Source: Sphingomonas sp. LY54 (GTDB taxonomy: Bacteria; Pseudomonadota; Alphaproteobacteria; Sphingomonadales; Sphingomonadaceae). Taken from it: 64,000 nucleotides of DNA. The DNA lies in assembly GCF_035594035.1 (NCBI RefSeq), contig NZ_CP141588.1:2634501-2698500 (forward strand), read 5' to 3'. Positions 1-64,000 of this stretch are shown one piece after another; within the stretch, counting starts at the first letter, position 1, and each line of letters opens with the position of its first letter. The position numbers were made by a program, and so were the translations under genes. The notes beneath the pieces are model-generated. The model worked only from the letters and a program-made list of their open reading frames with translations. It was not told the origin of the DNA and did no database searches.

Positions 1-434
1 GTGCCGGGGTGGCAGCAGAGCGCGTCGGCCGGGATCATCCCGTCGCCATAGGCGCCGAGCAGCTGCACTTCCTCGCCGCGCATGACGTCGGCGTGGCCAT
101 CGTCCGACTGGCAGACGCCGGGCACGATCGCGGTCCGGCCCGGCTCCACCCAGAGCAGGTTCGCGACGAGATCGGGGAGGCCGGCGGGGCAGGGGACGTA
201 GGGCGCCTCGCGCCAGCCGCGGTTGGAGCCGATCATGCCCGCCATCAGCAGCGGCCGGTCGCCCAGCCGCGCGCGGATTTCGGCGATCGCGGCGGGGAAA
301 CCGTCGGCGGGGACCGACGTCACCCCGCGGTCGTCCTCCATCTCGTCGGCCAGCCGCCCGTCAGGGCCGATCAAATAGGCGCGGCGGTTGGTGGTGCCCC
401 AATCGACCGCAATGAAGCCTTCTGCCCAGCGCAT
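1..434 (-). CDS. dgoK: 2-dehydro-3-deoxygalactonokinase, 3' end beyond the window
   Basis: Partial leftward gene starting at the ATG at 434; the first 144 residues are present. It begins MRWAEGFIAVDWGTTNRRAY, the ASKHA-type phosphate loop of KDG/KDPGal kinases (D-W-G-T-T-N), followed by the MAGMIGSNRGW and VPGVCQ segments seen in DgoK. The window cuts it just as a PGTH motif begins. The enzyme phosphorylates 2-keto-3-deoxy-D-galactonate in the De Ley-Doudoroff pathway. The galactonate dehydratase at 3286-4425 makes its substrate, which supports the call. A KDPGal aldolase gene would be expected just outside the left edge (inference). Confidence 0.88.
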   Translation of the reverse strand, partial: MRWAEGFIAVDWGTTNRRAYLIGPDGRLADEMEDDRGVTSVPADGFPAAIAEIRARLGDRPLLMAGMIGSNRGWREAPYVPCPAGLPDLVANLLWVEPGRTAIVPGVCQSDDGHADVMRGEEVQLLGAYGDGMIPADALCCHPG

Positions 435-463
435 CCCGTTCCTCTCGTCCTGCGGCTCCAACG

Positions 464-486
464 CCCAAACGGGCATTGGGTCCCAA
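464..486. promoter_or_regulatory. Candidate operator in the dgoK / SMP-30 divergent promoter
   Basis: The 91-nt gap between the divergent dgoK and lactonase genes holds CCCAA (464-468), TTGGG (476-480) and CCCAA (482-486). They form two overlapping inverted repeats that share the middle TTGGG, one of them the near-perfect palindrome TTGGGTCCCAA. The position suits a sugar-acid-responsive repressor controlling both directions. No regulator gene is visible in the window, so this is inference. Confidence 0.35.
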
Positions 487-525
487 ACGTCTTGATCGGC
501 GACCGGCGCGCGCTATCCAAGGACG

Positions 526-1398
526 ATGAGCGCCGACACCCCCAAATGCGTGGCCGACTGCCAGGCCGTGCTCGGCGAGGGACCGGTGTGGGTCGCGGCG
601 GAGCAGGCGCTCTACTGGCTCGACATCAAGGGCTATCGCATCCTCAGGCGATCGAACGAGGGGGCGATCACGGCCTGGGAAACGCCCTTCCGCATCTGCT
701 CGCTGGCCCCGCGCGCGGTCGGCGGGTTCGTGGCGGGGACCGAGAACGGCTTCGCGCTCGTCGACCCGGCCGAGGATATTTACGAACTGATCGGCGACCC
801 CGAACCCGAGCGGTCGACCAACCGCTTCAACGACGGCAAGGTCGACCGCGAGGGCCGATTCTGGGCGGGCACGATGGACGATGCCGAGGAACAGGCATCG
901 GGCGCGCTCTACCGGCTCGACCAGGACCGCGGCTGGAGCCGCCTCGACGACGGCTACGAGGTCACCAACGGCCCCGCCTTCAGCCCCGACGGCCGCATCC
1001 TCTATCATAATGACAGCGGGCGCAGGACGACTTTCGCCTTCGATGTCGCCGAAGACGGGAGCCTAGCCGACAAGCGCATCTTCGCCCATTTCGAGGTCGC
1101 GGACGGCTATCCCGACGGGATGACGGTCGACGCCGAGGGCTGTCTCTGGATCGCTTTCTGGGACGGCTGGTGCGTCCGCCGCCTTTCGCGGGACGGAGAG
1201 GTGCTGCGCGTCATCGAGCTGCCGGTCGAGCGGCCGACCAGCTGCGCGTTCGGCGGGCCGGAGCTGGATCAGCTCTTCATCACTTCGGCGCGCGTCGGCC
1301 TCAATGCCGAGGCGCTGGCGGCGCAGCCGCATGCCGGCGGACTGTTCCTGGCGCGGCCGGGCGTCGCCGGGATCGAGGAGCGGCCGTTCGCGGGCTAG
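526..1398 (+). CDS. SMP-30/gluconolactonase family sugar lactonase
   Basis: A 290-residue six-bladed beta-propeller of the SMP-30/gluconolaconase/LRE family. Family signatures visible are LGEGPVW near residue 16 (metal-binding Glu18), NRFNDGKVDREGRFWAGTM in the middle, YHNDSG, and YPDGMTVDAEGCLWIA, which supply the Asn/Asp metal ligands. It should hydrolyse an aldonolactone to the free acid. Next to dgoK and a galactonate dehydratase, the likely substrate is D-galactono-lactone, converted to D-galactonate; the exact substrate is inferred from context. It is transcribed divergently from dgoK across a short shared promoter region. Confidence 0.88.
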   Translation: MSADTPKCVADCQAVLGEGPVWVAAEQALYWLDIKGYRILRRSNEGAITAWETPFRICSLAPRAVGGFVAGTENGFALVDPAEDIYELIGDPEPERSTNRFNDGKVDREGRFWAGTMDDAEEQASGALYRLDQDRGWSRLDDGYEVTNGPAFSPDGRILYHNDSGRRTTFAFDVAEDGSLADKRIFAHFEVADGYPDGMTVDAEGCLWIAFWDGWCVRRLSRDGEVLRVIELPVERPTSCAFGGPELDQLFITSARVGLNAEALAAQPHAGGLFLARPGVAGIEERPFAG

Positions 1399-1403
1399 CG
1401 GGC

Positions 1404-1658
1404 CTATTCGTCCTCAGGCGAAACGCCGATCTCCACGACGTCGGTGAACGGCACGGTGCGCAAGACGCCGCCCGCTTCGTCCGCGATGTCGATCCGCTCG
1501 TGGAGCGGCAGCGAACCTTTGAGCACTTCCTGGCTGAGGATGCCGCGCGCGCCATCGATCGCCTCGCGCCACGCGGCGTCGAGGTCGGGAAATTCGCTTC
1601 CCTCGTCGTCCAGAATTTCAACGTCGTCGCTGCGGATGTGGAAGTAAAAACGCGGCAC
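1404..1658 (-). CDS. DUF6894-type small protein
   Basis: 84 residues from a GTG at 1658, with AGGAAG five bases upstream supporting that start. The pattern PRFYFHIRSDDVEILDDEGSEFPDLDAAWREA matches the short DUF6894 proteins common in Sphingomonadales and Rhizobiales (a Y/F-F-H/D start, then D-x-x-G-x-x-F-P-D-x-x-A-A). The function is unknown. It converges with the lactonase gene, leaving 5 nt between their stops. Interruption of the sugar cluster by this gene suggests that it is not part of the pathway. Confidence 0.75.
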   Translation of the reverse strand: MPRFYFHIRSDDVEILDDEGSEFPDLDAAWREAIDGARGILSQEVLKGSLPLHERIDIADEAGGVLRTVPFTDVVEIGVSPEDE

Positions 1659-1990
1659 TTACGCTTCCTGTCAGGCTCTCGGGGTCCGGCCACCTGTCCG
1701 GTCGGTCTTTCAGCAGGGTGTTCGCCGTGCCGCTACGTCGGAATCCAAGGCGCGAGGCGCCATTGCCCGGACCGCTGCGACGTTCTTTGCACGGCAAAGC
1801 GCATGGCCGAGGGCGCCAGTTCCGCGCCCGCCGGCTTTTTGTCGGTCCCTGCATTCGGTCCGGCGCGGCCCCGGTGCGGCCGGCGCCTTCCATGCAACTT
1901 TATCGGGCGCTGCTCTTTGTGAAGAGGGCGAGCGCTTTGCGCCGCCACGAACGACGCGCGTACCCAAGGGAGGGCCCCATCGCTAATTTC
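1659..1990. other. Long gap before the GH1-like gene
   Basis: 332 nt between the GTG of the DUF6894 gene and the chosen ATG of the glycosidase. The glycosidase reading frame stays open leftward to 1718, but that translation is arginine/proline-rich and unlike any GH1 N terminus. I see no convincing promoter, repeat or RNA here beyond a purine-rich GGGAGGG at about 1968-1975 that may serve as a distant ribosome-binding site for 1991. Confidence 0.4.
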
Positions 1991-3289
1991 ATGTTCGCGA
2001 CCGGGATCGAGAACAGCATTCCGACGATCAACAACGGCCGCACCCGAGTCGACCAGATGGACGTCTGCGGCCATTACGAGCGCTGGCGCGAGGATTTCGA
2101 CTGCGTCGAGGAAATCGGCATCACCTATCTGCGCTACGGGCCGCCGATCCACCGCACCTTCCTCGCGCCCGGACGCTACGACTGGGAATTCGCCGACATC
2201 ACGTTCGCCGAACTCAAGCGGCGCGACATCACTCCGATCGTCGATCTCTGCCATTTCGGCGTGCCCGACTGGATCGGCAACTTCCAGAACCCGGATTTCC
2301 CGCAATTGTTCGCGGGCTATGCGGGGGCGTTCGCCGAGCGTTTCCCATGGGTGCAGCTCTACACGCCGGTGAACGAGATGTTCATCTGCGCCGTCTTCTC
2401 GGCCAAATATGGCTGGTGGAACGAGCAGATGCGCACCGACCGCGCGTTCGTGACTGCATTGAAGCATATCGTGAAGGCCAATGTGCTGGCGATGATGGAG
2501 ATATTGAAGCGGCGCCCCGACGCCATCTTCATCCAGAGCGAATCCTCCGAATATTTCCATGCCGACAGCCCCAAGGCGATCGGCCCCGCCGAGATCATGA
2601 ACTCGAAGCGCTTCCTCAGCCTCGATCTCAATTACGGCCGCCGCGTCGACAGCGAGATGTACGAGTATCTGATGGATAACGGCATGACCAAGGACGAATA
2701 TCATTTCTTCCTCGGCAACCGCCTCAAGCAGCACTGCATCCTCGGCAACGACTATTACTGGACCAACGAGCATCGGGTCCACGCCAACGGGCTGACCGAG
2801 GCGTCGGGCGAGGTGTTCGGCTATTCGGAGATCACGCGGCAATATTATAACCGCTACCGCCTGCCGGTGATGCACACCGAGACCAATTTGCGCGAGGGCC
2901 CCAACGGCAACGAGGCGGTCCAGTGGCTGTGGAAGGAATGGGCCAACGTACTGCGGCTGCGCAACGTCGGCATTCCGACCGTCGGCTTCACCTGGTATTC
3001 GCTGACCGACCAGGTCGACTGGGACACCGCGCTGCGCGAGCAGAACGGCAACGTCAATCCGCTTGGCCTCTTCGATCTCGACCGCAAGATCCGCAATGTC
3101 GGCAAGGCCTATAAGCAGCTGATCGCCGACTGGCGCGACGTGCTTCCGGCGCAAAGCGTGTGCCTGGTGGTGCCGATCGTGCCGCCTTCGGCCTCCGGCG
3201 GCGCCCATGCCCGCGAGCAGATCGAGGAAGCCGAGGAGAGGTTGCACGAAGCGCCGACCGAGGCTGCGGTTCCGGAGGTCGGGCCATGA
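1991..3289 (+). CDS. Family 1 glycosyl hydrolase-like protein (beta-glycosidase)
   Basis: 432 residues from the ATG at 1991, beginning MFATGIENSIPTINNGRTRVDQM. A GH1-type (beta/alpha)8 barrel is suggested by ITYLRYGPPIH, PIVDLCHFGVPDW, the acid/base Glu in YTPVNEMF (equivalent to T-x-N-E-P), the candidate nucleophile Glu in VMHTETN (equivalent to V-T-E-N-G), and the end WYSLTDQVDWDTALRE...GLFDLDRKIRNVGKAYKQLI. A charged tail of about 40 residues follows the barrel. Both catalytic motifs are divergent, so the activity is uncertain. Its stop overlaps the start of the galactonate dehydratase by 4 nt, which indicates co-translation; release of galactose from a beta-galactoside is a reasonable guess. 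Confidence 0.72.
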   Translation: MFATGIENSIPTINNGRTRVDQMDVCGHYERWREDFDCVEEIGITYLRYGPPIHRTFLAPGRYDWEFADITFAELKRRDITPIVDLCHFGVPDWIGNFQNPDFPQLFAGYAGAFAERFPWVQLYTPVNEMFICAVFSAKYGWWNEQMRTDRAFVTALKHIVKANVLAMMEILKRRPDAIFIQSESSEYFHADSPKAIGPAEIMNSKRFLSLDLNYGRRVDSEMYEYLMDNGMTKDEYHFFLGNRLKQHCILGNDYYWTNEHRVHANGLTEASGEVFGYSEITRQYYNRYRLPVMHTETNLREGPNGNEAVQWLWKEWANVLRLRNVGIPTVGFTWYSLTDQVDWDTALREQNGNVNPLGLFDLDRKIRNVGKAYKQLIADWRDVLPAQSVCLVVPIVPPSASGGAHAREQIEEAEERLHEAPTEAAVPEVGP

Positions 3290-4425
3290 AGATCGGGCGG
3301 ATCGAGACCTTCTTCGTGCCGCCGCGCTGGCTGTTCGTCCGCGTCGAGAGCGACGACGGCGCGGTCGGCTGGGGCGAGGCCAGCCTGGAAGGCTATGCCG
3401 AGGCCGTGGACGGCGCGTTCGAGCCGCTCCGCGACCGCTTCATCGGCCACGACCCGTTCCGGATCGAGGATATCTGGCAGGTCGCCTATCGCGGCGGCTT
3501 CTATCGCGGCGGACCGGTGCTGATGTCGGCGCTGGCCGGGCTCGAGCAGGCCTTGTGGGACCTCAAGGGCAAGGCGGTGAACCTGCCGGCCTGGCAGATG
3601 CTCGGCGGCCAGGTCCGCGACAAGATCCGCGCTTATGCCTGGATCGGCGGCGATCGCCCGCACGAGATCGGCGAGGCGGCGCGGGCGCGCCGCGAACAAG
3701 GCTTCTCGGCGGTCAAGATGAACGCGACGTCGGAGCTCGACTGGCTCGATACGCCCAAGGCGTTCGACGAGGTCGTGGCGCGGGTCGAGGCGGTGCAGGC
3801 CGAAGGGATGGATGTCGGCCTCGATTTCCACGGCCGCGTCCATCGGCCGATGGCCAAGCAGCTCGCCAAGACGCTGGAGCCGTTCGGCCTGCTCTTCATC
3901 GAGGAACCGCTTCTGTCGGAGAACCCGGAAGGGCTGGCGCAGATCGCGCAGTTGGTCTCAACGCCGATCGCGCTGGGCGAGCGGCTCTATTCGCGCTGGG
4001 ATTTCAAGCCGTTCTTCGAGAAGGGCGCGGTCGACATCATCCAGCCGGACCTCAGCCATGCCGGCGGCCTGCTCGAATGCCGCAAGATCGCCGCCATGGC
4101 CGAAGCCTATGACGTGGCGGTGGCGCCGCATTGCCCGCTGGGGCCGCTGGCGCTCGCCGCCTGCCTGCAGCTTGCCGCCTGCACGCCCAACGTGGCCATC
4201 CAGGAGATGTCGCTCGGCATCCACTACAATGTCGGTCACGACCTGCTGAGCTTCGTCACCGACAAGAGCGTGCTGACGCCGCAGGACGGCTATCTGCCGA
4301 TCCCGCAGGGGCCGGGCCTCGGTGTCGGCATCGACGAGGCGGCCGTGCGCGACGCGCACAAGGACCGCCATCGCTGGCGCAACCCGATCTGGCGCCATCC
4401 CGACGGCAGCTTCGCCGAATGGTGA
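3286..4425 (+). CDS. dgoD: D-galactonate dehydratase (enolase superfamily)
   Basis: 379 residues. The N-terminal capping domain is followed by a barrel with the mandelate-racemase/GalD ligands: Asp and the catalytic His in GLDFHGRVH, Glu in FIEEPL, Glu in ALGERLYSRWDF, and the second catalytic His in APHCPLGP. The D-x-H plus P-H-C pattern and the C terminus (RWRNPIWRHPDGSFAEW) fit galactonate dehydratase rather than a racemase. It dehydrates D-galactonate to 2-keto-3-deoxygalactonate, the substrate of DgoK. The ATG overlaps the stop of the glycosidase (ATGA). Confidence 0.93.
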   Translation: MKIGRIETFFVPPRWLFVRVESDDGAVGWGEASLEGYAEAVDGAFEPLRDRFIGHDPFRIEDIWQVAYRGGFYRGGPVLMSALAGLEQALWDLKGKAVNLPAWQMLGGQVRDKIRAYAWIGGDRPHEIGEAARARREQGFSAVKMNATSELDWLDTPKAFDEVVARVEAVQAEGMDVGLDFHGRVHRPMAKQLAKTLEPFGLLFIEEPLLSENPEGLAQIAQLVSTPIALGERLYSRWDFKPFFEKGAVDIIQPDLSHAGGLLECRKIAAMAEAYDVAVAPHCPLGPLALAACLQLAACTPNVAIQEMSLGIHYNVGHDLLSFVTDKSVLTPQDGYLPIPQGPGLGVGIDEAAVRDAHKDRHRWRNPIWRHPDGSFAEW

Positions 4426-4443
4426 CCGCGCCGCGCATAGGCA

Positions 4444-4477
4444 AAGAGCGGGCGCGCCCGACGGCGCACCCGCTCTT
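4444..4477. terminator. Bidirectional terminator between dgoD and the 4506-4829 gene
   Basis: AAGAGCGGG (4444-4452) pairs perfectly with CCCGCTCTT (4469-4477), and the loop can form a further GCGC stem. It sits between two converging genes, and the T-rich end of each arm lets it serve both strands. Confidence 0.7.
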
Positions 4478-4505
4478 CAAATCCTTGCCCGATCGGGAAA
4501 GGAGC

Positions 4506-4829
4506 TTAGGCGACCGCCCGCAGACCGCCGCGACGGCGATTCGGAACGGCGCACTGGACGCCGAGCTCGGCCTCGAGCCGCGAGAGCTCGCGCTCGCGCG
4601 ATTCCCGATAGGCCGCGGCGTAGCGCGCGTCGCACTCCGCTTCTTCCTGCGTCTGGGGGCGGTAATAAGCGACCGCCAGCTGGCGGCCGAAAATATCGTC
4701 GCCCCGCATCTTCACTTCCGCTTCCGCGTCGCTCGGCAGGTTCTCGCGTACCTCGATCAGGCGCTCAATCAGCGCATCGAGCGAAGTCGTATCGCGGATT
4801 TCGATAAAATCTTTGACAAGTCTACTCAT
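4506..4829 (-). CDS. Hypothetical protein, charged and helical
   Basis: 107 residues from the ATG at 4829 (MSRLVKDFIEIRDTTSLDALIERLIEVRENL...). It has no signal peptide or membrane segment. The sequence is rich in Glu, Arg and Ala with heptad-like spacing in the second half (EEAECDARYAAAYRESRERELSRLEAEL), which suggests a helical, possibly coiled-coil, small cytosolic protein. A longer start at 4892 is open but adds a non-conserved-looking stretch. I do not recognise the family. Upstream lie a GANTC site, a TTAAC and a DnaA-box-like sequence, so cell-cycle control is possible. Confidence 0.6.
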   Translation of the reverse strand: MSRLVKDFIEIRDTTSLDALIERLIEVRENLPSDAEAEVKMRGDDIFGRQLAVAYYRPQTQEEAECDARYAAAYRESRERELSRLEAELGVQCAVPNRRRGGLRAVA

Positions 4830-4878
4830 CACACACCCCGTCCCACTCTGTCCCTGGGATTCAAGATACCTTGCGCGC

Positions 4879-4915
4879 GAATCACTGCACAAGGGTTAAC
4901 TTCGATTTACCCACA
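4879..4915. promoter_or_regulatory. Divergent promoter region with GANTC, TTAAC and DnaA-like box
   Basis: Between the divergent starts at 4829 and 4975 lie GAATC (4879-4883, a CcrM-type methylation site), GGGTTAAC (from 4893) and TTACCCACA (4907-4915, one mismatch from the DnaA box TTATCCACA). A second GGGTTAA occurs near 4953. Each is short and weak alone; clustered in a GC-rich 145-nt gap they are suggestive. Confidence 0.3.
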
Positions 4916-4974
4916 AGAGAGTTACGCAAGGCTGTCGACTTGCAACAGCTAGGGTTAATACTGAAAAGGCGGCC

Positions 4975-5853
4975 ATGCTGATCAGGCTCGCCTCCGCGCC
5001 GCTGCAGGTGGACCTGGCGCCCGCGGTCGGCGGCAGCATCGCCCGCTTCGACCATGTCGCCGACGGGCGCGTGACGCCGGTGCTGCGCGGCGCCGACGGC
5101 GTCCCCGCGGGAGCGCTCGATGCCGGCTCCTTCCCGCTCGTCCCTTATTGCAACCGCATCCGCGGCGGCCTTTTCCGCTTCCGCGGGCGCGAGGTGCGGC
5201 TGTCCCGCAACATGCCGACCGACGCCAGCCCGCTGCACGGCCATGGCTGGCTCGCGCCCTGGGATGTGGTCGCGCGATCGGACGACACGGCGGAGCTTCT
5301 CTTCCGGCACGAGCCGGGGGAATGGCCGTGGCGCTACGAGGCCCGCCAGCATTTCCGGCTGCGGCCGGACGGGCTCGAGATCGCCCTCGCGTGCCGCAAC
5401 CTCTCCGATGAGCCGATGCCGTGCGGGCTCGGCCAGCATCCCTATTTCCCCTGCACGGCCGAGACGATGCTCGACACCGAGGTCGCGACGGCCTGGACGA
5501 TCGACGCGCAGGTGCTGCCGGTCGATGAAGTGCCCGCGGCCGGCCGCTACGACCTGCGCAAGCGCCGGATTTGCGGCCAGCACCTCGACAACGGCTTCGG
5601 CGGCTGGGGCGGCACTGCACGCATGGACACGCCAGGCGTGCCGTTCGCCACCAAATTGTCCTCTCCGGACGCGCGCTTCTTCCAGCTTTATTCGCCGGCC
5701 GAGGGCGGGCTCTACGTCGCCGAGCCGGTCACCCATGCCAATGCGGCCCTGAACGCGCCCGAGCAGGTTTGGCGGGAGCTGGGCATACGCGTGCTCGCGC
5801 CGGGCGAGGAGATGCGGCTGGGCGCCACGATCGGCGTCATTTCCGGCCGTTGA
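4975..5853 (+). CDS. galM: Aldose 1-epimerase (galactose mutarotase)
   Basis: 292 residues with the galactose-mutarotase fold. Motifs seen are VPYCNRIRGGLFRFRG (the N-R-I motif), LHGHGW (substrate-binding His), CGLGQHPYF (catalytic His) and the late YVAEPVTHANAALN segment that supplies the catalytic Glu. It interconverts alpha and beta anomers of aldohexoses in the cytosol. Placement just after the galactonate genes suggests that it feeds galactose into the same oxidative pathway. It resembles the shorter YeaD/bacterial GalM types, so the symbol reflects function rather than strict orthology. Confidence 0.85.
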   Translation: MLIRLASAPLQVDLAPAVGGSIARFDHVADGRVTPVLRGADGVPAGALDAGSFPLVPYCNRIRGGLFRFRGREVRLSRNMPTDASPLHGHGWLAPWDVVARSDDTAELLFRHEPGEWPWRYEARQHFRLRPDGLEIALACRNLSDEPMPCGLGQHPYFPCTAETMLDTEVATAWTIDAQVLPVDEVPAAGRYDLRKRRICGQHLDNGFGGWGGTARMDTPGVPFATKLSSPDARFFQLYSPAEGGLYVAEPVTHANAALNAPEQVWRELGIRVLAPGEEMRLGATIGVISGR

Positions 5854-5940
5854 TTACCGGCGGCGTGGCCCGCCAGCGCCCTGTGCGGGACGGATGTTCA
5901 GACTGTTCCAAATGACATAGGCTGCGCGCATGGTGGGGGT

Positions 5941-7617
5941 ATGATCCAGCGCGCGTTCCAGCACCGCTCCGGGCGGGTGATCAGCACGTGCCGGCTGCTC
6001 CTCGCCTTGCTGTTCGCGGTCGGCGTCTCACTGGAGCCGAGCCGGCCGCTCGCTTTCGCGCCGGCCGCGCAATATCTGCTGCTCGGCTATGCCGCCCTGG
6101 CCGCGGCCCTGCTCGCCGCCACCTGGGACAATTGGTGGCTCGAGACGCGGCTCGGGGCGCCGGCGCATGTCTTCGACCTGGCTGCCTTCACTGTTCTGAC
6201 GGCGCTCACCGGCGGCTATGCCAGCCCGTTCTTCGGCATCTTCATCTTCCTGGTCCTGTCGGCAGCGATGCGGTGGGGCTGGCGGGAGGCGACGCTCACC
6301 GTGCTGCTGATCGTGCTGGTGTTCTTCGCGGCCGGACTGGCGGCGGCGAGCGGGCCGCAGGCGCCGTTCGACCTCCAGCGCTTCTTCCTGCGCGCCAGCA
6401 ATCTCGTCGTCCTGTCGCTGATGATCATCTGGTTCGGGGTCAATCAGTTCGGCGTGATGCGCGGCCGCCGCGGCCGTTCCCTGTTCGCCGAGATCGCCGA
6501 CAGCATCGAGCCGCCCGTCCTCCCTTCGCTCGACCATGCCGCCAGCCAGCTTTCCGCCGGCAAGGTGCTGCTGGTCTGGTCGGACAGCGAGGAGCCGTGG
6601 CTCAACGTGGCGACGCTTGAACAGGGCGTCTTTCGCGAGGAGCGGCTCGGACCCGAGGCGTTTCCCTGCACGGTGGCGGACGACCTCGCCGAAACGCCGT
6701 TCCTGTTCGATCTCGGCCGCAGCCGCATCCTGGTGCGCAACGGCCATTCCCGCACGCTGGCGCGGCGCAGCGACGCCATCGACCGCGGCTTCGCCGCCGC
6801 GATGGGGATCGACGAGGGGCTGATCGTGCCGATCCGCGCCGAGGGCTATCAGGGCTATATCTTCGCCAGCGCCATTCCGGGGCTGTGCTCCGAGGACCTG
6901 ATCATCGCCGGCCGGGTCGGCGAGAAAGTCTCGGCCGCGTTCGAGCGAACAGCCTTGTTCGCCGCGACCCGGGAGGCGGCTTCCGCGCGCGCGCGCCTGC
7001 TGCTCGCCCGCGACCTTCACGACAGCGTCGTCCAGTTCCAGGCCGGGATGGCGCTGAAGCTGCAGGGGCTGCGGCTCGCGGCCGCTCAGGGCGTCGCGAT
7101 CGAAGAGGATCTCGAGGAGCTCCAGCTCCAGCTCGCGCAGGACCAGCGCGACCTGCGCAACGTCATCGGGGGGCTGCGCCAACTGCACGGCGACGGGCGC
7201 GGCGTCGATCTCGGCCAGCGCATCGCCACCCTGTGCCGGCGGCTCGAGAGCCAGTGGGGCGTCCAGTGCGAAATCCGCGTCGAGCCTGCGGCCATCGCCG
7301 TGCTGCCCGAGCTCCAGCACAACATCGACCAGCTCATCCGCGAAGCCGTCGCCAATGCCGTGCGCCACGGCAGCGCCCGCAACATCCTCATCCGCGCCGC
7401 GCTGCGCGACAGCCGCCTGCATCTCCATGTCGAGGATGACGGCGGCGGCTTCCCCACCGAAGGCGAGTTCGGCGACGAGGAACTCGCGCAACGCGGCCTC
7501 GGGCCGCGTTCGCTGAAGGAGCGGGTCCACAATCTCGGCGGCCAGCTGAAGCTCGCCACCGACCGCACCGGATCCCGCCTCGCCATCGCCCTGCCATTCA
7601 AAGGAGCCAGCGCATGA
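5941..7617 (+). CDS. Membrane sensor histidine kinase, HisKA_3 (NarL-partner) type
   Basis: 558 residues. Residues about 15-170 hold five or six membrane helices, followed by a GAF-like soluble region (about 180-340). A HisKA_3 dimerisation domain has phospho-acceptor His360 in ARDLHDSVVQ, and a HATPase_c domain has LIREAVANAVRHG (N box), EDDGGGF (G1) and RGLGPRSLKERVHNLGG (G2). It phosphorylates the overlapping response regulator. The ligand is unknown; no periplasmic sensor domain is visible, so the membrane segment itself may sense. The ATG at 5941 follows a GGTGGGGG ribosome-binding site. Confidence 0.9.
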   Translation: MIQRAFQHRSGRVISTCRLLLALLFAVGVSLEPSRPLAFAPAAQYLLLGYAALAAALLAATWDNWWLETRLGAPAHVFDLAAFTVLTALTGGYASPFFGIFIFLVLSAAMRWGWREATLTVLLIVLVFFAAGLAAASGPQAPFDLQRFFLRASNLVVLSLMIIWFGVNQFGVMRGRRGRSLFAEIADSIEPPVLPSLDHAASQLSAGKVLLVWSDSEEPWLNVATLEQGVFREERLGPEAFPCTVADDLAETPFLFDLGRSRILVRNGHSRTLARRSDAIDRGFAAAMGIDEGLIVPIRAEGYQGYIFASAIPGLCSEDLIIAGRVGEKVSAAFERTALFAATREAASARARLLLARDLHDSVVQFQAGMALKLQGLRLAAAQGVAIEEDLEELQLQLAQDQRDLRNVIGGLRQLHGDGRGVDLGQRIATLCRRLESQWGVQCEIRVEPAAIAVLPELQHNIDQLIREAVANAVRHGSARNILIRAALRDSRLHLHVEDDGGGFPTEGEFGDEELAQRGLGPRSLKERVHNLGGQLKLATDRTGSRLAIALPFKGASA

Positions 7618-8228
7618 CCCAGATCATGATTGCCGACGACCATCCGATCGTCGTTTCCGGCCTCGAAATGCTGCTCCGCAAGAGCGGCTACGACATCGCC
7701 GCGTCGGTGGCCGACGGCAATGCCGCGCTCGAGGAACTGGCCGGCGCCAACCCCGACATATTGATCCTCGACGTGCAGATGCCGGGACGCAACGGGCTCG
7801 AGGTCCTGCGCGCGCTTCGCGCCGAGGGCGACGAGCGGCCGGTTGTGCTGCTCACCGCCGCGATCGACGGCCGGCAGATCGCCGAGGCGCTCAGCCTGCG
7901 GGTCCAGGGTCTCGTGCTGAAGGACAGCCCGCCCGACACTCTGCTGCGCTGCCTGGAGGAGGTCCGCGCCGGCGGACGCTGGATCGACCCGGCCATGGAA
8001 GAACGTGGCCTCGCGGCCGGCAATGGGGGCGGCATGGGACAGCTCAGCGCCCGCGAGCGCGCCGTCGTCGATCACGTCGTCCAGGGCCTGCGCAACCGCG
8101 ACATCGCCAACCTGCTCGGCATCGCCGAGGGCACGGTCAAGGTCCATCTCCACAAGGTTTACGAGAAATTGGGGGTCGGCAGCCGCACCGAACTGGTCAT
8201 CTACGCTCGCGACCTCGCCGAGCGCTGA
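7614..8228 (+). CDS. NarL/LuxR-family response regulator
   Basis: 204 residues. The receiver domain has acidic residues Asp8/Asp9, phospho-acceptor Asp53 in ILILDVQMPG and a conserved Lys in LVLKDS. The C-terminal LuxR helix-turn-helix is LSARERAVVDHVVQGLRNRDIANLLGIAEGTVKVHLHKVYEKLGV. The start overlaps the kinase stop (ATGA), so the two are translated together. Only 51 nt separate it from the aromatic-acid operon downstream, which could be a target, but no binding site was identified. Confidence 0.93.
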   Translation: MTQIMIADDHPIVVSGLEMLLRKSGYDIAASVADGNAALEELAGANPDILILDVQMPGRNGLEVLRALRAEGDERPVVLLTAAIDGRQIAEALSLRVQGLVLKDSPPDTLLRCLEEVRAGGRWIDPAMEERGLAAGNGGGMGQLSARERAVVDHVVQGLRNRDIANLLGIAEGTVKVHLHKVYEKLGVGSRTELVIYARDLAER

Positions 8229-8279
8229 GGCTTGTCAGCTTCTCGCAGGCCACTTAGCCTCGGTTGAAAAAGGGAGAGG

Positions 8280-10574
8280 ATGATGCGGATCGCGTGCCTG
8301 GGCGGGGGACCGGCCGGGCTCTATTTCGCGATATCGATGAAGCTGCGCGATCCGGCGCACCGCATCGACCTGTTCGAGCGCAATCGCGCCGACGACACGT
8401 TCGGCTGGGGGGTCGTCTTCTCCGACCAGACGGTCGAGAATCTGATGGCCAACGATCCGGTGAGCGGCGCCGCCATCCGCGACGAATTCGCCCATTGGGA
8501 CGATATCGACGTTCACATCCACGGCGAGGTCGTGCGCTCGTCCGGCCACGGCTTCATCGGCATCGGCCGCAAGCGGTTGCTCGCGATCCTGCAGGATCGG
8601 GCCCGGGAACTCGGCGTCGCCCTGCACTTCGAGCATGAGGCGAGCCCGGACCTCGCCGACTGGGCCGATTACGACCTCATCATCGCCGCCGACGGCGCGA
8701 ACAGCCGCATCCGGACCCGCTACCAGGAGCATTTCGGGATCGACGTGCAGGTGCGGAAGAACAAGTTCTTCTGGTTCGGCACGCGCAAGACGTTCGACGC
8801 CTTCACCTTCGCCTTCGAGCAGACCGAGGCGGGGTGGGTGTGGGCGCACGCCTACCGGTTCGACGATGACCTCTCGACCTTCATCGTCGAGATGGATCCG
8901 GAGACTTGGGAAGGGCTCGGCCTCGACCGCATGGACCAGGCGCAGGCGATCGCCTTGTGCGAGCGCATCTTCGCCAAATATCTGGGCGGCCATGACCTTA
9001 TGTCGAACGGGGCCCACCTCAGGGGCCCGGAGGCGTGGCTCAATTTCCGCCGCATCATCTGCGACCAGTGGCATTACGAGAATCTGATCCTGCTCGGCGA
9101 CGCCGCCCACACTGCCCATTTCTCGATCGGATCTGGCACCAAGCTGGCGCTGGAGGATGCGATCAAGCTGGCCGAGGTGCTGAACCGGCCGGGGCTCGGC
9201 CGCGATGCGGCGCTCGAGGAATATCGCGCCGAGCGGAATCTGGAGGTGCTGAAGCTCCAGAACAGCGCCCGCAATTCAACCGAATGGTTCGAGACCGTGG
9301 ACCGCTACCTCCATTTCGAGCCGATCCAGTTCGCTTATTCGCTGCTGACGCGCAGCCAGCGGGTCAGTCACGAAAATCTGCGGCTGCGCGACAAGCCCTG
9401 GCTGGAGAGCGTCGAGCGCTGGTTCCAGTCCAAGGCGCTGGGCACGCCGGTCAACGATCCCGCGCCGCCGATGTTCGCGCCCTACCGCCTGCGCGAGATG
9501 CGCCTCGAGAACCGCGTCGTCGTCTCGCCGATGGCGATGTATTCGGCGCGCGAGGGGACGCCGAACGACTTCCATCTCGTCCATTACGGCACCCGCGCCC
9601 AGGGCGGGGCGGGGCTCGTCTATACCGAGATGACCTGCGTTTCGCCCGAGGCGCGGATCACGCCCGGCTGCGCGGGCCTGTATGCACCCGGACATATCGC
9701 GGCGTGGAAGAGGATCGTCGATTTCGTCCACGCCAATTCCAAGGCGAAATTCTGCCTCCAGCTCGGCCATTCGGGGCCGAAGGGCAGCACCAGGGTCGGC
9801 TGGGAGGGCTATGACGTCCCGCTCGAGCGCGACAACTGGCCGGTGATGGCGGCGTCGGATGTGCCTTGGTCGCCGCAGAACCAAGTACCGCGGCCGATGA
9901 CCCGGGCCGACATGGACGAAGTGCGCGATCAGTTCGTCGCGGCGGTCCGCATGGGCGCCGAGGCCGGGTTCGACATGGTCGAGCTCCATGCCGCCCACGG
10001 CTATCTGCTTTCGAGCTTCATCACGCCGCTCACCAACAAGCGCGAAGACGAATATGGCGGCAGCCTTGAGAACAGGCTGCGCCTCCCGCTCGAAGTCTTT
10101 GCCGCCATGCGCGCCGCCTGGCCGGCGGAAAAGCCGATGTCGGTCCGCATCTCGGCCAATGACTGGATGGGCGAAGAGGGCGTAACCCCGGACGAGGCGG
10201 TCGCGATCGGCCGCGCGTTTTGGGAGGCGGGTGCCGATCTAATCGACGTTTCGGCCGGGCAGACCTGGGCCGACTGCCAGCCCGTCTATGGCCGCATGTT
10301 CCAGACGCCGTTCGCCGACCAGATCCGCAACGAGGCGCGCGTCTCGACCATGGCGGTCGGCAACATTTACGAGCCCGATCACGTCAACTCGATCCTCGCC
10401 GCCGGCCGCGCCGACCTCGTCGCGCTCGCGCGGCCGCACCTCGTCGATCCGATGTGGACTTTGCGCGCGGCCGCGAGCCAGGATTATCGCGGCGTCGCGG
10501 TGCCCCCGCCCTATCTCGGCGGGATGGCCCAGCTCGCCCGCAACCTGCAGCGCGAAGCGGAATTGAAGGCATGA
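8280..10574 (+). CDS. 2-aminobenzoyl-CoA monooxygenase/reductase-like fusion (annotated also as salicylyl-CoA 5-hydroxylase/oxidoreductase)
   Basis: 764 residues with two enzymes in one chain. Residues 1 to about 390 are a class A FAD monooxygenase: [28 protein letters not shown] (dinucleotide fold), [15 protein letters not shown] and [24 protein letters not shown]. Residues about 395-764 are an Old Yellow Enzyme-type NADH:flavin oxidoreductase: [59 protein letters not shown] and VGNIY. This architecture is known from the Azoarcus enzyme that hydroxylates and dearomatises anthraniloyl-CoA. It begins the CoA-dependent operon, with ATG-ATG after GGGAGAGG. Salicylyl-CoA is the alternative substrate; the neighbouring RidA gene favours an amino-substituted one. 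Confidence 0.87.
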
Positions 10575-11308
10575 AACTGGTGGGCCACCACGCTGTCGTC
10601 ACCGGCGGCGGCACCGGCATCGGCGCGGCGATTGCGCGCGCGCTTGCCGCGGAAGGCGCGAAGCTGACCCTGGTGGGCAGGCGCCGCGACAAGCTCGAAG
10701 AGGTCGCGAGCGGCGATTTCGACGCGCTCGTCGCGCCAGCCGACGTGACCGTGCGCGACGAGGTCGAGCGCGCCTTCGCCATGGCCCGCGACACGCAGGG
10801 GCCGATCACGATCCTCGTCAACAATGCCGGCGCGGCAGCGGGAATGCCGTTCGCCAAGGTGAGCGAGGCGCTGTGGCGCGACATGCTCGCGGTCAATCTC
10901 GACGGCATGTTCCATTGCTGCCAAGCCGCGCTGCCCGATTTGCTCGCCGCCGAGGCCGGCCGGATCGTGACCGTAGCATCGATGGCGGGGCTGCACGGCT
11001 TTGCTTATGCGGCGCCCTATATCGCGGCCAAGCATGGCGCGATCGGCCTCACCCGCGCGCTCGCCGCCGAATATGCGCACACCGCTTTGCGGGTGAACGC
11101 GGTCTGCCCCGGCTTCGTCGACAGCGACATGACGGTCCAGTCGGTCGCGACCATCACCGCCAAGACCGGCCGGGCCGCCGAGGAGGCGCGCGCCGAGCTC
11201 GCCCGTTTGAACCCGTCCGGCCGGCTGATCGCTCCGCAAGAGGTCGCGGCGCTTGTTCTTGACCTCGTCCTTTCCGAGCGGAATGGCGAGGCCGTGGAGA
11301 TTGCATGA
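10571..11308 (+). CDS. SDR-family 3-hydroxyacyl-CoA dehydrogenase-like protein
   Basis: 245 residues, a classical short-chain dehydrogenase. It has VTGGGTGIG (TGxxxGIG cofactor loop), NNAGAA (NNAG), the catalytic Ser of VASMAGL, and Y-x-x-x-K in [12 protein letters not shown]. The start overlaps the monooxygenase stop (ATGA). In this operon it probably oxidises a hydroxyacyl-CoA made by the enoyl-CoA hydratase during beta-oxidation-like ring breakdown (inferred from context). Confidence 0.88.
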
Positions 11309-12114
11309 ACCCTGAAACCTTTGCTCCGTCCCATTTCAAATGGGCCTATGCGGACGGCGTCGCCACGATCACGCTGAACCGCCCGGAGCGGAAGAACCCG
11401 CTGACGTTCGAAAGCTATGCCGAGCTGCGCGACACATTCCGCGCGCTCGTTTACGCGCGCAGCGTGAAGGCGGTCGTGATCGCCGGCGCGGGCGGCAATT
11501 TCAGCTCGGGCGGCGACGTCCACGAGATTATCGGCCCGCTGACCGAGATGGAAATGCCGGGCCTGCTCGATTTCACGCGGATGACCGGCGATCTGGTGAA
11601 GGCGATGCGGGCGTGCCCGCAGCCGATCGTCGCGGCGCTGGACGGGGTCTGCGTCGGCGCGGGCGCGATCGTCGCGATGGCCTCGGACATCAGGATCGCG
11701 ACGCCCGCGACCAAGACCGCCTTCCTGTTTACCCGCGTCGGCCTCGCCGGCTGCGACATGGGCGCCTGCGCGATCCTGCCCCGTCTGATCGGCCAGGGTC
11801 GCGCGGCGGAACTGCTCTTCACCGGCCGGGTGATGACGGCGGAAGAGGGCGAGCGCTGGGGCTTCCACAATCGTATCGTCGAGCCGGTCGCGCTGCTCGA
11901 CGAGGCCGAGGCATTGGCGCGCGGCCTCGCCGCCGGCCCCACCTTTGCCCACGGCATCACCAAGACCCAGCTCAACACCGAATGGGCAGTGAGCCTCGAC
12001 GTGGCGATCGAGATGGAGGCGCAGGCTCAGGCCATCTGCATGGCCACCAACGACTTTCGCCGCGCCTTCGACGCCTTCGCGGCCAAGCAGACGCCGGAAT
12101 TCCAGGGTGATTGA
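11305..12114 (+). CDS. Enoyl-CoA hydratase/isomerase family protein
   Basis: 269 residues of the crotonase fold: [19 protein letters not shown] at the N terminus, the oxyanion segment [12 protein letters not shown], and [20 protein letters not shown]. The position normally holding the second catalytic Glu falls in the [11 protein letters not shown] region, where it is not obviously Glu; the reaction could be hydration or ring hydrolysis. It overlaps the SDR gene by 4 nt. It is likely the hydratase step after ring reduction of the aminobenzoyl-CoA product. Confidence 0.87.
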
Positions 12115-12128
12115 GCGCGCACATGTCA

Positions 12129-12233
12129 CCCCTCCCCTTGAGGGGAGGGGATCAAGGGGTGGGGGCGAGGCGGAGCCTCGCGCGCCGCGAATCGGCGCCA
12201 CCACCCCAACCCCTCCTCTGAAGAGGAGGGGTT
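12129..12233. repeat. Double-hairpin palindromic (REP/MITE-like) element
   Basis: Two perfect 10-bp inverted repeats stand at the ends: CCCCTCCCCT/AGGGGAGGGG (12129-12150) and CCCCTCCTCT/AGAGGAGGGG (12210-12231). Between them GGGGTGG near 12157 pairs with CCACCCC at 12201-12207, so the whole 105 nt can fold as one large structure. Such G/C-block palindromes are typical dispersed repeats of GC-rich alphaproteobacteria. The right arm ends 3 nt before a GTG start codon. Confidence 0.75.
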
Positions 12234-12234
12234 T

Positions 12235-13404
12235 GTGAGCGATCGTTCCTTTCTTGAGTGGCCTTTCTTCGACGACAGCCATCGGCAGTTGGCGGACGAT
12301 CTCGAACGCTGGTGTGAAGCGGAGCTGGGTGACGCCCATGACGAGGAGGACGTCGACGCGGCCTGTCGCGATCTCGTGCGCAGGCTGGGAGAGGGCGGGT
12401 GGCTGCGTTACTGTGTCCCGGCCGCATATGGCGGCGTCCACGATCAGCTCGACGTCCGCGCGCTGGCGCTGATCCGCGAAACGCTCGCCCGCCATTCGGG
12501 GCTCGCCGATTTCGCCTTCGCCATGCAGGGGCTCGGCTCGGGCACGATCACCCTGTTCGGCTCGGAGGCGAAGAAGCAGGCCTATCTGCCCGCCGTCGCG
12601 CGCGGCAAAAGGATCGCCGCCTTCGCGCTGACCGAGCCCGCTTCCGGATCCGACGTCGCGTCGATCGAGACGAGCGCCGTCCAAGCCGGCGGCGGATATG
12701 TCGTCGACGGCGCGAAGACCTACATCTCCAACGGCGGCATCGCCGACCATTATGTGCTGTTCGCGCGCACCGGCGAGGCGCCGGGGGCCAAGGGCATCTC
12801 CGCGTTCATCGTTGATGCCGATACGCCGGGCCTCATTATCTCCGAACGCATCCGCGTGATCGCGCCGCATCCGTTGGCGACCTTGCGCTTCGATGCGATG
12901 AAGCTCGGCGCCGACGCCTTGCTCGGCGAACGCGGCAAAGGCTTCGCGCAGGCGATGGCGACGCTCGACGTTTTCCGCACGACGGTCGGCGCGGCGGCGC
13001 TTGGCTTTGCCCGTCGCGCGCTCGACGAAGCGACCCGGCGCGCCCTTAGCCGCCGCCTCGGGGCCGGCCTGCTCGCCGACAATCCGATCACTCAGTCGAA
13101 GCTCGCCGAGATGGTGCTCGACACCGAGACTTCGGCCTTGCTCATCTACCGCGCCGCCTGGCTGCGCGACGTGAAGGGCCAGCGCAACAGCCGCGAGGCC
13201 GCGCTCGCCAAGCTCCACGCCACCGACAGCGCGCAGGCCGTGATCGACAAGGCTGTGCAGATGTTCGGCGGGCTCGGCGTCACCCACGGCGTGCCGGTCG
13301 AGAGTCTCTACCGCGAAATCCGCGCGCTGCGCATCTACGAGGGCGCATCGGAGGTCCAGAAAGTGGTGATCGCGCGGGCGCACCTGGCAGGATATACGGC
13401 ATGA
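12235..13404 (+). CDS. Acyl-CoA dehydrogenase family protein
   Basis: 389 residues from a GTG at 12235. The AGGAGG that precedes it at 5-nt spacing lies inside the right arm of the palindromic repeat. The three ACAD domains are clear: an N-terminal helical domain, the beta domain with [15 protein letters not shown], and the C-terminal domain with [35 protein letters not shown]. The Glu in IYEGAS is where the catalytic base of the MCAD-type enzymes sits. It uses FAD and passes electrons to ETF. In this operon it probably acts on an alicyclic or dicarboxylic acyl-CoA from anthranilate. Confidence 0.9.
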
Positions 13405-13793
13405 AGAGCTTGCTTCCCCCCGGCTGGCCGCGGCCCAAGGGCTATTCCAACGGCATTTCCGCGCGCGGACGCATGATCTTCACCGCCGGCGTGATCGGCT
13501 GGGACGAAGAGGAGAAACTGGTCGCCGACGATCTGGTCGGGCAGTTTCGCCAGGTCCTCGCCAACACGCTCGCCATCCTCGCCGAGGACGGCGCCGGGCC
13601 GGAGCATATCGTGCGGATGACCTGGTACGTCACGGACCGCGACGATTATGTCGCGAACCTTGCCGGGATCGGCGCCGCCTGGCGCGAACTGATCGGCCGC
13701 AACTACCCCACGATGGCGGTGGTGCAGGTGGCGGGGCTGGTCGAGCCTGGGGCGCTCATCGAGATCGAGACGACAGCCGTGGTGCCCGAATGA
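13401..13793 (+). CDS. RidA (YjgF/YER057c/UK114) family enamine/imine deaminase
   Basis: 130 residues, the usual RidA length, with [79 protein letters not shown]. RidA enzymes hydrolyse reactive enamines/imines, releasing ammonia. It overlaps the acyl-CoA dehydrogenase by 4 nt, so it belongs to the operon. The ring-reduced product of 2-aminobenzoyl-CoA monooxygenase/reductase is an enamine-type compound, so a dedicated deaminase makes sense here (inference). Confidence 0.85.
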
Positions 13794-13803
13794 TGAGGGA
13801 AGG

Positions 13804-13896
13804 CCGTCATTGCGAGCGAAGCGAAGCAATCCAGCCTCGCGCCAGTCGGAGAGGCAGCGCTGGATTGCTTCGTCGCTTCGCTCCTCGCAATGACGG
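13804..13896. repeat. Long imperfect inverted repeat (dispersed palindrome / MITE-like)
   Basis: The left arm (13804-13834, starting CCGTCATTGCGAGCG) is the reverse complement of the right arm (13860-13896, ending CGCAATGACGG), apart from short insertions in the right arm; a 25-nt loop separates them. Similar ATTGCGAG...CAATC palindromes are dispersed in many bacterial genomes. It fills the gap between the RidA and CoA-ligase genes. Confidence 0.8.
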
Positions 13897-13911
13897 GGCA
13901 GGAGAGGGGTG

Positions 13912-15525
13912 ATGGCCACGGCGCATCTCGACACATTCGTCCGCGACCGCCTCCCGCCGGAGGAGGCGCAGCCCGAATTTTTGTTCGACCTGCCCGCGCT
14001 TCGCTATCCGGACCGTCTGAATGCGGCGGTCGAACTGATCGACCGGGCCCCGGCCGAGGCGCTGGCCGTGCTCAACGACCAGGGCACCTGGACCTATGGC
14101 CAGATGCGCGACCTTTCCGACCGGATCGCGCGGCTGCTGGTCGAGGAGGAGCGGCTTGTGCCGGGCAACCGCGTGCTGCTGCGGGGTCCTAACACGGCGA
14201 CCATGTTCGCCGCCTGGCTCGGCATCCTCAAGGCGGGCGGGATCGTGGTGGCGACCATGCCGCTGCTGCGGCCCGCCGAGATCGCGACGATCCTGGAGCG
14301 CGCGCAGGTCAGCCACGCCATCGTCGACAGCCGCTTTATCGGCGACTTCCGTCAGGGCGCCGAGCAGGCGGGCACCTTGCGCTCGCTGCTGCGCTACGAC
14401 GGCGACCACGGCAAGGGTGAGCTCGAAACGCGCCTGCTCGGCGTTGCGCCCGCCTTCGCGCCCGTTGCCACCCATCGCGACGATGTCGCCCTGATCGCCT
14501 TCACCTCGGGCACGACCGGCCAGCCCAAGGGCTGCGTCCATTATCACCGCGACATCCTCGCCTCCGCCGATGCCTTCGCCGCCAATATCCTGAAGCCGCG
14601 GCCGGGCGACCGCTGGGCCTGTTCGGCGCCGATCGCCTTCACCTTCGGGCTGGGCCAGCTCCTGATCTTCCCGTTCCGTTTCGGCGGCACGGCGGTGACG
14701 ATCGAGCAGCCCAGCCCCGCCGCCCTGCTCGAAGCGGTCGAGCGCCACCGGGTGACCACCCTCGCCACCGCCCCGACCGCCTACAAGGCGATGATCGGCC
14801 CAGGGCAGGGGCGGGACCTCTCCAGCCTGCGCACCTGCGTTTCGGCCGGGGAGCATCTGCCCGCTGCCACCTGGCAGGCGTGGAAGGATGCGACCGGAAT
14901 CGCGATCGTCGACGGCATCGGCGCCACCGAGATGATGCACATCTTCATCTCGGCGAGCGGGGAGGACATCCGCCCCGGCGCGACCGGCAAGGCGGTGCCG
15001 GGCTATCGCGCCTGCGTGCTGGACGAGGAGGGCGCGGTCCTGCCGCCGGGCAGCACGGGCCGCCTCGCCGTCAAGGGGCCGACCGGCTGCCGCTATTTCG
15101 ACGACCCGCGCCAGGCGGCTTACGTCCAGAATGGATGGAACGTCACCGGCGACACCTATCGCTGCGATGCGGACGGCTATTTCTGGTACCTCGCCCGATC
15201 GGACGACATGATCGTCTCCTCGGGCTACAATATCGCGGCGCCGGAGGTGGAGAATGCCTTGCTCTCCCACCCGGCGGTGCAGGAGTGCGCGGTGATCGGG
15301 GCTCCCTGCGAGGAGCGCGGCCAGAAGGTGAAGGCGTTCGTCGTGCTCGCGCCCGGCCAGGTTGCCGATCCCGGCACCGCCGCGGCGCTTCAGGACCATG
15401 TGAAGGTGGCGATCGCGCCCTACAAATATCCGCGCGAAATCGCGTTCGTCGAGGCCCTGCCCAAGACGGCGACCGGCAAGCTCCAGCGTTATGCGCTCAA
15501 GGAGGCTGTCCCGCCCCGCGGCTGA
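13912..15525 (+). CDS. 2-aminobenzoate-CoA ligase-like AMP-forming acyl-CoA synthetase
   Basis: 537 residues of the ANL superfamily, benzoate-CoA ligase branch. The P-loop is AFTSGTTGQPKGCVHYHRD. GIGATEMMHIFISA (A5 motif), the hinge region with TGDTYRCDADGYFWYLARSDDMIVSSGYNIAAPEVE, and the C-terminal Lys in LPKTATGKLQRYAL follow. It activates an aromatic acid with ATP and CoA and would supply the substrate of the monooxygenase/reductase. Anthranilate is the inferred acid. The ATG at 13912 (GGAGAGG 4-5 nt upstream) is preferred over the adjacent GTG at 13909. The gene stands 118 nt after RidA, beyond the inverted repeat. Confidence 0.87.
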   Translation: MATAHLDTFVRDRLPPEEAQPEFLFDLPALRYPDRLNAAVELIDRAPAEALAVLNDQGTWTYGQMRDLSDRIARLLVEEERLVPGNRVLLRGPNTATMFAAWLGILKAGGIVVATMPLLRPAEIATILERAQVSHAIVDSRFIGDFRQGAEQAGTLRSLLRYDGDHGKGELETRLLGVAPAFAPVATHRDDVALIAFTSGTTGQPKGCVHYHRDILASADAFAANILKPRPGDRWACSAPIAFTFGLGQLLIFPFRFGGTAVTIEQPSPAALLEAVERHRVTTLATAPTAYKAMIGPGQGRDLSSLRTCVSAGEHLPAATWQAWKDATGIAIVDGIGATEMMHIFISASGEDIRPGATGKAVPGYRACVLDEEGAVLPPGSTGRLAVKGPTGCRYFDDPRQAAYVQNGWNVTGDTYRCDADGYFWYLARSDDMIVSSGYNIAAPEVENALLSHPAVQECAVIGAPCEERGQKVKAFVVLAPGQVADPGTAAALQDHVKVAIAPYKYPREIAFVEALPKTATGKLQRYALKEAVPPRG

Positions 15526-15618
15526 GCGCAGTGTCGGTATGGTTTACAAATCGTTACCGGGGTTAGATCGAGTCCGACGCGTTTCCGCCATTGGCCCGTC
15601 TCTTGCTTCGTTTCGGGA

Positions 15619-15900
15619 ATGTGGAGAAAGCTTACCCGCCTGTTCGTCGTGAAGACCCGCCTCGAAGCCTATGCCGTCATCTACGCGCTCGCCGTGGGCG
15701 CGGTGACGCGGGGCGAAATCTATCTCGGCCAGTATCCGGGCGTTACCGGCTGGATCTTCTTCGCGGCATGCACCGGCGCGGTATTCCTCGCCGGCGCCAA
15801 GATCCTGGATGCGACCCCGCCAAAATGGAAAGGCCGCGAACGCCGCGGCACAGACAGGCGCGACGGTCGACTATCGGCGGCCCAGTCCCGCGCGGCGTAA
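15619..15900 (+). CDS. Small two-helix membrane protein, unknown function
   Basis: 93 residues (MWRKLTRLFVVKTRLEAYAVIYALAVGAVTRGEIYLGQYPGVTGWIFFAACTGAVFLAGAKIL...). Two hydrophobic helices lie at about 15-32 and 43-62, and a basic tail (KWKGRERRGTDRRDGR) should face the cytosol. There is no recognised domain. It stands alone between the CoA ligase and a glycerophosphotransferase-like gene. Confidence 0.65.
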   Translation: MWRKLTRLFVVKTRLEAYAVIYALAVGAVTRGEIYLGQYPGVTGWIFFAACTGAVFLAGAKILDATPPKWKGRERRGTDRRDGRLSAAQSRAA

Positions 15901-16098
15901 AGCGCTCCGCCCGCCACGCCGTTGTTTTTGGATGACGGGTTGCGACTACAGCGTCTTCCGCATCGGAAGCGTCCTGACTATAGGCGCCACGGGACCGATC
16001 GGCGCGTGGGGCGCTTTCGCATTTCGGGGATGGCACGGCTTTCAGCCGGTCGGTGTTGGCGACATGGCATCCCCGCAGCCCGTAAGATTGTAGCGTAT

Positions 16099-17319
16099 TT
16101 GCGTATATTGTTTCTGTTTGTGGGCGAGCCGCACCAGCTCTTCCATGCTTTGCCCCTGGCGGCCGAATTGAAGGTGTCCGGGCCGGATGTAGATCTCGAA
16201 GTGGCGGTGGCGAGCGAAGGCCATTTGCCGATGGTCGAGCAGGTGCTCGCGGCCTATCCCGGGTTCGATCCGCCTGTGCGCCGGCTGGTGGCGCCGCGTG
16301 CGGAGCATGGCCTGCGCCGGCTCGGCATCAGGGGCCAGTTGCGGATCCCGACTTTGCTGGCCGCGCTTCCCTATTTGCGCAGCTTCGACGCCATCGTCGT
16401 TCCGGAGCGCACGACGACGATGATGCGGCACTTTCTCGGTCGGACGAAGCTGGTTTTCACGCCGCACGGCGCCGGCGACCGCGCGATCATGCTCGACCGG
16501 CGCGACCGCCATTTCGATTTCGTGCTCGTCGCCGGCGAGAAGAGCGAAAGACGGCTGCTGGAGGCGGGCACGATTCGTCCGGGCGCCTATGCGGTGAACG
16601 GCTATGTGAAGATGGATTTCATGCGGCGCCTGGCGGCGCAGCGCCCGCGCCTGTTCGACAACGACCGGCCGACCGTCCTCTACGCGCCCCATTTCCGGCA
16701 GCCGCTCTCGTCCTGGGAGCGGTTCGGCCGAGAGGTCATCGCCGCCTTCGCCGCGCAGGAGCGCTACAACCTCGTCGTCGCGCCACACGTCCGCCTGTTC
16801 CACGGCGCGTCCGCGAAGGCCAAGCGCGCGTTCGAGCAGTTGGCGGTGCCGGGCAAGATCATCGTCGATCTCGGCTCCGATCGCCTGGTGGACATGACCT
16901 ATACCAGCGCGGCGGACATCTATCTCGGCGACGTCAGCAGCCAAGTCTACGAATTCCTGGCGACGCCCAAGCCCTGCGTGTTCCTCAACGCCCACGGCGT
17001 CGACTGGGAAAGCGATTCCAACTACCGCTTCTGGACATTGGGCGAAGTCGTCGAGGATCCCGCCTCGATCCTCCCCGCCATCGATGCCGCGCCTGCCCGG
17101 CACGGCCACTATGCCGGGCTGCAGCGTTGCGCGCTGGCCGAATCCGTGGGCGGAGACCCGGCCGGCGCTGCCCGGCGCGGCGCGGAGGCGATCGCCGCCT
17201 TCCTGGCAGGCCAGAGAGCGCCGTTCGACCATGCGATTCGGGAGGCCGTCCGCGCGCCTTCTGCATTCGGATCGCTGGCAGGCGAGAACGACGCGTCCGG
17301 AGAAGCGCACGCAGCATAA
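16099..17319 (+). CDS. CDP-glycerol glycerophosphotransferase-like protein
   Basis: About 406 residues. The fold resembles the GT-B Glyphos_transf family: RTKLVFTPHGAGDRAIML, a middle VLYAPHFRQPLSSWERFGREVI, and the nucleotide-site region YTSAADIYLGDVSSQVYEFLATPKPCVFLNAHGVDWESDSNYRFWTLGEVV, which matches the A-D-x-x-I-x-D-x-S-S pattern. It probably transfers a polyol-phosphate or related group to a cell-surface glycan. The start is uncertain: TTG at 16099 gives L-RILFLFVGEPHQ; ATG at 16030 and GTG at 16120 are alternatives. It stands alone, without wall-polymer genes nearby. Confidence 0.7.
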   Translation: MRILFLFVGEPHQLFHALPLAAELKVSGPDVDLEVAVASEGHLPMVEQVLAAYPGFDPPVRRLVAPRAEHGLRRLGIRGQLRIPTLLAALPYLRSFDAIVVPERTTTMMRHFLGRTKLVFTPHGAGDRAIMLDRRDRHFDFVLVAGEKSERRLLEAGTIRPGAYAVNGYVKMDFMRRLAAQRPRLFDNDRPTVLYAPHFRQPLSSWERFGREVIAAFAAQERYNLVVAPHVRLFHGASAKAKRAFEQLAVPGKIIVDLGSDRLVDMTYTSAADIYLGDVSSQVYEFLATPKPCVFLNAHGVDWESDSNYRFWTLGEVVEDPASILPAIDAAPARHGHYAGLQRCALAESVGGDPAGAARRGAEAIAAFLAGQRAPFDHAIREAVRAPSAFGSLAGENDASGEAHAA

Positions 17320-17434
17320 TCGGCCGGGCGGCCCGGATGTGCAGCCCTTGCATGCATCCGCCCCGGCCGGATTTGCACGCCGCATAGCCGCGCCCGCGCT
17401 TTGCTTGGGGCCGACGAGCGGCTAGTCTCCCTCC

Positions 17435-18289
17435 ATGTCCACTTACACGATCGACACGTCGACCAGCCGCGCCCATCCGACCCCCGCACCGATGCGGCGC
17501 CTTACCGTCCCCAAGATCATGAGCATGAAGGGCGGCGAGCCGATCGTCATGCTCACCGCTTATACGGCGCGAATGGCGCAATTGCTCGATCCGCATTGCG
17601 ACGTGCTGCTGGTCGGCGACAGCCTCGGCCAGGTGATTTACGGTCTGCCTTCGACCGTGCCGGTGACGATGGAGATGATGTGCGCGCATGGCGCCGCCGT
17701 GGTCCGCGGATCCTATCACAGCCTCGTCGCGATCGACCTGCCGTTCGGCGCCTATGAGGCAAGCCCGCAGCAGGCCTTCGAAACTTCGGCGCGCATCCTC
17801 AAGGAAACCGGCGCGGCAGCAGTGAAGCTGGAAGGCGGCGAGGCGATGGCCGAGACCGTCGCCTTCCTGGTCGCGCGCGGCATCCCCGTCATCGGCCATG
17901 TCGGCCTGACGCCGCAGGCGGTGAACGCGCTGGGCGGCTATCGCGCCCGCGGCCGCGACGATGCCGAGGCCGCCAAGATTCTCGCCGACGCCAAGGCGGT
18001 GGCCGAGGCCGGCGCCTTCGCCGTCGTGCTCGAAGGCGTGATGGAGGAGATTGCCGTCGAGGCCACGAAGGCCGTGGCCTGCCCGACGATCGGCATCGGC
18101 GCGTCCGCGGCGTGCGACGGGCAGGTGCTCGTCACCGAGGACATGCTGGGCCTGTTCGAGCGCACGCCGCGCTTCGTGAAGCGCTATTACGACATGGCGG
18201 AGCGGGTGAGCGAGGCGGCGTCCAGCTATGCCGGCGAGGTCCGCTCGCGCGCCTTCCCGACCGAAGAGCAGATATACCGCGCCAAGTGA
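17435..18289 (+). CDS. panB: 3-methyl-2-oxobutanoate hydroxymethyltransferase
   Basis: 284 residues. PanB signatures are [15 protein letters not shown] (Mg-binding Asp), [56 protein letters not shown], and the catalytic Glu in [11 protein letters not shown]. It transfers a hydroxymethyl group from 5,10-methylene-THF to ketoisovalerate, the first step of pantothenate synthesis. About 25 extra N-terminal residues precede the core. panC is not adjacent. Confidence 0.96.
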
Positions 18290-18447
18290 GGGGACTTTCC
18301 ACGTCGCGGTTCAGCCGGTAGAGGTTCGGCGGACGGCATCCCGCCGCGCTCCAGCCTTCGTTCATCTTCGATCCTGTTTGACGGACGCGAGGCTGTTTGG
18401 GCAGAAGAGCGCCAGCGCGGACGCTAGCGGCGACACTGGAGAGTAAT

Positions 18448-19173
18448 TTGGCGATCAAGCCCACTGACAACGAAGCCTTCTATCGCGAGGTCGACGAGGA
18501 GCTTCGCCGCGAGCAGATCAGCAGTGTCTGGCAGCGCTACGCCTGGCTGATCATCGGCGGCGTGATCCTGCTGCTCGCCGCGATTGGCGGCGCCATTTAC
18601 TGGCAGCACCGCCAGGAGGTCGCCGCGGGCGAGCAGGGCGAGGCTCTGGTCAAGACTTTCGAGGAGATCCAGGCGGGCCGCGGCAAGCAGGCCGTGCCGG
18701 AGCTCGACCGCCTCGCGAAGGAAGGCAATGAGGGCTACCAGGCCGCCGCCTTGCTGACCAAGGCCGATCTCGCGGTCCAAGCCGGCGACGACGCTGCTGC
18801 TGCCGCGACCTACAAATCGGTCGCCGAGAATGACGATTTCGCCAAGCCCTATCGCGATCTCGCGCTGATCCGCCAGACCGCCGTCGAGTTCGACAAGCTC
18901 CAGCCCTCGGTCATCGTGCAGCGGCTCCAGCCGCTCGCCCAGCCCGGCAATCCCTGGTTCGGCAGCGCCGGCGAGATGGTCGCGCTTGCGTACCTGAAGC
19001 AGGGCAAGCCCGAACAGGCCACCCCGATTTTCGCCGCGATGGCCAAGGACCAGCAGCTTCCGGCCAGCCTCCGCTCCCGCGCGGTCCAGATGGCCGGTTC
19101 GCTCGGCGTCGACGCCATCCAGCCCTCCGAGGGCACCGGCGAGGCCGCCGCAAACAAGGAAGTCACCGAATGA
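18448..19173 (+). CDS. yfgM: YfgM-like membrane-anchored TPR protein
   Basis: 241 residues from a TTG at 18448, chosen because GGAGAG lies 5 nt upstream; no ATG suits the domain start. One membrane helix (about 29-50, YAWLIIGGVILLLAAIGGAIYW) anchors a periplasmic TPR_21 domain with helical pairs (GYQAAALLTKADLAVQAGDDAAAAATYKSVAEN, AYLKQGKPEQATPIFAAMA). In E. coli, YfgM associates with SecYEG and periplasmic chaperones. The gene overlaps bamB by 4 nt, and yfgM-bamB-der is a conserved proteobacterial order. Confidence 0.85.
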   Translation: MAIKPTDNEAFYREVDEELRREQISSVWQRYAWLIIGGVILLLAAIGGAIYWQHRQEVAAGEQGEALVKTFEEIQAGRGKQAVPELDRLAKEGNEGYQAAALLTKADLAVQAGDDAAAAATYKSVAENDDFAKPYRDLALIRQTAVEFDKLQPSVIVQRLQPLAQPGNPWFGSAGEMVALAYLKQGKPEQATPIFAAMAKDQQLPASLRSRAVQMAGSLGVDAIQPSEGTGEAAANKEVTE

Positions 19174-20489
19174 AGCGCCTGATCCTCGCCCTGACCGCTG
19201 CGAGCCTCGTCACTGGCTGCGGCGTCTTCAACAAGGACAACAAGCCCAAGACGCCGACGATCGGCGAGCGCATTCCGGTCCTGTCCGCGGAGACGGCCAT
19301 CGAGATCGATCCGGCGCTTGCCGGCATCGCCGTCATCCTGCCACCGGCGGTGACCAACGCGGATTGGGCTCAGCCGGGCGGCAACGCCGCCAAGTCGGTC
19401 GGCCATCTCGCTCTTGGCTCCGCGCTGGGCCAGGCCTGGCGGGCCAGCATCGGTGAGGGCAGCGGCCCGCGCGCGCGCCTCGCCGCTGCGCCCGTCGTCG
19501 CCAATGGCCGCGTCTACACGATCGACACCACCGCCACCGTCCGTGCCTTCAGCGCCGAGAATGGCAGTCCGGTGTGGCAGACGCAGGTGCGCGGGAAGGA
19601 TGCGCCGAGCAACGTCCTGTTCGGCGGCGGCGTCAGCTACGACAATGGCCGCCTCTATGCGACCAACGGAGCCGGCTGGGCCTTCGCGCTCGACGCCGGC
19701 ACCGGCGCGATCGTCTGGGAGGTCCGTCCGGGCGGCCCGCTGCGCGGCGCGCCCACGATCGCCAACGACAACGTCTATGTGACCAGCCAGGACAACCAGC
19801 TGTTCGCGCTCAACCCGGCCGATGGAACGACCCGCTGGACCGAAGCCGGCACGGTCGAGCTGGCCGGCGTGTTCGGCACCGCGGCTCCGGCCGCCGCGCA
19901 GGGCACCGTGGTCGCCGGCTTCTCGTCGGGCGAGCTCAACGCCTATCGTTACGAGAATGGCCGCGTCGTGTGGCAAGACGCCCTCGCACGCACCAGCATC
20001 TCGACGTCGGTCGCCTCGCTGTCGGACATCGACGCCGAGCCGGTGATCGACAATGGCCGCGTCTACGCGATCGGCCAGGGCGGCCGCATGGTCGCGCTCG
20101 AGCTCAACACCGGCCAGCGCATCTGGGAGATCAATATCGCCGGCACCGCCACGCCGGCCGTCGCAGGCGAATGGATCTTCGTCGTCACCGATCAGGGCCG
20201 CCTGCTCGCCGTCGCGCGCGCCACCGGGCGCGTGAAGTGGATGACGCAGTTGCCGCGCTACCGCGACGAGAAGGACAAGAAGGGTCCGATCTCCTGGGTC
20301 GGCCCGGTCCTCGCCGGCGACCGCCTGATCCTCGCCAATTCCGAGGGCCATCTGGTCAACGTGTCGCCGCTCGACGGCACGGTCCAGTCGACCGTGGAGA
20401 CGAAGATGTCGGCGTCGCTGTCGCTGGTCGTCGCGAACGGCACGCTTTACGTCCTGCACGACAACGGCCAGCTCACCGCCTGGCGGTAA
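19170..20489 (+). CDS. bamB: Outer membrane protein assembly factor BamB (lipoprotein)
   Basis: 439 residues. The lipoprotein signal MKRLILALTAASLVTGC has lipidated Cys17. The rest is an eight-bladed PQQ-type beta-propeller with repeating A-x-D-x-x-x-G-x-x-x-W units (for example AFALDAGTGAIVWEVRPGG, VALELNTGQRIWEINIAG, VARATGRVKWMTQLP). BamB helps the BAM complex insert beta-barrel proteins into the outer membrane. It overlaps yfgM and is followed by der. Confidence 0.93.
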   Translation: MKRLILALTAASLVTGCGVFNKDNKPKTPTIGERIPVLSAETAIEIDPALAGIAVILPPAVTNADWAQPGGNAAKSVGHLALGSALGQAWRASIGEGSGPRARLAAAPVVANGRVYTIDTTATVRAFSAENGSPVWQTQVRGKDAPSNVLFGGGVSYDNGRLYATNGAGWAFALDAGTGAIVWEVRPGGPLRGAPTIANDNVYVTSQDNQLFALNPADGTTRWTEAGTVELAGVFGTAAPAAAQGTVVAGFSSGELNAYRYENGRVVWQDALARTSISTSVASLSDIDAEPVIDNGRVYAIGQGGRMVALELNTGQRIWEINIAGTATPAVAGEWIFVVTDQGRLLAVARATGRVKWMTQLPRYRDEKDKKGPISWVGPVLAGDRLILANSEGHLVNVSPLDGTVQSTVETKMSASLSLVVANGTLYVLHDNGQLTAWR

Positions 20490-20500
20490 TGCGTGACCGG

Positions 20501-20538
20501 TCCCCGCTGCGCGGGGATCGGCCGCCCGTGGCCGGGCG
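20501..20538 (+). repeat. Two adjacent hairpins in the bamB-der gap
   Basis: TCCCCG/CGGGGA (20501-20517, 5-nt loop) and CGCCCG/CGGGCG (20523-20538, 4-nt loop) sit back to back in the 95-nt gap. No T-tract follows either, so they look more like a REP-type element or an mRNA-processing/stability structure than a terminator. Confidence 0.45.
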
Positions 20539-20584
20539 ACGTCTCCGGTTGACCCGCTGTCGCTAAGGCGGCAGGGCGACGCGC

Positions 20585-21949
20585 ATGGCCAAGCTTCCCA
20601 CCGTCGCGATCGTCGGCCGACCCAATGTCGGCAAGTCGACCCTGTTCAACCGGCTCGTCGGCAAGCGGCTGGCGCTGGTCGACGACCGGCCGGGGGTGAC
20701 GCGTGACCGTCGCGAGGGCGACGCGACCCTGCTCGGCCTGGATTTCCGGGTGATCGATACGGCCGGCTACGAGGACGAGGATCCGAACACGCTTCCGGGT
20801 CGGATGCGCGCCCAGACGACCGCCGCCGTGCGCGAGGCCGACGTCGCCCTGTTCCTGATCGACGCCCGGGCCGGGCTGACCCCGCTCGACGAGGAAATCG
20901 GCCGCTGGCTGCGCAGCGAGACCACGCCGGTCGTTCTCGCCGCCAACAAGGCCGAGGGCCGCGCCGGCGAGGCCGGGATCATGGAAGCCTATGCTCTGGG
21001 GCTCGGCGAACCGATCCCGATGAGCGCCGAACATGGCGAGGGCGTGGTCGATTTGTTCGAACATCTTCGCCCCTATGTCGAGCGCGACGAGGATGAGGTG
21101 GAGGAAGACGAGGAGGGCGATCCGACGCTCAAGCTCGCCATCGTCGGCCGCCCCAATGCCGGCAAGTCGACCCTGATCAACCGCATCCTGCAGCAGGAGC
21201 GGCTGATCACCGGGCCCGAGGCGGGGATCACCCGCGATTCGATTGCGATCGACTGGGAATGGAACGCGCCTGACGGCCAGGTCCGGCCAGTGCGGCTGAT
21301 CGACACGGCCGGCATGCGCAAGAAGGCCAAGGTCGACGACAAGCTCGAGAAGCTGTCCGTGGCCGACGCCCGCCGCGCGGTCGATTTCGCCGAGGTCGTG
21401 GTGCTGCTGCTCGACGGCACCCGCGGCCTAGAATCGCAGGATCTGCGCATCGCCGACAACGTCCTGCAGGAAGGGCGCGCGCTGATCATCGCGATCAATA
21501 AATGGGACGTGGCCGAAAATGCCAGCTCGCTGTTCAACGGCATCAAGGCCGCGCTCGAGGAAGGGCTGAGCCAGGCGCGCGGCATACCTTTGCTCACGGT
21601 CTCGGGCATGACCGGCAAGGGCATCGACCAATTGCTTGGCGCCGCGTTCGAGACCCGCGAAATCTGGTCCAAGCGCGTCTCGACCGGCCAGCTCAACCGC
21701 TGGTTCGAGGATGCGGTCGAGAAGAATCCGCCGCCGGCGCCGGGCGGCAAGCGCATCAAATTGCGCTACATCACCCAGGTCAACACGCGCCCGCCGAGCT
21801 TCGTCCTGTTCGGCACCCGCGTGGACCAACTGCCCGATTCCTATATGCGCTACCTGATCAACGGGCTGCGCAAGGAACTGGGCTTCGGGGCGGTGCCGGT
21901 GCGGCTGCACGCGCGCGCCTCCAAGAACCCGTTCGACAAGGACAAATGA
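20585..21949 (+). CDS. der: Ribosome biogenesis GTPase Der (EngA)
   Basis: 454 residues with two tandem G domains and a KH-like C-terminal domain, the Der hallmark. G1 loops are IVGRPNVGKSTLFN (about residue 8) and IVGRPNAGKSTLIN (about 182), G3 loops are DTAGYED and DTAGMRKKAK, and G4 motifs are NKAEG and NKWD. An acidic linker (ERDEDEVEEDEEGD) joins the G domains. It acts in 50S subunit maturation. The last codons overlap the start of the next gene (ATGA). Confidence 0.97.
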   Translation: MAKLPTVAIVGRPNVGKSTLFNRLVGKRLALVDDRPGVTRDRREGDATLLGLDFRVIDTAGYEDEDPNTLPGRMRAQTTAAVREADVALFLIDARAGLTPLDEEIGRWLRSETTPVVLAANKAEGRAGEAGIMEAYALGLGEPIPMSAEHGEGVVDLFEHLRPYVERDEDEVEEDEEGDPTLKLAIVGRPNAGKSTLINRILQQERLITGPEAGITRDSIAIDWEWNAPDGQVRPVRLIDTAGMRKKAKVDDKLEKLSVADARRAVDFAEVVVLLLDGTRGLESQDLRIADNVLQEGRALIIAINKWDVAENASSLFNGIKAALEEGLSQARGIPLLTVSGMTGKGIDQLLGAAFETREIWSKRVSTGQLNRWFEDAVEKNPPPAPGGKRIKLRYITQVNTRPPSFVLFGTRVDQLPDSYMRYLINGLRKELGFGAVPVRLHARASKNPFDKDK

Positions 21950-22167
21950 GCGAGACGCGCCTGATCGATGCGCGCGGCATGCTGTGCCCCTGGCCGGTGC
22001 TGCGGCTCAGCCGGACGGCGCGGGAAATGGGCGGACGCGGCGACGTCCGCATCCTCGTCGACGATCCGATCGCGCCCGCGGAGCTGGCCAAGCTCTGCGC
22101 CGAGCGCGGCTGGGCGATCCACCCCGACGGCCAAGAAAAATCGGCGTTCGACGTGCATTTCGGCTGA
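21946..22167 (+). CDS. tusA: TusA-like sulfurtransferase
   Basis: 73 residues, typical TusA length. The active-site Cys lies in RGMLCPWPVLRLSRTAREM (C-P-x-P motif), followed by VRILVDDPIAPAELAKLCAERGW. TusA-family proteins carry persulfide sulfur for tRNA thiolation or cofactor synthesis. It overlaps der by 4 nt. Other TusA-like proteins serve different sulfur routes, so the exact acceptor is uncertain. Confidence 0.82.
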   Translation: MSETRLIDARGMLCPWPVLRLSRTAREMGGRGDVRILVDDPIAPAELAKLCAERGWAIHPDGQEKSAFDVHFG

Positions 22168-22234
22168 GCGCGTCAACGGCCTGTTTACCTCAACCCTTAT
22201 AGAGACGGGTGGATCAGGGGGCTGAGAGGACCGC

Positions 22235-22669
22235 GTGTTGGACGAAGAATTCGGCGCAATTGTAGACTGGGCGATCTTTTCGCGCACCCGGACCGAGCTC
22301 GGACCGGGCTTCGTTCGCATTCTCGGCTATTTTCGCGAGGACGGCGAAAAGTCCGTGGCGCGGATCGAGGACGCGATGCAGCGCCGCGATTCGACCGGGC
22401 TCGTCATTCCCGCCCACACGCTCAAATCGGAAGCGCGCCAGTTCGGCGCCGAGCCGCTCGGTGAGCTGGCCGAGGAAATCGAGTTCGCCGCCCGCCGCGC
22501 GGTCGAATCGCGCATCTTCCCGGACGAATTGATCCCCCGCGTCACGCGGCTGCGTGCGCTCTACCAGCGGACGATGGAACTGTTCGACAAGGAGATCAAT
22601 CCGCTCGCCCAGCGCCGCCCCGCCTTCGGCCGCGCCGGCGCCAACAACCAGGATTTCGGCCGGATCTGA
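22235..22669 (+). CDS. Stand-alone Hpt (histidine phosphotransfer) domain protein
   Basis: 144 residues. A helical bundle carries AHTLKSEARQFGAEPLGELAEEIE, the Hpt motif with candidate phospho-His61. The GTG at 22235 follows GAGAGGA by 4 nt; the TTG at 22238 is equally possible. It would relay phosphate between a hybrid kinase and a response regulator. No cognate kinase is adjacent. Confidence 0.82.
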   Translation: MLDEEFGAIVDWAIFSRTRTELGPGFVRILGYFREDGEKSVARIEDAMQRRDSTGLVIPAHTLKSEARQFGAEPLGELAEEIEFAARRAVESRIFPDELIPRVTRLRALYQRTMELFDKEINPLAQRRPAFGRAGANNQDFGRI

Positions 22670-22678
22670 GCCTGACGC

Positions 22679-23923
22679 TCAGGCCGCCGCCGGCTCCCGC
22701 CGCATCGGCTGGAGCGCCCCGCGGGCGAGGCTGCGCCAGAGCCATTCGAACGGTCCGTAGCGATAGCGGTCGAGCCACGGCTTCGACCACAGCAGCATCA
22801 ACGCCCACATCGCGATCACGACCGGCCACAGTCCGACGCGGCTGAGCGCGCCGAACCAGCCGAGGCCGTAGCCGTAGAACAAGGTCGTCATGACCAGGCT
22901 GGTGCCAAGATAGTTGGTGAAGGCCGCGCGACCGGCAGCGGCGACGCGGTCGACCAGCGCGCCGCCGCGCCGGGTCAGCAGGACGATCAGCGCCGCGGTT
23001 GCGGCGATCATCACCGGGCGGAGCAGGATCGTCGCCGTGTTCGACAAGGCGAAAAGTAAAGCCAGCCCGAAGCCGTCGCGGATCAGCAACCAGACCAGAA
23101 GCGCATAAGCGGGGATGCCCATGGCGAAGCCGGCGACGGCGACGCGGCGATAGGCTCGGTCGCTCCACGCGCCGGTCAGGAATCCGGTCTTGAGCGCGGC
23201 CATGCCGAACAGCATGTAGCCGAGCGTCTCCCAGCCGGTCAGAAAGAGCGAGACGAGCGGTGTCGTCAGCTCCTCGGTCAGGCGATGGGCGAGGATGCCG
23301 CCATAGCCGCCGCGATAGGTTGCAAGCGTTTCGGCCAGGGCGTCCGCGGAGGGCGCCGCGAGGTCGGCCTTCACGCTCGCCCAGGCCTGGATCGCCTCCG
23401 CGCTCGCCCCCGGCGCCGCCGCAGCCGCGCCGGCCTGGAAGAGCGTCGTGCTGATCAGGGCGTAGAGGAGGAACTGGAAGGCGACTAAGCCCAGGCCCAG
23501 GCCAATAAGGGTGCGCGGCGCAGCCTGGTGGAAGAACCAGGCGAGCATCCCGACGACCGCATAAAGCGCGAGAATGTCGCCCGACCAGATCAGGTAGAAA
23601 TGAATGAGCCCGAAGGCGAGCAGCCAAACCATGCGCCGGAAATGGATGGCGTCGCCGCGCTCGCCGGCCCGCTCCAGCACCAGCAAGGTGCTCGCGCCGA
23701 ACAGGAAGGAGAAGAGTCCGCGCATCTTGCCGTCGATCAGCACGAAGCTGAAGATCCACGAGCCAAGGTCGGCGCCGCTCTCCATGCCGTAGGCGAGCGG
23801 GTTCGTGTAGGCCTGGAAGGGCATCGCGAACATCACGACGTTCATCGCGAGGATGCCCATCACCGCGACGCCGCGCACGATGTCGAGCGTCGCGATGCGC
23901 GGGGCAGGGGCCGCGCTGTTCAT
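22679..23923 (-). CDS. DUF418 multi-pass membrane protein (YeiB-like)
   Basis: 414 residues with about ten membrane helices. It begins RIATLDIVRGVAVMGILAMNVVMFAMP, has MRGLFSFLFGASTLLVLERAG and ends in the DUF418 C-terminal signature NYLGTSLVMTTLFYGYGLGWFGALSRVGLWPVVIAMWALMLLWSKPWLDRYRYGPFEWLWRSLARG. The family is related to acyltransferase-3 membrane proteins; the substrate is unknown. It converges with the Hpt gene. Confidence 0.88.
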   Translation of the reverse strand: MNSAAPAPRIATLDIVRGVAVMGILAMNVVMFAMPFQAYTNPLAYGMESGADLGSWIFSFVLIDGKMRGLFSFLFGASTLLVLERAGERGDAIHFRRMVWLLAFGLIHFYLIWSGDILALYAVVGMLAWFFHQAAPRTLIGLGLGLVAFQFLLYALISTTLFQAGAAAAAPGASAEAIQAWASVKADLAAPSADALAETLATYRGGYGGILAHRLTEELTTPLVSLFLTGWETLGYMLFGMAALKTGFLTGAWSDRAYRRVAVAGFAMGIPAYALLVWLLIRDGFGLALLFALSNTATILLRPVMIAATAALIVLLTRRGGALVDRVAAAGRAAFTNYLGTSLVMTTLFYGYGLGWFGALSRVGLWPVVIAMWALMLLWSKPWLDRYRYGPFEWLWRSLARGALQPMRREPAAA

Positions 23924-23993
23924 CGCGCGGTCTCGCTCGAACGGAACTCCTGCGCGGGAGGATATCGCCGGCAGGAGGACCGCAAGGGGCGGA

Positions 23994-24473
23994 TCAGCCC
24001 TCGATCGGCTGGGACTGGAGCTGGATGTAGTTCTGCAGGCCCATCAACTGGATCATCTCGAGTTGCTTCTCGAGATTGTCGACATGCTCCTCCTCGTTGG
24101 CGAGGATCTCGGCGAACAGGTCGCGGCTGACATAGTCCCGTTTGCTCTCGCAATATTCGATCGCGTTGCGCAGCTGGATGCAGGCCTCGCGCTCGAGCTC
24201 GAGGTCGGAGCGGAGCACCTCTTCGACATTCTCGCCGACGCGCAGCCGGCCGAGCATCTGGAAGTTGGGCAGGCCTTCGAGGAAGAGAATGCGCTCCGAC
24301 AGCCGGTCGGCATGCTTCATCTCGTCGATCGATTCCTCGCGCTCATAGGCGGCGAGACGGCTCACCCCCCAATTGTCGAGCATGCGATAGTGCAGCCAAT
24401 ATTGATTGACTGCGGTGAGCTCGTTCTTGAGCGCCTCGTTGAGAAATTCGAGGACCTTGTCGTCGCCCTTCAT
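23994..24473 (-). CDS. bfr: Bacterioferritin
   Basis: 159 residues of the four-helix ferritin-like fold, usual Bfr length. Di-iron ligands Glu18, Glu51 and His54 are visible ([14 protein letters not shown] and [13 protein letters not shown]), with heme-axial Met52 and the later E-x-x-H pair in [18 protein letters not shown]. It stores iron as a 24-mer with heme at subunit interfaces. bfd lies immediately upstream on the same strand, and a Fur-box-like palindrome precedes bfd. Confidence 0.96.
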
Positions 24474-24568
24474 TGGGACCTCCTATTTTGGAGATACCTA
24501 CAAGTTCCGGGCGGGAATTTCACCCTAAAAAATGGCGGAAAACCGGGAAAAATTCGCAAATGAGAATG

Positions 24569-24739
24569 CTAAGCGGTCGCACGCTCGGCGGCTATGATCT
24601 GCCGCGCGAACGGAAAACACTGGCCGCACTTGGCGCGACGGCCGAGCGTCGCATAGGCGCTGGACGGGCAGCCCGCGCCATCGCGGCAGGCCTTCCGCAC
24701 GTCATTTTCCCGGATCGCATTGCAAACGCAGACAATCAT
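24569..24739 (-). CDS. bfd: Bacterioferritin-associated ferredoxin
   Basis: 56 residues: MIVCVCNAIRENDVRKACRD... with the Bfd [2Fe-2S] ligand set Cys4, Cys6, Cys38 and Cys41 (C-V-C and C-G-Q-C). Bfd binds Bfr and reduces its ferric core to release iron. It is 95 nt upstream of bfr on the same strand. At 56 residues it is easily missed by length filters, but the cysteine spacing is diagnostic. Confidence 0.9.
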   Translation of the reverse strand: MIVCVCNAIRENDVRKACRDGAGCPSSAYATLGRRAKCGQCFPFARQIIAAERATA

Positions 24740-24774
24740 GCCGCTCGTCTCCCTGACGAATCGTCAATAGCGCT

Positions 24775-24793
24775 AATGCGAACCACTCGCAAT
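24775..24793 (-). promoter_or_regulatory. Fur-box-like palindrome upstream of bfd
   Basis: AATGCGA-ACCAC-TCGCAAT is a near-perfect 7-5-7 inverted repeat, 36 nt before the bfd start. It resembles Fur boxes of the ATTGCGAgtgnTTCGCATT type seen before iron-uptake genes in proteobacteria. The location before bfd-bfr fits iron-dependent control. Confidence 0.55.
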
Positions 24794-24796
24794 ACA

Positions 24797-25216
24797 CTAT
24801 CGACGGTCCTTGCGGATGACGAGCTTCAGGCCGGACCATGTGGCATCAACGGCACACACTTTGACGTCGACCAGGCCGAGCGGGAGGGCCACGTTGCGAA
24901 TCACATCCTCGGTCATGTCGGTCGGCATCCTGGCCGCTTTCTTAGGCCAGGAGATCCAGAGGAAGCCGGGAGGCGCGAGCAAGGGCAGCAGGCGGGAGAT
25001 CGCGTCCTCGAGCGCGGCGCGGCTCGTCACGAAGACGTGCGCCGCGTCGATCGGCGCGACCGGCGTCGGCAGCAGATCGAGCACGAAGCCTTCGCGTTCG
25101 ATCTCGGCCCGCACGGTCGCGGGAATGCCTTCCCACCATGTCCGCAGGCCGTCCTTCAGCGACAGCTTGCGCGCCAGGGGAGTCCCGGAATAGCCGGCGG
25201 AAGGAGCTTCATCCAT
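24797..25216 (-). CDS. DUF3052 family protein
   Basis: 139 residues: GYSGTPLARKLSLKDGLRTWWEGIPATVRAEIE, then VFVTSRAALEDAISRLLPLLAPPGFLWISWPKKAARMPTDMTEDVIRNVALPLGLVDVKVCAVDATWSGLKLVIRKDRR. GYSGTPLxxKLG and LWISWPKK are typical of DUF3052. It is a small alpha/beta cytosolic protein of unknown function, lying between purL and bfd on the same strand. Confidence 0.82.
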   Translation of the reverse strand: MDEAPSAGYSGTPLARKLSLKDGLRTWWEGIPATVRAEIEREGFVLDLLPTPVAPIDAAHVFVTSRAALEDAISRLLPLLAPPGFLWISWPKKAARMPTDMTEDVIRNVALPLGLVDVKVCAVDATWSGLKLVIRKDRR

Positions 25217-25253
25217 GCTCCCTCCTTATTCCCCGGCGGGTTCCTTCGCCAGT

Positions 25254-27440
25254 TCAGCCGACTGCGGGTTCGCCGCGCATCAGGTTCGGGAAGAAGCCTT
25301 CATGGGCGGCGCGCAGCTCGTCCAGCGGCACAGTGCGGCCGGCGCCCGTGATGGCCTTGCCGCCGGTGGTGCCGATGCGGGTCATCGGGAAGCCCGCGGC
25401 CTGGATCGTCTCGGCGTTGCGGCTGGTGACGACGTAGCGACCCTGGTCCTCGCCGAAGGCGGTGGCGTGGTCGCCAAGCTGCTCCAGCGTGGCGCCGATA
25501 TCGCCGGCGAGCGCCATCTCCGCAACCGCGACCAGCAGGCCGCCGTCGGACACGTCGTGCACCGCCGTCACCTTGCCCTCGGCAATGAGCGTGCGCACGA
25601 ACTCGGCAGCTTTGCGCTCCCTGGCCAGATCGACTGGCGGCGGCGGGCCTTCCTCGCGGCCGGCAATCTCGCGCAGCCACAGCGACTGGCCGAGATGGCC
25701 GCGGGTCTCGCCGATCACGAAGATCGCCTCGCCTTCGTCCTTGAAGGCGATGGTGGCGGAGCTGCTCCAGTCGGCAAGCAGGCCGATGCCGCCGATCGCG
25801 GGCGTGGGCAGGATCGCGCTGCCGCCGCCGGTCGCCTTGGATTCGTTGTAGAGGCTGACGTTGCCCGACACGATCGGGAAGTCGAGCGCCAGGCAGGCTT
25901 CGCTCATGCCGTCGAGGCAGCCGACGATCTGACCCATGATCTCGGGCCGCTGCGGGTTGGCGAAGTTGAGGCAGTTGGTGATCGCGAGCGGCGTCGCGCC
26001 GACCGCGCTCAGGTTGCGATAGCATTCGGCCACCGCCTGCTTGCCGCCCTCATAGGGGTCGGCATAGCAATAACGCGGCGTACAGTCGGTGCTGATTGCG
26101 ATCGCCTTGTCGGTCTCGTGGACGCGGACCACGGCGGCGTCGCCGCCCGGGCGCTGGACCGTGTCGGCGCCGACCATGTGGTCATATTGCTCCCAGATCC
26201 AGCGGCGGCTGGCGAGATCGGGCGAGCCCATCAGGGCGACGAGATTGTCGCCGATGTCGCCCTGCGGCGCGACCGGGCCGAGCGGCGCCGGTTTGGGCGT
26301 CGGCACGTGCGGCCGGTCGTAGAGCGGCGCGTCGTCGGCGAGCGGGGCGAGCGGAATGTCGCAGACCGTCTCGCCGTTATACTTCAGCACCATATGGCCG
26401 GTGTCGGTGACCGTGCCGATCACGGCGAAATCGAGTTCCCACTTGCGGAAGATCGCCTCGGCGAAATCCTCGCGGCCGGGCTTCAGCACCATGAGCATGC
26501 GCTCCTGGCTCTCCGACAGCATCATCTCGTAGGGCGTCATGCCCTCTTCGCGGCAGGGGACGGCGTTCATGTCGAGCTCGATGCCGACGCCGCCCTTGGA
26601 GGCCATTTCCACCGAGGAGGAGGTGAGGCCGGCCGCGCCCATGTCCTGGATGGCGACGATCGCGTCCGAGGCCATCAGCTCAAGGCAGGCCTCGATGAGA
26701 AGCTTCTCGGTGAACGGATCGCCGACCTGCACGGTCGGGCGCTTCTCCTCCGAATCCTCGGAGAAGTCGGCCGAGGCCATGGTCGCGCCGTGGATGCCGT
26801 CGCGGCCGGTCTTGGAGCCGACATAGACGATCGAGTTGCCGAGACCCGAGGCGGCCGAATAGAAAATCTTGTCGGTGTTGGCCAAGCCGACCGTCATCGC
26901 GTTGACGAGGATGTTGCCGTCATAGGCGCGGTGGAAATTGACCTCGCCGCCGACCGTCGGCACGCCGACGCAATTGCCGTAGCCGCCGATGCCCGAGACG
27001 ACGCCCGCGATCAGGTGGCGCATCTTCGGGTGGTCGGGCCGGCCGAAGCGCAACGCGTTCATGTTGGCGATCGGGCGCGCGCCCATGGTGAAGACGTCGC
27101 GCAGGATGCCGCCGACGCCGGTCGCGGCGCCCTGGTACGGCTCGATGTAGGAGGGGTGGTTGTGGCTCTCCATCTTGAAAATGGCGGCCTGACCGTCGCC
27201 GATATCGACCACGCCGGCATTCTCGCCGGGGCCGCAGATCACCTGCGGACCGGTCGTCGGCAGCTTCTTCAGGTGGAGGCGCGAGCTCTTGTACGAGCAA
27301 TGCTCGGACCACATGACCGAGAAGATGCCGAGCTCCGTGAGGTTCGGCTCACGCCCCATGGCGTGGAGCACGCGCTCATATTCTTCCGGGGACAGGCCGT
27401 GTTCGGCGACGATTTCGGGCGTGATCTTGGATTCGGTCAT
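25254..27440 (-). CDS. purL: Phosphoribosylformylglycinamidine synthase subunit PurL
   Basis: 728 residues, the small PurL form that works with separate PurS and PurQ. Visible are [26 protein letters not shown], the ATP-grasp-like/AIRS repeats [48 protein letters not shown], and later [26 protein letters not shown] and [19 protein letters not shown]. It uses ammonia from PurQ to convert FGAR to FGAM in purine synthesis. purS and purQ are not in the window. Confidence 0.97.
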
Positions 27441-27550
27441 GGCGCGCTCCCTAGCGGGGCAGATCGAGCTTGTCCAAACTGGCTTTCGCGGTTGCGCGAC
27501 TCCGCGACGAGGCAGAGGATGCGGCAGTCCGAAAAGCGAGGGAGGATCCG

Positions 27551-28021
27551 ATGAGCGTGAACCCGATTCCGCACGGCTATCACAGCGTGACGCCCTATCT
27601 CATCGTCGACGGGGCGGCGAAGGCGATCGATTTCTATTGCGAGGCGTTCGGCGCGACCGAGGTGCTGCGGCTGCCGATGGGCCCCGACAAGCTGGCCCAT
27701 GCCGAGATCAAGATCGGCGATTCCCATGTCATGCTGTCGGACGAATGGCCGCACATGAACATGCTCGGGCCGCAGAAGCGCGGCGGGACCACGGCGAGCC
27801 TGATGATCTATGTGACCGACGTCGACCTTGCTTATGCCCGTGCTCTGCGGGCCGGCGCGACTGAGGAGCGGCCGGTGGAGGACCAGTTCTGGGGCGACCG
27901 GATGGGGACCCTGATCGATCCGTTCGGCCACCGCTGGACGCTCGCCACCCATATCGAGGACGTGTCGGAGGACGAGATGCAGCGTCGCATGGCGGCGATG
28001 CCGGAGATGGCCGAGGCCTGA
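27551..28021 (+). CDS. VOC family (PhnB-like glyoxalase/bleomycin-resistance fold) protein
   Basis: 156 residues. Two beta-alpha-beta-beta-beta units are recognisable in [29 protein letters not shown]...[18 protein letters not shown] and [67 protein letters not shown]. The end is characteristic of the PhnB/YdhR-like VOC subgroup. The substrate is unknown. The ATG at 27551 follows GGGAGGATC. Confidence 0.87.
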
Positions 28022-28037
28022 TCGGCGCCGCCATCAA

Positions 28038-28070
28038 AAAGGCCGGCGGGAGAAGCTCCGGCCGGCCTTT
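28038..28070. terminator. Bidirectional terminator between the VOC and MliC-like genes
   Basis: AAAGGCCGGC (28038-28047) pairs perfectly with GCCGGCCTTT (28061-28070). The A/T ends serve as U-tracts for both converging transcripts. Confidence 0.85.
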
Positions 28071-28092
28071 GAAAAGGTTGTGGTGAGAAGGA

Positions 28093-28473
28093 TCAGGCCT
28101 TGCAGCTCTGGGTACCCTTGCCCGGCGCGGTGTAGGTCACCTCGGTGCCGTTGCCGCTGAGCGAATAGCCCTCGGCGACATAGGCTTCGCCGGCCGCCGG
28201 GGCGGTCAGCGTGGTCTTCGGACCGGCGCGCTCGGCGCCGACATGGACCGTGTTGTTGGTGTAGAAGTCCGCATAGAACAGGCTGTTGTCCTTGCAGCGG
28301 TAGGTGCGGCTCGCCTGGATCGCGGGCGGCAGCTCGACCGGCTTGGCCTTGGCGAGCGCTTTCGCCTGCGGATCCGAGGCGTTCCCGGTAATCGTTTCAG
28401 GCTCGCTGCCGCAGGCGGCGAGGGAGAGAAGAGCCGCGACCGAGGCGGCTGCGAGGATACGATTCTTGTGCAT
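28093..28473 (-). CDS. Lipoprotein with an MliC-like C-terminal domain
   Basis: 126 residues from the ATG at 28473 (MHKNRILAAASVAALLSLAAC, lipobox L-A-A-C). The C-terminal part YRCKDNSLFYADFYTNN...LTAPAAGEAYVAEGYSLSGNGTEVTYTAPGKGTQSCKA follows the pattern of the membrane-bound lysozyme inhibitors (Y-x-C-x-D... x-Y... G-x-x-x-x-x... C). An envelope role, perhaps against C-type lysozyme, is likely but not proven. Confidence 0.72.
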   Translation of the reverse strand: MHKNRILAAASVAALLSLAACGSEPETITGNASDPQAKALAKAKPVELPPAIQASRTYRCKDNSLFYADFYTNNTVHVGAERAGPKTTLTAPAAGEAYVAEGYSLSGNGTEVTYTAPGKGTQSCKA

Positions 28474-28612
28474 GATGGCCCCCCTTCGCGAGCGCAGCAT
28501 CTCGCGTCAAGAATTTTGTTAACGGTTTTCAGGATCCCAAACCAGCCCGTTTCGACCAGGGGCGGCGGGGGTTCGACAAGCGCCCACGCCTGGTTTAAGG
28601 TCCGCGCCGCTT

Positions 28613-28888
28613 ATGGGACGTATCGAAGATAGCCTGCGCGGATCCCAACGGGTCCGTATCGGCCTTACCGGACTGGCGTTTGTCTTCGTCCTCGTGCTGC
28701 TGGGCGCAGTGTTCAGCAGCCCCAGCGAGGAGCAGCCGATCACCGCCAATATGATCGAGATGGGCGGCGACGGCATCGCTGCACAGCAGGCCGAGCCCAA
28801 GGAACCGTTGGCCGAGCTGGGCGTAGCGCCCGGCAATGCGGACACCAACATGGCCGGCAACGCCGGGGCCGATTCCAACAATCGATAG
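28613..28888 (+). CDS. Small single-pass membrane protein, unknown
   Basis: 91 residues. One membrane helix lies at about 15-35 (VRIGLTGLAFVFVLVLLGAVF), followed by an acidic, low-complexity periplasmic tail (SEEQPITANMIEMGGDGIAAQQAEPKEPLAELG...). No family is recognised. It lies directly before, and probably is cotranscribed with, the DUF4350-like membrane gene. Confidence 0.62.
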   Translation: MGRIEDSLRGSQRVRIGLTGLAFVFVLVLLGAVFSSPSEEQPITANMIEMGGDGIAAQQAEPKEPLAELGVAPGNADTNMAGNAGADSNNR

Positions 28889-28907
28889 GGCGCACGTCGC
28901 GAAGGCG

Positions 28908-30143
28908 ATGGTCGGCGCGGCCTGCTTTGCCGCGGCCGAGCTGCTCGTCACGCTCGCCCTCGGCCGCTTCTTCGACTGGGGGCGGGCCGAAGCGCTTCTC
29001 TTCTTCGCCTTCCGGCCGTGGCTGCTGCTGATGGCCGCGGCGGCGGTTGGCGGCTGGCCCTGGCGCCGCCGCTTGTTTTTCTACACGCTGGCGCTGGTGC
29101 TTGCGGCGGCGGGCGAAAGCCTGTTCCTGCTGAGTCTCGGGGCAACCGAGCCGTGGGCGGAGATGCTGCGCGGGCTCGCCGGCGGCGCCTTGCTCGCGCT
29201 GGCGTTCGACCTGGTCATTCAAGCGCTCCTGCGGCTGTCGCGCTGGGGCCGGTGGCTCGGCGCGGCGACGATCGGGGCGCTGCTGCTCGTTCCCGGAAGC
29301 CTCCGGCCCTACGAGTCTCTTGTCCTGGCCGAGACCGCGCGCCGGCCCGATCCGGCCCGGCCCGAACTGATGCTGATGACGGCGCTGCCGATCGTCTGGG
29401 GGGAAGGCGGCGCCTTCGATCCGTCCTCGCGCCCCGCTCTGGCCTATCGGATGCTGGAGGAAGAATTCAGGGTCCGTCCGCTCGACCTGCTCGACGACAA
29501 GGAACTGGCCAGGGGGCGCCTGCTGCTGCTCGCTCAGCCGCGGGTGCTGGCGCCGCAGGAACTGGTCGCGCTCGACGCGTGGATCCGCGGCGGCGGACGG
29601 GCGCTCATCCTCGCCGATCCCCTGTTGGTCTGGCCGTCCGACCTGCCGCTGGGCGACAGCCGGCGGCCGCCGCCGACGTCGTGGCTCGGGCCGCTGCTCG
29701 GCCATTGGGGGCTGCGGCTCGATCGACCCTCGGCTCGGGACCTCGTCGTGCGCGACCTGGCGAGCGGGCGTCGGCTCACTCTGGCAGCGCCGGGTAGCTT
29801 CGTGCGCGAGCGCGGCGACTGCATTGTGGCTCCCGACCGACTCACGGCGCGCTGCCCGCTCGGGCGAGGTGCGGCGTGGCTGGTCGCCGACGCGGACCTG
29901 CTGCGGGACGCGCTCTGGGCGGGGCCGGGGCAGGGGCAGCGCCACGAACGCCTTGCCGACAACCCGCTCGTCCTTGCCGACTGGCTCGACGGACTGGCCG
30001 GCCTGAAGCGCGAGCGCCTTGCCGGGGACGTTCAATGGCTTCGCGCCGACCCCGGCCAAGTCCCGACTCTGCTTCTCGGTCTGCTTCCGGCCGTGCTGGC
30101 CCTGATTGCGGCGTTCTTAGCGGCGCGACTCCGGCACGGTTAA
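28908..30143 (+). CDS. DUF4350/GldG-like membrane protein
   Basis: About 411 residues. Four or five N-terminal membrane helices precede a soluble region with LLLLAQPRVLAPQELVALDAWIRGGGRALILADPLLVWPSDLPLGD, the glutamine-amidotransferase-like pattern seen in DUF4350 and GldG-type proteins, and a C-terminal membrane helix (VPTLLLGLLPAVLALIAAFLAARL) follows. Function unknown. An ATG at 28836 would also be in frame, but the extra codons (ACA, CCA, ACA) do not match the gene's GC-rich third positions, so 28908 is preferred. Confidence 0.6.
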   Translation: MVGAACFAAAELLVTLALGRFFDWGRAEALLFFAFRPWLLLMAAAAVGGWPWRRRLFFYTLALVLAAAGESLFLLSLGATEPWAEMLRGLAGGALLALAFDLVIQALLRLSRWGRWLGAATIGALLLVPGSLRPYESLVLAETARRPDPARPELMLMTALPIVWGEGGAFDPSSRPALAYRMLEEEFRVRPLDLLDDKELARGRLLLLAQPRVLAPQELVALDAWIRGGGRALILADPLLVWPSDLPLGDSRRPPPTSWLGPLLGHWGLRLDRPSARDLVVRDLASGRRLTLAAPGSFVRERGDCIVAPDRLTARCPLGRGAAWLVADADLLRDALWAGPGQGQRHERLADNPLVLADWLDGLAGLKRERLAGDVQWLRADPGQVPTLLLGLLPAVLALIAAFLAARLRHG

Positions 30144-30356
30144 TTCGCCTTAACTTTGAACAGACTTATCCACAGGCTTGTCCCGCGTGAACTTCTTGCG
30201 AACATCGTGTAGAACAAACCATGAATACACAGGTATTTTCCACAGTTGGGCATGAAATCCCCACGTACGGCATGAAAACCCCTTCCATCCCTAACTCCAT
30301 GCTGTTATCCACTGGCCTGTAAAGATCGGGGCAAATTCCTGTTGGCCAGGTGAGTC
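30140..30356 (+). promoter_or_regulatory. dcw leader with DnaA boxes, CtrA-like and GANTC sites
   Basis: The 270-nt gap before mraZ holds TTATCCACA (30166-30174, perfect DnaA box), TTTTCCACA (30236-30244) and TTATCCACT (30305-30313), each at most one mismatch from consensus. TTAA-N6-TTAAC at 30140-30154 is one base short of the CtrA pattern, and GAGTC (30352-30356) is a CcrM-type site. A direct repeat GGCATGAAA[T/A]CCCC near 30249 and 30269 is a candidate regulator site. The strongest promoter signals for the division cluster should lie here. Confidence 0.5.
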
Positions 30357-30413
30357 ACGCGGCAACGCAACTGCGTTTCCGTGAACGGGGGAGCTCCGAC
30401 CTTTCGAGGGCGG

Positions 30414-30905
30414 ATGAGCGTGGAACTGGAACATCTCTTCAACGGAAGCGCATTGAGCGCGGTGGACGCCAAGGGGCGTCTGTCGGTGCCGGCGTTCATC
30501 CGTGGGGTGGTGGAGCGCCGCTCGGACGCCAAGGCGATCGTGATCGGCATGCACGAGGTGTCGCCCTGCCTCAACGCCTACGATCGCGGCTACGCCAAGA
30601 TCCTCTACGCCGAAAATGAGCGCCGCCGCCTCGCCGAAGAGGCCGCCGGCGCCGATCTGGCCGCGCACCACGCCCGCGCGCGCCGCACCTTCGGCCTTAC
30701 CGAGGACGTTCCTTACGACACCAGCGGCCGGATCATCCTGCCGCCGATGATGCGCCGCAAGGGGCAGATCGAGGATCTGGCCTTGTTCGTCGGTATCGGC
30801 GGCACCTTCGAGATCTGGAATCCAAAGCTCGCGCTCGAGAGCGCCGACGAGGATCTGCGCGATCTCGCCGCCTACCGGCTCGAAGAAAAGGGGATCGCGC
30901 TGTGA
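30414..30905 (+). CDS. mraZ: Transcriptional regulator MraZ
   Basis: 163 residues, with two AbrB-like swapped-hairpin halves: [23 protein letters not shown] and [21 protein letters not shown]. The ATG at 30414 follows GAGGGCGG and matches the conserved N terminus. MraZ represses its own dcw operon by binding repeats before mraZ and may influence RsmH. It is the first gene of the cluster. Confidence 0.95.
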
Positions 30906-31864
30906 GTGCGGCCCAGGCTTCCGCCCCGCACGTCCCCGTCCTGCTCGACGAGGTGATTGCCGGCCTCGCGCCGGGCGAAGGCGAGATTCATGTCGACGGC
31001 ACCTTCGGGGCCGGCGGCTACACCAAGGCTATACTGGACACCGGTGCGCGAGTGTTTGCGTTCGATCGCGACCCGGATGCCATCCGCGAGGGTAGTGGGC
31101 TCGTGGATGAGAGCGGGGGCCGCCTGACGCTTGTTCCGGAGCGTTTTTCCCGGATGCGTCAGGCGCTCGCTGCCCGCGGCGTGAGTGAAGTCGACGGCGT
31201 CACGCTCGACATCGGCGTATCTTCGATGCAGCTCGACAGGGCAGAGCGCGGCTTTTCCTTCCAGTCCGACGGTCCGCTCGACATGCGGATGAGCCGGGAA
31301 GGACAGAGCGCCGCCGACTTCGTCAACCAGGCCGACGAAGAAGAGATTGCCGACATCCTCTACCATTATGGCGAGGAGCCGAAGTCGCGCCGCGTCGCCC
31401 GCGCGATCGTGGCCGCGCGCCCGATCGAGCGCACCGGCCAGCTTGCGGACGTGGTGCGAAAGGCGCTCGGCCATCATGCCGGCATGAAGAAGGACCCGGC
31501 GACCCGGACCTTCCAGGCGATCCGCATCCATTTGAACGAAGAAATGCAGGAGCTCGAGGGCGGGCTCGAGGCGGCCGAACAGGTGCTGAAGCCCGGCGGC
31601 CGCCTCGCAGTCGTCACCTTCCACAGCCTCGAGGACCGCATTGTGAAGCGCTTCCTGCGCGCGCGCAGCGGCTCGGTCCCGGCCGGATCGCGCCATCTCC
31701 CCGTGCAGCAGGACAAGGGTCCGGCGCCGACGTTCGATGCGGTCGCGAAGGCCGTCCGCGCGGGCGACGCCGAGTTGAAGGCCAACCCCCGCGCCCGCTC
31801 CGCCACTTTGCGGGTCGCCCGCCGCACACCTGCCCCCGCCTGGTCCGAAGGAACGACGTCATGA
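30902..31864 (+). CDS. rsmH: 16S rRNA (cytosine(1402)-N(4))-methyltransferase
   Basis: 320 residues from a GTG overlapping the mraZ stop (GTGA). Motifs are [13 protein letters not shown], the SAM loop [42 protein letters not shown], and the C-terminal [22 protein letters not shown]. It methylates N4 of C1402 in the ribosomal decoding centre. Confidence 0.97.
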
Positions 31865-32502
31865 TTACCCAGGGTTTCAAGCCGGTCGGATGGGTCGCCG
31901 CCGTCGCCAGCGCCGCCCTTGGTTGCTACATGCTGTCGCTCAACGTCGCTTCGGAGCGCGCCGAGCTGGCGAGCCTCGAGCGCCGCATCATCGCGACCAA
32001 GCGGGAAATCCGGACGCTGCAGACCGAGCTCGGCACGCGCGGCCGCCTCGCACAGCTCGACCAGTGGAATGCGGACGTGCTGGCTCTGTCGGCGCCGACG
32101 TCGTCGCAGTTCCTCGAGGACGAGTTCATGCTCGCCCGCTTCGACCGCCACGACAAGACTGTCGCCGAGCGCGCCCCGGTGCAGATGGCGGCGATGGAAG
32201 CGCCCAAGCCCGCCGAGCGGCCGGCCGTGAAGATGGCCGCGGCCGAGATCGAGGATAGCCGGGAAGCGCGTCCGATGATCCAGCGCGCCGCCTACGTTCC
32301 GACCGATGACCGGCCGTTCAAGCCGATCAAGGCCGCCGCGTCGGCGCCAACGCCGGCGCCGGTCAAGCTCGCTGCCGCCAAGCCGGCCAAGGCCGCGCCT
32401 GTGGCCGAAAAGAAGTCGGGGCTGCTCGACGACCGGCTGATCGCGGAGATCGGCGTCGCCGCGCGCAGCGAGAGGAAATCGGCGGGTACCGGCGGACAAT
32501 GA
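31861..32502 (+). CDS. ftsL: Cell division protein FtsL-like
   Basis: 213 residues. A membrane helix near residues 9-27 is followed by a coiled coil ([27 protein letters not shown]) and [14 protein letters not shown], which fits FtsL. The remainder, about 130 residues, is Ala/Pro/Lys-rich and likely disordered. The order rsmH-ftsL-ftsI supports the assignment. It bridges FtsQ/FtsB to FtsWI at the septum. Starts and stops overlap both neighbours. Confidence 0.85.
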
Positions 32503-34181
32503 CCGCGATCGCAGCGCAGGCACGAACGGCGAAGCAGGGAGGCCAGCGGCAGGAGTCGCTGGCCCTTACCTATCAGCGCCTGATGCTCGTCATGCTGGTG
32601 TTCGCCGGCGTCACTTTCATGATCGCCTCGCGGCTCATCTATCTCCAGATCTTCACCGAGCGCAGCGTCGCCTCGATCGGCAATCCGCTGCTGCCCGCGC
32701 GCGGCGACATGGTCGACCGCAACGGCGTGCCTCTGGCGCGGACCATCGACGCCTGGTCGATCGCCGTCCATCCGTCCAAGCTGCTCGGCGATCCGGATGA
32801 GCTGGCAGTGAAGCTCCACGAGCTGATGGATGAGCGGAGCGTCGCCGAATATAAAGCGATCCTGACCTCGGGTAAGAATTTCGTTTATCTCAACCGCCGC
32901 GCCATGCCGGACCTCGTCGCCGCCGCCAACGCGCTCGGCGAGCCGGCGATCGTCTTCGACCGCGAGCCCGAACGCCTCTATCCGCAGACCGGCATGGCCG
33001 GGCACATTCTCGGCTGGACCGATTTCGACGGCCAGGGCGTCAGCGGCATGGAGAAGGTGCTGAACGACCGGCTGACCGACCCGAACACGCGCGGCACGCC
33101 GATCGCGCTTTCGATCGACAGCCGCGTCCAGGCCGCGATGGAGAGCGAGCTTGGCGCGGCAATGGTCAAGCACAGCGCGGAGGGCGCCACCGGGATCGTG
33201 CTCGACGTCAAGACCGGCGAGGTGATCGCGCTCTCCTCCTTTCCGACTTTCAATCCCAACGCGACCGGCAAGGCCTCCCCCGACGCCCTGTTCAACCGCG
33301 CGACGATGGGCGTCTACGAGCTCGGCTCGACGTTCAAGCCGATCACCGTCGCCGCGGCGATGGAGGCCGGCGTGGTTAAGTCGCCCGCCCAACGCTACCA
33401 GTCGGGCGCGCCGATCCAGATCGGACGCTTCCGCATCCGTGACGACCATCCGATTCCGGGCTCGGCCAATATCGTCCAGACTTTGGTCAAATCGTCGAAC
33501 ATCGTCACCGCCCGGATCGCCGACCAGATGGGCGCCGAGCGGATGCAGGCGGCGTTCCGTGCGCTTGGGTTCCACGAGGCCGCCCATATCGAGCTCGAAA
33601 AAGGCCGCCCGATCTTCCCGCGCGAATGGAGCCGCGCCACCGTTCTCACCAGCGGCTACGGCCACGGCCTCGCCGTCACCCCGCTCCACCTCGCCACCGC
33701 TTATGCGGCGCTGGTCAACGGCGGCATCTGGCGTCCCGCGACCCTGCTCAAGGTCAACAAGGCGCCCGAAGGCCGCCGCGTCTATTCGGAGGCGACCAGC
33801 CGTCAGCTGCGCCAGATGCTGCGCATGATCGTGGTGGAAGGCACCGGCCGGAAAGGCGAAGCGCCCGGTTTCCGCGTTGGAGGCAAGACCGGCACGGCTG
33901 AAAAGACGTCGTCGGGCGGCTATTCGAGAAAGGTGAACGTCTCGACTTTCGCCGCCGCATTCCCGATGGACGACCCGCGCTATGTCGTGATCACCATGCT
34001 CGACGCGCCCAAGGGCACGGCCGACACGTTCGGCTTCACAACCGCTGCCTGGACGGCTGCCCCTGTCGTCTCGAAGGTGATCTCGCGCACCGGGCCCTTG
34101 CTCGGCGTGATCCCGAGCGACACGCGCGACATCGACCTCTCCAGCATAATGGCCCTGGTGGGCAAGTCCAAGGCACCCTGA
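32499..34181 (+). CDS. ftsI: Peptidoglycan transpeptidase FtsI (PBP3, class B PBP)
   Basis: 560 residues. An N-terminal membrane anchor (about 27-48), the pedestal domain with ARGDMVDRNGVPLA, and a transpeptidase domain with S-x-x-K (Ser277 in ELGSTFKP), S-x-N in VKSSNI and K-T-G in GGKTGTAEK are visible. It crosslinks septal peptidoglycan with FtsW and is a beta-lactam target. It overlaps ftsL by 4 nt and murE by 1 nt. Confidence 0.96.
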   Translation: MTAIAAQARTAKQGGQRQESLALTYQRLMLVMLVFAGVTFMIASRLIYLQIFTERSVASIGNPLLPARGDMVDRNGVPLARTIDAWSIAVHPSKLLGDPDELAVKLHELMDERSVAEYKAILTSGKNFVYLNRRAMPDLVAAANALGEPAIVFDREPERLYPQTGMAGHILGWTDFDGQGVSGMEKVLNDRLTDPNTRGTPIALSIDSRVQAAMESELGAAMVKHSAEGATGIVLDVKTGEVIALSSFPTFNPNATGKASPDALFNRATMGVYELGSTFKPITVAAAMEAGVVKSPAQRYQSGAPIQIGRFRIRDDHPIPGSANIVQTLVKSSNIVTARIADQMGAERMQAAFRALGFHEAAHIELEKGRPIFPREWSRATVLTSGYGHGLAVTPLHLATAYAALVNGGIWRPATLLKVNKAPEGRRVYSEATSRQLRQMLRMIVVEGTGRKGEAPGFRVGGKTGTAEKTSSGGYSRKVNVSTFAAAFPMDDPRYVVITMLDAPKGTADTFGFTTAAWTAAPVVSKVISRTGPLLGVIPSDTRDIDLSSIMALVGKSKAP

Positions 34182-35596
34182 TGCGGCTTGGGGCACTGAT
34201 CGGCGGCAACGACGAATCCATTGTAACCGGCTTTGCCATCGATCACCGCAAGGTGGCGCCCGGCACCGTGTTCGGCGCCTTTGCCGGCGCCCGCTTCAAC
34301 GGCGAGGATTTCATCGCCGACGCGGTGGAGGCCGGCGCCGTGGCCGTGGTCGCTCGGCCCGAGGCGTCCGTCACGGGTGCGGCCCATGTCGCGGCGGCCG
34401 AGCCGCGCCAGGCCTTCGCCCAGCTCGCGGCGCGCTTTTTCAAGCCGTTTCCGGAGACGGTGATCGCGGTCACCGGCACCAACGGCAAGACCTCTAATGT
34501 CGAGATGACCCGCCAATTGTGGCGCATGGCCGGCCACCCGTCCGCCTCGATCGGCACGCTCGGAGTCACCACCGCCGACGAGCAGGTCACGACCGGCCTC
34601 ACCACGCCGGACATCGTCACCTTCCTCTCCAACATGGCCGGGCTCGAGCGGATGGGAATCACCCATGCCGCCTTCGAAGCATCGAGCCACGGCCTCGCCC
34701 AGTATCGCACCGAAGGCCTCCCGGTGCAGGCGGCCGCCTTTACCAATTTCACCCGCGACCATCTCGACTATCACGGCACGATGGAGGCCTATTTCGAGGC
34801 CAAGATGCGGCTCTTCACCGAAGTGGTGGAGGGGGACGGCACCGCCGTGATCTGGATGGACGATCCCAAGTCCGCCAAAGTGCTGGCGATCTGCGAGCTG
34901 CGCGGCCTGCGCGTCCTCACCGTCGGCGCGAACGGCGAGACGCTGAAGCTGGTTGGCCGCGAGACCAGCCAGCTCGGCCAGACGCTGACGGTCGAGGCCG
35001 AGGGCAAGACCCACAAGGTCAAGATCCCGCTGATCGGCGCCTATCAGGCCGCCAACACGCTGACTGCGGCGGGCCTCGTCCTCGCGACCGGCGGCGAACT
35101 TGGCCAGACGCTCGCCAATCTCGGTCGTGTCCAGCCGGTCCGTGGCCGTCTCGAGCGTGCGGTCATCACCCGCGCCGGCGCCCCCGTCTATGTCGATTAC
35201 GCCCATACGGCCGATGCCTTGGTCTCGGCGATCGAGGCGCTGCGCCCGCATGCGCGCGGCCGCCTGATCACCGTGTTCGGCGCGGGCGGCGACCGCGACG
35301 TCGGCAAGCGCCCTGAAATGGGCGAAGTCGCCGCGCGCATGTCCGATCTCGCCATCGTCACCGACGACAATCCGCGCAGCGAGGATCCGGCCGCAATCCG
35401 CCGCGACATCTTGGCCGGCGCGCCGGCCGCGATCGAAGTGCCGGGGCGGCGCGAGGCGATCGCTTACGCGGTCGCCGAGGCCGGCAGCGACGACATCATC
35501 CTGCTCGCCGGCAAGGGCCACGAGCAGGGCCAGATCATCGGCGACCGCGTGCTGCCGTTCGACGACGTCAGCGTCGCCCGCGAGTGCGCCGCATGA
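34181..35596 (+). CDS. murE: UDP-N-acetylmuramoyl-tripeptide synthetase MurE
   Basis: 471 residues with the three Mur-ligase domains: the ATP loop AVTGTNGKTSNVEMT, FEASSHGL, NFTRDHLDYHG, VDYAHTADAL, FGAGGDRDVGKRPEMG, and the DDNPR motif that selects meso-diaminopimelate. It adds m-DAP to UDP-MurNAc-Ala-Glu in the cytosol. The second position of the P-loop pattern reads GTNGKT as expected. Confidence 0.97.
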   Translation: MRLGALIGGNDESIVTGFAIDHRKVAPGTVFGAFAGARFNGEDFIADAVEAGAVAVVARPEASVTGAAHVAAAEPRQAFAQLAARFFKPFPETVIAVTGTNGKTSNVEMTRQLWRMAGHPSASIGTLGVTTADEQVTTGLTTPDIVTFLSNMAGLERMGITHAAFEASSHGLAQYRTEGLPVQAAAFTNFTRDHLDYHGTMEAYFEAKMRLFTEVVEGDGTAVIWMDDPKSAKVLAICELRGLRVLTVGANGETLKLVGRETSQLGQTLTVEAEGKTHKVKIPLIGAYQAANTLTAAGLVLATGGELGQTLANLGRVQPVRGRLERAVITRAGAPVYVDYAHTADALVSAIEALRPHARGRLITVFGAGGDRDVGKRPEMGEVAARMSDLAIVTDDNPRSEDPAAIRRDILAGAPAAIEVPGRREAIAYAVAEAGSDDIILLAGKGHEQGQIIGDRVLPFDDVSVARECAA

Positions 35597-36975
35597 GCCC
35601 GCTCTGGACCGCGCAGGAAATCGCCGACGCGACCGGCGGCGAAGTCCAGGGCGATTTCGTCGCGAACGGAGTCGCCTTCGATTCCCGCGAGATCGTGGAG
35701 GGCGACCTTTTCGTCGCGATGAAGGGCGAGGCCACCGACGGCCATCTCTTCCTCGACAAGGCGTACGGCCAGGGCGCTGCCGGCGCGCTCGTCAGCGAAG
35801 CGGCCGGGCGTCCGCATGTCCGTGTGGCCGATACCACCAAGGCGCTCGACGATCTCGGCCGCGGCGCGCGCGCGCGCAGCGAGGCGCGCATCGCGGGCGT
35901 AACCGGTTCGGTCGGCAAGACCGGCACCAAGGAAGCCCTGTTCGCCGCGCTAGACCGCTGCGCACCGGGCCGTGCGCACCGCTCGGTCAAGAGCTACAAC
36001 AACCATACCGGCGTGCCGCTGTCGCTCGCGCGCATGCCGCGCGAAGCGCGCTTCGGCATCTTCGAAATGGGCATGAATCATGCCGGCGAGCTCGCGGCGC
36101 TGACGCAACTGGTTCGGCCCCATGTCGCGATCGTCACCGCGATCGCACCGGCCCACCGCGCCTTCTTCAAGTCCGACGAGGACATTGCCGACGCCAAGGG
36201 CGAAATCTTCCAGGGGCTGGAAGAAGGGGGCAGCGCGCTGATCCCGTTCGACAGTCCCCATCGCGACCGGCTACTCGCGGCGGCGCGCCCTTATGCGGCC
36301 AATGTCCTGACCTTTGGCCTCGGCGAGGGCGCCGACATCTGTGCCCGCGACGTCGTCGCCCGGCGCGAGGGCGGCACGATCATGACGGCGCTGCTTCCGG
36401 GCGGCGTCGATCTCACCTTCACTTTGTCGCAGCCCGGCGAGCATTGGGTCTCCAACGCGCTCGCCGTGATGGGCGCGGTCCAGGCCATGGGCGGCGATCT
36501 TGCGGCCGCCGGGCTCGCTCTGGCCGACATGGCCGGGCTCAAGGGCCGCGGCGAACGCCACCGCATCGCGGCAGGCGAGGGCGAAGCGCTGCTGATCGAC
36601 GAAAGCTACAACGCCAACCCATCGTCGATGCGCGCGACGCTGAAGACGCTCGGCGGCGAAATGGTGTCCGGCCGGCGCATCGCCGTCCTTGGCGCGATGC
36701 GCGAGCTCGGCGACACGTCCGACGATTTCCACGCCGGCCTGGCCGAGCCGATCGAAGCGGCCGGCGTCGCGCATGTGGTGCTGGTCGGCGACGAGATGGC
36801 GCCGCTGGCGAAAGCGCTTGGAAACAGGGTGGAAATAAAGCATGTGGCGGACGCGTCCGCGGCTCTTGAGTCCGTCCGGGGCTTGATCGGAGCCGGCGAC
36901 GCGATACTCGTCAAGGGTTCGAATTCTGTAGGACTTGCCGCCGTCGTCGAGGCGCTGGCGGGCAGGAAAAGCTGA
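35593..36975 (+). CDS. murF: UDP-N-acetylmuramoyl-tripeptide--D-alanyl-D-alanine ligase
   Basis: 460 residues from the ATG at 35593 (overlapping the murE stop; a GTG at 35584 is less likely). MurF features are [17 protein letters not shown], the ATP loop [42 protein letters not shown], and [15 protein letters not shown]. It adds D-Ala-D-Ala to complete the UDP-MurNAc-pentapeptide. Confidence 0.96.
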
Positions 36976-38048
36976 TGTTTCTATTCATTGCCGAGCAGCT
37001 GGATTTCGCAGGGATTCTCAATCTCTTCCGCTACATCACGTTCCGCGCCGGCGGCGCCGTCGCCACGGCGCTGATCCTCGGCCTGCTGATCGGTCCGAAA
37101 TTCATCGGCTGGCTGCGCATCCGCCAGGGCAAGGGACAGCCGATCCGCGAGGACGGCCCGCAGACCCACCTCGCCAAGCGCGGCACGCCGACCATGGGCG
37201 GGCTTATGATCCTGACCTCGGTCGCGGTCGCGATGATTCTGTGGATGGACTTCGGCAATCCCTATCTGTGGGCCTGCCTGTTCATCACGGTCGGCTTCGG
37301 CCTGATCGGTTTCCTCGACGATTACGACAAGGTCACCAAGCGCAGCCACAAGGGCGTCTCCGGCAAGGTTCGCCTGCTCGCCGAATTCCTGGTCGCGGGC
37401 GTCGGTTGCTGGGTCATCCTCCAGGGCACTGGCACCGATCTCTACATCCCCTTCTTCCAGGGTCCGGTCGTCGATATCGGGCCGGTCGCCTATCTGATCT
37501 TCGCCTCGTTCGTGGTCGTCGGGGCGGGTAACGCCGTCAATCTCACCGACGGGCTCGACGGCCTCGCGACCATGCCCGTGGCGATCGCCAGCATCGCCTT
37601 CCTGATCATCTCCTATCTGGTCGGCAACGCGGTCTTCGCCGAATATCTCGGCATCCCGCACGTGCTCGGCGTCGGCGACCTCGCCGTTTTGTGCATGGCG
37701 ATCGTGGGCGCCTGCCTCGCCTTCCTCTGGTTCAACGCGCCCCCGGCCGCGGTCTTCATGGGCGATACCGGCAGCCTCGCTTTGGGCGGCGCGCTCGGCG
37801 CGATCGCGGTCGCGACCCAGCATGAGATCGTGCTCGCCATCATCGGCGGCCTGTTCGTGCTGGAGGCGGCCTCGGTGATCATCCAGGTCTTCTTCTACAA
37901 GCGCACCGGCAAGCGCGTCTTCAAGATGGCGCCGATCCACCACCATTTCGAGCAGATGGGCTGGTCCGAGCCGACCGTCGTCATCCGCTTCTGGATCATC
38001 AGCTTCGTGCTCGCGCTGGCGGGCCTTGCCACGCTCAAGCTGAGATGA
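36975..38048 (+). CDS. mraY: Phospho-N-acetylmuramoyl-pentapeptide-transferase
   Basis: 357 residues with ten predicted membrane helices. Signatures are [40 protein letters not shown] (catalytic Asp-Asp), [13 protein letters not shown], and [24 protein letters not shown]. It forms lipid I from undecaprenyl phosphate at the inner membrane. The start shares one base with the murF stop. Confidence 0.97.
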
Positions 38049-39322
38049 TCGCGAGCGACGCCTTCAGAGACAAAAGCTACGCGGTCCTTGGCCTTGCCCG
38101 ATCGGGCCTTGCGACGGTGGAAGCGCTCGCCGCCAGCGGCGCCAGCATCATGGCCTGGGACACGCGCGCGGACGCGCGGGCGGCGGTGGAAGGCAAGGCG
38201 CGCATCGCCGATCCGCTGACAACCGCGCTCTACGGCTTTGCCGGCGTGGTCGTCTCGCCCGGCGTGCCTTTGAATCGCCACCCGATCGCCGAGCGCGCGC
38301 GGCAGGCGAAGGTGCCGGTGATCGGCGACATCGAACTGTTCGCGCAGGCGCGCCCGTCGCTGCCGCCGCACAAGGTGGTCGGCATTACGGGCACGAACGG
38401 GAAATCGACGACGACCGCGCTCATTCATCACATCGTGAAGAGCGCCGGCCTGCCGACGACGATGGGCGGCAATATCGGCGCGCCGATCCTGGGACAGGAC
38501 CCGTTGCCGGAAGGTGGCGTCTACGTGCTCGAGCTTTCCTCCTACCAGATCGACCTCACCCGGAGCCTCGACTGCGACGTCTCGGTGCTGCTCAACGTCA
38601 GCCCGGATCATCTCGACCGTTACGACGGCATCGATGATTATGCCGCGTCCAAGGCGCGGCTGTTCGCGATGCAGTCGCCCGACCATGTCGCGGTCGTCGC
38701 CACCGAGGACGATTACACGCGGGCCATTGCCGGCCAGCTGACCGGCGAGCGCATCCTGGTCTCGTCCGAGGACGTCCGCGACCAGTCGCAATGGCCTTCG
38801 CTGCAAGGGCCGCACAACGCGCAGAACGTGGCCGCCGCCGTGGCCGCCGCGCAGGCACTGGGCGTGGCGACCGAGGTGATTGCCGAGGCGCTGCGCACCT
38901 ATCCCGGCCTGCCGCACCGCATGGAGCGGGTCGCCGAGCGGGAGGGCGTGCTGTTCGTCAACGACAGCAAGGCGACCAACCCGACCTCGACCGCGCCGGC
39001 CCTGGGCGCCTATCCGGCGGTCCACTGGATTCTCGGCGGCCTGCCCAAGTCCGACGATCTCGACGCCTGCGAGCCGTTCCTCGGCCATGTGAAGGCGGCC
39101 TACACGATCGGCGAGGCCGGCCCGCTGTTCGCGCGCCTGCTGGAAGGGAAGGTCCCGGTCAGCGAGAGCGGCAATCTGGCCGATGCCGTCGCGGCCGCTG
39201 CGCGCGCCGCCGCGCCGGGCGAGGTCGTATTGCTTTCGCCTGCCTGTGCATCGTTCGACCAGTTCAAGGATTATGAAGCGCGAGGCGACGCGTTTCGCGC
39301 CGCGGTGGAGGCCCTGGCATGA
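38045..39322 (+). CDS. murD: UDP-N-acetylmuramoylalanine--D-glutamate ligase
   Basis: 425 residues. The N-terminal Rossmann-like domain ([17 protein letters not shown]), ATP loop [42 protein letters not shown], and [15 protein letters not shown] are MurD patterns. It adds D-Glu to UDP-MurNAc-L-Ala. It overlaps mraY and ftsW by 4 nt each. Confidence 0.96.
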
Positions 39323-40533
39323 GCCTTGTCGACGGCGCAAAATCGACCCGCAAGGCGATGGCCAACCGCCTCGGCCGTTCCGACCGCAGCGCGCTCGGCC
39401 GCTGGTTCTGGGAAATCGACCGCGTCCTTTTGCTGCTCGTGGCGGTGCTGATCTCGATCGGCCTGATCGCGGTCGCCGCGGCCTCGCCGGCGGCAGCGCA
39501 GCGTTATTCGGGCGGCGACTTCAGTTACGCCCCGCTCCATTATTTCTATCGGCAGCTCGTCTGGATCATCGCCGCGGTGCCGGTGATGATCGGCGTCTCG
39601 ATGCTGCCCAAGGCGACCGCCCGGCGGCTGTGCCTGGTGGGGGCGGTTGTCTTCACTGGCTTCCTGGTGCTGGTGCCGTTCGTCGGCAACGAGGTGAACG
39701 GCGCCCGGCGTTGGCTCGGCTTCGGCTTCGCCCAGTTCCAGCCGTCCGAATTTCTGAAGCCGATGTTTATCGTCTCGATCGCGTGGATCCTGTCGCTGCG
39801 GCAGCAGGACCTCAACCTGCCGGTCGTGCCGCTCACGGCGGTGCTGACCGGCCTTGTCGCCCTGCTCCTGATGCAGCAGCCCAATTTCGGCGAGACCGTG
39901 ATCTTCGCGGCGGCCTGGGTGATGCTGCTGACGCTGGCCGGCGTGCCGATGCGCTTCCTGATCCTCCTCGGCCTCGCTGCAGTGGTCGGGGTCGTACTGG
40001 CCTATTTCTTCTATCCGGTGGCGAATGACCGCATCAACGCCTTCCTGTTCGGCGGAGGCGGGGATACCGACACCTACCAGACCGACAGCGCATTGCGCAC
40101 ATTGACCTCGGGCGGCCTGTTCGGGACCGGTCCCGGCGGCGGCACCCGCAAGTTCAATCTGCCCGAGCCGCATACCGACTACATCTTCTCGGTGATCGGC
40201 GAGGAGTTCGGCATGGTCGCCTGCATGGCGATCGCGATCCTCTATCTGGTCATCGTCGCGCGCGTGCTGATCCGGCTGCTGCACGAGGAGGACATGTTCC
40301 TGGTGCTGGCGACCGCCGGCTTGGTGTGCCAATTCGGGCTGCAGGCGCTGATCAACATGGCGGTCAACGTCCAGCTCGCCCCGTCCAAGGGCATGACTTT
40401 GCCGTTCATTTCCTACGGCGGCTCGTCGATGGTGGCGCTGTCGATCGGCATGGGATTGCTGCTCGCCTTCACGCGGCGAAACCCCTATCTGCACCGCTCT
40501 CCCTATGTCGTGAAATGGAGCGGGCGCTCATGA
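39319..40533 (+). CDS. ftsW: SEDS peptidoglycan glycosyltransferase FtsW
   Basis: 404 residues, about ten membrane helices. SEDS motifs seen are NGARRWLGFGFAQFQPSEFLKPMFIV, LLMQQPNFGETVIF, GPGGGTRKFNLPEPHTDYIFSVIGEEFG (with the catalytic-region Glu/Asp) and PSKGMTLPFISYGGSSMVALSIGMGLLLAFTRRNP. It polymerises lipid II at the septum with FtsI. About 35 cytosolic residues precede the first helix. Confidence 0.96.
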   Translation: MSLVDGAKSTRKAMANRLGRSDRSALGRWFWEIDRVLLLLVAVLISIGLIAVAAASPAAAQRYSGGDFSYAPLHYFYRQLVWIIAAVPVMIGVSMLPKATARRLCLVGAVVFTGFLVLVPFVGNEVNGARRWLGFGFAQFQPSEFLKPMFIVSIAWILSLRQQDLNLPVVPLTAVLTGLVALLLMQQPNFGETVIFAAAWVMLLTLAGVPMRFLILLGLAAVVGVVLAYFFYPVANDRINAFLFGGGGDTDTYQTDSALRTLTSGGLFGTGPGGGTRKFNLPEPHTDYIFSVIGEEFGMVACMAIAILYLVIVARVLIRLLHEEDMFLVLATAGLVCQFGLQALINMAVNVQLAPSKGMTLPFISYGGSSMVALSIGMGLLLAFTRRNPYLHRSPYVVKWSGRS

Positions 40534-41690
40534 GCAGTTTCCGGGTATCGCGCCACTATGTCCTCGCTGCCGGCGGTACCGGCGGCCATATGATCCCCGC
40601 CCATGCGCTGGCGGAGGAGCTGACCGCGCGCGGCCATCGCGTCGCGCTCATCACCGACGATCGCGGCGCCCGCATCCCGGGCCTGTTCGAAGGCACCCAG
40701 GTCCATATCCTGCCGGCCGGGCGCCTCGCCGGCGGCCCGATCGGCTGGCTGAAGGCGGCGCGCGCCATCCTCACCGGCCGGGCGATGGCCTCGCGCCTCT
40801 ACGAGACCTTCCGGCCCTCGGCCGTGATCGGCTTCGGCGGCTATCCGGCGCTGCCGGCTTTGCTCGCCGCCCGGCGCGATGGCATCCCGACCCTGGTCCA
40901 CGAGCAGAATGCCGTGCTCGGCCGCGTCAACCGCCTCGTCGCCACGAAGGTCGATGCGATCGCGACCGCTTATCCCGAGATCCAGCGGCTGCCGGCGGCG
41001 CAGAAGGGCAAGGTCCATCTCGTCGGCAATCCGGTCCGCGACGAGGTGCTGGCGCTGCGCGACCAGCCCTTCCCCAAGCTCGCCGAGGACGGCGTGTTCC
41101 GCGTGCTCGTCACCGGCGGCAGCCAGGGCGCGACGATCCTCTCCAGCGTGGTGCCCGACGGGCTCGCTTTGCTGCCCGAGCATTTCCGACGCCGCTTGCA
41201 GGTGACGCAGCAATGCCGGGCCGAGGATATCGAGGAAGTGCGCGCCCGCTATGCCGCGCTCGGCATACCGGCCGATCTCGCAACTTATATGCCAGATTTG
41301 CCCGAGCGGCTCGCCTGGTCGCACCTCGTCATCGCCCGCGCCGGCGCCTCGACCATCGCCGAGCTCACCGCTGCCGGGCGACCGGCGATCCTGATCCCGC
41401 TGCCGAGCGCGACCGACGACCACCAGACCTACAATGCGCGCGAGATGGCCAAGGCCGGCGGCGCGCGGATGATCGCGCAGAAGGATTTCACGCCGGTGGA
41501 GCTGGCCAAGCAGATGCAGAAACTGGGCCTGGAGCCCGCCGCCTTGGCCAATGCCGCCGAGCGCGCCCGCGCCGTCGGCCGGCCTGACGCCGCGAAGGAC
41601 CTTGCCGATCTCGTCGAGCGCTCGGGCCGGCAGTCCGGCGCTGGGCTCGAGGAAATCAGCGGCGCGGCGCTCCGGGGCGCGCGCGCATGA
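40530..41690 (+). CDS. murG: UDP-GlcNAc:undecaprenyl-PP-MurNAc-pentapeptide GlcNAc transferase
   Basis: 386 residues, GT-B fold, family 28. The glycine-rich loops [21 protein letters not shown] and [44 protein letters not shown], and [35 protein letters not shown] are visible. It makes lipid II at the inner face of the membrane. The ATG at 40530 overlaps the ftsW stop. Confidence 0.96.
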
Positions 41691-43099
41691 GGGGCGTCGG
41701 CACCGACATCGGCACCATCCATTTCGTCGGCATCGGCGGCATCGGCATGTCCGGCATCGCCGAAGTGATGCACATATTGGGCTACAAGGTGCAGGGCTCG
41801 GACGTCACCGAGGGCTATGTCGTCGAGGGCCTGCGCAAGCAGGGCATTGCCGTGATGATCGGCCACCGGCCCGAGAACGTCGCCGAAGCCGCGGTCGTCG
41901 TCACCTCGAGCGCGATCAAGCGCGACAATCCCGAGGTCGAATATGCGCTAGAGCGCCGCATCCCCGTGGTGCGGCGGGCCGAGATGCTGGCCGAGCTGAT
42001 GCGGCTCAAATCGACCGTCGCCATCGCCGGCACGCACGGCAAGACCACGACGACGTCGATGGTCGCGGCGCTACTCGATGCGGGAGGGATCGATCCCACC
42101 GTCATCAACGGCGGCATCATCAACGCCTACGGGTCGAACGCCCGGCTCGGCAAATCCGACTGGATGGTGGTCGAGGCCGACGAGAGCGACGGCAGCTTCC
42201 TGCGCCTCGACGGCACGATCGCGGTCGTGACCAATATCGATCCCGAGCATCTCGACCATTACGGCAATTTCGACAAGGCCAAGGACGCCTATGTCGAGTT
42301 CGTCGAGAACGTGCCTTTTTACGGCGCGGCTCTGCTCTGCGTCGACCATCCCGAGGTGCAGGCGATCATCCCGCGCCTGCAAGACCGCCGCGTCGTCACC
42401 TACGGCTTTGCGGCTCTCGCCGATCTGCGCGCCGACAATGTGACGCCGATAGCCGGCGGCAACCGCTTCGACGTTTCGGTCCGCAACCGCGCCGGCGACA
42501 TCCGCACGATCGCCGACGTCGAACTGCCCATGCCGGGCCGCCACAATGTCCAGAACGCGCTCGCCGCGATCGGGGTCGCGATCGAGCTTGGCATCCCTGA
42601 CGACGTCATCGCCAAGGGCTTCGAGAAGTTCCACGGCGTCAAACGCCGCTTCACCAATGTCGGCGTGATCGAAGGCGTCACCATCATCGACGATTACGGC
42701 CACCATCCGGTCGAGATCAAAGCCGTCCTCGCCGCCGCCCGCGAAGGCGCGCAGGGCAGGGTGATCGCCGTCGTCCAGCCGCACCGCTTCACGCGCCTCC
42801 GCGACTTGATGGAGGAGTTTCAGGGCGCCTTCAACGACGCCGACATCGTCTATGTCGCCCCGGTCTACACCGCCGGCGAGGAGCCGATCGACGGCGTCGA
42901 CGCCGAGGCGCTTGTCAGCGGCCTCAAGCAGCGCGGCCACCGCGCGGTCAGCAAGGTCGAGGGGCCGGACGATCTCGCCCGGCAATTGCGCGACGTCGCC
43001 GGCCGCGGCGACATGGTGATCTGCCTCGGCGCTGGCGACATCACCAAATGGGCGGCCGGCCTCGCCGAAGGCATCAAGCAGTCGAGGCTCGCCAAATGA
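41687..43099 (+). CDS. murC: UDP-N-acetylmuramate--L-alanine ligase
   Basis: 470 residues: [30 protein letters not shown] loop [48 protein letters not shown] and [12 protein letters not shown]. These define MurC, the first amino-acid ligase of the peptidoglycan stem. It overlaps murG and murB by 4 nt. Confidence 0.97.
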
Positions 43100-44007
43100 G
43101 CGTCGCCACTTTGCCCCGCGTCCGCGGCCGTCTGACGCCCGATGCGCCGCTCGCGCCTTTGGTGTGGTTCAAGGCGGGCGGCACCGCGCAATGGCTGTTC
43201 GAGCCCGCCGATGTCGAGGATCTTGCGGCCTTCCTCGCCGATCTCGATCCGGCGCTGCCGGTGCTCGGCCTCGGTCTTGGTTCGAACCTGATCGTCCGCG
43301 ACGGCGGCGTCCCGGGCGTCGTGGTCCGCCTCGGCAAGCCTTTCGCCAAGGTCGAGCGCGTCGATCCCACGACGGTCCGGTGCGGCGGCGGCGCCAGCGG
43401 CATCCTCGTCTCGTCGACCGCCCGCGACGCCGGCATTGCCGGGCTCGAATTCCTGCGCTCCATTCCTGGCACGGTCGGCGGGTTCGTGCGCATGAACGGC
43501 GGCGCCTATGGCCGCGAGGTGAAGGACATCCTCGTCGAGTGCGACGTCGTCCTGCGCTCCGGCGAGCGCAAGACGCTGCCGCTTGGCGACCTCGGCTACA
43601 TCTATCGCCACAGCGAGTTGCCCGAAGGCAGCATCGTCGTCGCCGCGACCTTCCGCGGCCATGCCGGCGATCCCGCCGCGATCCAGGCCGAGATGGACCG
43701 GATCGCCGCCGAGCGCGAGGCGAGCCAGCCTTTGCGGAGCCGCACCGGCGGCTCGACCTTCAAGAACCCGCCGGGCACCAAGGCCTGGAAGCTGGTCGAC
43801 GAAGCCGGCTGTCGCGGGCTGACCGTCGGCGACGCGCAGGTCTCGGAGAAGCATTGCAACTTCCTCCTCAACCTCGGCAGCGCGAGCGCTGCGGACATCG
43901 AGGGGCTGGGCGAGGAAGTGCGGCGCCGGGTGCGCGAGCATGCCGGGATCGAGCTCGAATGGGAAATCCAGCGGGTGGGCACGAAGGTGAGGAATGAGCG
44001 TGGTTGA
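43096..44007 (+). CDS. murB: UDP-N-acetylenolpyruvoylglucosamine reductase
   Basis: 303 residues, an FAD enzyme of the shorter type II kind. [67 protein letters not shown] and [21 protein letters not shown] (with late Glu) are MurB motifs. It reduces enolpyruvyl-GlcNAc to MurNAc. It overlaps ddl by 14 nt. Confidence 0.96.
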
Positions 44008-44920
44008 GAAGCTTCATGTCGCGGTCCTGATGGGCGGTCTTTCGGCCGAGCGGGACGTGTCGCTGTCCAGCGGCGCTGGCGTCGCCGATGCGCTCGAGAG
44101 CCTCGGCCACCGCGTCACCCGCATCGACATGGGCCGCGACGTCGCCCAGAAGCTCACCGAGGCCAATCCCGACGTGGTGTTCAACGCGCTCCACGGCACG
44201 CCCGGCGAGGACGGCACCGTCCAGGGCATGATGGACCTGATGGGCCTGAAATATACCCATAGCGGCCTCGTCACATCGGTGATCGCGATCGACAAGGAAC
44301 TCACCAAGCAGGCGCTGGTGCCGCACGGCATCCGCATGCCCGGCGGCCATATCGTCGAGAGCGAGAGCCTTTATGCCAGCGACCCGATGGCGCGTCCCTA
44401 TGTTCTGAAGCCGGTCAACGAAGGGTCGTCGGTCGGCGTCGCCATCGTCACGGACGAAGGCAATTACGGCAACCCGATCGGCCGCGATGTCGAGGGGCCG
44501 TGGCAGCATTTCGACCGCTTGCTCGCCGAGCCCTTCATCCGCGGCCGCGAGCTTACCGCCGCGGTGCTGGGAGACGAGGCATTGGCGGTCACCGAGCTGC
44601 GTCCCAAGTCCGGCTTCTACGATTACGATTCCAAATATACCGACGGCATGACCGAGCATGTCTGCCCGGCCGAGATTCCCGACGATGTGCGCGACGCGGC
44701 GCTGGCGATGGCGCTGGAGGCGCATCGTTTGCTCGGCTGCAAGGGCACCTCGCGCTCCGACTTCCGCTGGGACGACGAGAAGGGCGTAGAAGGCCTCTTC
44801 CTGCTCGAAGTGAACACGCAGCCCGGCATGACGCCGCTCAGCCTAGTGCCGGAGCAGGCCAAATATCGCGGCATGAGCTATGCCGAGCTGGTCCAGCGGA
44901 TCGTCGAGGAGGCCCTATGA
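43994..44920 (+). CDS. ddl: D-alanine--D-alanine ligase
   Basis: 308 residues, ATP-grasp fold. LMGGLSAERDVSLSSGAGV, ALHGTPGEDGTVQGMMDLMGLKYTHSG, VLKPVNEGSSVGVAIV, ELTAAVLGDEAL and FLLEVNTQPGMTPLSLVPEQAKYRGMSYAELV match Ddl. The start lies inside murB, the longest overlap in the cluster. It supplies D-Ala-D-Ala to MurF. Confidence 0.96.
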   Translation: MSVVEKLHVAVLMGGLSAERDVSLSSGAGVADALESLGHRVTRIDMGRDVAQKLTEANPDVVFNALHGTPGEDGTVQGMMDLMGLKYTHSGLVTSVIAIDKELTKQALVPHGIRMPGGHIVESESLYASDPMARPYVLKPVNEGSSVGVAIVTDEGNYGNPIGRDVEGPWQHFDRLLAEPFIRGRELTAAVLGDEALAVTELRPKSGFYDYDSKYTDGMTEHVCPAEIPDDVRDAALAMALEAHRLLGCKGTSRSDFRWDDEKGVEGLFLLEVNTQPGMTPLSLVPEQAKYRGMSYAELVQRIVEEAL

Positions 44921-45852
44921 GCGCACGCATCGCGCGCGGCTCGTCCGCGGCGAAGTCCAGGCCCAAGGCCAAGCCGACCGCCCGCGGCAAGAGCCGCAAG
45001 AAGCAGCCGGGCATGTTCGACGCGCTTCCCGTGGCGCCCGAGACGATCCGGCGCATCAGCCTGTGGATTTTCGGCGGCATGATCGTCGCGCTCACTTTGG
45101 CGATCGGCGTCGCAATGCAGGTCCCGCAGATGATCGGCACGGCGATCGGCCAGAGCGTCGGCGACGCGGGCTTCGAGGTGAAGCGCGTCGAGATCAAGGG
45201 CCTCAACCGGATGGAGCGTCTGCCCGTCTATGCGGTCGCGCTCGATCAGGATTCGATGGCGATGCCGCTCGTCGATCTGGACGGCACGCGCGAGAAGTTG
45301 CTGCGCTTCGGCTGGGTGCGCGACGCGCGCGTCTCGCGCCGCTGGCCCGATACCCTGGTCGTCGACGTGGTCGAGCGCCAGCCCGCTGCGATCTGGCAGA
45401 ACAACCAGCAACTGGCATTGATCGACCGCGAAGGCGTGCTGCTGGAGCAGGTTCGGCTGGAGGCGATGCCCGATCTGCCGCTGGTCATCGGCCCGGCCGC
45501 CAACCGACATGTCAACGAGTTCGAGGCCCTGTTCGAGGCCACGCCGCAACTGAAGCCGATGCTGGCCGGCGCGACCTGGATCGGCGGCCGCCGCTGGGAC
45601 ATCCGCTTCCAATCGGGCGAAGTGCTTGCGCTGCCCGAAGGGCCGGCGGCGGCGCAGAAGGCGCTCGCCCATTTCGCTCGGATGGACAAGGCGACGCAAT
45701 TGCTCGGCCGCGGCCTCGTGCGCTTCGACATGCGCATCCCCGGCAAGATCATCGTGCGCGTCTCCGACGAGCCCGGCAGCACCGTGCCGAAATTCGACCC
45801 CGCGGCGGAAGCTCCGGGCAGCGCCGGCGTCGATCCGGCGACGACGATATGA
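44917..45852 (+). CDS. ftsQ: Cell division protein FtsQ
   Basis: 311 residues. A basic cytosolic segment (about 45 residues, SRPKAKPTARGKSRKKQPG) precedes one membrane helix (about 47-68). The periplasmic POTRA domain FEVKRVEIKGLNRMERLPVYAVAL and the FtsQ domain with GWVRDARVSRRWPDTLVVDVVERQPAAIWQ...LIDREG follow. It recruits FtsL/FtsB and regulates FtsWI. GAGGAGG precedes the ATG, which overlaps the ddl stop. Confidence 0.94.
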   Translation: MSARIARGSSAAKSRPKAKPTARGKSRKKQPGMFDALPVAPETIRRISLWIFGGMIVALTLAIGVAMQVPQMIGTAIGQSVGDAGFEVKRVEIKGLNRMERLPVYAVALDQDSMAMPLVDLDGTREKLLRFGWVRDARVSRRWPDTLVVDVVERQPAAIWQNNQQLALIDREGVLLEQVRLEAMPDLPLVIGPAANRHVNEFEALFEATPQLKPMLAGATWIGGRRWDIRFQSGEVLALPEGPAAAQKALAHFARMDKATQLLGRGLVRFDMRIPGKIIVRVSDEPGSTVPKFDPAAEAPGSAGVDPATTI

Positions 45853-47120
45853 GGACCCGCATGCCGCCGCCCGCAACCCGCAAGCTCGTCACCGCACTCG
45901 ATATCGGCTCGTCGAAAGTCTCGGCGCTGATCGCCGAGCCGACCGACGACGGCGAACTCAAGATACTGGGCACCGGCCAGCGCGAGAGCCGCGGGGTCAA
46001 GCGCGGCTTCATCGCCGACATGGAGCGGACCGAAGCGGCGATCCGCGAGGCGGTCGAGCAGGCCGAGCGCATCGCCGGCACCAATATCGACGACGTGTTC
46101 GTCGGCTTCTCGGCGGGCGGGCTGGTCAGCACCGTCGCCAGCGTGGAAGTCGAGATCGGCGGCCGCCGCGTCGAGCAGGCCGACATCCACAATCTCCTCT
46201 CCGCCGGCCGCAACTCGATCGACCCGGAAGGCCGCATGCTGCTGCACGCGCTGCCGGCCATGTACACGGTCGACGGGCTGCAGGGCGTCAAGAAGCCGCT
46301 CGGTCTCCACGCCGACAAGCTCGCGGTCGACATCCACGTCATCGCCGGCGAGCCCTCGCCGGTCCGCAATCTCGACCTGTGCGTCCGCTCGGCGCATCTC
46401 GGGGTCGAGGCGATCGTCGCCTCGCCCGTCGCTGCGGGCAAGGCCTGCCTCAGCGAGGAGGAACGGGAACTGGGCGTGGCTTTGGTCGAGATGGGCGCGG
46501 GCGTCACCAACGTCTCGGTTTTCGCCGGCGGCATGCTGGTCGGGCTGAAGGCGCTCGGCATCGGCGGCATCGACATCACCGACGACATCGCCTCGGCCTT
46601 CGGCACGCGCCGCGTCGAGGCCGAGCGGCTGAAATGCTTCTACGGATCGGCGACGACCAGCCCGCGCGACAATCACGACATGATCGACATCGCGCCGCTC
46701 GCCGGGTCCGAGGAAGGGACCGAGGCGACCCGCATTACCCGCGCCCAATTGATCGCGGTCATCCGTCAGCGGCTGGAGCAGTTGATGGACGAGATTGCGG
46801 CCGCGCTGAAGGAGCTCGGCTTCTCCGGGCCGTTCGGCCGCCAGGTCGTCCTCACCGGCGGAGGATCGGAGCTGAAGGGCATGGCCGATTACGCGCAGGG
46901 CGTGCTCGGCCGCGCGGTCCGCATCGGCCGTCCGAAGATGCCCGGCCTGCCCGAAGCGCACAGCGGACCCGCCTTCACCACCCTCGCGGGTTTGGCACAG
47001 TTCGCCGCTTCAAAGGAACTGGACCTGCGCCAGATCGCTGGAACCGAAACGACCGTCCGGAAATCGGACGGCGGGAACCTTGTTCAGCGCCTGATCTCGG
47101 TCTTTCGGAGCAATTATTAG
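45849..47120 (+). CDS. ftsA: Cell division protein FtsA
   Basis: 423 residues of the actin/ASKHA fold: TALDIGSSKVSALIAEP, the SHS2 insert with VFVGFSAGGLVSTVASVEVEIGGRRVEQADIHNLL, VEMGAGVTNVSVFAGGML, VVLTGGGSELKGMADYAQGVLGRAVRIGRPKMPGLP, and a C-terminal amphipathic helix NLVQRLISVFRSNY for membrane binding. It tethers FtsZ to the membrane. It starts on the ftsQ stop (ATGA). Confidence 0.97.
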   Translation: MRTRMPPPATRKLVTALDIGSSKVSALIAEPTDDGELKILGTGQRESRGVKRGFIADMERTEAAIREAVEQAERIAGTNIDDVFVGFSAGGLVSTVASVEVEIGGRRVEQADIHNLLSAGRNSIDPEGRMLLHALPAMYTVDGLQGVKKPLGLHADKLAVDIHVIAGEPSPVRNLDLCVRSAHLGVEAIVASPVAAGKACLSEEERELGVALVEMGAGVTNVSVFAGGMLVGLKALGIGGIDITDDIASAFGTRRVEAERLKCFYGSATTSPRDNHDMIDIAPLAGSEEGTEATRITRAQLIAVIRQRLEQLMDEIAAALKELGFSGPFGRQVVLTGGGSELKGMADYAQGVLGRAVRIGRPKMPGLPEAHSGPAFTTLAGLAQFAASKELDLRQIAGTETTVRKSDGGNLVQRLISVFRSNY

Positions 47121-47122
47121 GG

Positions 47123-47183
47123 TTAATTTTCCAACATGTTAACTTTTCGCTTCCGTCCGCGAATCGGGTCGTGCAAAAGAATC
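47123..47183 (+). promoter_or_regulatory. ftsZ leader with two GANTC sites
   Basis: The 110-nt ftsA-ftsZ gap is the only sizeable one inside the division cluster. It holds GAATC at 47161-47165 and again at 47179-47183 (CcrM-type methylation sites), and TTAA at 47123 and 47139 (12 nt apart, not the CtrA spacing). In Caulobacter ftsZ is controlled by CcrM/GcrA and CtrA, so a separate ftsZ promoter is plausible here. Confidence 0.45.
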
Positions 47184-47230
47184 TTCAAGGGCGCGTTGTC
47201 GCGTAATGTTTCGAGCAGGGGAGAAGGCCA

Positions 47231-48694
47231 GTGAGCATCGATTTCATCCGACCTGAGGTGGACGAACTGCGGCCTCGGATCAGCGTCATCGGCGTCGGCG
47301 GAGCGGGCGGCAACGCCATCGCCAACATGATCAACAGCGACGTCCAGGGCGTCGACTTCATCGTCGCCAACACCGACGCGCAGGCATTGAACGCCTCCCA
47401 GGCGGATCAGCGCATCCAGCTCGGCCTCAAGATTACGCAGGGTCTCGGCGCGGGTTCGCGGCCGGAGATCGGCAAGGCCGCCGCCGAAGAGACGATCATG
47501 GAGATCGAGAAGGCGCTCGAAGGCGCGCATATGTGCTTCATCGCCGCCGGCATGGGCGGCGGCACCGGCACCGGCGCCGCCCCGGTCATCGCCAAGGCGG
47601 CGCGCGACCGCGGCATCCTGACCGTAGGCGTCGTTACCAAGCCGTTCGCGTTCGAGGGCAACCGTCGCGGCCGCTCGGCCGATGCCGGCATCGCCGAGCT
47701 GCAGCAGCACGTCGACACGCTGATCGTCATCCCGAACCAAAACCTGTTCCGCATCGCCAATCCGAACACGACCTTCAAGGAAGCGTTCCAGATGGCCGAC
47801 GAGGTGCTGCAGCAGGGTGTGCGGGGCATCACCGACCTGATGGTCATGCCGGGCCTCATCAACCTCGACTTCGCCGACGTCCGCTCGGTGATGGGCGAGA
47901 TGGGCAAGGCGATGATGGGCACCGGCGAGGCTTCCGGCGACAATCGCGCCATCGAAGCGGCCGAACAGGCGATCGCCAACCCGCTGCTCGACGGCGTGAG
48001 CATGCAGGGCGCCAAGGGCGTGATCATCTCGATCACCGGCGGCGAGGACATGCGCCTGATGGAGGTCGACGAGGCCGCCAACCACATCCGCGAGTTGGTC
48101 GATCCCGACGCCAACATCATCTGGGGCTCGGCGTTCAACAACGACCTCGAGGGCAAGATCCGCGTCTCTGTCGTCGCCACCGGCATCGATGCCGACGCGC
48201 AGGCGCAGCAGCCGGCGGCTCCGGCCAAAGTTTTCGCTTTCCCGACCGGATCGCGCACCGGCGACGCCCGCCCGGCCCCGCAGCCGGTGCCCGAGCCCGA
48301 GATCGTTTCGGAAATGGACGCCGAGCCGGCGCTCGAAACCCCGACCGAACTCAGCCTGGAAACGCCTGCGCCGGCCGATGAGCTGTCGCTCGACGCCCCA
48401 GCCGCCGAGACCGAGGAAGAGGAATTGCTGCTCGGCAGCGGCGACATGCTCGCCGACGAAGAGCCGGCCGAGACCGCCGAAGAGCCGCGTCCGGGCACCC
48501 GCTCGTGGCTCGCCGCCCAGGAGAGCGCGCCGGCCCCGGCCGCGCGTTCGGGCGGCACTCTGTTCGAGCGCATGTCGAACATCGCCCGCGGCGCCGCCAA
48601 GGCGCAGGTCGAGGAAGAAGCGGCCCCGGTGGCGCGCGGCAACCGCGATCCGCTCGACATCCCGCGCTTCCTCAATCGGCAGAACAACCAATAG
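47231..48694 (+). CDS. ftsZ: Cell division GTPase FtsZ
   Basis: 487 residues from a GTG (CAGGGGAGAAGG upstream). The tubulin-like core has [18 protein letters not shown], the GGGTGTG loop in [27 protein letters not shown] and [19 protein letters not shown] long acidic, disordered linker of about 150 residues follows. The conserved C-terminal peptide [15 protein letters not shown] binds FtsA. It assembles the Z ring. Confidence 0.98.
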
Positions 48695-48803
48695 GGTTGG
48701 TTCCCTCAGGGTGCCCCCGGTTCATCGCCGCGGGGCACCCATTGGGCGCAGAATCAGCGCCTTAGACATTGCCGATACAGGTTCGGGGGGGCTTATCGGC
48801 CGC

Positions 48804-50714
48804 ATGATGGCTTTCAGGAAGTACAGGTTTGGACTGGCGCTCACGCTGAGCGCGGGGGTCCTGCCGCTGGCCGGCGCAGCCGATGCGCAGCAGGTCGAGT
48901 TCAAATACGGCATGCAGCCGCGCGAAGATGCCGGCGCTGCGCTCAACCGCCATTTGAAGACGCTCTCCGATGCGCCGCGCAGCCTGACCGCGCTAAAGGG
49001 CGCCGGCGAAGCCGCGCTCGAGCTCGGCGATCCCCAGGCGGCGCTGACCTTCTTCGCGCGGGCCGAGGAAGTCGCCCCCCGCGACGCCCAGGTGAAGGCC
49101 GGCCTGGGCTCCTGCTTCGTGCGCATGGAGCAGGGCGCGGCCGCCCTCAAATATTTTGGCGAGGCGGTGAGCCTCGGCGGGCGCGAGACCGGCTTCCTCG
49201 CCGATCGCGCTCTGGCCTATGATCTGGTCGGCGATCCGGTCCGCGCCCAGACCGACTATGTCGCGGCGCTGCGCCACCAGGAGGATGCCGAGGTGCGGCG
49301 CAATTATGCGCTTTCGCAGGCGATCGCCGGCAATCGCGAGCCGGCGCTGCAGGCGATCGACGCCCAGCTGCGCCGTCAGGACCGTGCCGCCTGGCGCACG
49401 CGCGCCTTCATCCTGGCCCTGACCGGCGACACCGCCGGCGCGACCGAGGCGACCCGCGCGGTGATGCCCGCCCAGGCCGCGGCCCTGGCGCCCTTTTTCG
49501 CACGTCTCCCGGCGCTGACCCCGGCCCAGCGGGCGATGGCCGTGCATTTCGGCCGCTTCCCGGGCGATGTCGCGGTTGCCGCCCACGCCGACAATTCGGC
49601 GCCGACCCAATATGCCCGGACCGAGACCAGCGCCGGCCGGCCCGACGCCGCACAGGCAGCGCTCGGCCAGCGCAATCCGCCCGCCGCTCCGCCCTCGACG
49701 GCACCGCGCCGGCGTCCGGGAACCGGCGAGGCGCCGCCGAAGCAGGCGCCCAAGCAGACCAGCGCGCGCATGGCCAGGCTCGCCCCCGCCCGCCAGCAGC
49801 AGGCGGCCGCCAAGCCACCCGTAGAGACCGCCGCAGCCGTCCCGGCGCCCGCCAAGGCCGCGTCCGATCCGGCTCCGGTTCGGGTTACCCGGTCGGAGGC
49901 GGCCCAGACCGCGCCCGCCAAGGCAGCGCCTGATCCGGCTCCGATGCAGGTCACCCGGTCCGAGCCCGTGCAGACGGCGCCCGCCCAGACCGCGGCGCCT
50001 CAGCCGCGGCCGGGCTTTGCCGATCTCGCCACGCTCATCCAGTCGCTCCCCGAGACGCCGTCGCCGCAGATCCAGGCCAAGGCCGCCCCGGCGCAGCCTC
50101 CACAGGCCCAGCCCGCACAAGCCCAGCCCGCACAGGTCCAGCCCCAGCCTGCAGCACCAGCGCCGGTGAAGGTGGCCCGCGCCGAGCCACTGCCGTTCGG
50201 CCCGCCGACGGCGGGAACGCCGCCGACCATGGAGGATCTCAAGGAAGATTCGACGATCGCGCCCGCGGTCGAGCTGGCCCAGGCCGCGCCGGCCAAGGCT
50301 GCGCCGCCTAAGGCCCCTCCGGCCAAGGAGGCGAAGGCCACCGAGACCAAGGCCCCGGAGTCCAAGGCCCCCGAGGCCAAGGCGAAGGAGACCAAGGCGG
50401 TCGCCGCCAAGAAGAAGCCCGAGCCCGTCGCGCCCAAAGAGCCGAGCCGAGTCTGGGTGCAGGTTGCCGGCGGCGCCAACAAGGCGGCTTTGCCCAAGGA
50501 GTTCGACCGCCTGAAGGACAAGGCGCCCAAGCTGCTTTCCGGCAAAACGGCATGGACGGCCCCGCTGCGCGCGACTAACCGCCTTCTCGTCGGACCGTTC
50601 AAGACCGAGAAGGAAGCGCAGTCATTCGTGAACGAGCTCACCAAGTCGGGCCTGACGGGCTTCGCCTGGACCAGCCCGGAGGGGCAGGCGGTCGTGAAGC
50701 TCGCCTCGCGCTGA
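48804..50714 (+). CDS. TPR and SPOR-domain envelope protein
   Basis: 636 residues. A signal peptide (AFRKYRFGLALTLSAGVLPLAGAADAQ) is followed by TPR-like repeats to about residue 230 (LKGAGEAALELGDPQAALTFFARAEEVAPRDAQVKAGLGSCFVRMEQGAAALKYF). A Pro/Ala/Lys-rich disordered stretch (about 270-550) and a C-terminal SPOR domain (RVWVQVAGGANKAALPKEFDRLK...RLLVGPFKTEKEAQSFVNEL) follow. SPOR domains bind denuded septal glycan, so a division-site role next to ftsZ is likely. Internal repeats such as VTRSEAAQTAPAKAAPDPAP occur in the linker. Confidence 0.8.
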   Translation: MMAFRKYRFGLALTLSAGVLPLAGAADAQQVEFKYGMQPREDAGAALNRHLKTLSDAPRSLTALKGAGEAALELGDPQAALTFFARAEEVAPRDAQVKAGLGSCFVRMEQGAAALKYFGEAVSLGGRETGFLADRALAYDLVGDPVRAQTDYVAALRHQEDAEVRRNYALSQAIAGNREPALQAIDAQLRRQDRAAWRTRAFILALTGDTAGATEATRAVMPAQAAALAPFFARLPALTPAQRAMAVHFGRFPGDVAVAAHADNSAPTQYARTETSAGRPDAAQAALGQRNPPAAPPSTAPRRRPGTGEAPPKQAPKQTSARMARLAPARQQQAAAKPPVETAAAVPAPAKAASDPAPVRVTRSEAAQTAPAKAAPDPAPMQVTRSEPVQTAPAQTAAPQPRPGFADLATLIQSLPETPSPQIQAKAAPAQPPQAQPAQAQPAQVQPQPAAPAPVKVARAEPLPFGPPTAGTPPTMEDLKEDSTIAPAVELAQAAPAKAAPPKAPPAKEAKATETKAPESKAPEAKAKETKAVAAKKKPEPVAPKEPSRVWVQVAGGANKAALPKEFDRLKDKAPKLLSGKTAWTAPLRATNRLLVGPFKTEKEAQSFVNELTKSGLTGFAWTSPEGQAVVKLASR

Positions 50715-51862
50715 AGCCCTACGCGTCCGATCCGGCGCGCTCGCGCGGCCGGCTCCACGGCGGGGGAGGGGGCGAGGTTCGCGGCCCCCGCGACGCTTTC
50801 CAGCGCGACCGCGACCGGATCATCCACTCGATCCCGTTCCGCCGGCTGCGGCAGAAGACGCAGGTGTTCATCGCGCCCGACGGCGACCATTTCCGCGTCC
50901 GCCTGACCCACAGCCTCGAAGTAGCCCAGATCGGCCGGACGATGGCGCGGGCGCTCGGCCTCAACGAGGATCTGACCGAGGCTTTGTGCCTCGCCCACGA
51001 TATCGGCCACCCGCCGTTCGGCCATGCCGGCGAGGATGCGCTCCAGGAGGCGATGGCGGACGCCGGCGGGTTCGATCACAATGCCCATACTCTGCGCCTG
51101 CTGACGCGGCTGGAGACGCCTTATCCCCACCATGACGGGTTGAACCTCAGCTGGGAGACGCTGGAAGGCCTCGCCAAGCATAATGGCCCCGTTGCGCGAT
51201 CGCCCTGGGCGCTCGCCGAAGCGGATTCCGAATTTCCGCTGGACCTGTCGACCTGGCCGAGTCTCGAGGCGCAGGTCGCCGCGATCGCCGACGACATCGC
51301 CTACGACAATCACGATATCGACGACGGCCTGCGCGCCGGCCTCATCACGCTCGAGGATCTGCTCGATGTGCCGTGTGTCCGCCGGAACTGGGCGGCCGTC
51401 GAGGCCCGCTTCACCGGCATGGAGCGGAGCCGGCTGCTGCCGGAAATGGTGCGCGACCAGATCGGGGCGATGGTCAACGACGTGATCGGCGAGACGGAGC
51501 GCCGCATCGCGGCGTCGGGCATCGCGAGCGCCGACGATGCTCGCGGGTACGGTCGGGCGTTGGTCGGCTTCTCGGATGCGGGGGCGGGCGAGGAACGTCA
51601 GCTTAAGACATTCCTCTACGCCCGCATCTACCGCTCGCCGCGCGTGGATGCCGTGGCGCGCGAGGCGCAGAGGGTGCTGGCGCGGCTGTTCGCGGCCTAT
51701 CGCGACGATCCCGGTCTGCTGCCCCCCGAATGGCGGGTCGAGGGCGACGAAGCGGCCGTGCTGCGCCGGATCGGCGACTTCATTGCCGGAATGACCGACC
51801 GTTATGCGATCGCGCGCCACCAAGAGCTGGTCGGGCCGGTCGAGCTGCCCGAGGGCTTCTGA
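50711..51862 (+). CDS. dgt: dGTP triphosphohydrolase-like HD protein, probable CTG start
   Basis: 383 residues if begun at the CTG at 50711, which overlaps the preceding stop as CTGA. Translation then reads KPYASDPARSRGR...FQRDRDRIIHSIPFRRLRQKTQVF, the conserved N terminus of this family; the first ATG/GTG in frame (GTG at 50864) would remove 51 residues of it. HD-domain ligands are in FRVRLTHSLEV, CLAHDIGHPPFGHAG and ADDIAYDNHDIDDGL. It hydrolyses dNTPs to nucleoside and triphosphate. The overlap suggests translational coupling to the SPOR gene. Confidence 0.85.
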   Translation: MKPYASDPARSRGRLHGGGGGEVRGPRDAFQRDRDRIIHSIPFRRLRQKTQVFIAPDGDHFRVRLTHSLEVAQIGRTMARALGLNEDLTEALCLAHDIGHPPFGHAGEDALQEAMADAGGFDHNAHTLRLLTRLETPYPHHDGLNLSWETLEGLAKHNGPVARSPWALAEADSEFPLDLSTWPSLEAQVAAIADDIAYDNHDIDDGLRAGLITLEDLLDVPCVRRNWAAVEARFTGMERSRLLPEMVRDQIGAMVNDVIGETERRIAASGIASADDARGYGRALVGFSDAGAGEERQLKTFLYARIYRSPRVDAVAREAQRVLARLFAAYRDDPGLLPPEWRVEGDEAAVLRRIGDFIAGMTDRYAIARHQELVGPVELPEGF

Positions 51863-51864
51863 CG

Positions 51865-52521
51865 ATGCGCATCGCGCTGATCGGCGCCACCGGGCTGGTC
51901 GGTTCGGCGCTTCTCGATCAGCTGCTCGCCACGGGGGATGTCGAGGTTCATTCCATCTCGCGTCGGCCCAGCGGCCGAGCCCACCGACGCCTGCAGGAGC
52001 ACGTGGCGCTGCCGGAGCGATGGCCGGAGATTGCGGGCGGGATCGGCGCGAACGCCGCTGTCTCGACGCTCGGGACTACGATGCGCGCGGCCGGCTCGCA
52101 GGCCGCGTTCCGCGCGGTCGATCTGGAGATGGTCGTGGCGTTCGCCGCTGCCGCTCGCGCGGCCGGTGTGGGTCGCATGGTCGCCGTCTCATCGGTCGGC
52201 GCCGATGCGGGTTCGCGCAATTTCTACCTGCGCACCAAAGGCGAGATGGAGCAGTCCCTCGAAGCCCTGGACTTCGCCCGGCTCGACATTCTCCAGCCCG
52301 GACTGCTGCGCGGCGAAAGGGCAGCCGAGCCCCGGCCTGCCGAGCGCCTCGGCACCTTGCTCAGCCCGCTGACCAATCTCCTCCTGCGCGGACGGCTCGA
52401 CCGTTTCGCCGCGATCGACGCGAATATCGTGGCAGCAGCCGCCGCCTCGGCGCTACAACAAGGGCCGCCCGGCCTCTACACGCACGACAATCGCGCGATC
52501 CGGCATCTGGCCGGGCGATAG
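51865..52521 (+). CDS. NAD(P)-binding atypical SDR (NmrA/YbjT-like) protein
   Basis: 218 residues with MRIALIGATGLVGSALLDQLLATGDVEVHSISRR (Rossmann GxTGxxG loop), ISTLGTT-like AAVSTLGTTMRAAGSQAAFRAVDLEMVVAFAAAARAAGVGRMVAVSSVGAD and FYLRTKGEMEQSLEALDFARLDILQPGLLRG. This is the atypical short-chain dehydrogenase group close to human HTATIP2/TIP30. Substrate unknown. It begins 2 nt after dgt. Confidence 0.8.
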   Translation: MRIALIGATGLVGSALLDQLLATGDVEVHSISRRPSGRAHRRLQEHVALPERWPEIAGGIGANAAVSTLGTTMRAAGSQAAFRAVDLEMVVAFAAAARAAGVGRMVAVSSVGADAGSRNFYLRTKGEMEQSLEALDFARLDILQPGLLRGERAAEPRPAERLGTLLSPLTNLLLRGRLDRFAAIDANIVAAAAASALQQGPPGLYTHDNRAIRHLAGR

Positions 52522-52586
52522 GCGCCGCTTCAAATCGCCGCGCGCATCGTCTAAGGCCCCGCCTTTCCAGCTTACGGATGTGACCA

Positions 52587-54317
52587 TTGACCCTTTACGC
52601 ACGCTTCGCCGCGCATATCGACGCCATCCTCGACCAGCTCGAAGCGGAAGGGCAACTGCCCGCCGGTCTTTCGCGCAAGGCGGTGGCGGTGGAGCCGCCG
52701 CGCGACGCCGCGCATGGCGATCTCGCGACCAATGCGGCGATGGTCCTGGCCAAGCCGGCCGGCAGCAATCCGCGCGCGGTCGCCGGCCTGATCGCGCCTA
52801 AGCTCGAACTGCTGGACGAGGTCGCAGGCGTCGAAGTCGCCGGCCCCGGCTTCATCAACATCCGGTTGAAAGGCGACGTCTGGCGGGAAGAGCTCGGCAC
52901 CATCCTGTCCGACGGTGCGCAATATGGCGCCTCCACGATGGGCCGGGACCAGCGCGTCAATGTCGAATATGTCTCGGCCAACCCGACCGGTCCGATGCAC
53001 ATGGGCCATTGCCGCGGCGCGGTCGTCGGCGATGCGCTCGCCAGCTTGCTCGAATATGCCGGTTACAAGGTCACCCGCGAATATTATGTCAACGATGCCG
53101 GCGGCCAGGTCGACGTGCTCGCTCGCTCGGCGCACCTCCGCTACCGCGAGGCGCTGGGCGAGGATATCGGGGACATCCCGGAAGGCCTCTATCCGGGCGA
53201 CTATCTGAAGCCGGTCGGCGCCAAGCTCGCGGCCGAGCATGGCGACCGCTTCGTCGGCAAGCCCGAGGGCGAATGGCTGGTGCTGTTCCGCAAGGAAGCC
53301 GTCGCGGCGATGCTGGTGATGATCAAGGACGATCTCGCCCTGCTCGGCATCCACCACGACCTGTTCTCGTCCGAGGCCGAGCTTCAGGCGGAAGGCAAGC
53401 CTGCCGCTGCCGAGGCATGGCTGCGCGAGCGCGGCTTCGTCTATGACGGCGTGCTCGAGGCGCCCAAGGGCGAGACGCCCGACGATTGGGAGCCGGTCGA
53501 GCTCCCCCTGTTCCGCGCCACCCAGTTCGGCGACGACCAGGACCGAGCGATCAGGAAGTCGGACGGCAGCTGGACCTATTTCGGGGCCGACCTCGCTTAC
53601 CATTTCCAGAAGGCGCAGAATGCCGACCAGTTGATCGACATCTGGGGCGCGGATCATGCCGGCACGGTCAAGCGGATCAAGGCCGCGGTCGCGGCGCTGA
53701 CCGAAGGCAAGACGCCGTTCGACGTGAAGCTGGTGCAGATGGTGCGGCTGCTGCGCGGCGGCGAGCCGGTCAAGATGTCGAAGCGCGCGGGCAATTTCGT
53801 GACGCTCGCCGACGTCGTCAACGAGGTCGGCAAGGACGTGGTGCGGTTCACGATGCTGACCCGCAAGGCCGACGCGCAGATGGACTTCGACTTCGCCAAG
53901 GTGGTCGAGGCCTCGCGCGACAACCCGGTATTCTACGTCCAATATGCCCATGCTCGCATCTCGTCGCTCCATCGCCGCGCCAAGGAAGAAGGCGTCGATA
54001 TCTCGGCGCCAGCCGATCTTTCGCTGCTCGACGAGGATGAGCTGAGCCTGATCAAGCTTGCCGCCCAGCTCCCCCGCATCGTCGAGAGCGCGGCCTCGGC
54101 GCACGACCCGCACCGCATCGCTTTTTATCTCAATGACCTGGCTGCCGCGTTCCACGCCCAGTGGAACAAAGGTAACGACGATCCCGCCAGGCGTTTCCTC
54201 GTGGCACAGAATCCCGATCTGACACGGGCCCGGCTGGAATTGGCGTCGGCAATCGGGCAAGTTGTTCGCAACGGCCTGGCCATCATGGGAGTGGCCGCTG
54301 CCGAGGAGATGCAGTGA
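52587..54317 (+). CDS. argS: Arginine--tRNA ligase
   Basis: 576 residues from a TTG. The N-terminal Add1 domain precedes the class I core, with [50 protein letters not shown] (HMGH equals HIGH) and [16 protein letters not shown] (KMSK). A C-terminal anticodon-binding domain ([23 protein letters not shown]) completes it. It charges tRNA-Arg and is coupled to the SPOR gene downstream by a stop/start overlap. Confidence 0.97.
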
Positions 54318-55027
54318 TGACCGACATTCGCTCCGATGAAACGACGCCGCTGGACGACGGCGATCGTCTGCCCTGGCTCGAGGCCGTTGAGGAAGACGAG
54401 AAGGCCGAGGGTCCCTCCGCCGCCAAGCTGATCGCCTTTGTCGTCATCGGCCTGGCCGCGATCGGCCTGATCGTGGGCGGCCTGTTCTGGATGAGCAACC
54501 GCTCGGCGCCGGGCCCCGAAGGGGAGGCCGAACTGATCGCGGCGCCCGAGGGCGACTATAAGGTGAAGCCACAGGATCCGGGCGGCATGGAAGTCGAGGG
54601 CAAGGGCGATACCTCCTTCGCCGCGAGCGTGGGCGGCGAGCCGTCGGGCGCGATCGACGTGAACGCCGTGCCCGAAGCCCCGGTCCAGAAGGCAGCGCCG
54701 GCGCCGGCTCCGAAGGCAGCGGCTCCGGCCCCTGCGCCTGCTCCGGTTCGCGCACCCGCTCCAGCGCCCGCACCGGCCCCGGCCCCGGCGGCATCGGCCG
54801 GCGGCGCGACCATTCAGCTCGGCGCCTTTTCGAGCCAGAGCGGCGCGAACAATGCCTGGAAGGCGCTGTCCGGCCGCTTCAAATATCTTGCGCCGCTCAC
54901 TTACTCGGTTACGCCCGTCGAGCGCGGCGGCCGGACGCTCTACCGCCTGCGGGCGAGCGGCCCCAATGCCGTGAACCTCTGCGGACGTCTTCGCGTTGCC
55001 GGCGAGACCTGCGAGCGCGTGAACTGA
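54317..55027 (+). CDS. Inner-membrane SPOR-domain protein
   Basis: 236 residues. One membrane helix (about 38-60, AKLIAFVVIGLAAIGLIVGGLFWM), an Ala/Pro linker rich in A-P repeats, and a C-terminal SPOR domain (GGATIQLGAFSSQSGANNAWKALSGRFKYLAPLTYSVTPVERGGRTLYRLRASGPNAVNLCGRLRVAGETCERVN) with two cysteines that may pair. It probably binds septal peptidoglycan. A GTG at 54314 is an alternative start. argS - SPOR - nagZ is a conserved alphaproteobacterial order. Confidence 0.85.
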   Translation: MTDIRSDETTPLDDGDRLPWLEAVEEDEKAEGPSAAKLIAFVVIGLAAIGLIVGGLFWMSNRSAPGPEGEAELIAAPEGDYKVKPQDPGGMEVEGKGDTSFAASVGGEPSGAIDVNAVPEAPVQKAAPAPAPKAAAPAPAPAPVRAPAPAPAPAPAPAASAGGATIQLGAFSSQSGANNAWKALSGRFKYLAPLTYSVTPVERGGRTLYRLRASGPNAVNLCGRLRVAGETCERVN

Positions 55028-55072
55028 GTACGGCCCGGCGCGCACCGCCGCGCCGGGTCTTATGGAGAGAAG

Positions 55073-56080
55073 ATGCAGTCCGCTATCTATGGTTTTTCGG
55101 GCCCGCGCCTGACGGCGGATGAGCGGGATTTCTTTCGCGACGCCAATCCCGCCGGCTACATCCTGTTTCGGCGCAACGTCGAGGATCGCGAACAACTGCG
55201 GGCGCTGACCGACGAACTGCGGGCCCTCCACGGCCGCGACGACGTGCCAGTCCTAATCGACCAGGAGGGCGGCCGCGTCGCGCGGATGCAGCCCCCGGTT
55301 TGGCCCGCGTTCCCGCCGGGCGGGCGCTTCGCCGACCTCTACCGGGTCGCTCCGGCGAGCGCGATCGAGGCGATGCAGGCCAATGCGCAGGCGCTGGCCG
55401 TCATGCTGCGCGAGGTCGGGATCAACGTCGATTGCCTGCCCCTGCTCGACGTGCGCCAGCCCGGCGCCCACGACATCATCGGCGACCGCGCCCTGGGCTC
55501 GGAGCCGATGCAGGTGGCAGCACTCGGCCGCGCGACGATCGAGGGGCTGCGCGCCGGCGGCGTGGTCGGCGTCGTCAAGCATATGCCCGGCCACGGCCGC
55601 TCGATGAGCGACAGCCATGTCGAGCTTCCCGTCGTCAACGCGTCGGCCGAGGAATTGGAGAGCGACATCGAGCCGTTCCGCACGCTGGCGAACGCGCCGA
55701 TGGGAATGACCGCGCACGTCGTCTACACCGCGTGGGACGCGGAACGCCCGGGCAGCCTGTCGCCGGTGGTGATCGGCGAGATCATCCGCGGCCGCATCGG
55801 CTTCGACGGTCTCCTGATGTCCGACGATCTCGGCATGCATGCGCTGAGCGGCGGATTCGACACGCGCGCCCGCGGCGTCCTCGCGGCGGGCTGCGATCTC
55901 GCCCTCCATTGCTCTGGCGTCATGGACGAGATGGTGGCGGTTGCCGAGGGCGTCGGCGCCATGCCGGAAATTGCGCGGCAGCGGCTCGCCCGGGCGATGA
56001 CAACGATCGCCGACGCCGCCGATGCCGCCCCCTTTGAGGAACTCGCGGCCAAGCGCGATTCGCTGCTCGCTTACGCCTGA
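55073..56080 (+). CDS. nagZ: Beta-N-acetylhexosaminidase NagZ (GH3)
   Basis: 335 residues. GH3 signatures: GYILFRRNVEDREQLRALTDEL, VLIDQEGGRVARMQPP, the NagZ loop KHMPGHGRSMSDSHVELP with catalytic His, and the nucleophile Asp in LLMSDDLGMHAL. It cleaves GlcNAc-anhydroMurNAc peptides in cytosolic peptidoglycan recycling. It lies 45 nt after the SPOR gene. Confidence 0.95.
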   Translation: MQSAIYGFSGPRLTADERDFFRDANPAGYILFRRNVEDREQLRALTDELRALHGRDDVPVLIDQEGGRVARMQPPVWPAFPPGGRFADLYRVAPASAIEAMQANAQALAVMLREVGINVDCLPLLDVRQPGAHDIIGDRALGSEPMQVAALGRATIEGLRAGGVVGVVKHMPGHGRSMSDSHVELPVVNASAEELESDIEPFRTLANAPMGMTAHVVYTAWDAERPGSLSPVVIGEIIRGRIGFDGLLMSDDLGMHALSGGFDTRARGVLAAGCDLALHCSGVMDEMVAVAEGVGAMPEIARQRLARAMTTIADAADAAPFEELAAKRDSLLAYA

Positions 56081-56119
56081 GGCGGAAGTTATCGCGCCGA
56101 GCCTACAGTTCAGGAGTGT

Positions 56120-56461
56120 GTGTTGAACATTGCCGACCGTTATGCCGCCGTGAAGACGGCCATGTCCGACATTACGGGCGCGCAGGAAGACCTGCTCCAC
56201 GTCCATTTCGGCCTCTTGATCTTCGTCGTCGCCGCCGTGGCGCTCGGCAAGCGGCTGCATTCGCCGCTGCCGGTGCTGGTCGTCTGGGTCTTCGCGGTGA
56301 CGAACGAGATCGTCGACCGATTCGCCGCTGGCTGGGTGCTCGAAGGCTCGACCCTCGACATCCTCAACACGGTGATCTGGCCGACCGTGATCTATTTCGT
56401 CGCGCGCTACCGCAGCGCCCGCGCTGCCGCCCAGCCCGGGGCCGCAGTCGCCGCCGAATAG
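56120..56461 (+). CDS. Small membrane protein, unknown
   Basis: 113 residues with two or three hydrophobic stretches (FGLLIFVVAAVALGKRL, PLPVLVVWVFAVTNEIVDRF, TVIWPTVIYFVARY). The pattern is like small VanZ-type or similar membrane proteins, but no family is certain. AGGAG at 56112-56116 is 3 nt from the GTG at 56120 and 6 nt from the TTG at 56123; the latter may be the true start. Confidence 0.6.
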   Translation: MLNIADRYAAVKTAMSDITGAQEDLLHVHFGLLIFVVAAVALGKRLHSPLPVLVVWVFAVTNEIVDRFAAGWVLEGSTLDILNTVIWPTVIYFVARYRSARAAAQPGAAVAAE

Positions 56462-56687
56462 GCTCGTGGCGGCCCGCAGGCGCCCGCTCATCTCCGGTTA
56501 ACGGGGGATCGGCATAAGTCGCCGCCGTCCCTTGAAGGGGCCTGTATGCGTCAGGAGCGCGGCATCTCGGTCCTTCTGGTTCGGGTTGCCGCGCTCCGCT
56601 CGTACCCTGGCGCCGCCCGGCCCCGACCCGGTTGCGTAACGAGCCTTCGAAACCTACGTCCCGCTCTCATCCGATGACGAGGGACTC

Positions 56688-57398
56688 ATGGCCGACCTTT
56701 CCCAATTCCCGATCACGCGCCGCTGGCCGGCGCAGCATCCCGACCGGATCCAGCTTTATTCGCTGCCGACTCCCAACGGCGTGAAAGTCTCGATCGCGCT
56801 CGAGGAGATGGAGTTGCCCTACGAGCCCCACATGATCGACATCGGCGCGAACGAGACCTGGACCGACGAATATCTCTCGCTCAATCCGAACGGCAAGATC
56901 CCCTCGATCATCGATCCTAACGGTCCGGGCGGGAAGCCGTTCGGCCTGTTCGAATCCGGCGCGATCCTGCTCTATCTCGCCGAGAAGAGCGGCCGCTTCC
57001 TCGCCGCCGATCCGGCGCTGCGCTACGAGACGATACAGTGGGTCTTCTTCCAGATGGCGGCGATCGGCCCGATGTTTGGGCAGGTCGGCTATTTCCACAA
57101 GTTCGCGGGCCGCGAGCTGGAGGACAAGCGCCCGCTGGAGCGCTACGTCGCGGAATCGAAACGCCTGCTCGGCGTCCTCGAGACTAGGCTCGAGGGCGGC
57201 ACCTGGCTGATGGGCGAGGAATACAGCATCGCCGACATCGCGACATTGGGCTGGGTGCGCAACCTCAACGGCTTCTACGAAGCGGGCGAGCTGGTCGAGT
57301 TCGACCGGCTGAAGAACGTCCCGGCGTGGCTCGAACGCGGCCTCGCGCGGCCGGCGGTGCAGCGCGGCCTGGAGATACCGGCCAGGCCGCAGGGGTGA
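56688..57398 (+). CDS. Glutathione S-transferase, YfcG/YghU (Nu-class) type
   Basis: 236 residues: thioredoxin-fold half RIQLYSLPTPNGVKVSIALEEMELPYEPHMIDIGANETWTDEYLSLNPNGKIPSIIDPNGPGGKPFGLFESGAILLYLAEKSG, then an all-helical half with NLNGFYEAGELVEFDRLKNVPAWLERGLARPAVQRGL. The T-P-N-G-x-K-V start and NPNGKIP are typical of the disulfide-bond oxidoreductase group YfcG/YghU rather than classical detoxifying GSTs. It overlaps the next gene by 4 nt. Confidence 0.9.
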   Translation: MADLSQFPITRRWPAQHPDRIQLYSLPTPNGVKVSIALEEMELPYEPHMIDIGANETWTDEYLSLNPNGKIPSIIDPNGPGGKPFGLFESGAILLYLAEKSGRFLAADPALRYETIQWVFFQMAAIGPMFGQVGYFHKFAGRELEDKRPLERYVAESKRLLGVLETRLEGGTWLMGEEYSIADIATLGWVRNLNGFYEAGELVEFDRLKNVPAWLERGLARPAVQRGLEIPARPQG

Positions 57399-57778
57399 AG
57401 CCGGCGCTGCGTCTGCCTTTGCGGGTAGCGGCCTGCTATGCAGGCGGGATCGCGGCGGCAGTGTTGCTGACGGCGCCGCTGCGGACGGCCGACCCGCTCG
57501 CGCCACGCCTGCTTTTCACCAGCCTGCTGCTCGGCCTGCCGCTGCTGCTGGCCGCGGTCGCGGGCGCCATTGTCTGGCGGCGCAGCGTGACGGCTTATCC
57601 CGCGCGCTGGGCGGTGCTGGCGCTGTGCGCAGCGACCGTGATCGTGGCGCTGGCTTTCGTCCTGCTCGGGCACCGCGCCGACGGCATCGCGCGCTTTGCC
57701 GCTTTGTGGTCGGGGCTGTGCGCCGCCTGCGCTTCATTGCTCTTCGTGGCGTGGAGCCGCTTCAGCCCAATCGAGTGA
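57395..57778 (+). CDS. Four-helix small membrane protein, unknown
   Basis: 127 residues from the GTG at 57395 (GTGA overlap with the GST stop). It has about four hydrophobic helices (LRVAACYAGGIAAAVLL, LLFTSLLLGLPLLLAAVAGAIVW, WAVLALCAATVIVALAFVLLG, FAALWSGLCAACASLLFVAW). No family is recognised. Confidence 0.6.
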   Translation: MKPALRLPLRVAACYAGGIAAAVLLTAPLRTADPLAPRLLFTSLLLGLPLLLAAVAGAIVWRRSVTAYPARWAVLALCAATVIVALAFVLLGHRADGIARFAALWSGLCAACASLLFVAWSRFSPIE

Positions 57779-57781
57779 GGA

Positions 57782-58093
57782 TCAGGCCGAGAGCGCGCAC
57801 ACCACCGACGACTTGGTCACGACCTCGACGATCTCGGGATCGTCGAGCTGGCGCACGCGGCTGATGAACCGGCCGGCGGTGAGCTTGCCCTTCTCGTCCT
57901 TGAGGCTGTCGGCAAGGTCGGAGATTTTCTGCAGCTGGAGCAGGCTGAGCCTGTCGACCCACCTTTCGGCCATGCACTCGGCCATCTGCCGCGACAGGCC
58001 CGCTTCGGCGAGGCGCGAGGCGACCCGGCCCTCGAACGGCTGGGCGCAGGCGGCGAGCGCGGCGAGCGGAAGAAGCAGGGTGGCGGTGCGCAT
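57782..58093 (-). CDS. Small secreted/lipoprotein, unknown
   Basis: 103 residues. MRTATLLLPLAALAACAQPFEG has a lipobox (L-A-A-C), followed by a helical mature part, VASRLAEAGLSRQMAECMAERWVDRLSLLQLQKISDLADSL, and ISRVRQLDDPEIVEVVTKSSVVCAL. Cys near positions 41 and 100 could form a disulfide. It converges with the membrane gene with 3 nt between stops. Confidence 0.68.
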   Translation of the reverse strand: MRTATLLLPLAALAACAQPFEGRVASRLAEAGLSRQMAECMAERWVDRLSLLQLQKISDLADSLKDEKGKLTAGRFISRVRQLDDPEIVEVVTKSSVVCALSA

Positions 58094-58218
58094 ATGGGGA
58101 TCCTTGGTCAGGACCCGGCGCTAGCCCGGAACGCCGCGCTTTCCAACCCGCCTGGCAATTGGGGCTTGGATCGAAGTGCGCGTCGTGCTGTTGAGGCGGG
58201 AAGAGGGAGAGCGGAACT

Positions 58219-58743
58219 GTGAGAATGAGATGTTTGCGTATCCTGTCGCTGGCCGGCCTGGTCGCCGTTGCCGGCTGCGTGCCCCGGGCCGAGCCGCCGC
58301 CACCGCCCCAGCCCCAGCCGCGCCCGGCCCAGCCGGTGGCGCCGCCGCCGGCCGCGGTGGACTGGAGCCTGCTGCCGCTGACGCCCGGCGGCTGGGTCTA
58401 CAGCAATCAGGGCGCGAACTCGCAGGCGCTGTTCGGCCCCGCCAACAGCGAAGCGCATTTCGCGGTCCGCTGCGATCGCGCCAGCCGTCAGGTCGTCCTG
58501 TCCCGCGCGGGCGAGGGCAATGCCCTGACGATCCGGACGTCGTTCGGCGCGCGCGCATTCCCCGCTGTCGCCCAGCGCGCGCCGCTGCCCACGGTTGCGG
58601 CAAGCCTTCCCGCGGACGATCGATTCCTCGATTCGATGGCGTTCAGCCGCGGCCGGTTCACGGTCGAAACGCCGGGCGCGCCGATGCTGGTGATTCCGGC
58701 CTGGCCCGAGCCGGCGCGAGTCATCGAGGACTGCCGCGGCTGA
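58219..58743 (+). CDS. Two-cysteine lipoprotein, family copy 1
   Basis: 174 residues from a GTG (GGGAGAG 7 nt upstream). Lipoprotein signal RILSLAGLVAVAGC, a Pro-rich spacer (PPPPPQPQPRPAQPVAPPPA), then GWVYSNQGANSQALFGPANSEAHFAVRCDRASRQVVLSRAG...DDRFLDSMAFSRGRFTVETPGAPMLVIPAWPEPARVIEDCRG. Its plan (A/V-x-R-C-D/E early, Cys at the C terminus) recurs in the genes at 59097 and 60169, so the three look like diverged paralogs. Function unknown; likely outer-membrane anchored. Confidence 0.72.
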   Translation: MRMRCLRILSLAGLVAVAGCVPRAEPPPPPQPQPRPAQPVAPPPAAVDWSLLPLTPGGWVYSNQGANSQALFGPANSEAHFAVRCDRASRQVVLSRAGEGNALTIRTSFGARAFPAVAQRAPLPTVAASLPADDRFLDSMAFSRGRFTVETPGAPMLVIPAWPEPARVIEDCRG

Positions 58744-58749
58744 GCCAAT

Positions 58750-58773
58750 AAAAAAGCCGGCGAAGGGGCCGGC
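58750..58773 (-). terminator. Intrinsic terminator for leftward transcription
   Basis: On the minus strand GCCGGC-CCCTTC-GCCGGC (58756-58773) is followed by TTTTTTATT, a textbook hairpin plus U-tract. On the plus strand no T-run follows, so it cannot serve the lipoprotein gene ending at 58743. It implies a leftward transcript coming from the 58780-59040 region, where no convincing leftward protein gene exists. Confidence 0.6.
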
Positions 58774-58879
58774 GCGAAGCATGGAATCCTACTCTGAAAT
58801 GAGTTGAGATCAAGACTTGATCGGAGATTCGTCCCGAATCATAGTCGTCCTGCCAACAACAGCGAAAGGAGGTGATCCG

Positions 58880-58936
58880 ATGTCTCATGGTTCAGCAGAG
58901 GGGTCGGTCCAGTACGTTCGGGAGATGAAGGCTTGA
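58880..58936 (+). CDS. Possible 18-residue peptide behind a perfect Shine-Dalgarno
   Basis: ATG at 58880 follows AAAGGAGGTGATCC with 7 nt between GGAGG and the ATG, optimal spacing with complementarity over the whole 16S tail. It encodes MSHGSAEGSVQYVREMKA and its stop lies inside the GAAGGC/GCCTTC hairpin. Codon third positions are only about half G/C, unlike the genes around it, so it may be a leader peptide, a chance frame opposite an RNA gene, or a recent small gene. Confidence 0.35.
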   Translation: MSHGSAEGSVQYVREMKA

Positions 58937-59096
58937 GCCTTCTTTAGGTCTCCCGGGCTGGAAACTTCCGGCCGCTGACCATGTTCGGAGGGTCGTCGCG
59001 CTGCGGTGCGGCGGCCCTTCAACGCATTCAATCTTTGTCTTTTCGGAAATGTTGATCGTCATGGGCACCAGCAGCGGCCAGCCGCGTTTGACGACG

Positions 59097-59612
59097 ATGC
59101 GAAGCCTTCTTCTCGCAGGCGTGATGGCTCTGGCCGGCTGTGGCGACCAGTCGCGACCGGTGGGCGAAGCGCGCGCGGCAGAGCCGCCGCCTGCCAAGCT
59201 GAAGGCCAGCGAGCCGCCGCTGAGCGAGGGGAAATGGCGCCGCCGCGAGATGGCGAGCGGCGATACCTTGCTGTTCGGGGTGGACCGCGACCGGCCCGTG
59301 GCCGCGATACGGTGCGACCAGCATGCCGAGAAACTGCTCATCGAACGCATGACCGAGGCGCCCGCCGCGGGCATCGAGACGATGAAGGTCACCGCCGACG
59401 GCCGCACGCGGCGCCTGCCGGTCGTATGGGACGGCGCGAGCCTCCCCATCGCCAGCGCCGCCGTCGACCTGGGCGACCGGCTGATCGACAGCCTCAACCG
59501 ACCGAGCGGCCGTATCGAGATCCTGCTTGGGCGCGAGCCGCCGCTGGCGCTGCCGATGGACCGGCAGATCGGCGTGCTGATCGAGGAATGCCGCCGCGCC
59601 CCGATGAGCTGA
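59097..59612 (+). CDS. Two-cysteine lipoprotein, family copy 2
   Basis: 171 residues from the ATG at 59097, chosen so that the signal MRSLLLAGVMALAGC has normal length; ATGs at 59049 and 59061 are in frame upstream. The mature part has GKWRRREMASGDTLLFGVDRDRPVAAIRCDQHAEKLLIERM...GDRLIDSLNRPSGRIEILLGREPPLALPMDRQIGVLIEECRRAPMS. The IRCD and late EEC positions match copies 1 and 3. Function unknown. Confidence 0.68.
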   Translation: MRSLLLAGVMALAGCGDQSRPVGEARAAEPPPAKLKASEPPLSEGKWRRREMASGDTLLFGVDRDRPVAAIRCDQHAEKLLIERMTEAPAAGIETMKVTADGRTRRLPVVWDGASLPIASAAVDLGDRLIDSLNRPSGRIEILLGREPPLALPMDRQIGVLIEECRRAPMS

Positions 59613-59614
59613 GC

Positions 59615-60088
59615 CTAGTGCCGGCGGCCGGCCCTGCGGCGCATCATGAACTTCTCGTCGACCCGGACGAAACGGGTGGCGATCGTCACTTCGAGCAGGA
59701 ACAGCAGCAGGCCGAAGGTCAGGCTGGCCATGGCCGCGATGAACAGCAAAGAGACTGGGATCGCGAAGTTGAGCACGACCAGATCGGCCACGAACAGGAT
59801 CACCACGACCAGCGATATGAGCAGGGCCGACGTCGTGCACAGCCCGACCGACCAGTGGCAGAGCCCCATGCGGCGGTCGAGGATCACCAGTTCCTTGCGG
59901 GCGATTTCTTCGAGCTCGGGATCGGCGTCCTCCAGCAGGCGCGTTTCGAGCGTGCGCACCCGGTCCACCACGCGCGACAGCCGCGTCGCGACGACGTTGA
60001 GGATGCCGCCGAGGCCGGCGAGCAGGAAGACCGGAGCGATGGCCAGCTGGATGATATGGGCGATGCTGGATACGCTGGCTTCGGTCAT
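59615..60088 (-). CDS. DUF2721 membrane protein
   Basis: 157 residues from the ATG at 60088. It begins MTEASVSSIAHIIQLAIAPVFLLAGLGGILNVVATRLSRVVDRVRTLE, typical of DUF2721, then has a soluble charged loop and two further membrane helices (SALLISLVVVILFVADLVVLNFAIPVSLLFIAAMASLTFGLLLFLLEV). Family function unknown. It separates lipoprotein copies 2 and 3. Confidence 0.85.
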   Translation of the reverse strand: MTEASVSSIAHIIQLAIAPVFLLAGLGGILNVVATRLSRVVDRVRTLETRLLEDADPELEEIARKELVILDRRMGLCHWSVGLCTTSALLISLVVVILFVADLVVLNFAIPVSLLFIAAMASLTFGLLLFLLEVTIATRFVRVDEKFMMRRRAGRRH

Positions 60089-60135
60089 GCCGACTGCTTG
60101 GCGCGATCGGCCGCGCCCCGTCAACCAGGGATCCA

Positions 60136-60160
60136 GGAACCCGGCCGTCCGCGCCGGGTT
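60136..60160 (+). promoter_or_regulatory. Candidate EcfG promoter for lipoprotein copy 3
   Basis: GGAAC (60136-60140), 16 nt, then GGTT (60157-60160), against the EcfG pattern GGAAC-N16/17-cGTT. The ATG at 60169 is 8 nt further on, about where transcription would begin, so the mRNA would be almost leaderless. The G in place of C makes this weaker than the other sites. Confidence 0.45.
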
Positions 60161-60168
60161 GGACCTGC

Positions 60169-60690
60169 ATGACTGACAGCCGATCAAGCCTTGTAGCCGC
60201 GTTGCTGCTCCTTGCAGCCTGCGGGCCCGCCGCCAACGACACCAATGTATCCGGAGCAGTGCAGCCCCCCGAGCCGTCCGGCGCGCCTGCTCCGGCGGCC
60301 CCGGCCGAGCCGAAGGCGGGCTGGGAGGGCACCGGCGACGCGCAAGGCGCGAGCCTGCGCCTGGTCGGCGCCGACGGCCGGACGATGATGAGCGTTCGCT
60401 GCGAGAGCGACCCTGCGCGGCTAACCGTGTCCGTCCCGAGCTTCACGCCGATCGGAAGCGAGGATCGCTTCGCCTTCGGTGTCGGCGACGAGCCGGTGAC
60501 GCTGGTTGCCGATCCGACCCGCCAGCAGGCGGGCGGGGTGACCGCCGAGGGGCAGGTTCCGGACGGCTTTGCCGATCTGCTGGCCCGTGCGCGGACGATG
60601 AGCGCGCTCTACGGCACGCAGCGCGTCGGCCCGGAACCGATACCGGCCGACCGCCTCGAGGCGTTCGCCCGGGGATGCGTCAAGCGCTGA
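60169..60690 (+). CDS. Two-cysteine lipoprotein, family copy 3
   Basis: 173 residues. Signal SSLVAALLLLAAC (lipobox), a Pro/Ala spacer, then AGWEGTGDAQGASLRLVGADGRTMMSVRCESDPARLTVSVPSFTPIGSEDRFAFGVGDEPVTLVADPTRQQAGGVTAEG...LEAFARGCVKR. The VRCE and late GC positions correspond to those of copies 1 and 2, though overall similarity is low. No Shine-Dalgarno is seen before the ATG, consistent with a leaderless transcript. Function unknown. Confidence 0.72.
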   Translation: MTDSRSSLVAALLLLAACGPAANDTNVSGAVQPPEPSGAPAPAAPAEPKAGWEGTGDAQGASLRLVGADGRTMMSVRCESDPARLTVSVPSFTPIGSEDRFAFGVGDEPVTLVADPTRQQAGGVTAEGQVPDGFADLLARARTMSALYGTQRVGPEPIPADRLEAFARGCVKR

Positions 60691-60691
60691 C

Positions 60692-60716
60692 GGAACGGCG
60701 GTCGCGACGGATCGTT
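60692..60716 (+). promoter_or_regulatory. EcfG-type general stress promoter
   Basis: GGAAC (60692-60696), 16 nt, CGTT (60713-60716): an exact match to the alphaproteobacterial EcfG consensus. The ATG of the 50-residue gene follows 8 nt later. Confidence 0.7.
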
Positions 60717-60724
60717 TTCGCCTG

Positions 60725-60877
60725 ATGACAAAGACCAAGATCCCGAAAGACCAAGGGCGCGCGCCCGGCCTCTACGACGAGCAACTCCAGCGGCAGCAGC
60801 AGGAGAAGTTGCTGGCTAAAAAGCCGCGGGTCGCGAGCGGGGCCAAGGCGGCCGCGCCATTCGTCCTCGCCCGCTAG
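60725..60877 (+). CDS. Small basic Gln/Lys-rich protein, probably leaderless and stress-induced
   Basis: 50 residues: MTKTKIPKDQGRAPGLYDEQ, then LQRQQQEKLLAKKPRVASGAKAAAPFVLAR. Basic, without signal or membrane helix; the middle is helical and Gln-rich. No Shine-Dalgarno is present, but the exact EcfG promoter 8 nt upstream predicts transcription starting at or near the ATG. It ends before a strong hairpin. No family recognised. It is short enough to be missed by standard gene finding. Confidence 0.55.
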   Translation: MTKTKIPKDQGRAPGLYDEQLQRQQQEKLLAKKPRVASGAKAAAPFVLAR

Positions 60878-60901
60878 CGGGTTCATTCGTCCATGCGGCA
60901 A

Positions 60902-60923
60902 GGCGCGCCCCGAAGGGCGCGCC
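60902..60923. terminator. Hairpin between converging stress genes
   Basis: GGCGCGCCC (60902-60910) and GGGCGCGCC (60915-60923) form a perfect 9-bp stem with a CGAA loop, lying between the stops of the 60725 and 60932 genes. There is no strong T-run, so termination on either strand may be partial. Confidence 0.5.
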
Positions 60924-60931
60924 CGCCAGGT

Positions 60932-61408
60932 TCAATATTCCGAACCGCTCGTTTCCATGCTGCGGTTGATCGCTTCCCATTTCTGGCGGCCCGAATGGAC
61001 CGACTGATGATGGCTGCTGATCACGGCGCGCACTTCGGGCGACAGCTTGTCGTCGTTGAGCGCCGCGTGCCATTTTTCGTCGAGATAGGTTTCGCCGCGA
61101 TCGACCTCGTCGAGCACCGACTTGTCGTCGCTGCCGGTGACGCGATCACGGAGCGTCAGGAACATGCGATGCGCGGCGGCGAGCACGCTGCCGTCGTCCT
61201 CGGGATCACCGCCGAGCCGGCGGACTTCCTGCTGGAGCGCGCGCACGACCTGCTCGCGTTCCTGGGCGCTGGCGCGGAATTCGGAAGCGAAGCGATGATC
61301 GGTGGCCTCATCGGCGGAACGGCGATAGCCATCGACGCTGTCGAGGGTGGTGGCGATCAGGCTGTTGAGCACGCTGATGTCGTGCCGGTTCTTGTCGGTA
61401 TCGAGCAT
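60932..61408 (-). CDS. PA2169/DUF2383-type four-helix-bundle stress protein
   Basis: 158 residues from the ATG at 61408, behind AGGAGGAGA. Sequence RHDISVLNSLIATTLDSVDGYRRSADEATDHRFASEFRASAQEREQVVRALQQEVRRLGGDPEDDGSVLAAAHRMFLTLRD...EVDRGETYLDEKWHAALND matches the ferritin-like DUF2383 family. Such proteins are often stress-induced; their function is unknown. Its promoter probably overlaps the bidirectional EcfG site at 61466. Confidence 0.88.
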   Translation of the reverse strand: MLDTDKNRHDISVLNSLIATTLDSVDGYRRSADEATDHRFASEFRASAQEREQVVRALQQEVRRLGGDPEDDGSVLAAAHRMFLTLRDRVTGSDDKSVLDEVDRGETYLDEKWHAALNDDKLSPEVRAVISSHHQSVHSGRQKWEAINRSMETSGSEY

Positions 61409-61465
61409 TGAAATCTCCTCCTGGCTGATGGCGGCCCAACGCATCGGAAGGACAAAGGGTGCAGC

Positions 61466-61493
61466 GGAACGGCACGGCGCGGCGGGGCGTTCT
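61466..61493. promoter_or_regulatory. Bidirectional EcfG-type promoter
   Basis: Plus strand: GGAAC (61466-61470), 17 nt, CGTT (61488-61491), exact EcfG consensus, 36 nt before the ATG at 61528. The minus strand of the same bases reads AGAAC-N17-CGTT, one mismatch, directed at the DUF2383 gene starting at 61408. The site is therefore close to self-complementary at its two boxes. Confidence 0.65.
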
Positions 61494-61527
61494 AGGCTTA
61501 CGTTTCAATGCTTTGAGGAGGCTCGCA

Positions 61528-61773
61528 ATGGCGGATCCGACCACAGGGGGTGAAGGCCCCGACGAGCGGGAGCGGGGCAAGCGCGCTTCGTTCGACCATG
61601 CAACGGGCGAGGTCCATGGCAGCGGCTCGGGCGCGGGTGGCAGCGGCAATCCGCGCGAGGATTATGACAGCGATCCGATGGCCGGCGCCGGCGCCATCCC
61701 CGTCGGCGGACCGGTCCCGGCCGACGAGGCGCGGCGGGGGCCGAAAGATCGGGACGGGGAGACCTACGGATGA
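61528..61773 (+). CDS. Small disordered Gly-rich acidic protein
   Basis: 81 residues from the ATG at 61528 (TGAGGAGG upstream): MADPTTGGEGPDERERGKRASFDHATGEVHGSGSGAGGSGNPREDYDSDPMAGAGAIPVGGPVPADEARRGPKDRDGETYG. It has almost no hydrophobic residues and looks intrinsically disordered, like desiccation/stress hydrophilins. The exact EcfG promoter upstream indicates general-stress induction. It overlaps the next gene by 4 nt. Confidence 0.72.
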   Translation: MADPTTGGEGPDERERGKRASFDHATGEVHGSGSGAGGSGNPREDYDSDPMAGAGAIPVGGPVPADEARRGPKDRDGETYG

Positions 61774-61952
61774 ACGCTCGCCGGTCCGGCCACCCATTGC
61801 CGGCGAGCGACGAAGCCCGCCGCGGCGAGATCCCGGAGGGTGCGGAACGCCAGAAAGGGCGGGGCGACGACGACGAAGCGGCCGTGACGCCTGGTTCGGA
61901 GGCGGCCAATCCGGACGGCTCGCCTTATCGCACCGACGACCTCGGCCGCTGA
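61770..61952 (+). CDS. Small disordered charged protein
   Basis: 60 residues, starting on the stop of the previous gene (ATGA): MNARRSGHPLPASDEARRGEIPEGAERQKGRGDDDEAAVTPGSEAANPDGSPYRTDDLGR. Hydrophilic and probably disordered. The motif DEARRG occurs in both this and the preceding protein, which hints at a related origin. Function unknown. Confidence 0.62.
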   Translation: MNARRSGHPLPASDEARRGEIPEGAERQKGRGDDDEAAVTPGSEAANPDGSPYRTDDLGR

Positions 61953-62023
61953 CCGGCTTTAGCGCGCTCGCCGCAGCCTTCATTCTCCAGGGCCCGCCCC
62001 GCTCTCGGTCCGTCGAATTCGCG

Positions 62024-62049
62024 GGAACGGCCGCGACGACGGAGCCGTT
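62024..62049 (+). promoter_or_regulatory. EcfG-type general stress promoter
   Basis: GGAAC (62024-62028), 17 nt, CGTT (62046-62049), an exact consensus match, 29 nt before the ATG at 62079. Confidence 0.7.
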
Positions 62050-62078
62050 TCAAGCTTCTCTCACCAAGGAGGATGTAA

Positions 62079-62606
62079 ATGGCCATTCAAAGCGATAGCG
62101 ACCGCGGTAAGGAAGACGAAGGTCTCAGCGGCAGCGAACTCCAGCAATCCCAGTCCGGCGGCGGCAGCGGCGAGTTCGGCGGCAACCGCGACCAGCAGCA
62201 GCGTGGCCAAAGCACCGGCGACGAGCAGATGGGCGGCGGTGCGACGGGCAGCGGTTCCGCGGGCAGCGACATGAACCAGAGCCGCGGCGAACGCTATGAC
62301 GAGGAGCAGGGCGGCGGTCGCGACAGCGAAAGCGTCAGCAGTGAGGACGGCAACTGGGACCAGCAGCAGGGCAATATGGACCGCGAGGGCCCGATGGGCG
62401 GCCGCCAGTCCGAAGACAGCGAATGGGACCGGGAGCAGGGCAACATGGATCGCGACCGCCAGCAGGGTGGCGACCAGAGCGGCGCGGATCGCGAGCAGCA
62501 GCAGGGCGGCAGCGGCATGGATCGCCAGCAAGGCGGCGGCTCCGACCTCGAGCGCGACCAGCGTGCTCATCAGGATCGCGGCCAGAGCGAGATCGACCGC
62601 GACTGA
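62079..62606 (+). CDS. Low-complexity Asp/Gln/Gly-rich disordered protein
   Basis: 175 residues after a perfect AAGGAGG site. The whole chain is D/Q/G/S/R with repeated units of the form D-[R/Q]-[E/Q]-Q-G-N-M-D-R (NWDQQQGNMDREG, EWDREQGNMDRDRQQGG, ADREQQQGGSGMDRQQGGG). There are no hydrophobic segments and no cysteine. It resembles a hydrophilin or LEA-like protectant in composition. It is driven by an exact EcfG promoter and ends before a hairpin terminator. Confidence 0.72.
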   Translation: MAIQSDSDRGKEDEGLSGSELQQSQSGGGSGEFGGNRDQQQRGQSTGDEQMGGGATGSGSAGSDMNQSRGERYDEEQGGGRDSESVSSEDGNWDQQQGNMDREGPMGGRQSEDSEWDREQGNMDRDRQQGGDQSGADREQQQGGSGMDRQQGGGSDLERDQRAHQDRGQSEIDRD

Positions 62607-62629
62607 TCGCTGGATTGGCGGATGGCAGG

Positions 62630-62663
62630 AGGCCCGTCTCTCTCTCTCGAGGCGGGCCTTTCC
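62630..62663 (+). terminator. Terminator after the low-complexity protein gene
   Basis: AGGCCCG (62630-62636) and CGGGCCT (62653-62659) form a stem around a CT-repeat loop, followed by TTCC. Confidence 0.6.
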
Positions 62664-62675
62664 GTATCGGCAAAA

Positions 62676-62700
62676 GGAACTGTTCGCCGGCGCGCACGTC
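62676..62700 (+). promoter_or_regulatory. Probable EcfG-type promoter (one mismatch)
   Basis: GGAAC (62676-62680), 16 nt, CGTC (62697-62700) in place of CGTT, 35 nt before the ATG at 62736. Its spacing to the gene is like that of the neighbouring exact sites. Confidence 0.5.
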
Positions 62701-62735
62701 TGTTACGCATAAGTTATGACGGCTGGAGATTGCGA

Positions 62736-63335
62736 ATGGCAAAGAACAAGTCGAACGATGCGGGTGGAAAGAAGGACGCAGGTTCTGCGGCATCGGACAA
62801 ATATGCGAAGGCGCTTCGGGACGCCGGCCAAAAGGCCGCCGAACTCGCCCAGAATCCGGTAGCGCGCAGCATGCTGGCGGCAGGTCTTGTCGCCGCTGCG
62901 GCAGCGCTGACCGCCAACCAGAAGGTGCGTTCCAACACGCGCAAGGCGATGCAGGACGCCGCCGACAATGCCGAGGCGGCTGCCGATACGGCCAGCAAGG
63001 TCGGCGCCGCGATCGTGACTGCGGCGACCGACGCGGTTCGCAAGATGATGGGCAGCGAGCGCCGCGATCCGGCCAGCACGCCCGGTCCCGATACACCGCT
63101 CCGTCGCAGCAGCGATGCGTCGGCGGCAAAGACGGCCAAGCCCAAAACCAAGCCTGCCGCTGCCAAGAGCCGCAGCACCAAGGCTGGGACCGCCAAGCCC
63201 GCCGCGAAGAAAGCGTCGGCTCCGCGTGCAAAGGCGGCTTCGACCGGTTCGACTGCGGCCGCGCCCAAGGCGAAGAGCGGGACCAAGGCCCGCAAGAGCC
63301 CGGCCAAGAAAGCTGGTGCGCCTGCCACGAGCTGA
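62736..63335 (+). CDS. Histone-H1-like Ala/Lys-tailed protein
   Basis: 199 residues from the ATG at 62736 (GGAGA upstream). Residues about 20-105 are helical and Ala-rich (KYAKALRDAGQKAAELAQNPVARSMLAAGLVAAAAALTANQKVRSNTRKAMQDAADNAEAAADTASKVGAAIV); the last 85 residues are Lys/Ala/Pro repeats (KTAKPKTKPAAAKSRSTKAGTAKPAAKKAS) like the tails of bacterial H1-type DNA-binding proteins. DNA compaction under stress is a reasonable guess, unproven. Confidence 0.7.
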   Translation: MAKNKSNDAGGKKDAGSAASDKYAKALRDAGQKAAELAQNPVARSMLAAGLVAAAAALTANQKVRSNTRKAMQDAADNAEAAADTASKVGAAIVTAATDAVRKMMGSERRDPASTPGPDTPLRRSSDASAAKTAKPKTKPAAAKSRSTKAGTAKPAAKKASAPRAKAASTGSTAAAPKAKSGTKARKSPAKKAGAPATS

Positions 63336-63374
63336 GACGGTCGGCTTTCTTACCGGCATGTAAGGCCATAAAAA

Positions 63375-63399
63375 ACGGGGCGCCCAATGGGCGCCCCGT
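63375..63399. terminator. Bidirectional terminator
   Basis: ACGGGGCGCCC (63375-63385) pairs perfectly with GGGCGCCCCGT (63389-63399) around a 3-nt loop, between two converging genes, with an A-run to the left (U-tract for the leftward transcript). Confidence 0.85.
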
Positions 63400-63424
63400 T
63401 CTCATTTACGGCTGATTGCTCAGC

Positions 63425-63733
63425 TTAGCGGCAGCGACGGCTGCCGCTGTTGCGGTCGACCTCGCGGCCGATCAGCGCGCCTGCGGCGGCGCCGAGGATG
63501 GTACCGGTGGCGCGCTCGCCGCGGGTGTCGATCGCCCGGCCGGCGAGGGCGCCGGCTGCACCGCCGACGATCAGGCCGGTCGTGCCGTTCTTCTTCTTGC
63601 AATAGACGCGCCCGTCGCTGCCGCGCCAGGTCTTGCCCTTGTAATAGCCGTCGCGGGCCATCGCAGGCGTGGAGACCACCATTGTGGGCATCACGAGGGA
63701 CGCAGCGGCGAGGGCGAGGGTGACTTTACGCAT
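63425..63733 (-). CDS. Glycine-zipper (2TM) secreted or outer-membrane protein
   Basis: 102 residues from the ATG at 63733. Signal peptide MRKVTLALAAASLVMPTMVVSTPAMA, then YYKGKTWRGSDGRVYCKKKNGTTGLIVGGAAGALAGRAIDTRGERATGTILGAAAGALIGREVDRNSGSRRCR. Two G-x-x-x-G runs form the glycine-zipper 2TM domain (Rick_17kDa/SlyB-like). The cysteines at YCKKK and RRCR may pair. It is an envelope protein of unknown role. Confidence 0.85.
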   Translation of the reverse strand: MRKVTLALAAASLVMPTMVVSTPAMARDGYYKGKTWRGSDGRVYCKKKNGTTGLIVGGAAGALAGRAIDTRGERATGTILGAAAGALIGREVDRNSGSRRCR

Positions 63734-63897
63734 GACACAGTCCTTCAATCATTAACGCAGTGGAACAACGCCGCCATGATTGCAGGGGTTTCATTAACCT
63801 AAAACAACGAGCGCGCCCTTCCGCGACGAACGGCCGCCGAAGCAGGGCAAGGCCGTGCGACTGTGGTTTTCGGGCAACATGGTTAACGGCTCGGCGC

Positions 63898-64000
63898 CTA
63901 GTCGATGCGCATCGCCACTTCGGCCAGCGCCCCGGCCTCGAGCAGCAGGCTGTCGTCGACACTGCCGGTGGCGGTGCGCTCGCGGCCGACGATGACGAGG
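63898..64000 (-). CDS. C-terminal end of an unidentified protein
   Basis: A leftward frame enters from the right edge and stops with TAG at 63898-63900, giving the last 34 residues, LVIVGRERTATGSVDDSLLLEAGALAEVAMRID. The composition and GC-rich third positions look coding. There is too little sequence to name the family. Confidence 0.5.
   Translation of the reverse strand, partial: LVIVGRERTATGSVDDSLLLEAGALAEVAMRID

Follow-up and report, generated by a model that had tools for sequence, protein, structure and literature searches.

The block at positions 58744-59048 of the window (the whole 64,000-nt stretch analysed, C1:2634501-2698500, part of a 3.28 Mb single-contig alphaproteobacterial genome) looks, from its sequence, like an autonomous small RNA gene with a putative promoter, a closing helix and a terminator-type hairpin. 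We propose that it belongs to a widespread alphaproteobacterial family homologous to Caulobacter CC2171 and that it is gated by ribosome binding. The gating mechanism is one that we infer, and we give the reading as a whole a probability of about one half. CC2171, met by name only in the literature consulted, thus becomes a family spread across the class, whose hallmarks are a complement of the entire 16S rRNA tail and an open reading frame (ORF) that is conserved with little regard to its peptide.

The RNA is placed at 58851-59020 on the forward strand as a divergent homologue of Rfam CC2171, on the basis of an RF01867 match, a match to a covariance model built here (R1) and DNA matches, with an estimated 5′ end. 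The block is flanked by two lipoprotein-like ORFs (58219-58743 and 59049-59612), and its base composition is unlike that of its neighbours, as an earlier note on this DNA had remarked (GC 0.51-0.59 versus 0.69-0.79 on both flanks, in 150-base windows). The three GANTC sites described in that note are present (58784, 58826 and 58836); the block is also structured as claimed, with six inverted repeats of at least 7 nt rather than five. Three adjacent ORFs (58219-58743, 59049-59612 and 60169-60690) encode 173-187 amino acids in a similar layout with a common lipoprotein-like start and are possibly tandem paralogues. Among seven neighbouring genes, Pfam identified only a glutathione S-transferase and DUF2721, the lipoprotein-like ORFs having no Pfam family, and a tRNA/tmRNA search of the window returned none.

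A complement of the entire 16S rRNA 3′ tail

The most distinctive feature is GAAAGGAGGTGATCC at 58864-58878 on the forward strand, an exact 15-nt complement of the 16S rRNA 3′ tail (a hyper-Shine-Dalgarno). A 14-nt complement had been claimed earlier; the match to the full tail is real, and its length is 15 nt. The reference 3′ end, GGCUGGAUCACCUCCUUUCU, comes from an S. meliloti oligonucleotide in the portion of PMC6943124 available to us and from 42 rDNA 3′ ends of the class; a search of the available sequence of this genome gave no 16S 3′ end. Within the 3.28 Mb genome, AAAGGAGGTGATCC at 58865-58878 is the sole copy with at most one mismatch. By chance, a tail match with at most two mismatches is expected 0.16 times in the window, and at least one was found in 13 of 100 shuffles. 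The 15-mer is followed by a single G and then by ATG at 58880. Its GGAGG lies 7 nt from the ATG, which is ordinary Shine-Dalgarno (SD) spacing, so the additional pairing covers the spacer.

A search of 289 genomes of the class counted 87 exact copies of the 15-mer, spread over 78 genomes, and none of the reversed 15-mer. Forty-one occurrences fall inside R1 matches and 46 outside, 42 of the latter being the antisense of 16S 3′ ends. The remaining four (L220, L223, L231 and L243) precede a start codon, and L223 and L243 are likely family members missed by R1. All 45 exact 15-mers outside rDNA precede a start codon, 1 nt away in 44 cases and 0 nt in one, in a search that, unlike the patterns used to gather copies (see below), was independent of the start codon. 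Seventeen of 58 R1 matches lack the exact 15-mer, and those inspected keep 13-14 of the 15 positions. The duplex with the tail has a predicted energy of −31.5 kcal/mol for type A, the kind found in the window, −35.2 kcal/mol for the common non-A form (both defined below), in which the AG of the spacer also pairs, and −27.9 kcal/mol for a second copy in the same genome. The corresponding values for 50 long ORFs in the window, whose starts were assigned mechanically, are −9.2 (median) and −16.2 kcal/mol (best). The earlier suggestion of an RNA that should interact with ribosomes is supported, as are the full tail complement and the short ORF directly behind it.

Such long pairing could also act against initiation. 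In this alternative, the 15-bp duplex leaves only 1 nt before the start, forming a non-initiating complex, and the RNA damps or stores initiation capacity as a trap for 30S subunits. The complement runs through GAUCC, beyond the needs of initiation, its duplex energy (−31.5 to −35.2 kcal/mol) is far from the median of the 50 ORFs, and 14-15 of the 15 positions are kept in 17 of 20 distant loci, all of which a trap would account for. A trap, however, could do without an ORF, whereas here the stop and the length are conserved, and a high RNA copy number would be required; we regard this alternative as unlikely. Small RNAs with anti-SD loops are known in Alphaproteobacteria, and a non-coding base-pairing RNA could use its SD-like stretch as a sponge for sRNAs with such (CCUCC) loops. 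This is decidedly improbable, as it leaves both the conservation of the ORF and the match to the whole 16S tail unexplained.

Openness of the hyper-Shine-Dalgarno was considered as support for ribosome capture and rejected: the mean unpaired probability in 139 copies is 0.43, versus 0.40 in controls in which the rest of the sequence was shuffled. Two matches to AAAGGAGGTGATCCGATG were seen on viral contigs, one with an ORF of 3 codons (L033) and one whose ORF does not start MSH (L032).

A reading frame kept while its peptide changes

Immediately behind the tail match, 1 nt after the 15-mer, lies the short ORF of 18 residues that had been described earlier (MSHGSAEGSVQYVREMKA, 58880-58936, forward strand). 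The loop of a small hairpin within the RNA, with arms 58927-58933 and 58936-58942, holds its TGA stop (58934-58936). The stop had been assigned to a terminator-like hairpin; its place in a hairpin loop stands, but the terminator-type hairpin is a separate one, at 58987-59020.

For comparison, 184 distinct copies were gathered among the matches listed, by DNA similarity or with search patterns that themselves include the start codon and codon 2; in these copies the start is therefore no independent evidence. Copies of the window's kind (MSHG...) are called type A, and all others non-A. ORF lengths were taken from the 180 copies with at least 200 nt downstream, the helix arms (see below) from 180 with 240 nt, and neighbouring genes (from mechanical gene calls) and openness from 139 copies each. 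The copies share descent, and their counts should not be read as independent events. An in-frame stop is first reached after 14-36 codons in 175 of 180 copies (77/78 type A and 98/102 non-A) and never earlier, the five exceptions being ORFs of 56-59 codons. The other two frames meet a stop before codon 14 in 22 and 9 of 78 type A copies and in 48 and 30 of 102 non-A copies, and the rest scatter. Of 81 type A copies, 75 have an ORF of exactly 18 codons, and the stop at this place differs among the 67 distinct 18-codon ORFs (TAA 38, TGA 19, TAG 10). Twenty of 20 further loci picked by hand (19 from R1 matches and L214 from RF01867) have ORFs of 14-35 codons, and six more have 25-34.

The encoded peptide behaves differently. 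In type A codons 7-18, entropy by codon position is 1.01, 1.05 and 0.69, the third position being the least variable, and pN/pS is 1.53 (30 disjoint pairs) as against 0.58 and 0.59 in the shifted frames. In non-A copies pN/pS is 0.78 versus 0.94 and 0.81 in the shifted frames (16 pairs), which is compatible with weak peptide constraint. MSH is invariant in the 67 distinct type A ORFs, and codons 2-4 are fixed at their wobble positions also, as a constraint on the RNA would give. An ORF that persists as its peptide drifts freely suggests that what matters is ribosome binding itself and not the peptide; judged by these patterns, selection seems to keep the start, the stop, the length and RNA features rather than amino acids.

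Copies of the MSS types (L200, L201, L209 and L214) carry a GGAGCARCCT-like stretch near the end of the ORF. It is retained at the RNA level although its reading frame differs between copies (L201 and L209 against L200 and L214), which points to an RNA motif. At six loci (L119, L152, L165, L035, L071 and L231) the 15-mer, with one mismatch in L035, stands before ORFs of 56-59 codons that look exported, with a signal-peptide-like start and a Cys and Ser-rich tail; two of the loci, L119 and L152, belong to Azospirillum.

These data bear on a second alternative, in which the locus simply encodes a micropeptide behind a ribosome-binding site of maximal strength, the product being a fast-evolving small protein whose mRNA is stabilised by the RNA structure. 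The retention of the ORF (175/180, plus the further loci) and the invariant MSH agree with it, and the same motif precedes the six exported-looking ORFs, so it can serve ordinary translation. The absence of purifying selection on the type A peptide, with codon position 3 varying least, the fixation of codons 2-4 at wobble positions too and the frame-independent conservation of GGAGCARCCT argue against it, and we consider it rather unlikely.

A long-range helix that involves the start of the ORF

Codons 3-5 of the ORF contain the 5′ arm of a predicted closing helix (CATGGTT, 58886-58892), whose 3′ arm (GACCATG, 58977-58983, assigned by pair changes in an alignment and an arm-swap test) lies downstream on the same, forward strand. 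Between them is an inner stem-loop (58919-58955; inverted repeats and RNAalifold within the genus), in which the sub-hairpin 58927-58942 holds the stop codon in its loop. A terminator-type GC hairpin (58987-59020; pair changes and fold) ends the RNA. The U tract behind it is weak, and a consensus scanner did not accept it as a terminator.

An exact 6-nt Watson-Crick complement of codons 3-4 (offset 6) is found downstream in 128 of 180 copies. Control arms taken from copies of another kind have a complement in 7.3 of 180 on average, with 14 as the largest of 200 draws, and other, non-overlapping offsets in the same copies give 2-15 complements. Several kinds of arm each come with their own complement (CATGGT 74/77, CATTGT 38/53, CATTGC 6/7, CATCGC 3/3 and CATGAA 1/1), indicating that the closing helix covaries between the main kinds. 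Nineteen of 28 distinct arms have no exact complement at that place, including the AGTGA arms of the MSS types (nine of 28 have any). The MSS and MSN kinds mostly lack an exact helix complement there, and in some of them the helix appears, by eye, one base out of register.

In a 55-row alignment (A2), changes on both sides are seen in five of six closing-helix pairs and in all eight counted pairs of the terminator-type hairpin, and the covariation score was reached by none of 500 shuffles; the rows were selected with the aid of the 3′ arm motif, so the pair counts lean towards the helix. Within the genus RNAalifold predicted 55 pairs, 14 of which show two-sided changes in at least one copy. 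The closing helix is absent from the minimum-energy fold of the window copy. A longest-run test of the helix that tolerates G-U pairs was uninformative, shuffled arms doing equally well, and exact complements of swapped arms were used instead. Weighing structural covariation against codon conservation, as had been suggested earlier, gives a closing helix that covaries between the main kinds and a peptide that is hardly kept (pN/pS 1.53 and 0.78).

Homology to CC2171 and taxonomic spread

At gathering scores Rfam finds no family in the window, and to this extent the element is, as first described, without a named RNA family. At a permissive threshold, however, RF01867 (CC2171) matches 58857-59017 with 50.1 bits against a cut-off of 75. 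The match spans model positions 1-159 with E-values of 1.8e-9 in 601 bases and 2.4e-9 for the genome, and is therefore full-length and beyond chance. Because its score lies below the gathering cut-off, we file the RNA as a homologue of CC2171 and not as a member. A known family that explained the element was to count against it; such a family exists, but we found no function stated for CC2171, so it does not explain the element. A second copy in the same genome (C1:2709675-2709865, L064), about 11 kb past the window, is a closer relative of CC2171 at 70.9 bits, also below 75, and a third RF01867 match in this genome is weak (25.4 bits). In a sample of the class, RF01867 matches 31 of 142 genomes at E 0.01, and five of these exceed the cut-off. 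Of 14 named controls two match, Caulobacter vibrioides and Deinobacterium chartae, and one of the two exceeds the cut-off, presumably Caulobacter, with Deinobacterium chartae presumably matching by chance.

R1 was built from 46 copies, including that of the window, and its counts contain these training rows; the window copy (58861-59020, 72.6 bits) is one of them and not independent. R1 detects the RNA in 54 of the 59 family genomes and in 56 of the 289 class genomes (the latter at E 0.001). It was not found in the other five family genomes, in 39 genomes from the order's other families or, at E 0.001, in 233 of the 289 class genomes; its role is thus dispensable for many. At least two copies are present in 16 of the 59 family genomes, and one (G036) has three R1 matches. 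By DNA similarity the block matches 51 of 98 genomes, its own included, and 11 of the rows that belong to other genera retain a match only at query positions 119-165 (58862-58908), with 94-100% identity. Conservation in related genomes, the search proposed in the earlier note, is accordingly established by both routes, and its absence is excluded.

Among the matches listed, loci include Sphingomonas, Brevundimonas, Phenylobacterium, Bosea, Methylobacterium, Microvirga, Azospirillum and Roseomonas, and copies of the same sub-type come from Sphingomonas, Novosphingobium, Erythrobacter and kin. A 200-genome sample of the phylum, taken from listing order as 51 class and 149 non-class genomes, gave 32 R1 matches, all inside the class. 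Two of the matches listed that have the motif and a short ORF (L078 and L142) are on metagenome-assembled contigs titled Gemmatimonadetes and Nitrospinota. Either these contigs were binned wrongly or the family has genuine members beyond the class, so restriction to the class is not certain.

Upstream region and neighbouring genes

The putative promoter (TTGATC, 17 nt, CATAGT; 58817-58845, forward strand) was assigned by its position and by comparing upstream regions by eye; a consensus scanner reported no promoter in the block. A palindrome, CAAGACTTG, overlaps the −35 box at 58811-58819 and is a candidate operator, given the conservation of CAAGNCTTG. The latter occurs within 90 nt upstream in 26/26 same-genus copies, where it overlaps the putative −35 box, in 22/55 other type A copies and in 0/103 non-A copies, with shuffle means of 0.03-0.15 (the shuffles keep single-base content only). 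Two GANTC (CcrM-type) sites 10 bp apart (58826-58830 and 58836-58840) lie in the putative promoter. Each of the 26 same-genus copies has a GANTC some 29 nt ahead of the 15-mer, and 23 have a further one some 39 nt ahead; the shuffle mean for any GANTC is 7.6 of 26. Outside the genus these sites are less enriched (36/55 other type A copies with a shuffle mean of 15; 46/103 non-A with a shuffle mean of 28).

Just upstream of the RNA gene is a terminator-like hairpin on the minus strand (58756-58773). A comparable A-run and stem are found upstream in seven of 26 same-genus copies, and an antisense transcript ending there is possible. A non-coding stretch around GAAGCATGGAATC (58772-58791), upstream of the promoter, is exact in ten of 26 same-genus copies, with variants in others.

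The arrangement of short ORF, hairpins and a same-strand gene at 59049 had earlier been likened to an attenuator, that is, a leader of the downstream lipoprotein-like gene. This layout did not survive comparison. The next downstream gene is on the same strand in only 66 of 139 loci (33/68 type A and 33/71 others) and is not conserved, the largest homologous group comprising nine of 139; moreover, most of type A codons 7-18 vary and there are no conserved regulatory codons. Because downstream genes are unconserved and lie on either strand equally, we consider an attenuator very improbable. The context fits an independent gene with its own putative promoter and terminator, as far as these can be read from sequence. 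On the upstream side, 45 of 139 loci share a homologous neighbour, and the 40 of these that are listed are all type A.

A possible ribosome-dependent switch

The small RNA gene gated by ribosome binding can be given a more specific form, which we offer tentatively. Here an ancient alphaproteobacterial RNA would capture 30S subunits through the full 16S tail, and the start of translation on a content-free micro-ORF would decide how it folds; in this way the RNA would report on, or buffer, the pool of free 30S subunits whose tail is intact. In the main reading, a captured subunit would cover the start and codons 3-5 and open the closing helix. The micro-ORF would let ribosomes exit at its stop, in most cases after 18-26 codons and ahead of the 3′ arm. 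Where ribosomes are absent, blocked or without an intact tail, the closing helix would form and the RNA would switch state. It would thus have two states, ribosome-bound and closed, and the signal would be initiation with a short run of translation, not the peptide; the RNA would then read out, or buffer, the supply of 30S subunits that are free and competent. Against the main reading stand the unexceptional openness of the 15-mer, the absence of the closing helix from the minimum-energy fold of the window copy, the many distinct arms that lack an exact complement, the possible weak peptide constraint in non-A copies, the five longer ORFs and the patchy occurrence of the RNA. In sphingomonads, methylation of the promoter GANTC sites might in addition set the timing of type A copies. 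Should ribosome engagement prove to be the function, Caulobacter would offer a natural, genetically simple system for the sensing of free ribosomes, and one in which the effect of an over-long SD can be asked in vivo.

Comparison with known systems

CC2171 is said to originate with the Caulobacter sRNAs of Landt et al. in 2008. The window RNA resembles it in its 5′ end (cGAAAGGAGGUGAUCC..UGUCUCAU), the long-range closing helix and the 3′ hairpin, and differs in that both copies of the genome (50.1 and 70.9 bits) score under the cut-off of 75. Rfam types CC2171 as an sRNA gene. In the excerpts of open literature seen, CC2171 is found by name only, with no described function, and nothing describes a tail match or an ORF of the family. 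As far as the portions consulted go, Rfam 15 lists CC2171 among families with improved structure (PMC11701678), and Mesorhizobium huakuii MH_s33 is annotated as CC2171, with start and end columns that we take to be from RNA-seq (PMC5596092) and count in favour of expression in relatives. In Caulobacter, two formerly predicted ncRNAs, not named in the text seen, are translated and most ncRNAs are not (Schrader et al., 2014; PMC4117421). The RNA is not mentioned in the parts consulted of PMC5082802, PMC11005374, PMC5988900, PMC10117765 and PMC7566282. Two candidates for the same RNA were set aside: the text seen on Caulobacter CcnA gave no sign of the tail motif (PMC8959179), and none was found among the CrfA/Sis sRNAs in the part of PMC12559287 seen.

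Leader-peptide attenuators of the trpL type share a short ORF and hairpins with this RNA and differ by a conserved downstream gene, which is lacking here. The mRNAs of hok-type type I toxins fold back 5′ to 3′ and have a long-range helix near the start and a micro-ORF. The likeness lies in that helix and the micro-ORF, and the difference in the peptides, which here, by inspection, are not like hydrophobic membrane peptides. Dual-function sRNAs (Spot 42, SgrS and rnTrpL) are likewise small structured transcripts with a short ORF, and the SgrS peptide has a function. The peptides of Spot 42 and rnTrpL are also functional, according to the sections seen of PMC10117765 (for Spot 42, the title of a reference cited there), whereas the peptide here is not conserved (pN/pS 1.53 and 0.78). 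The extended SD motifs of S. aureus, as described in the part of PMC13009471 available to us, are similar in that SD pairing is lengthened towards the start codon; there two base pairs are added on ordinary mRNA, whereas here the complement reaches 15 nt. Unlike those motifs, the 15-mer outside rDNA stands, in the 289 genomes, only before start codons of the kind described here.
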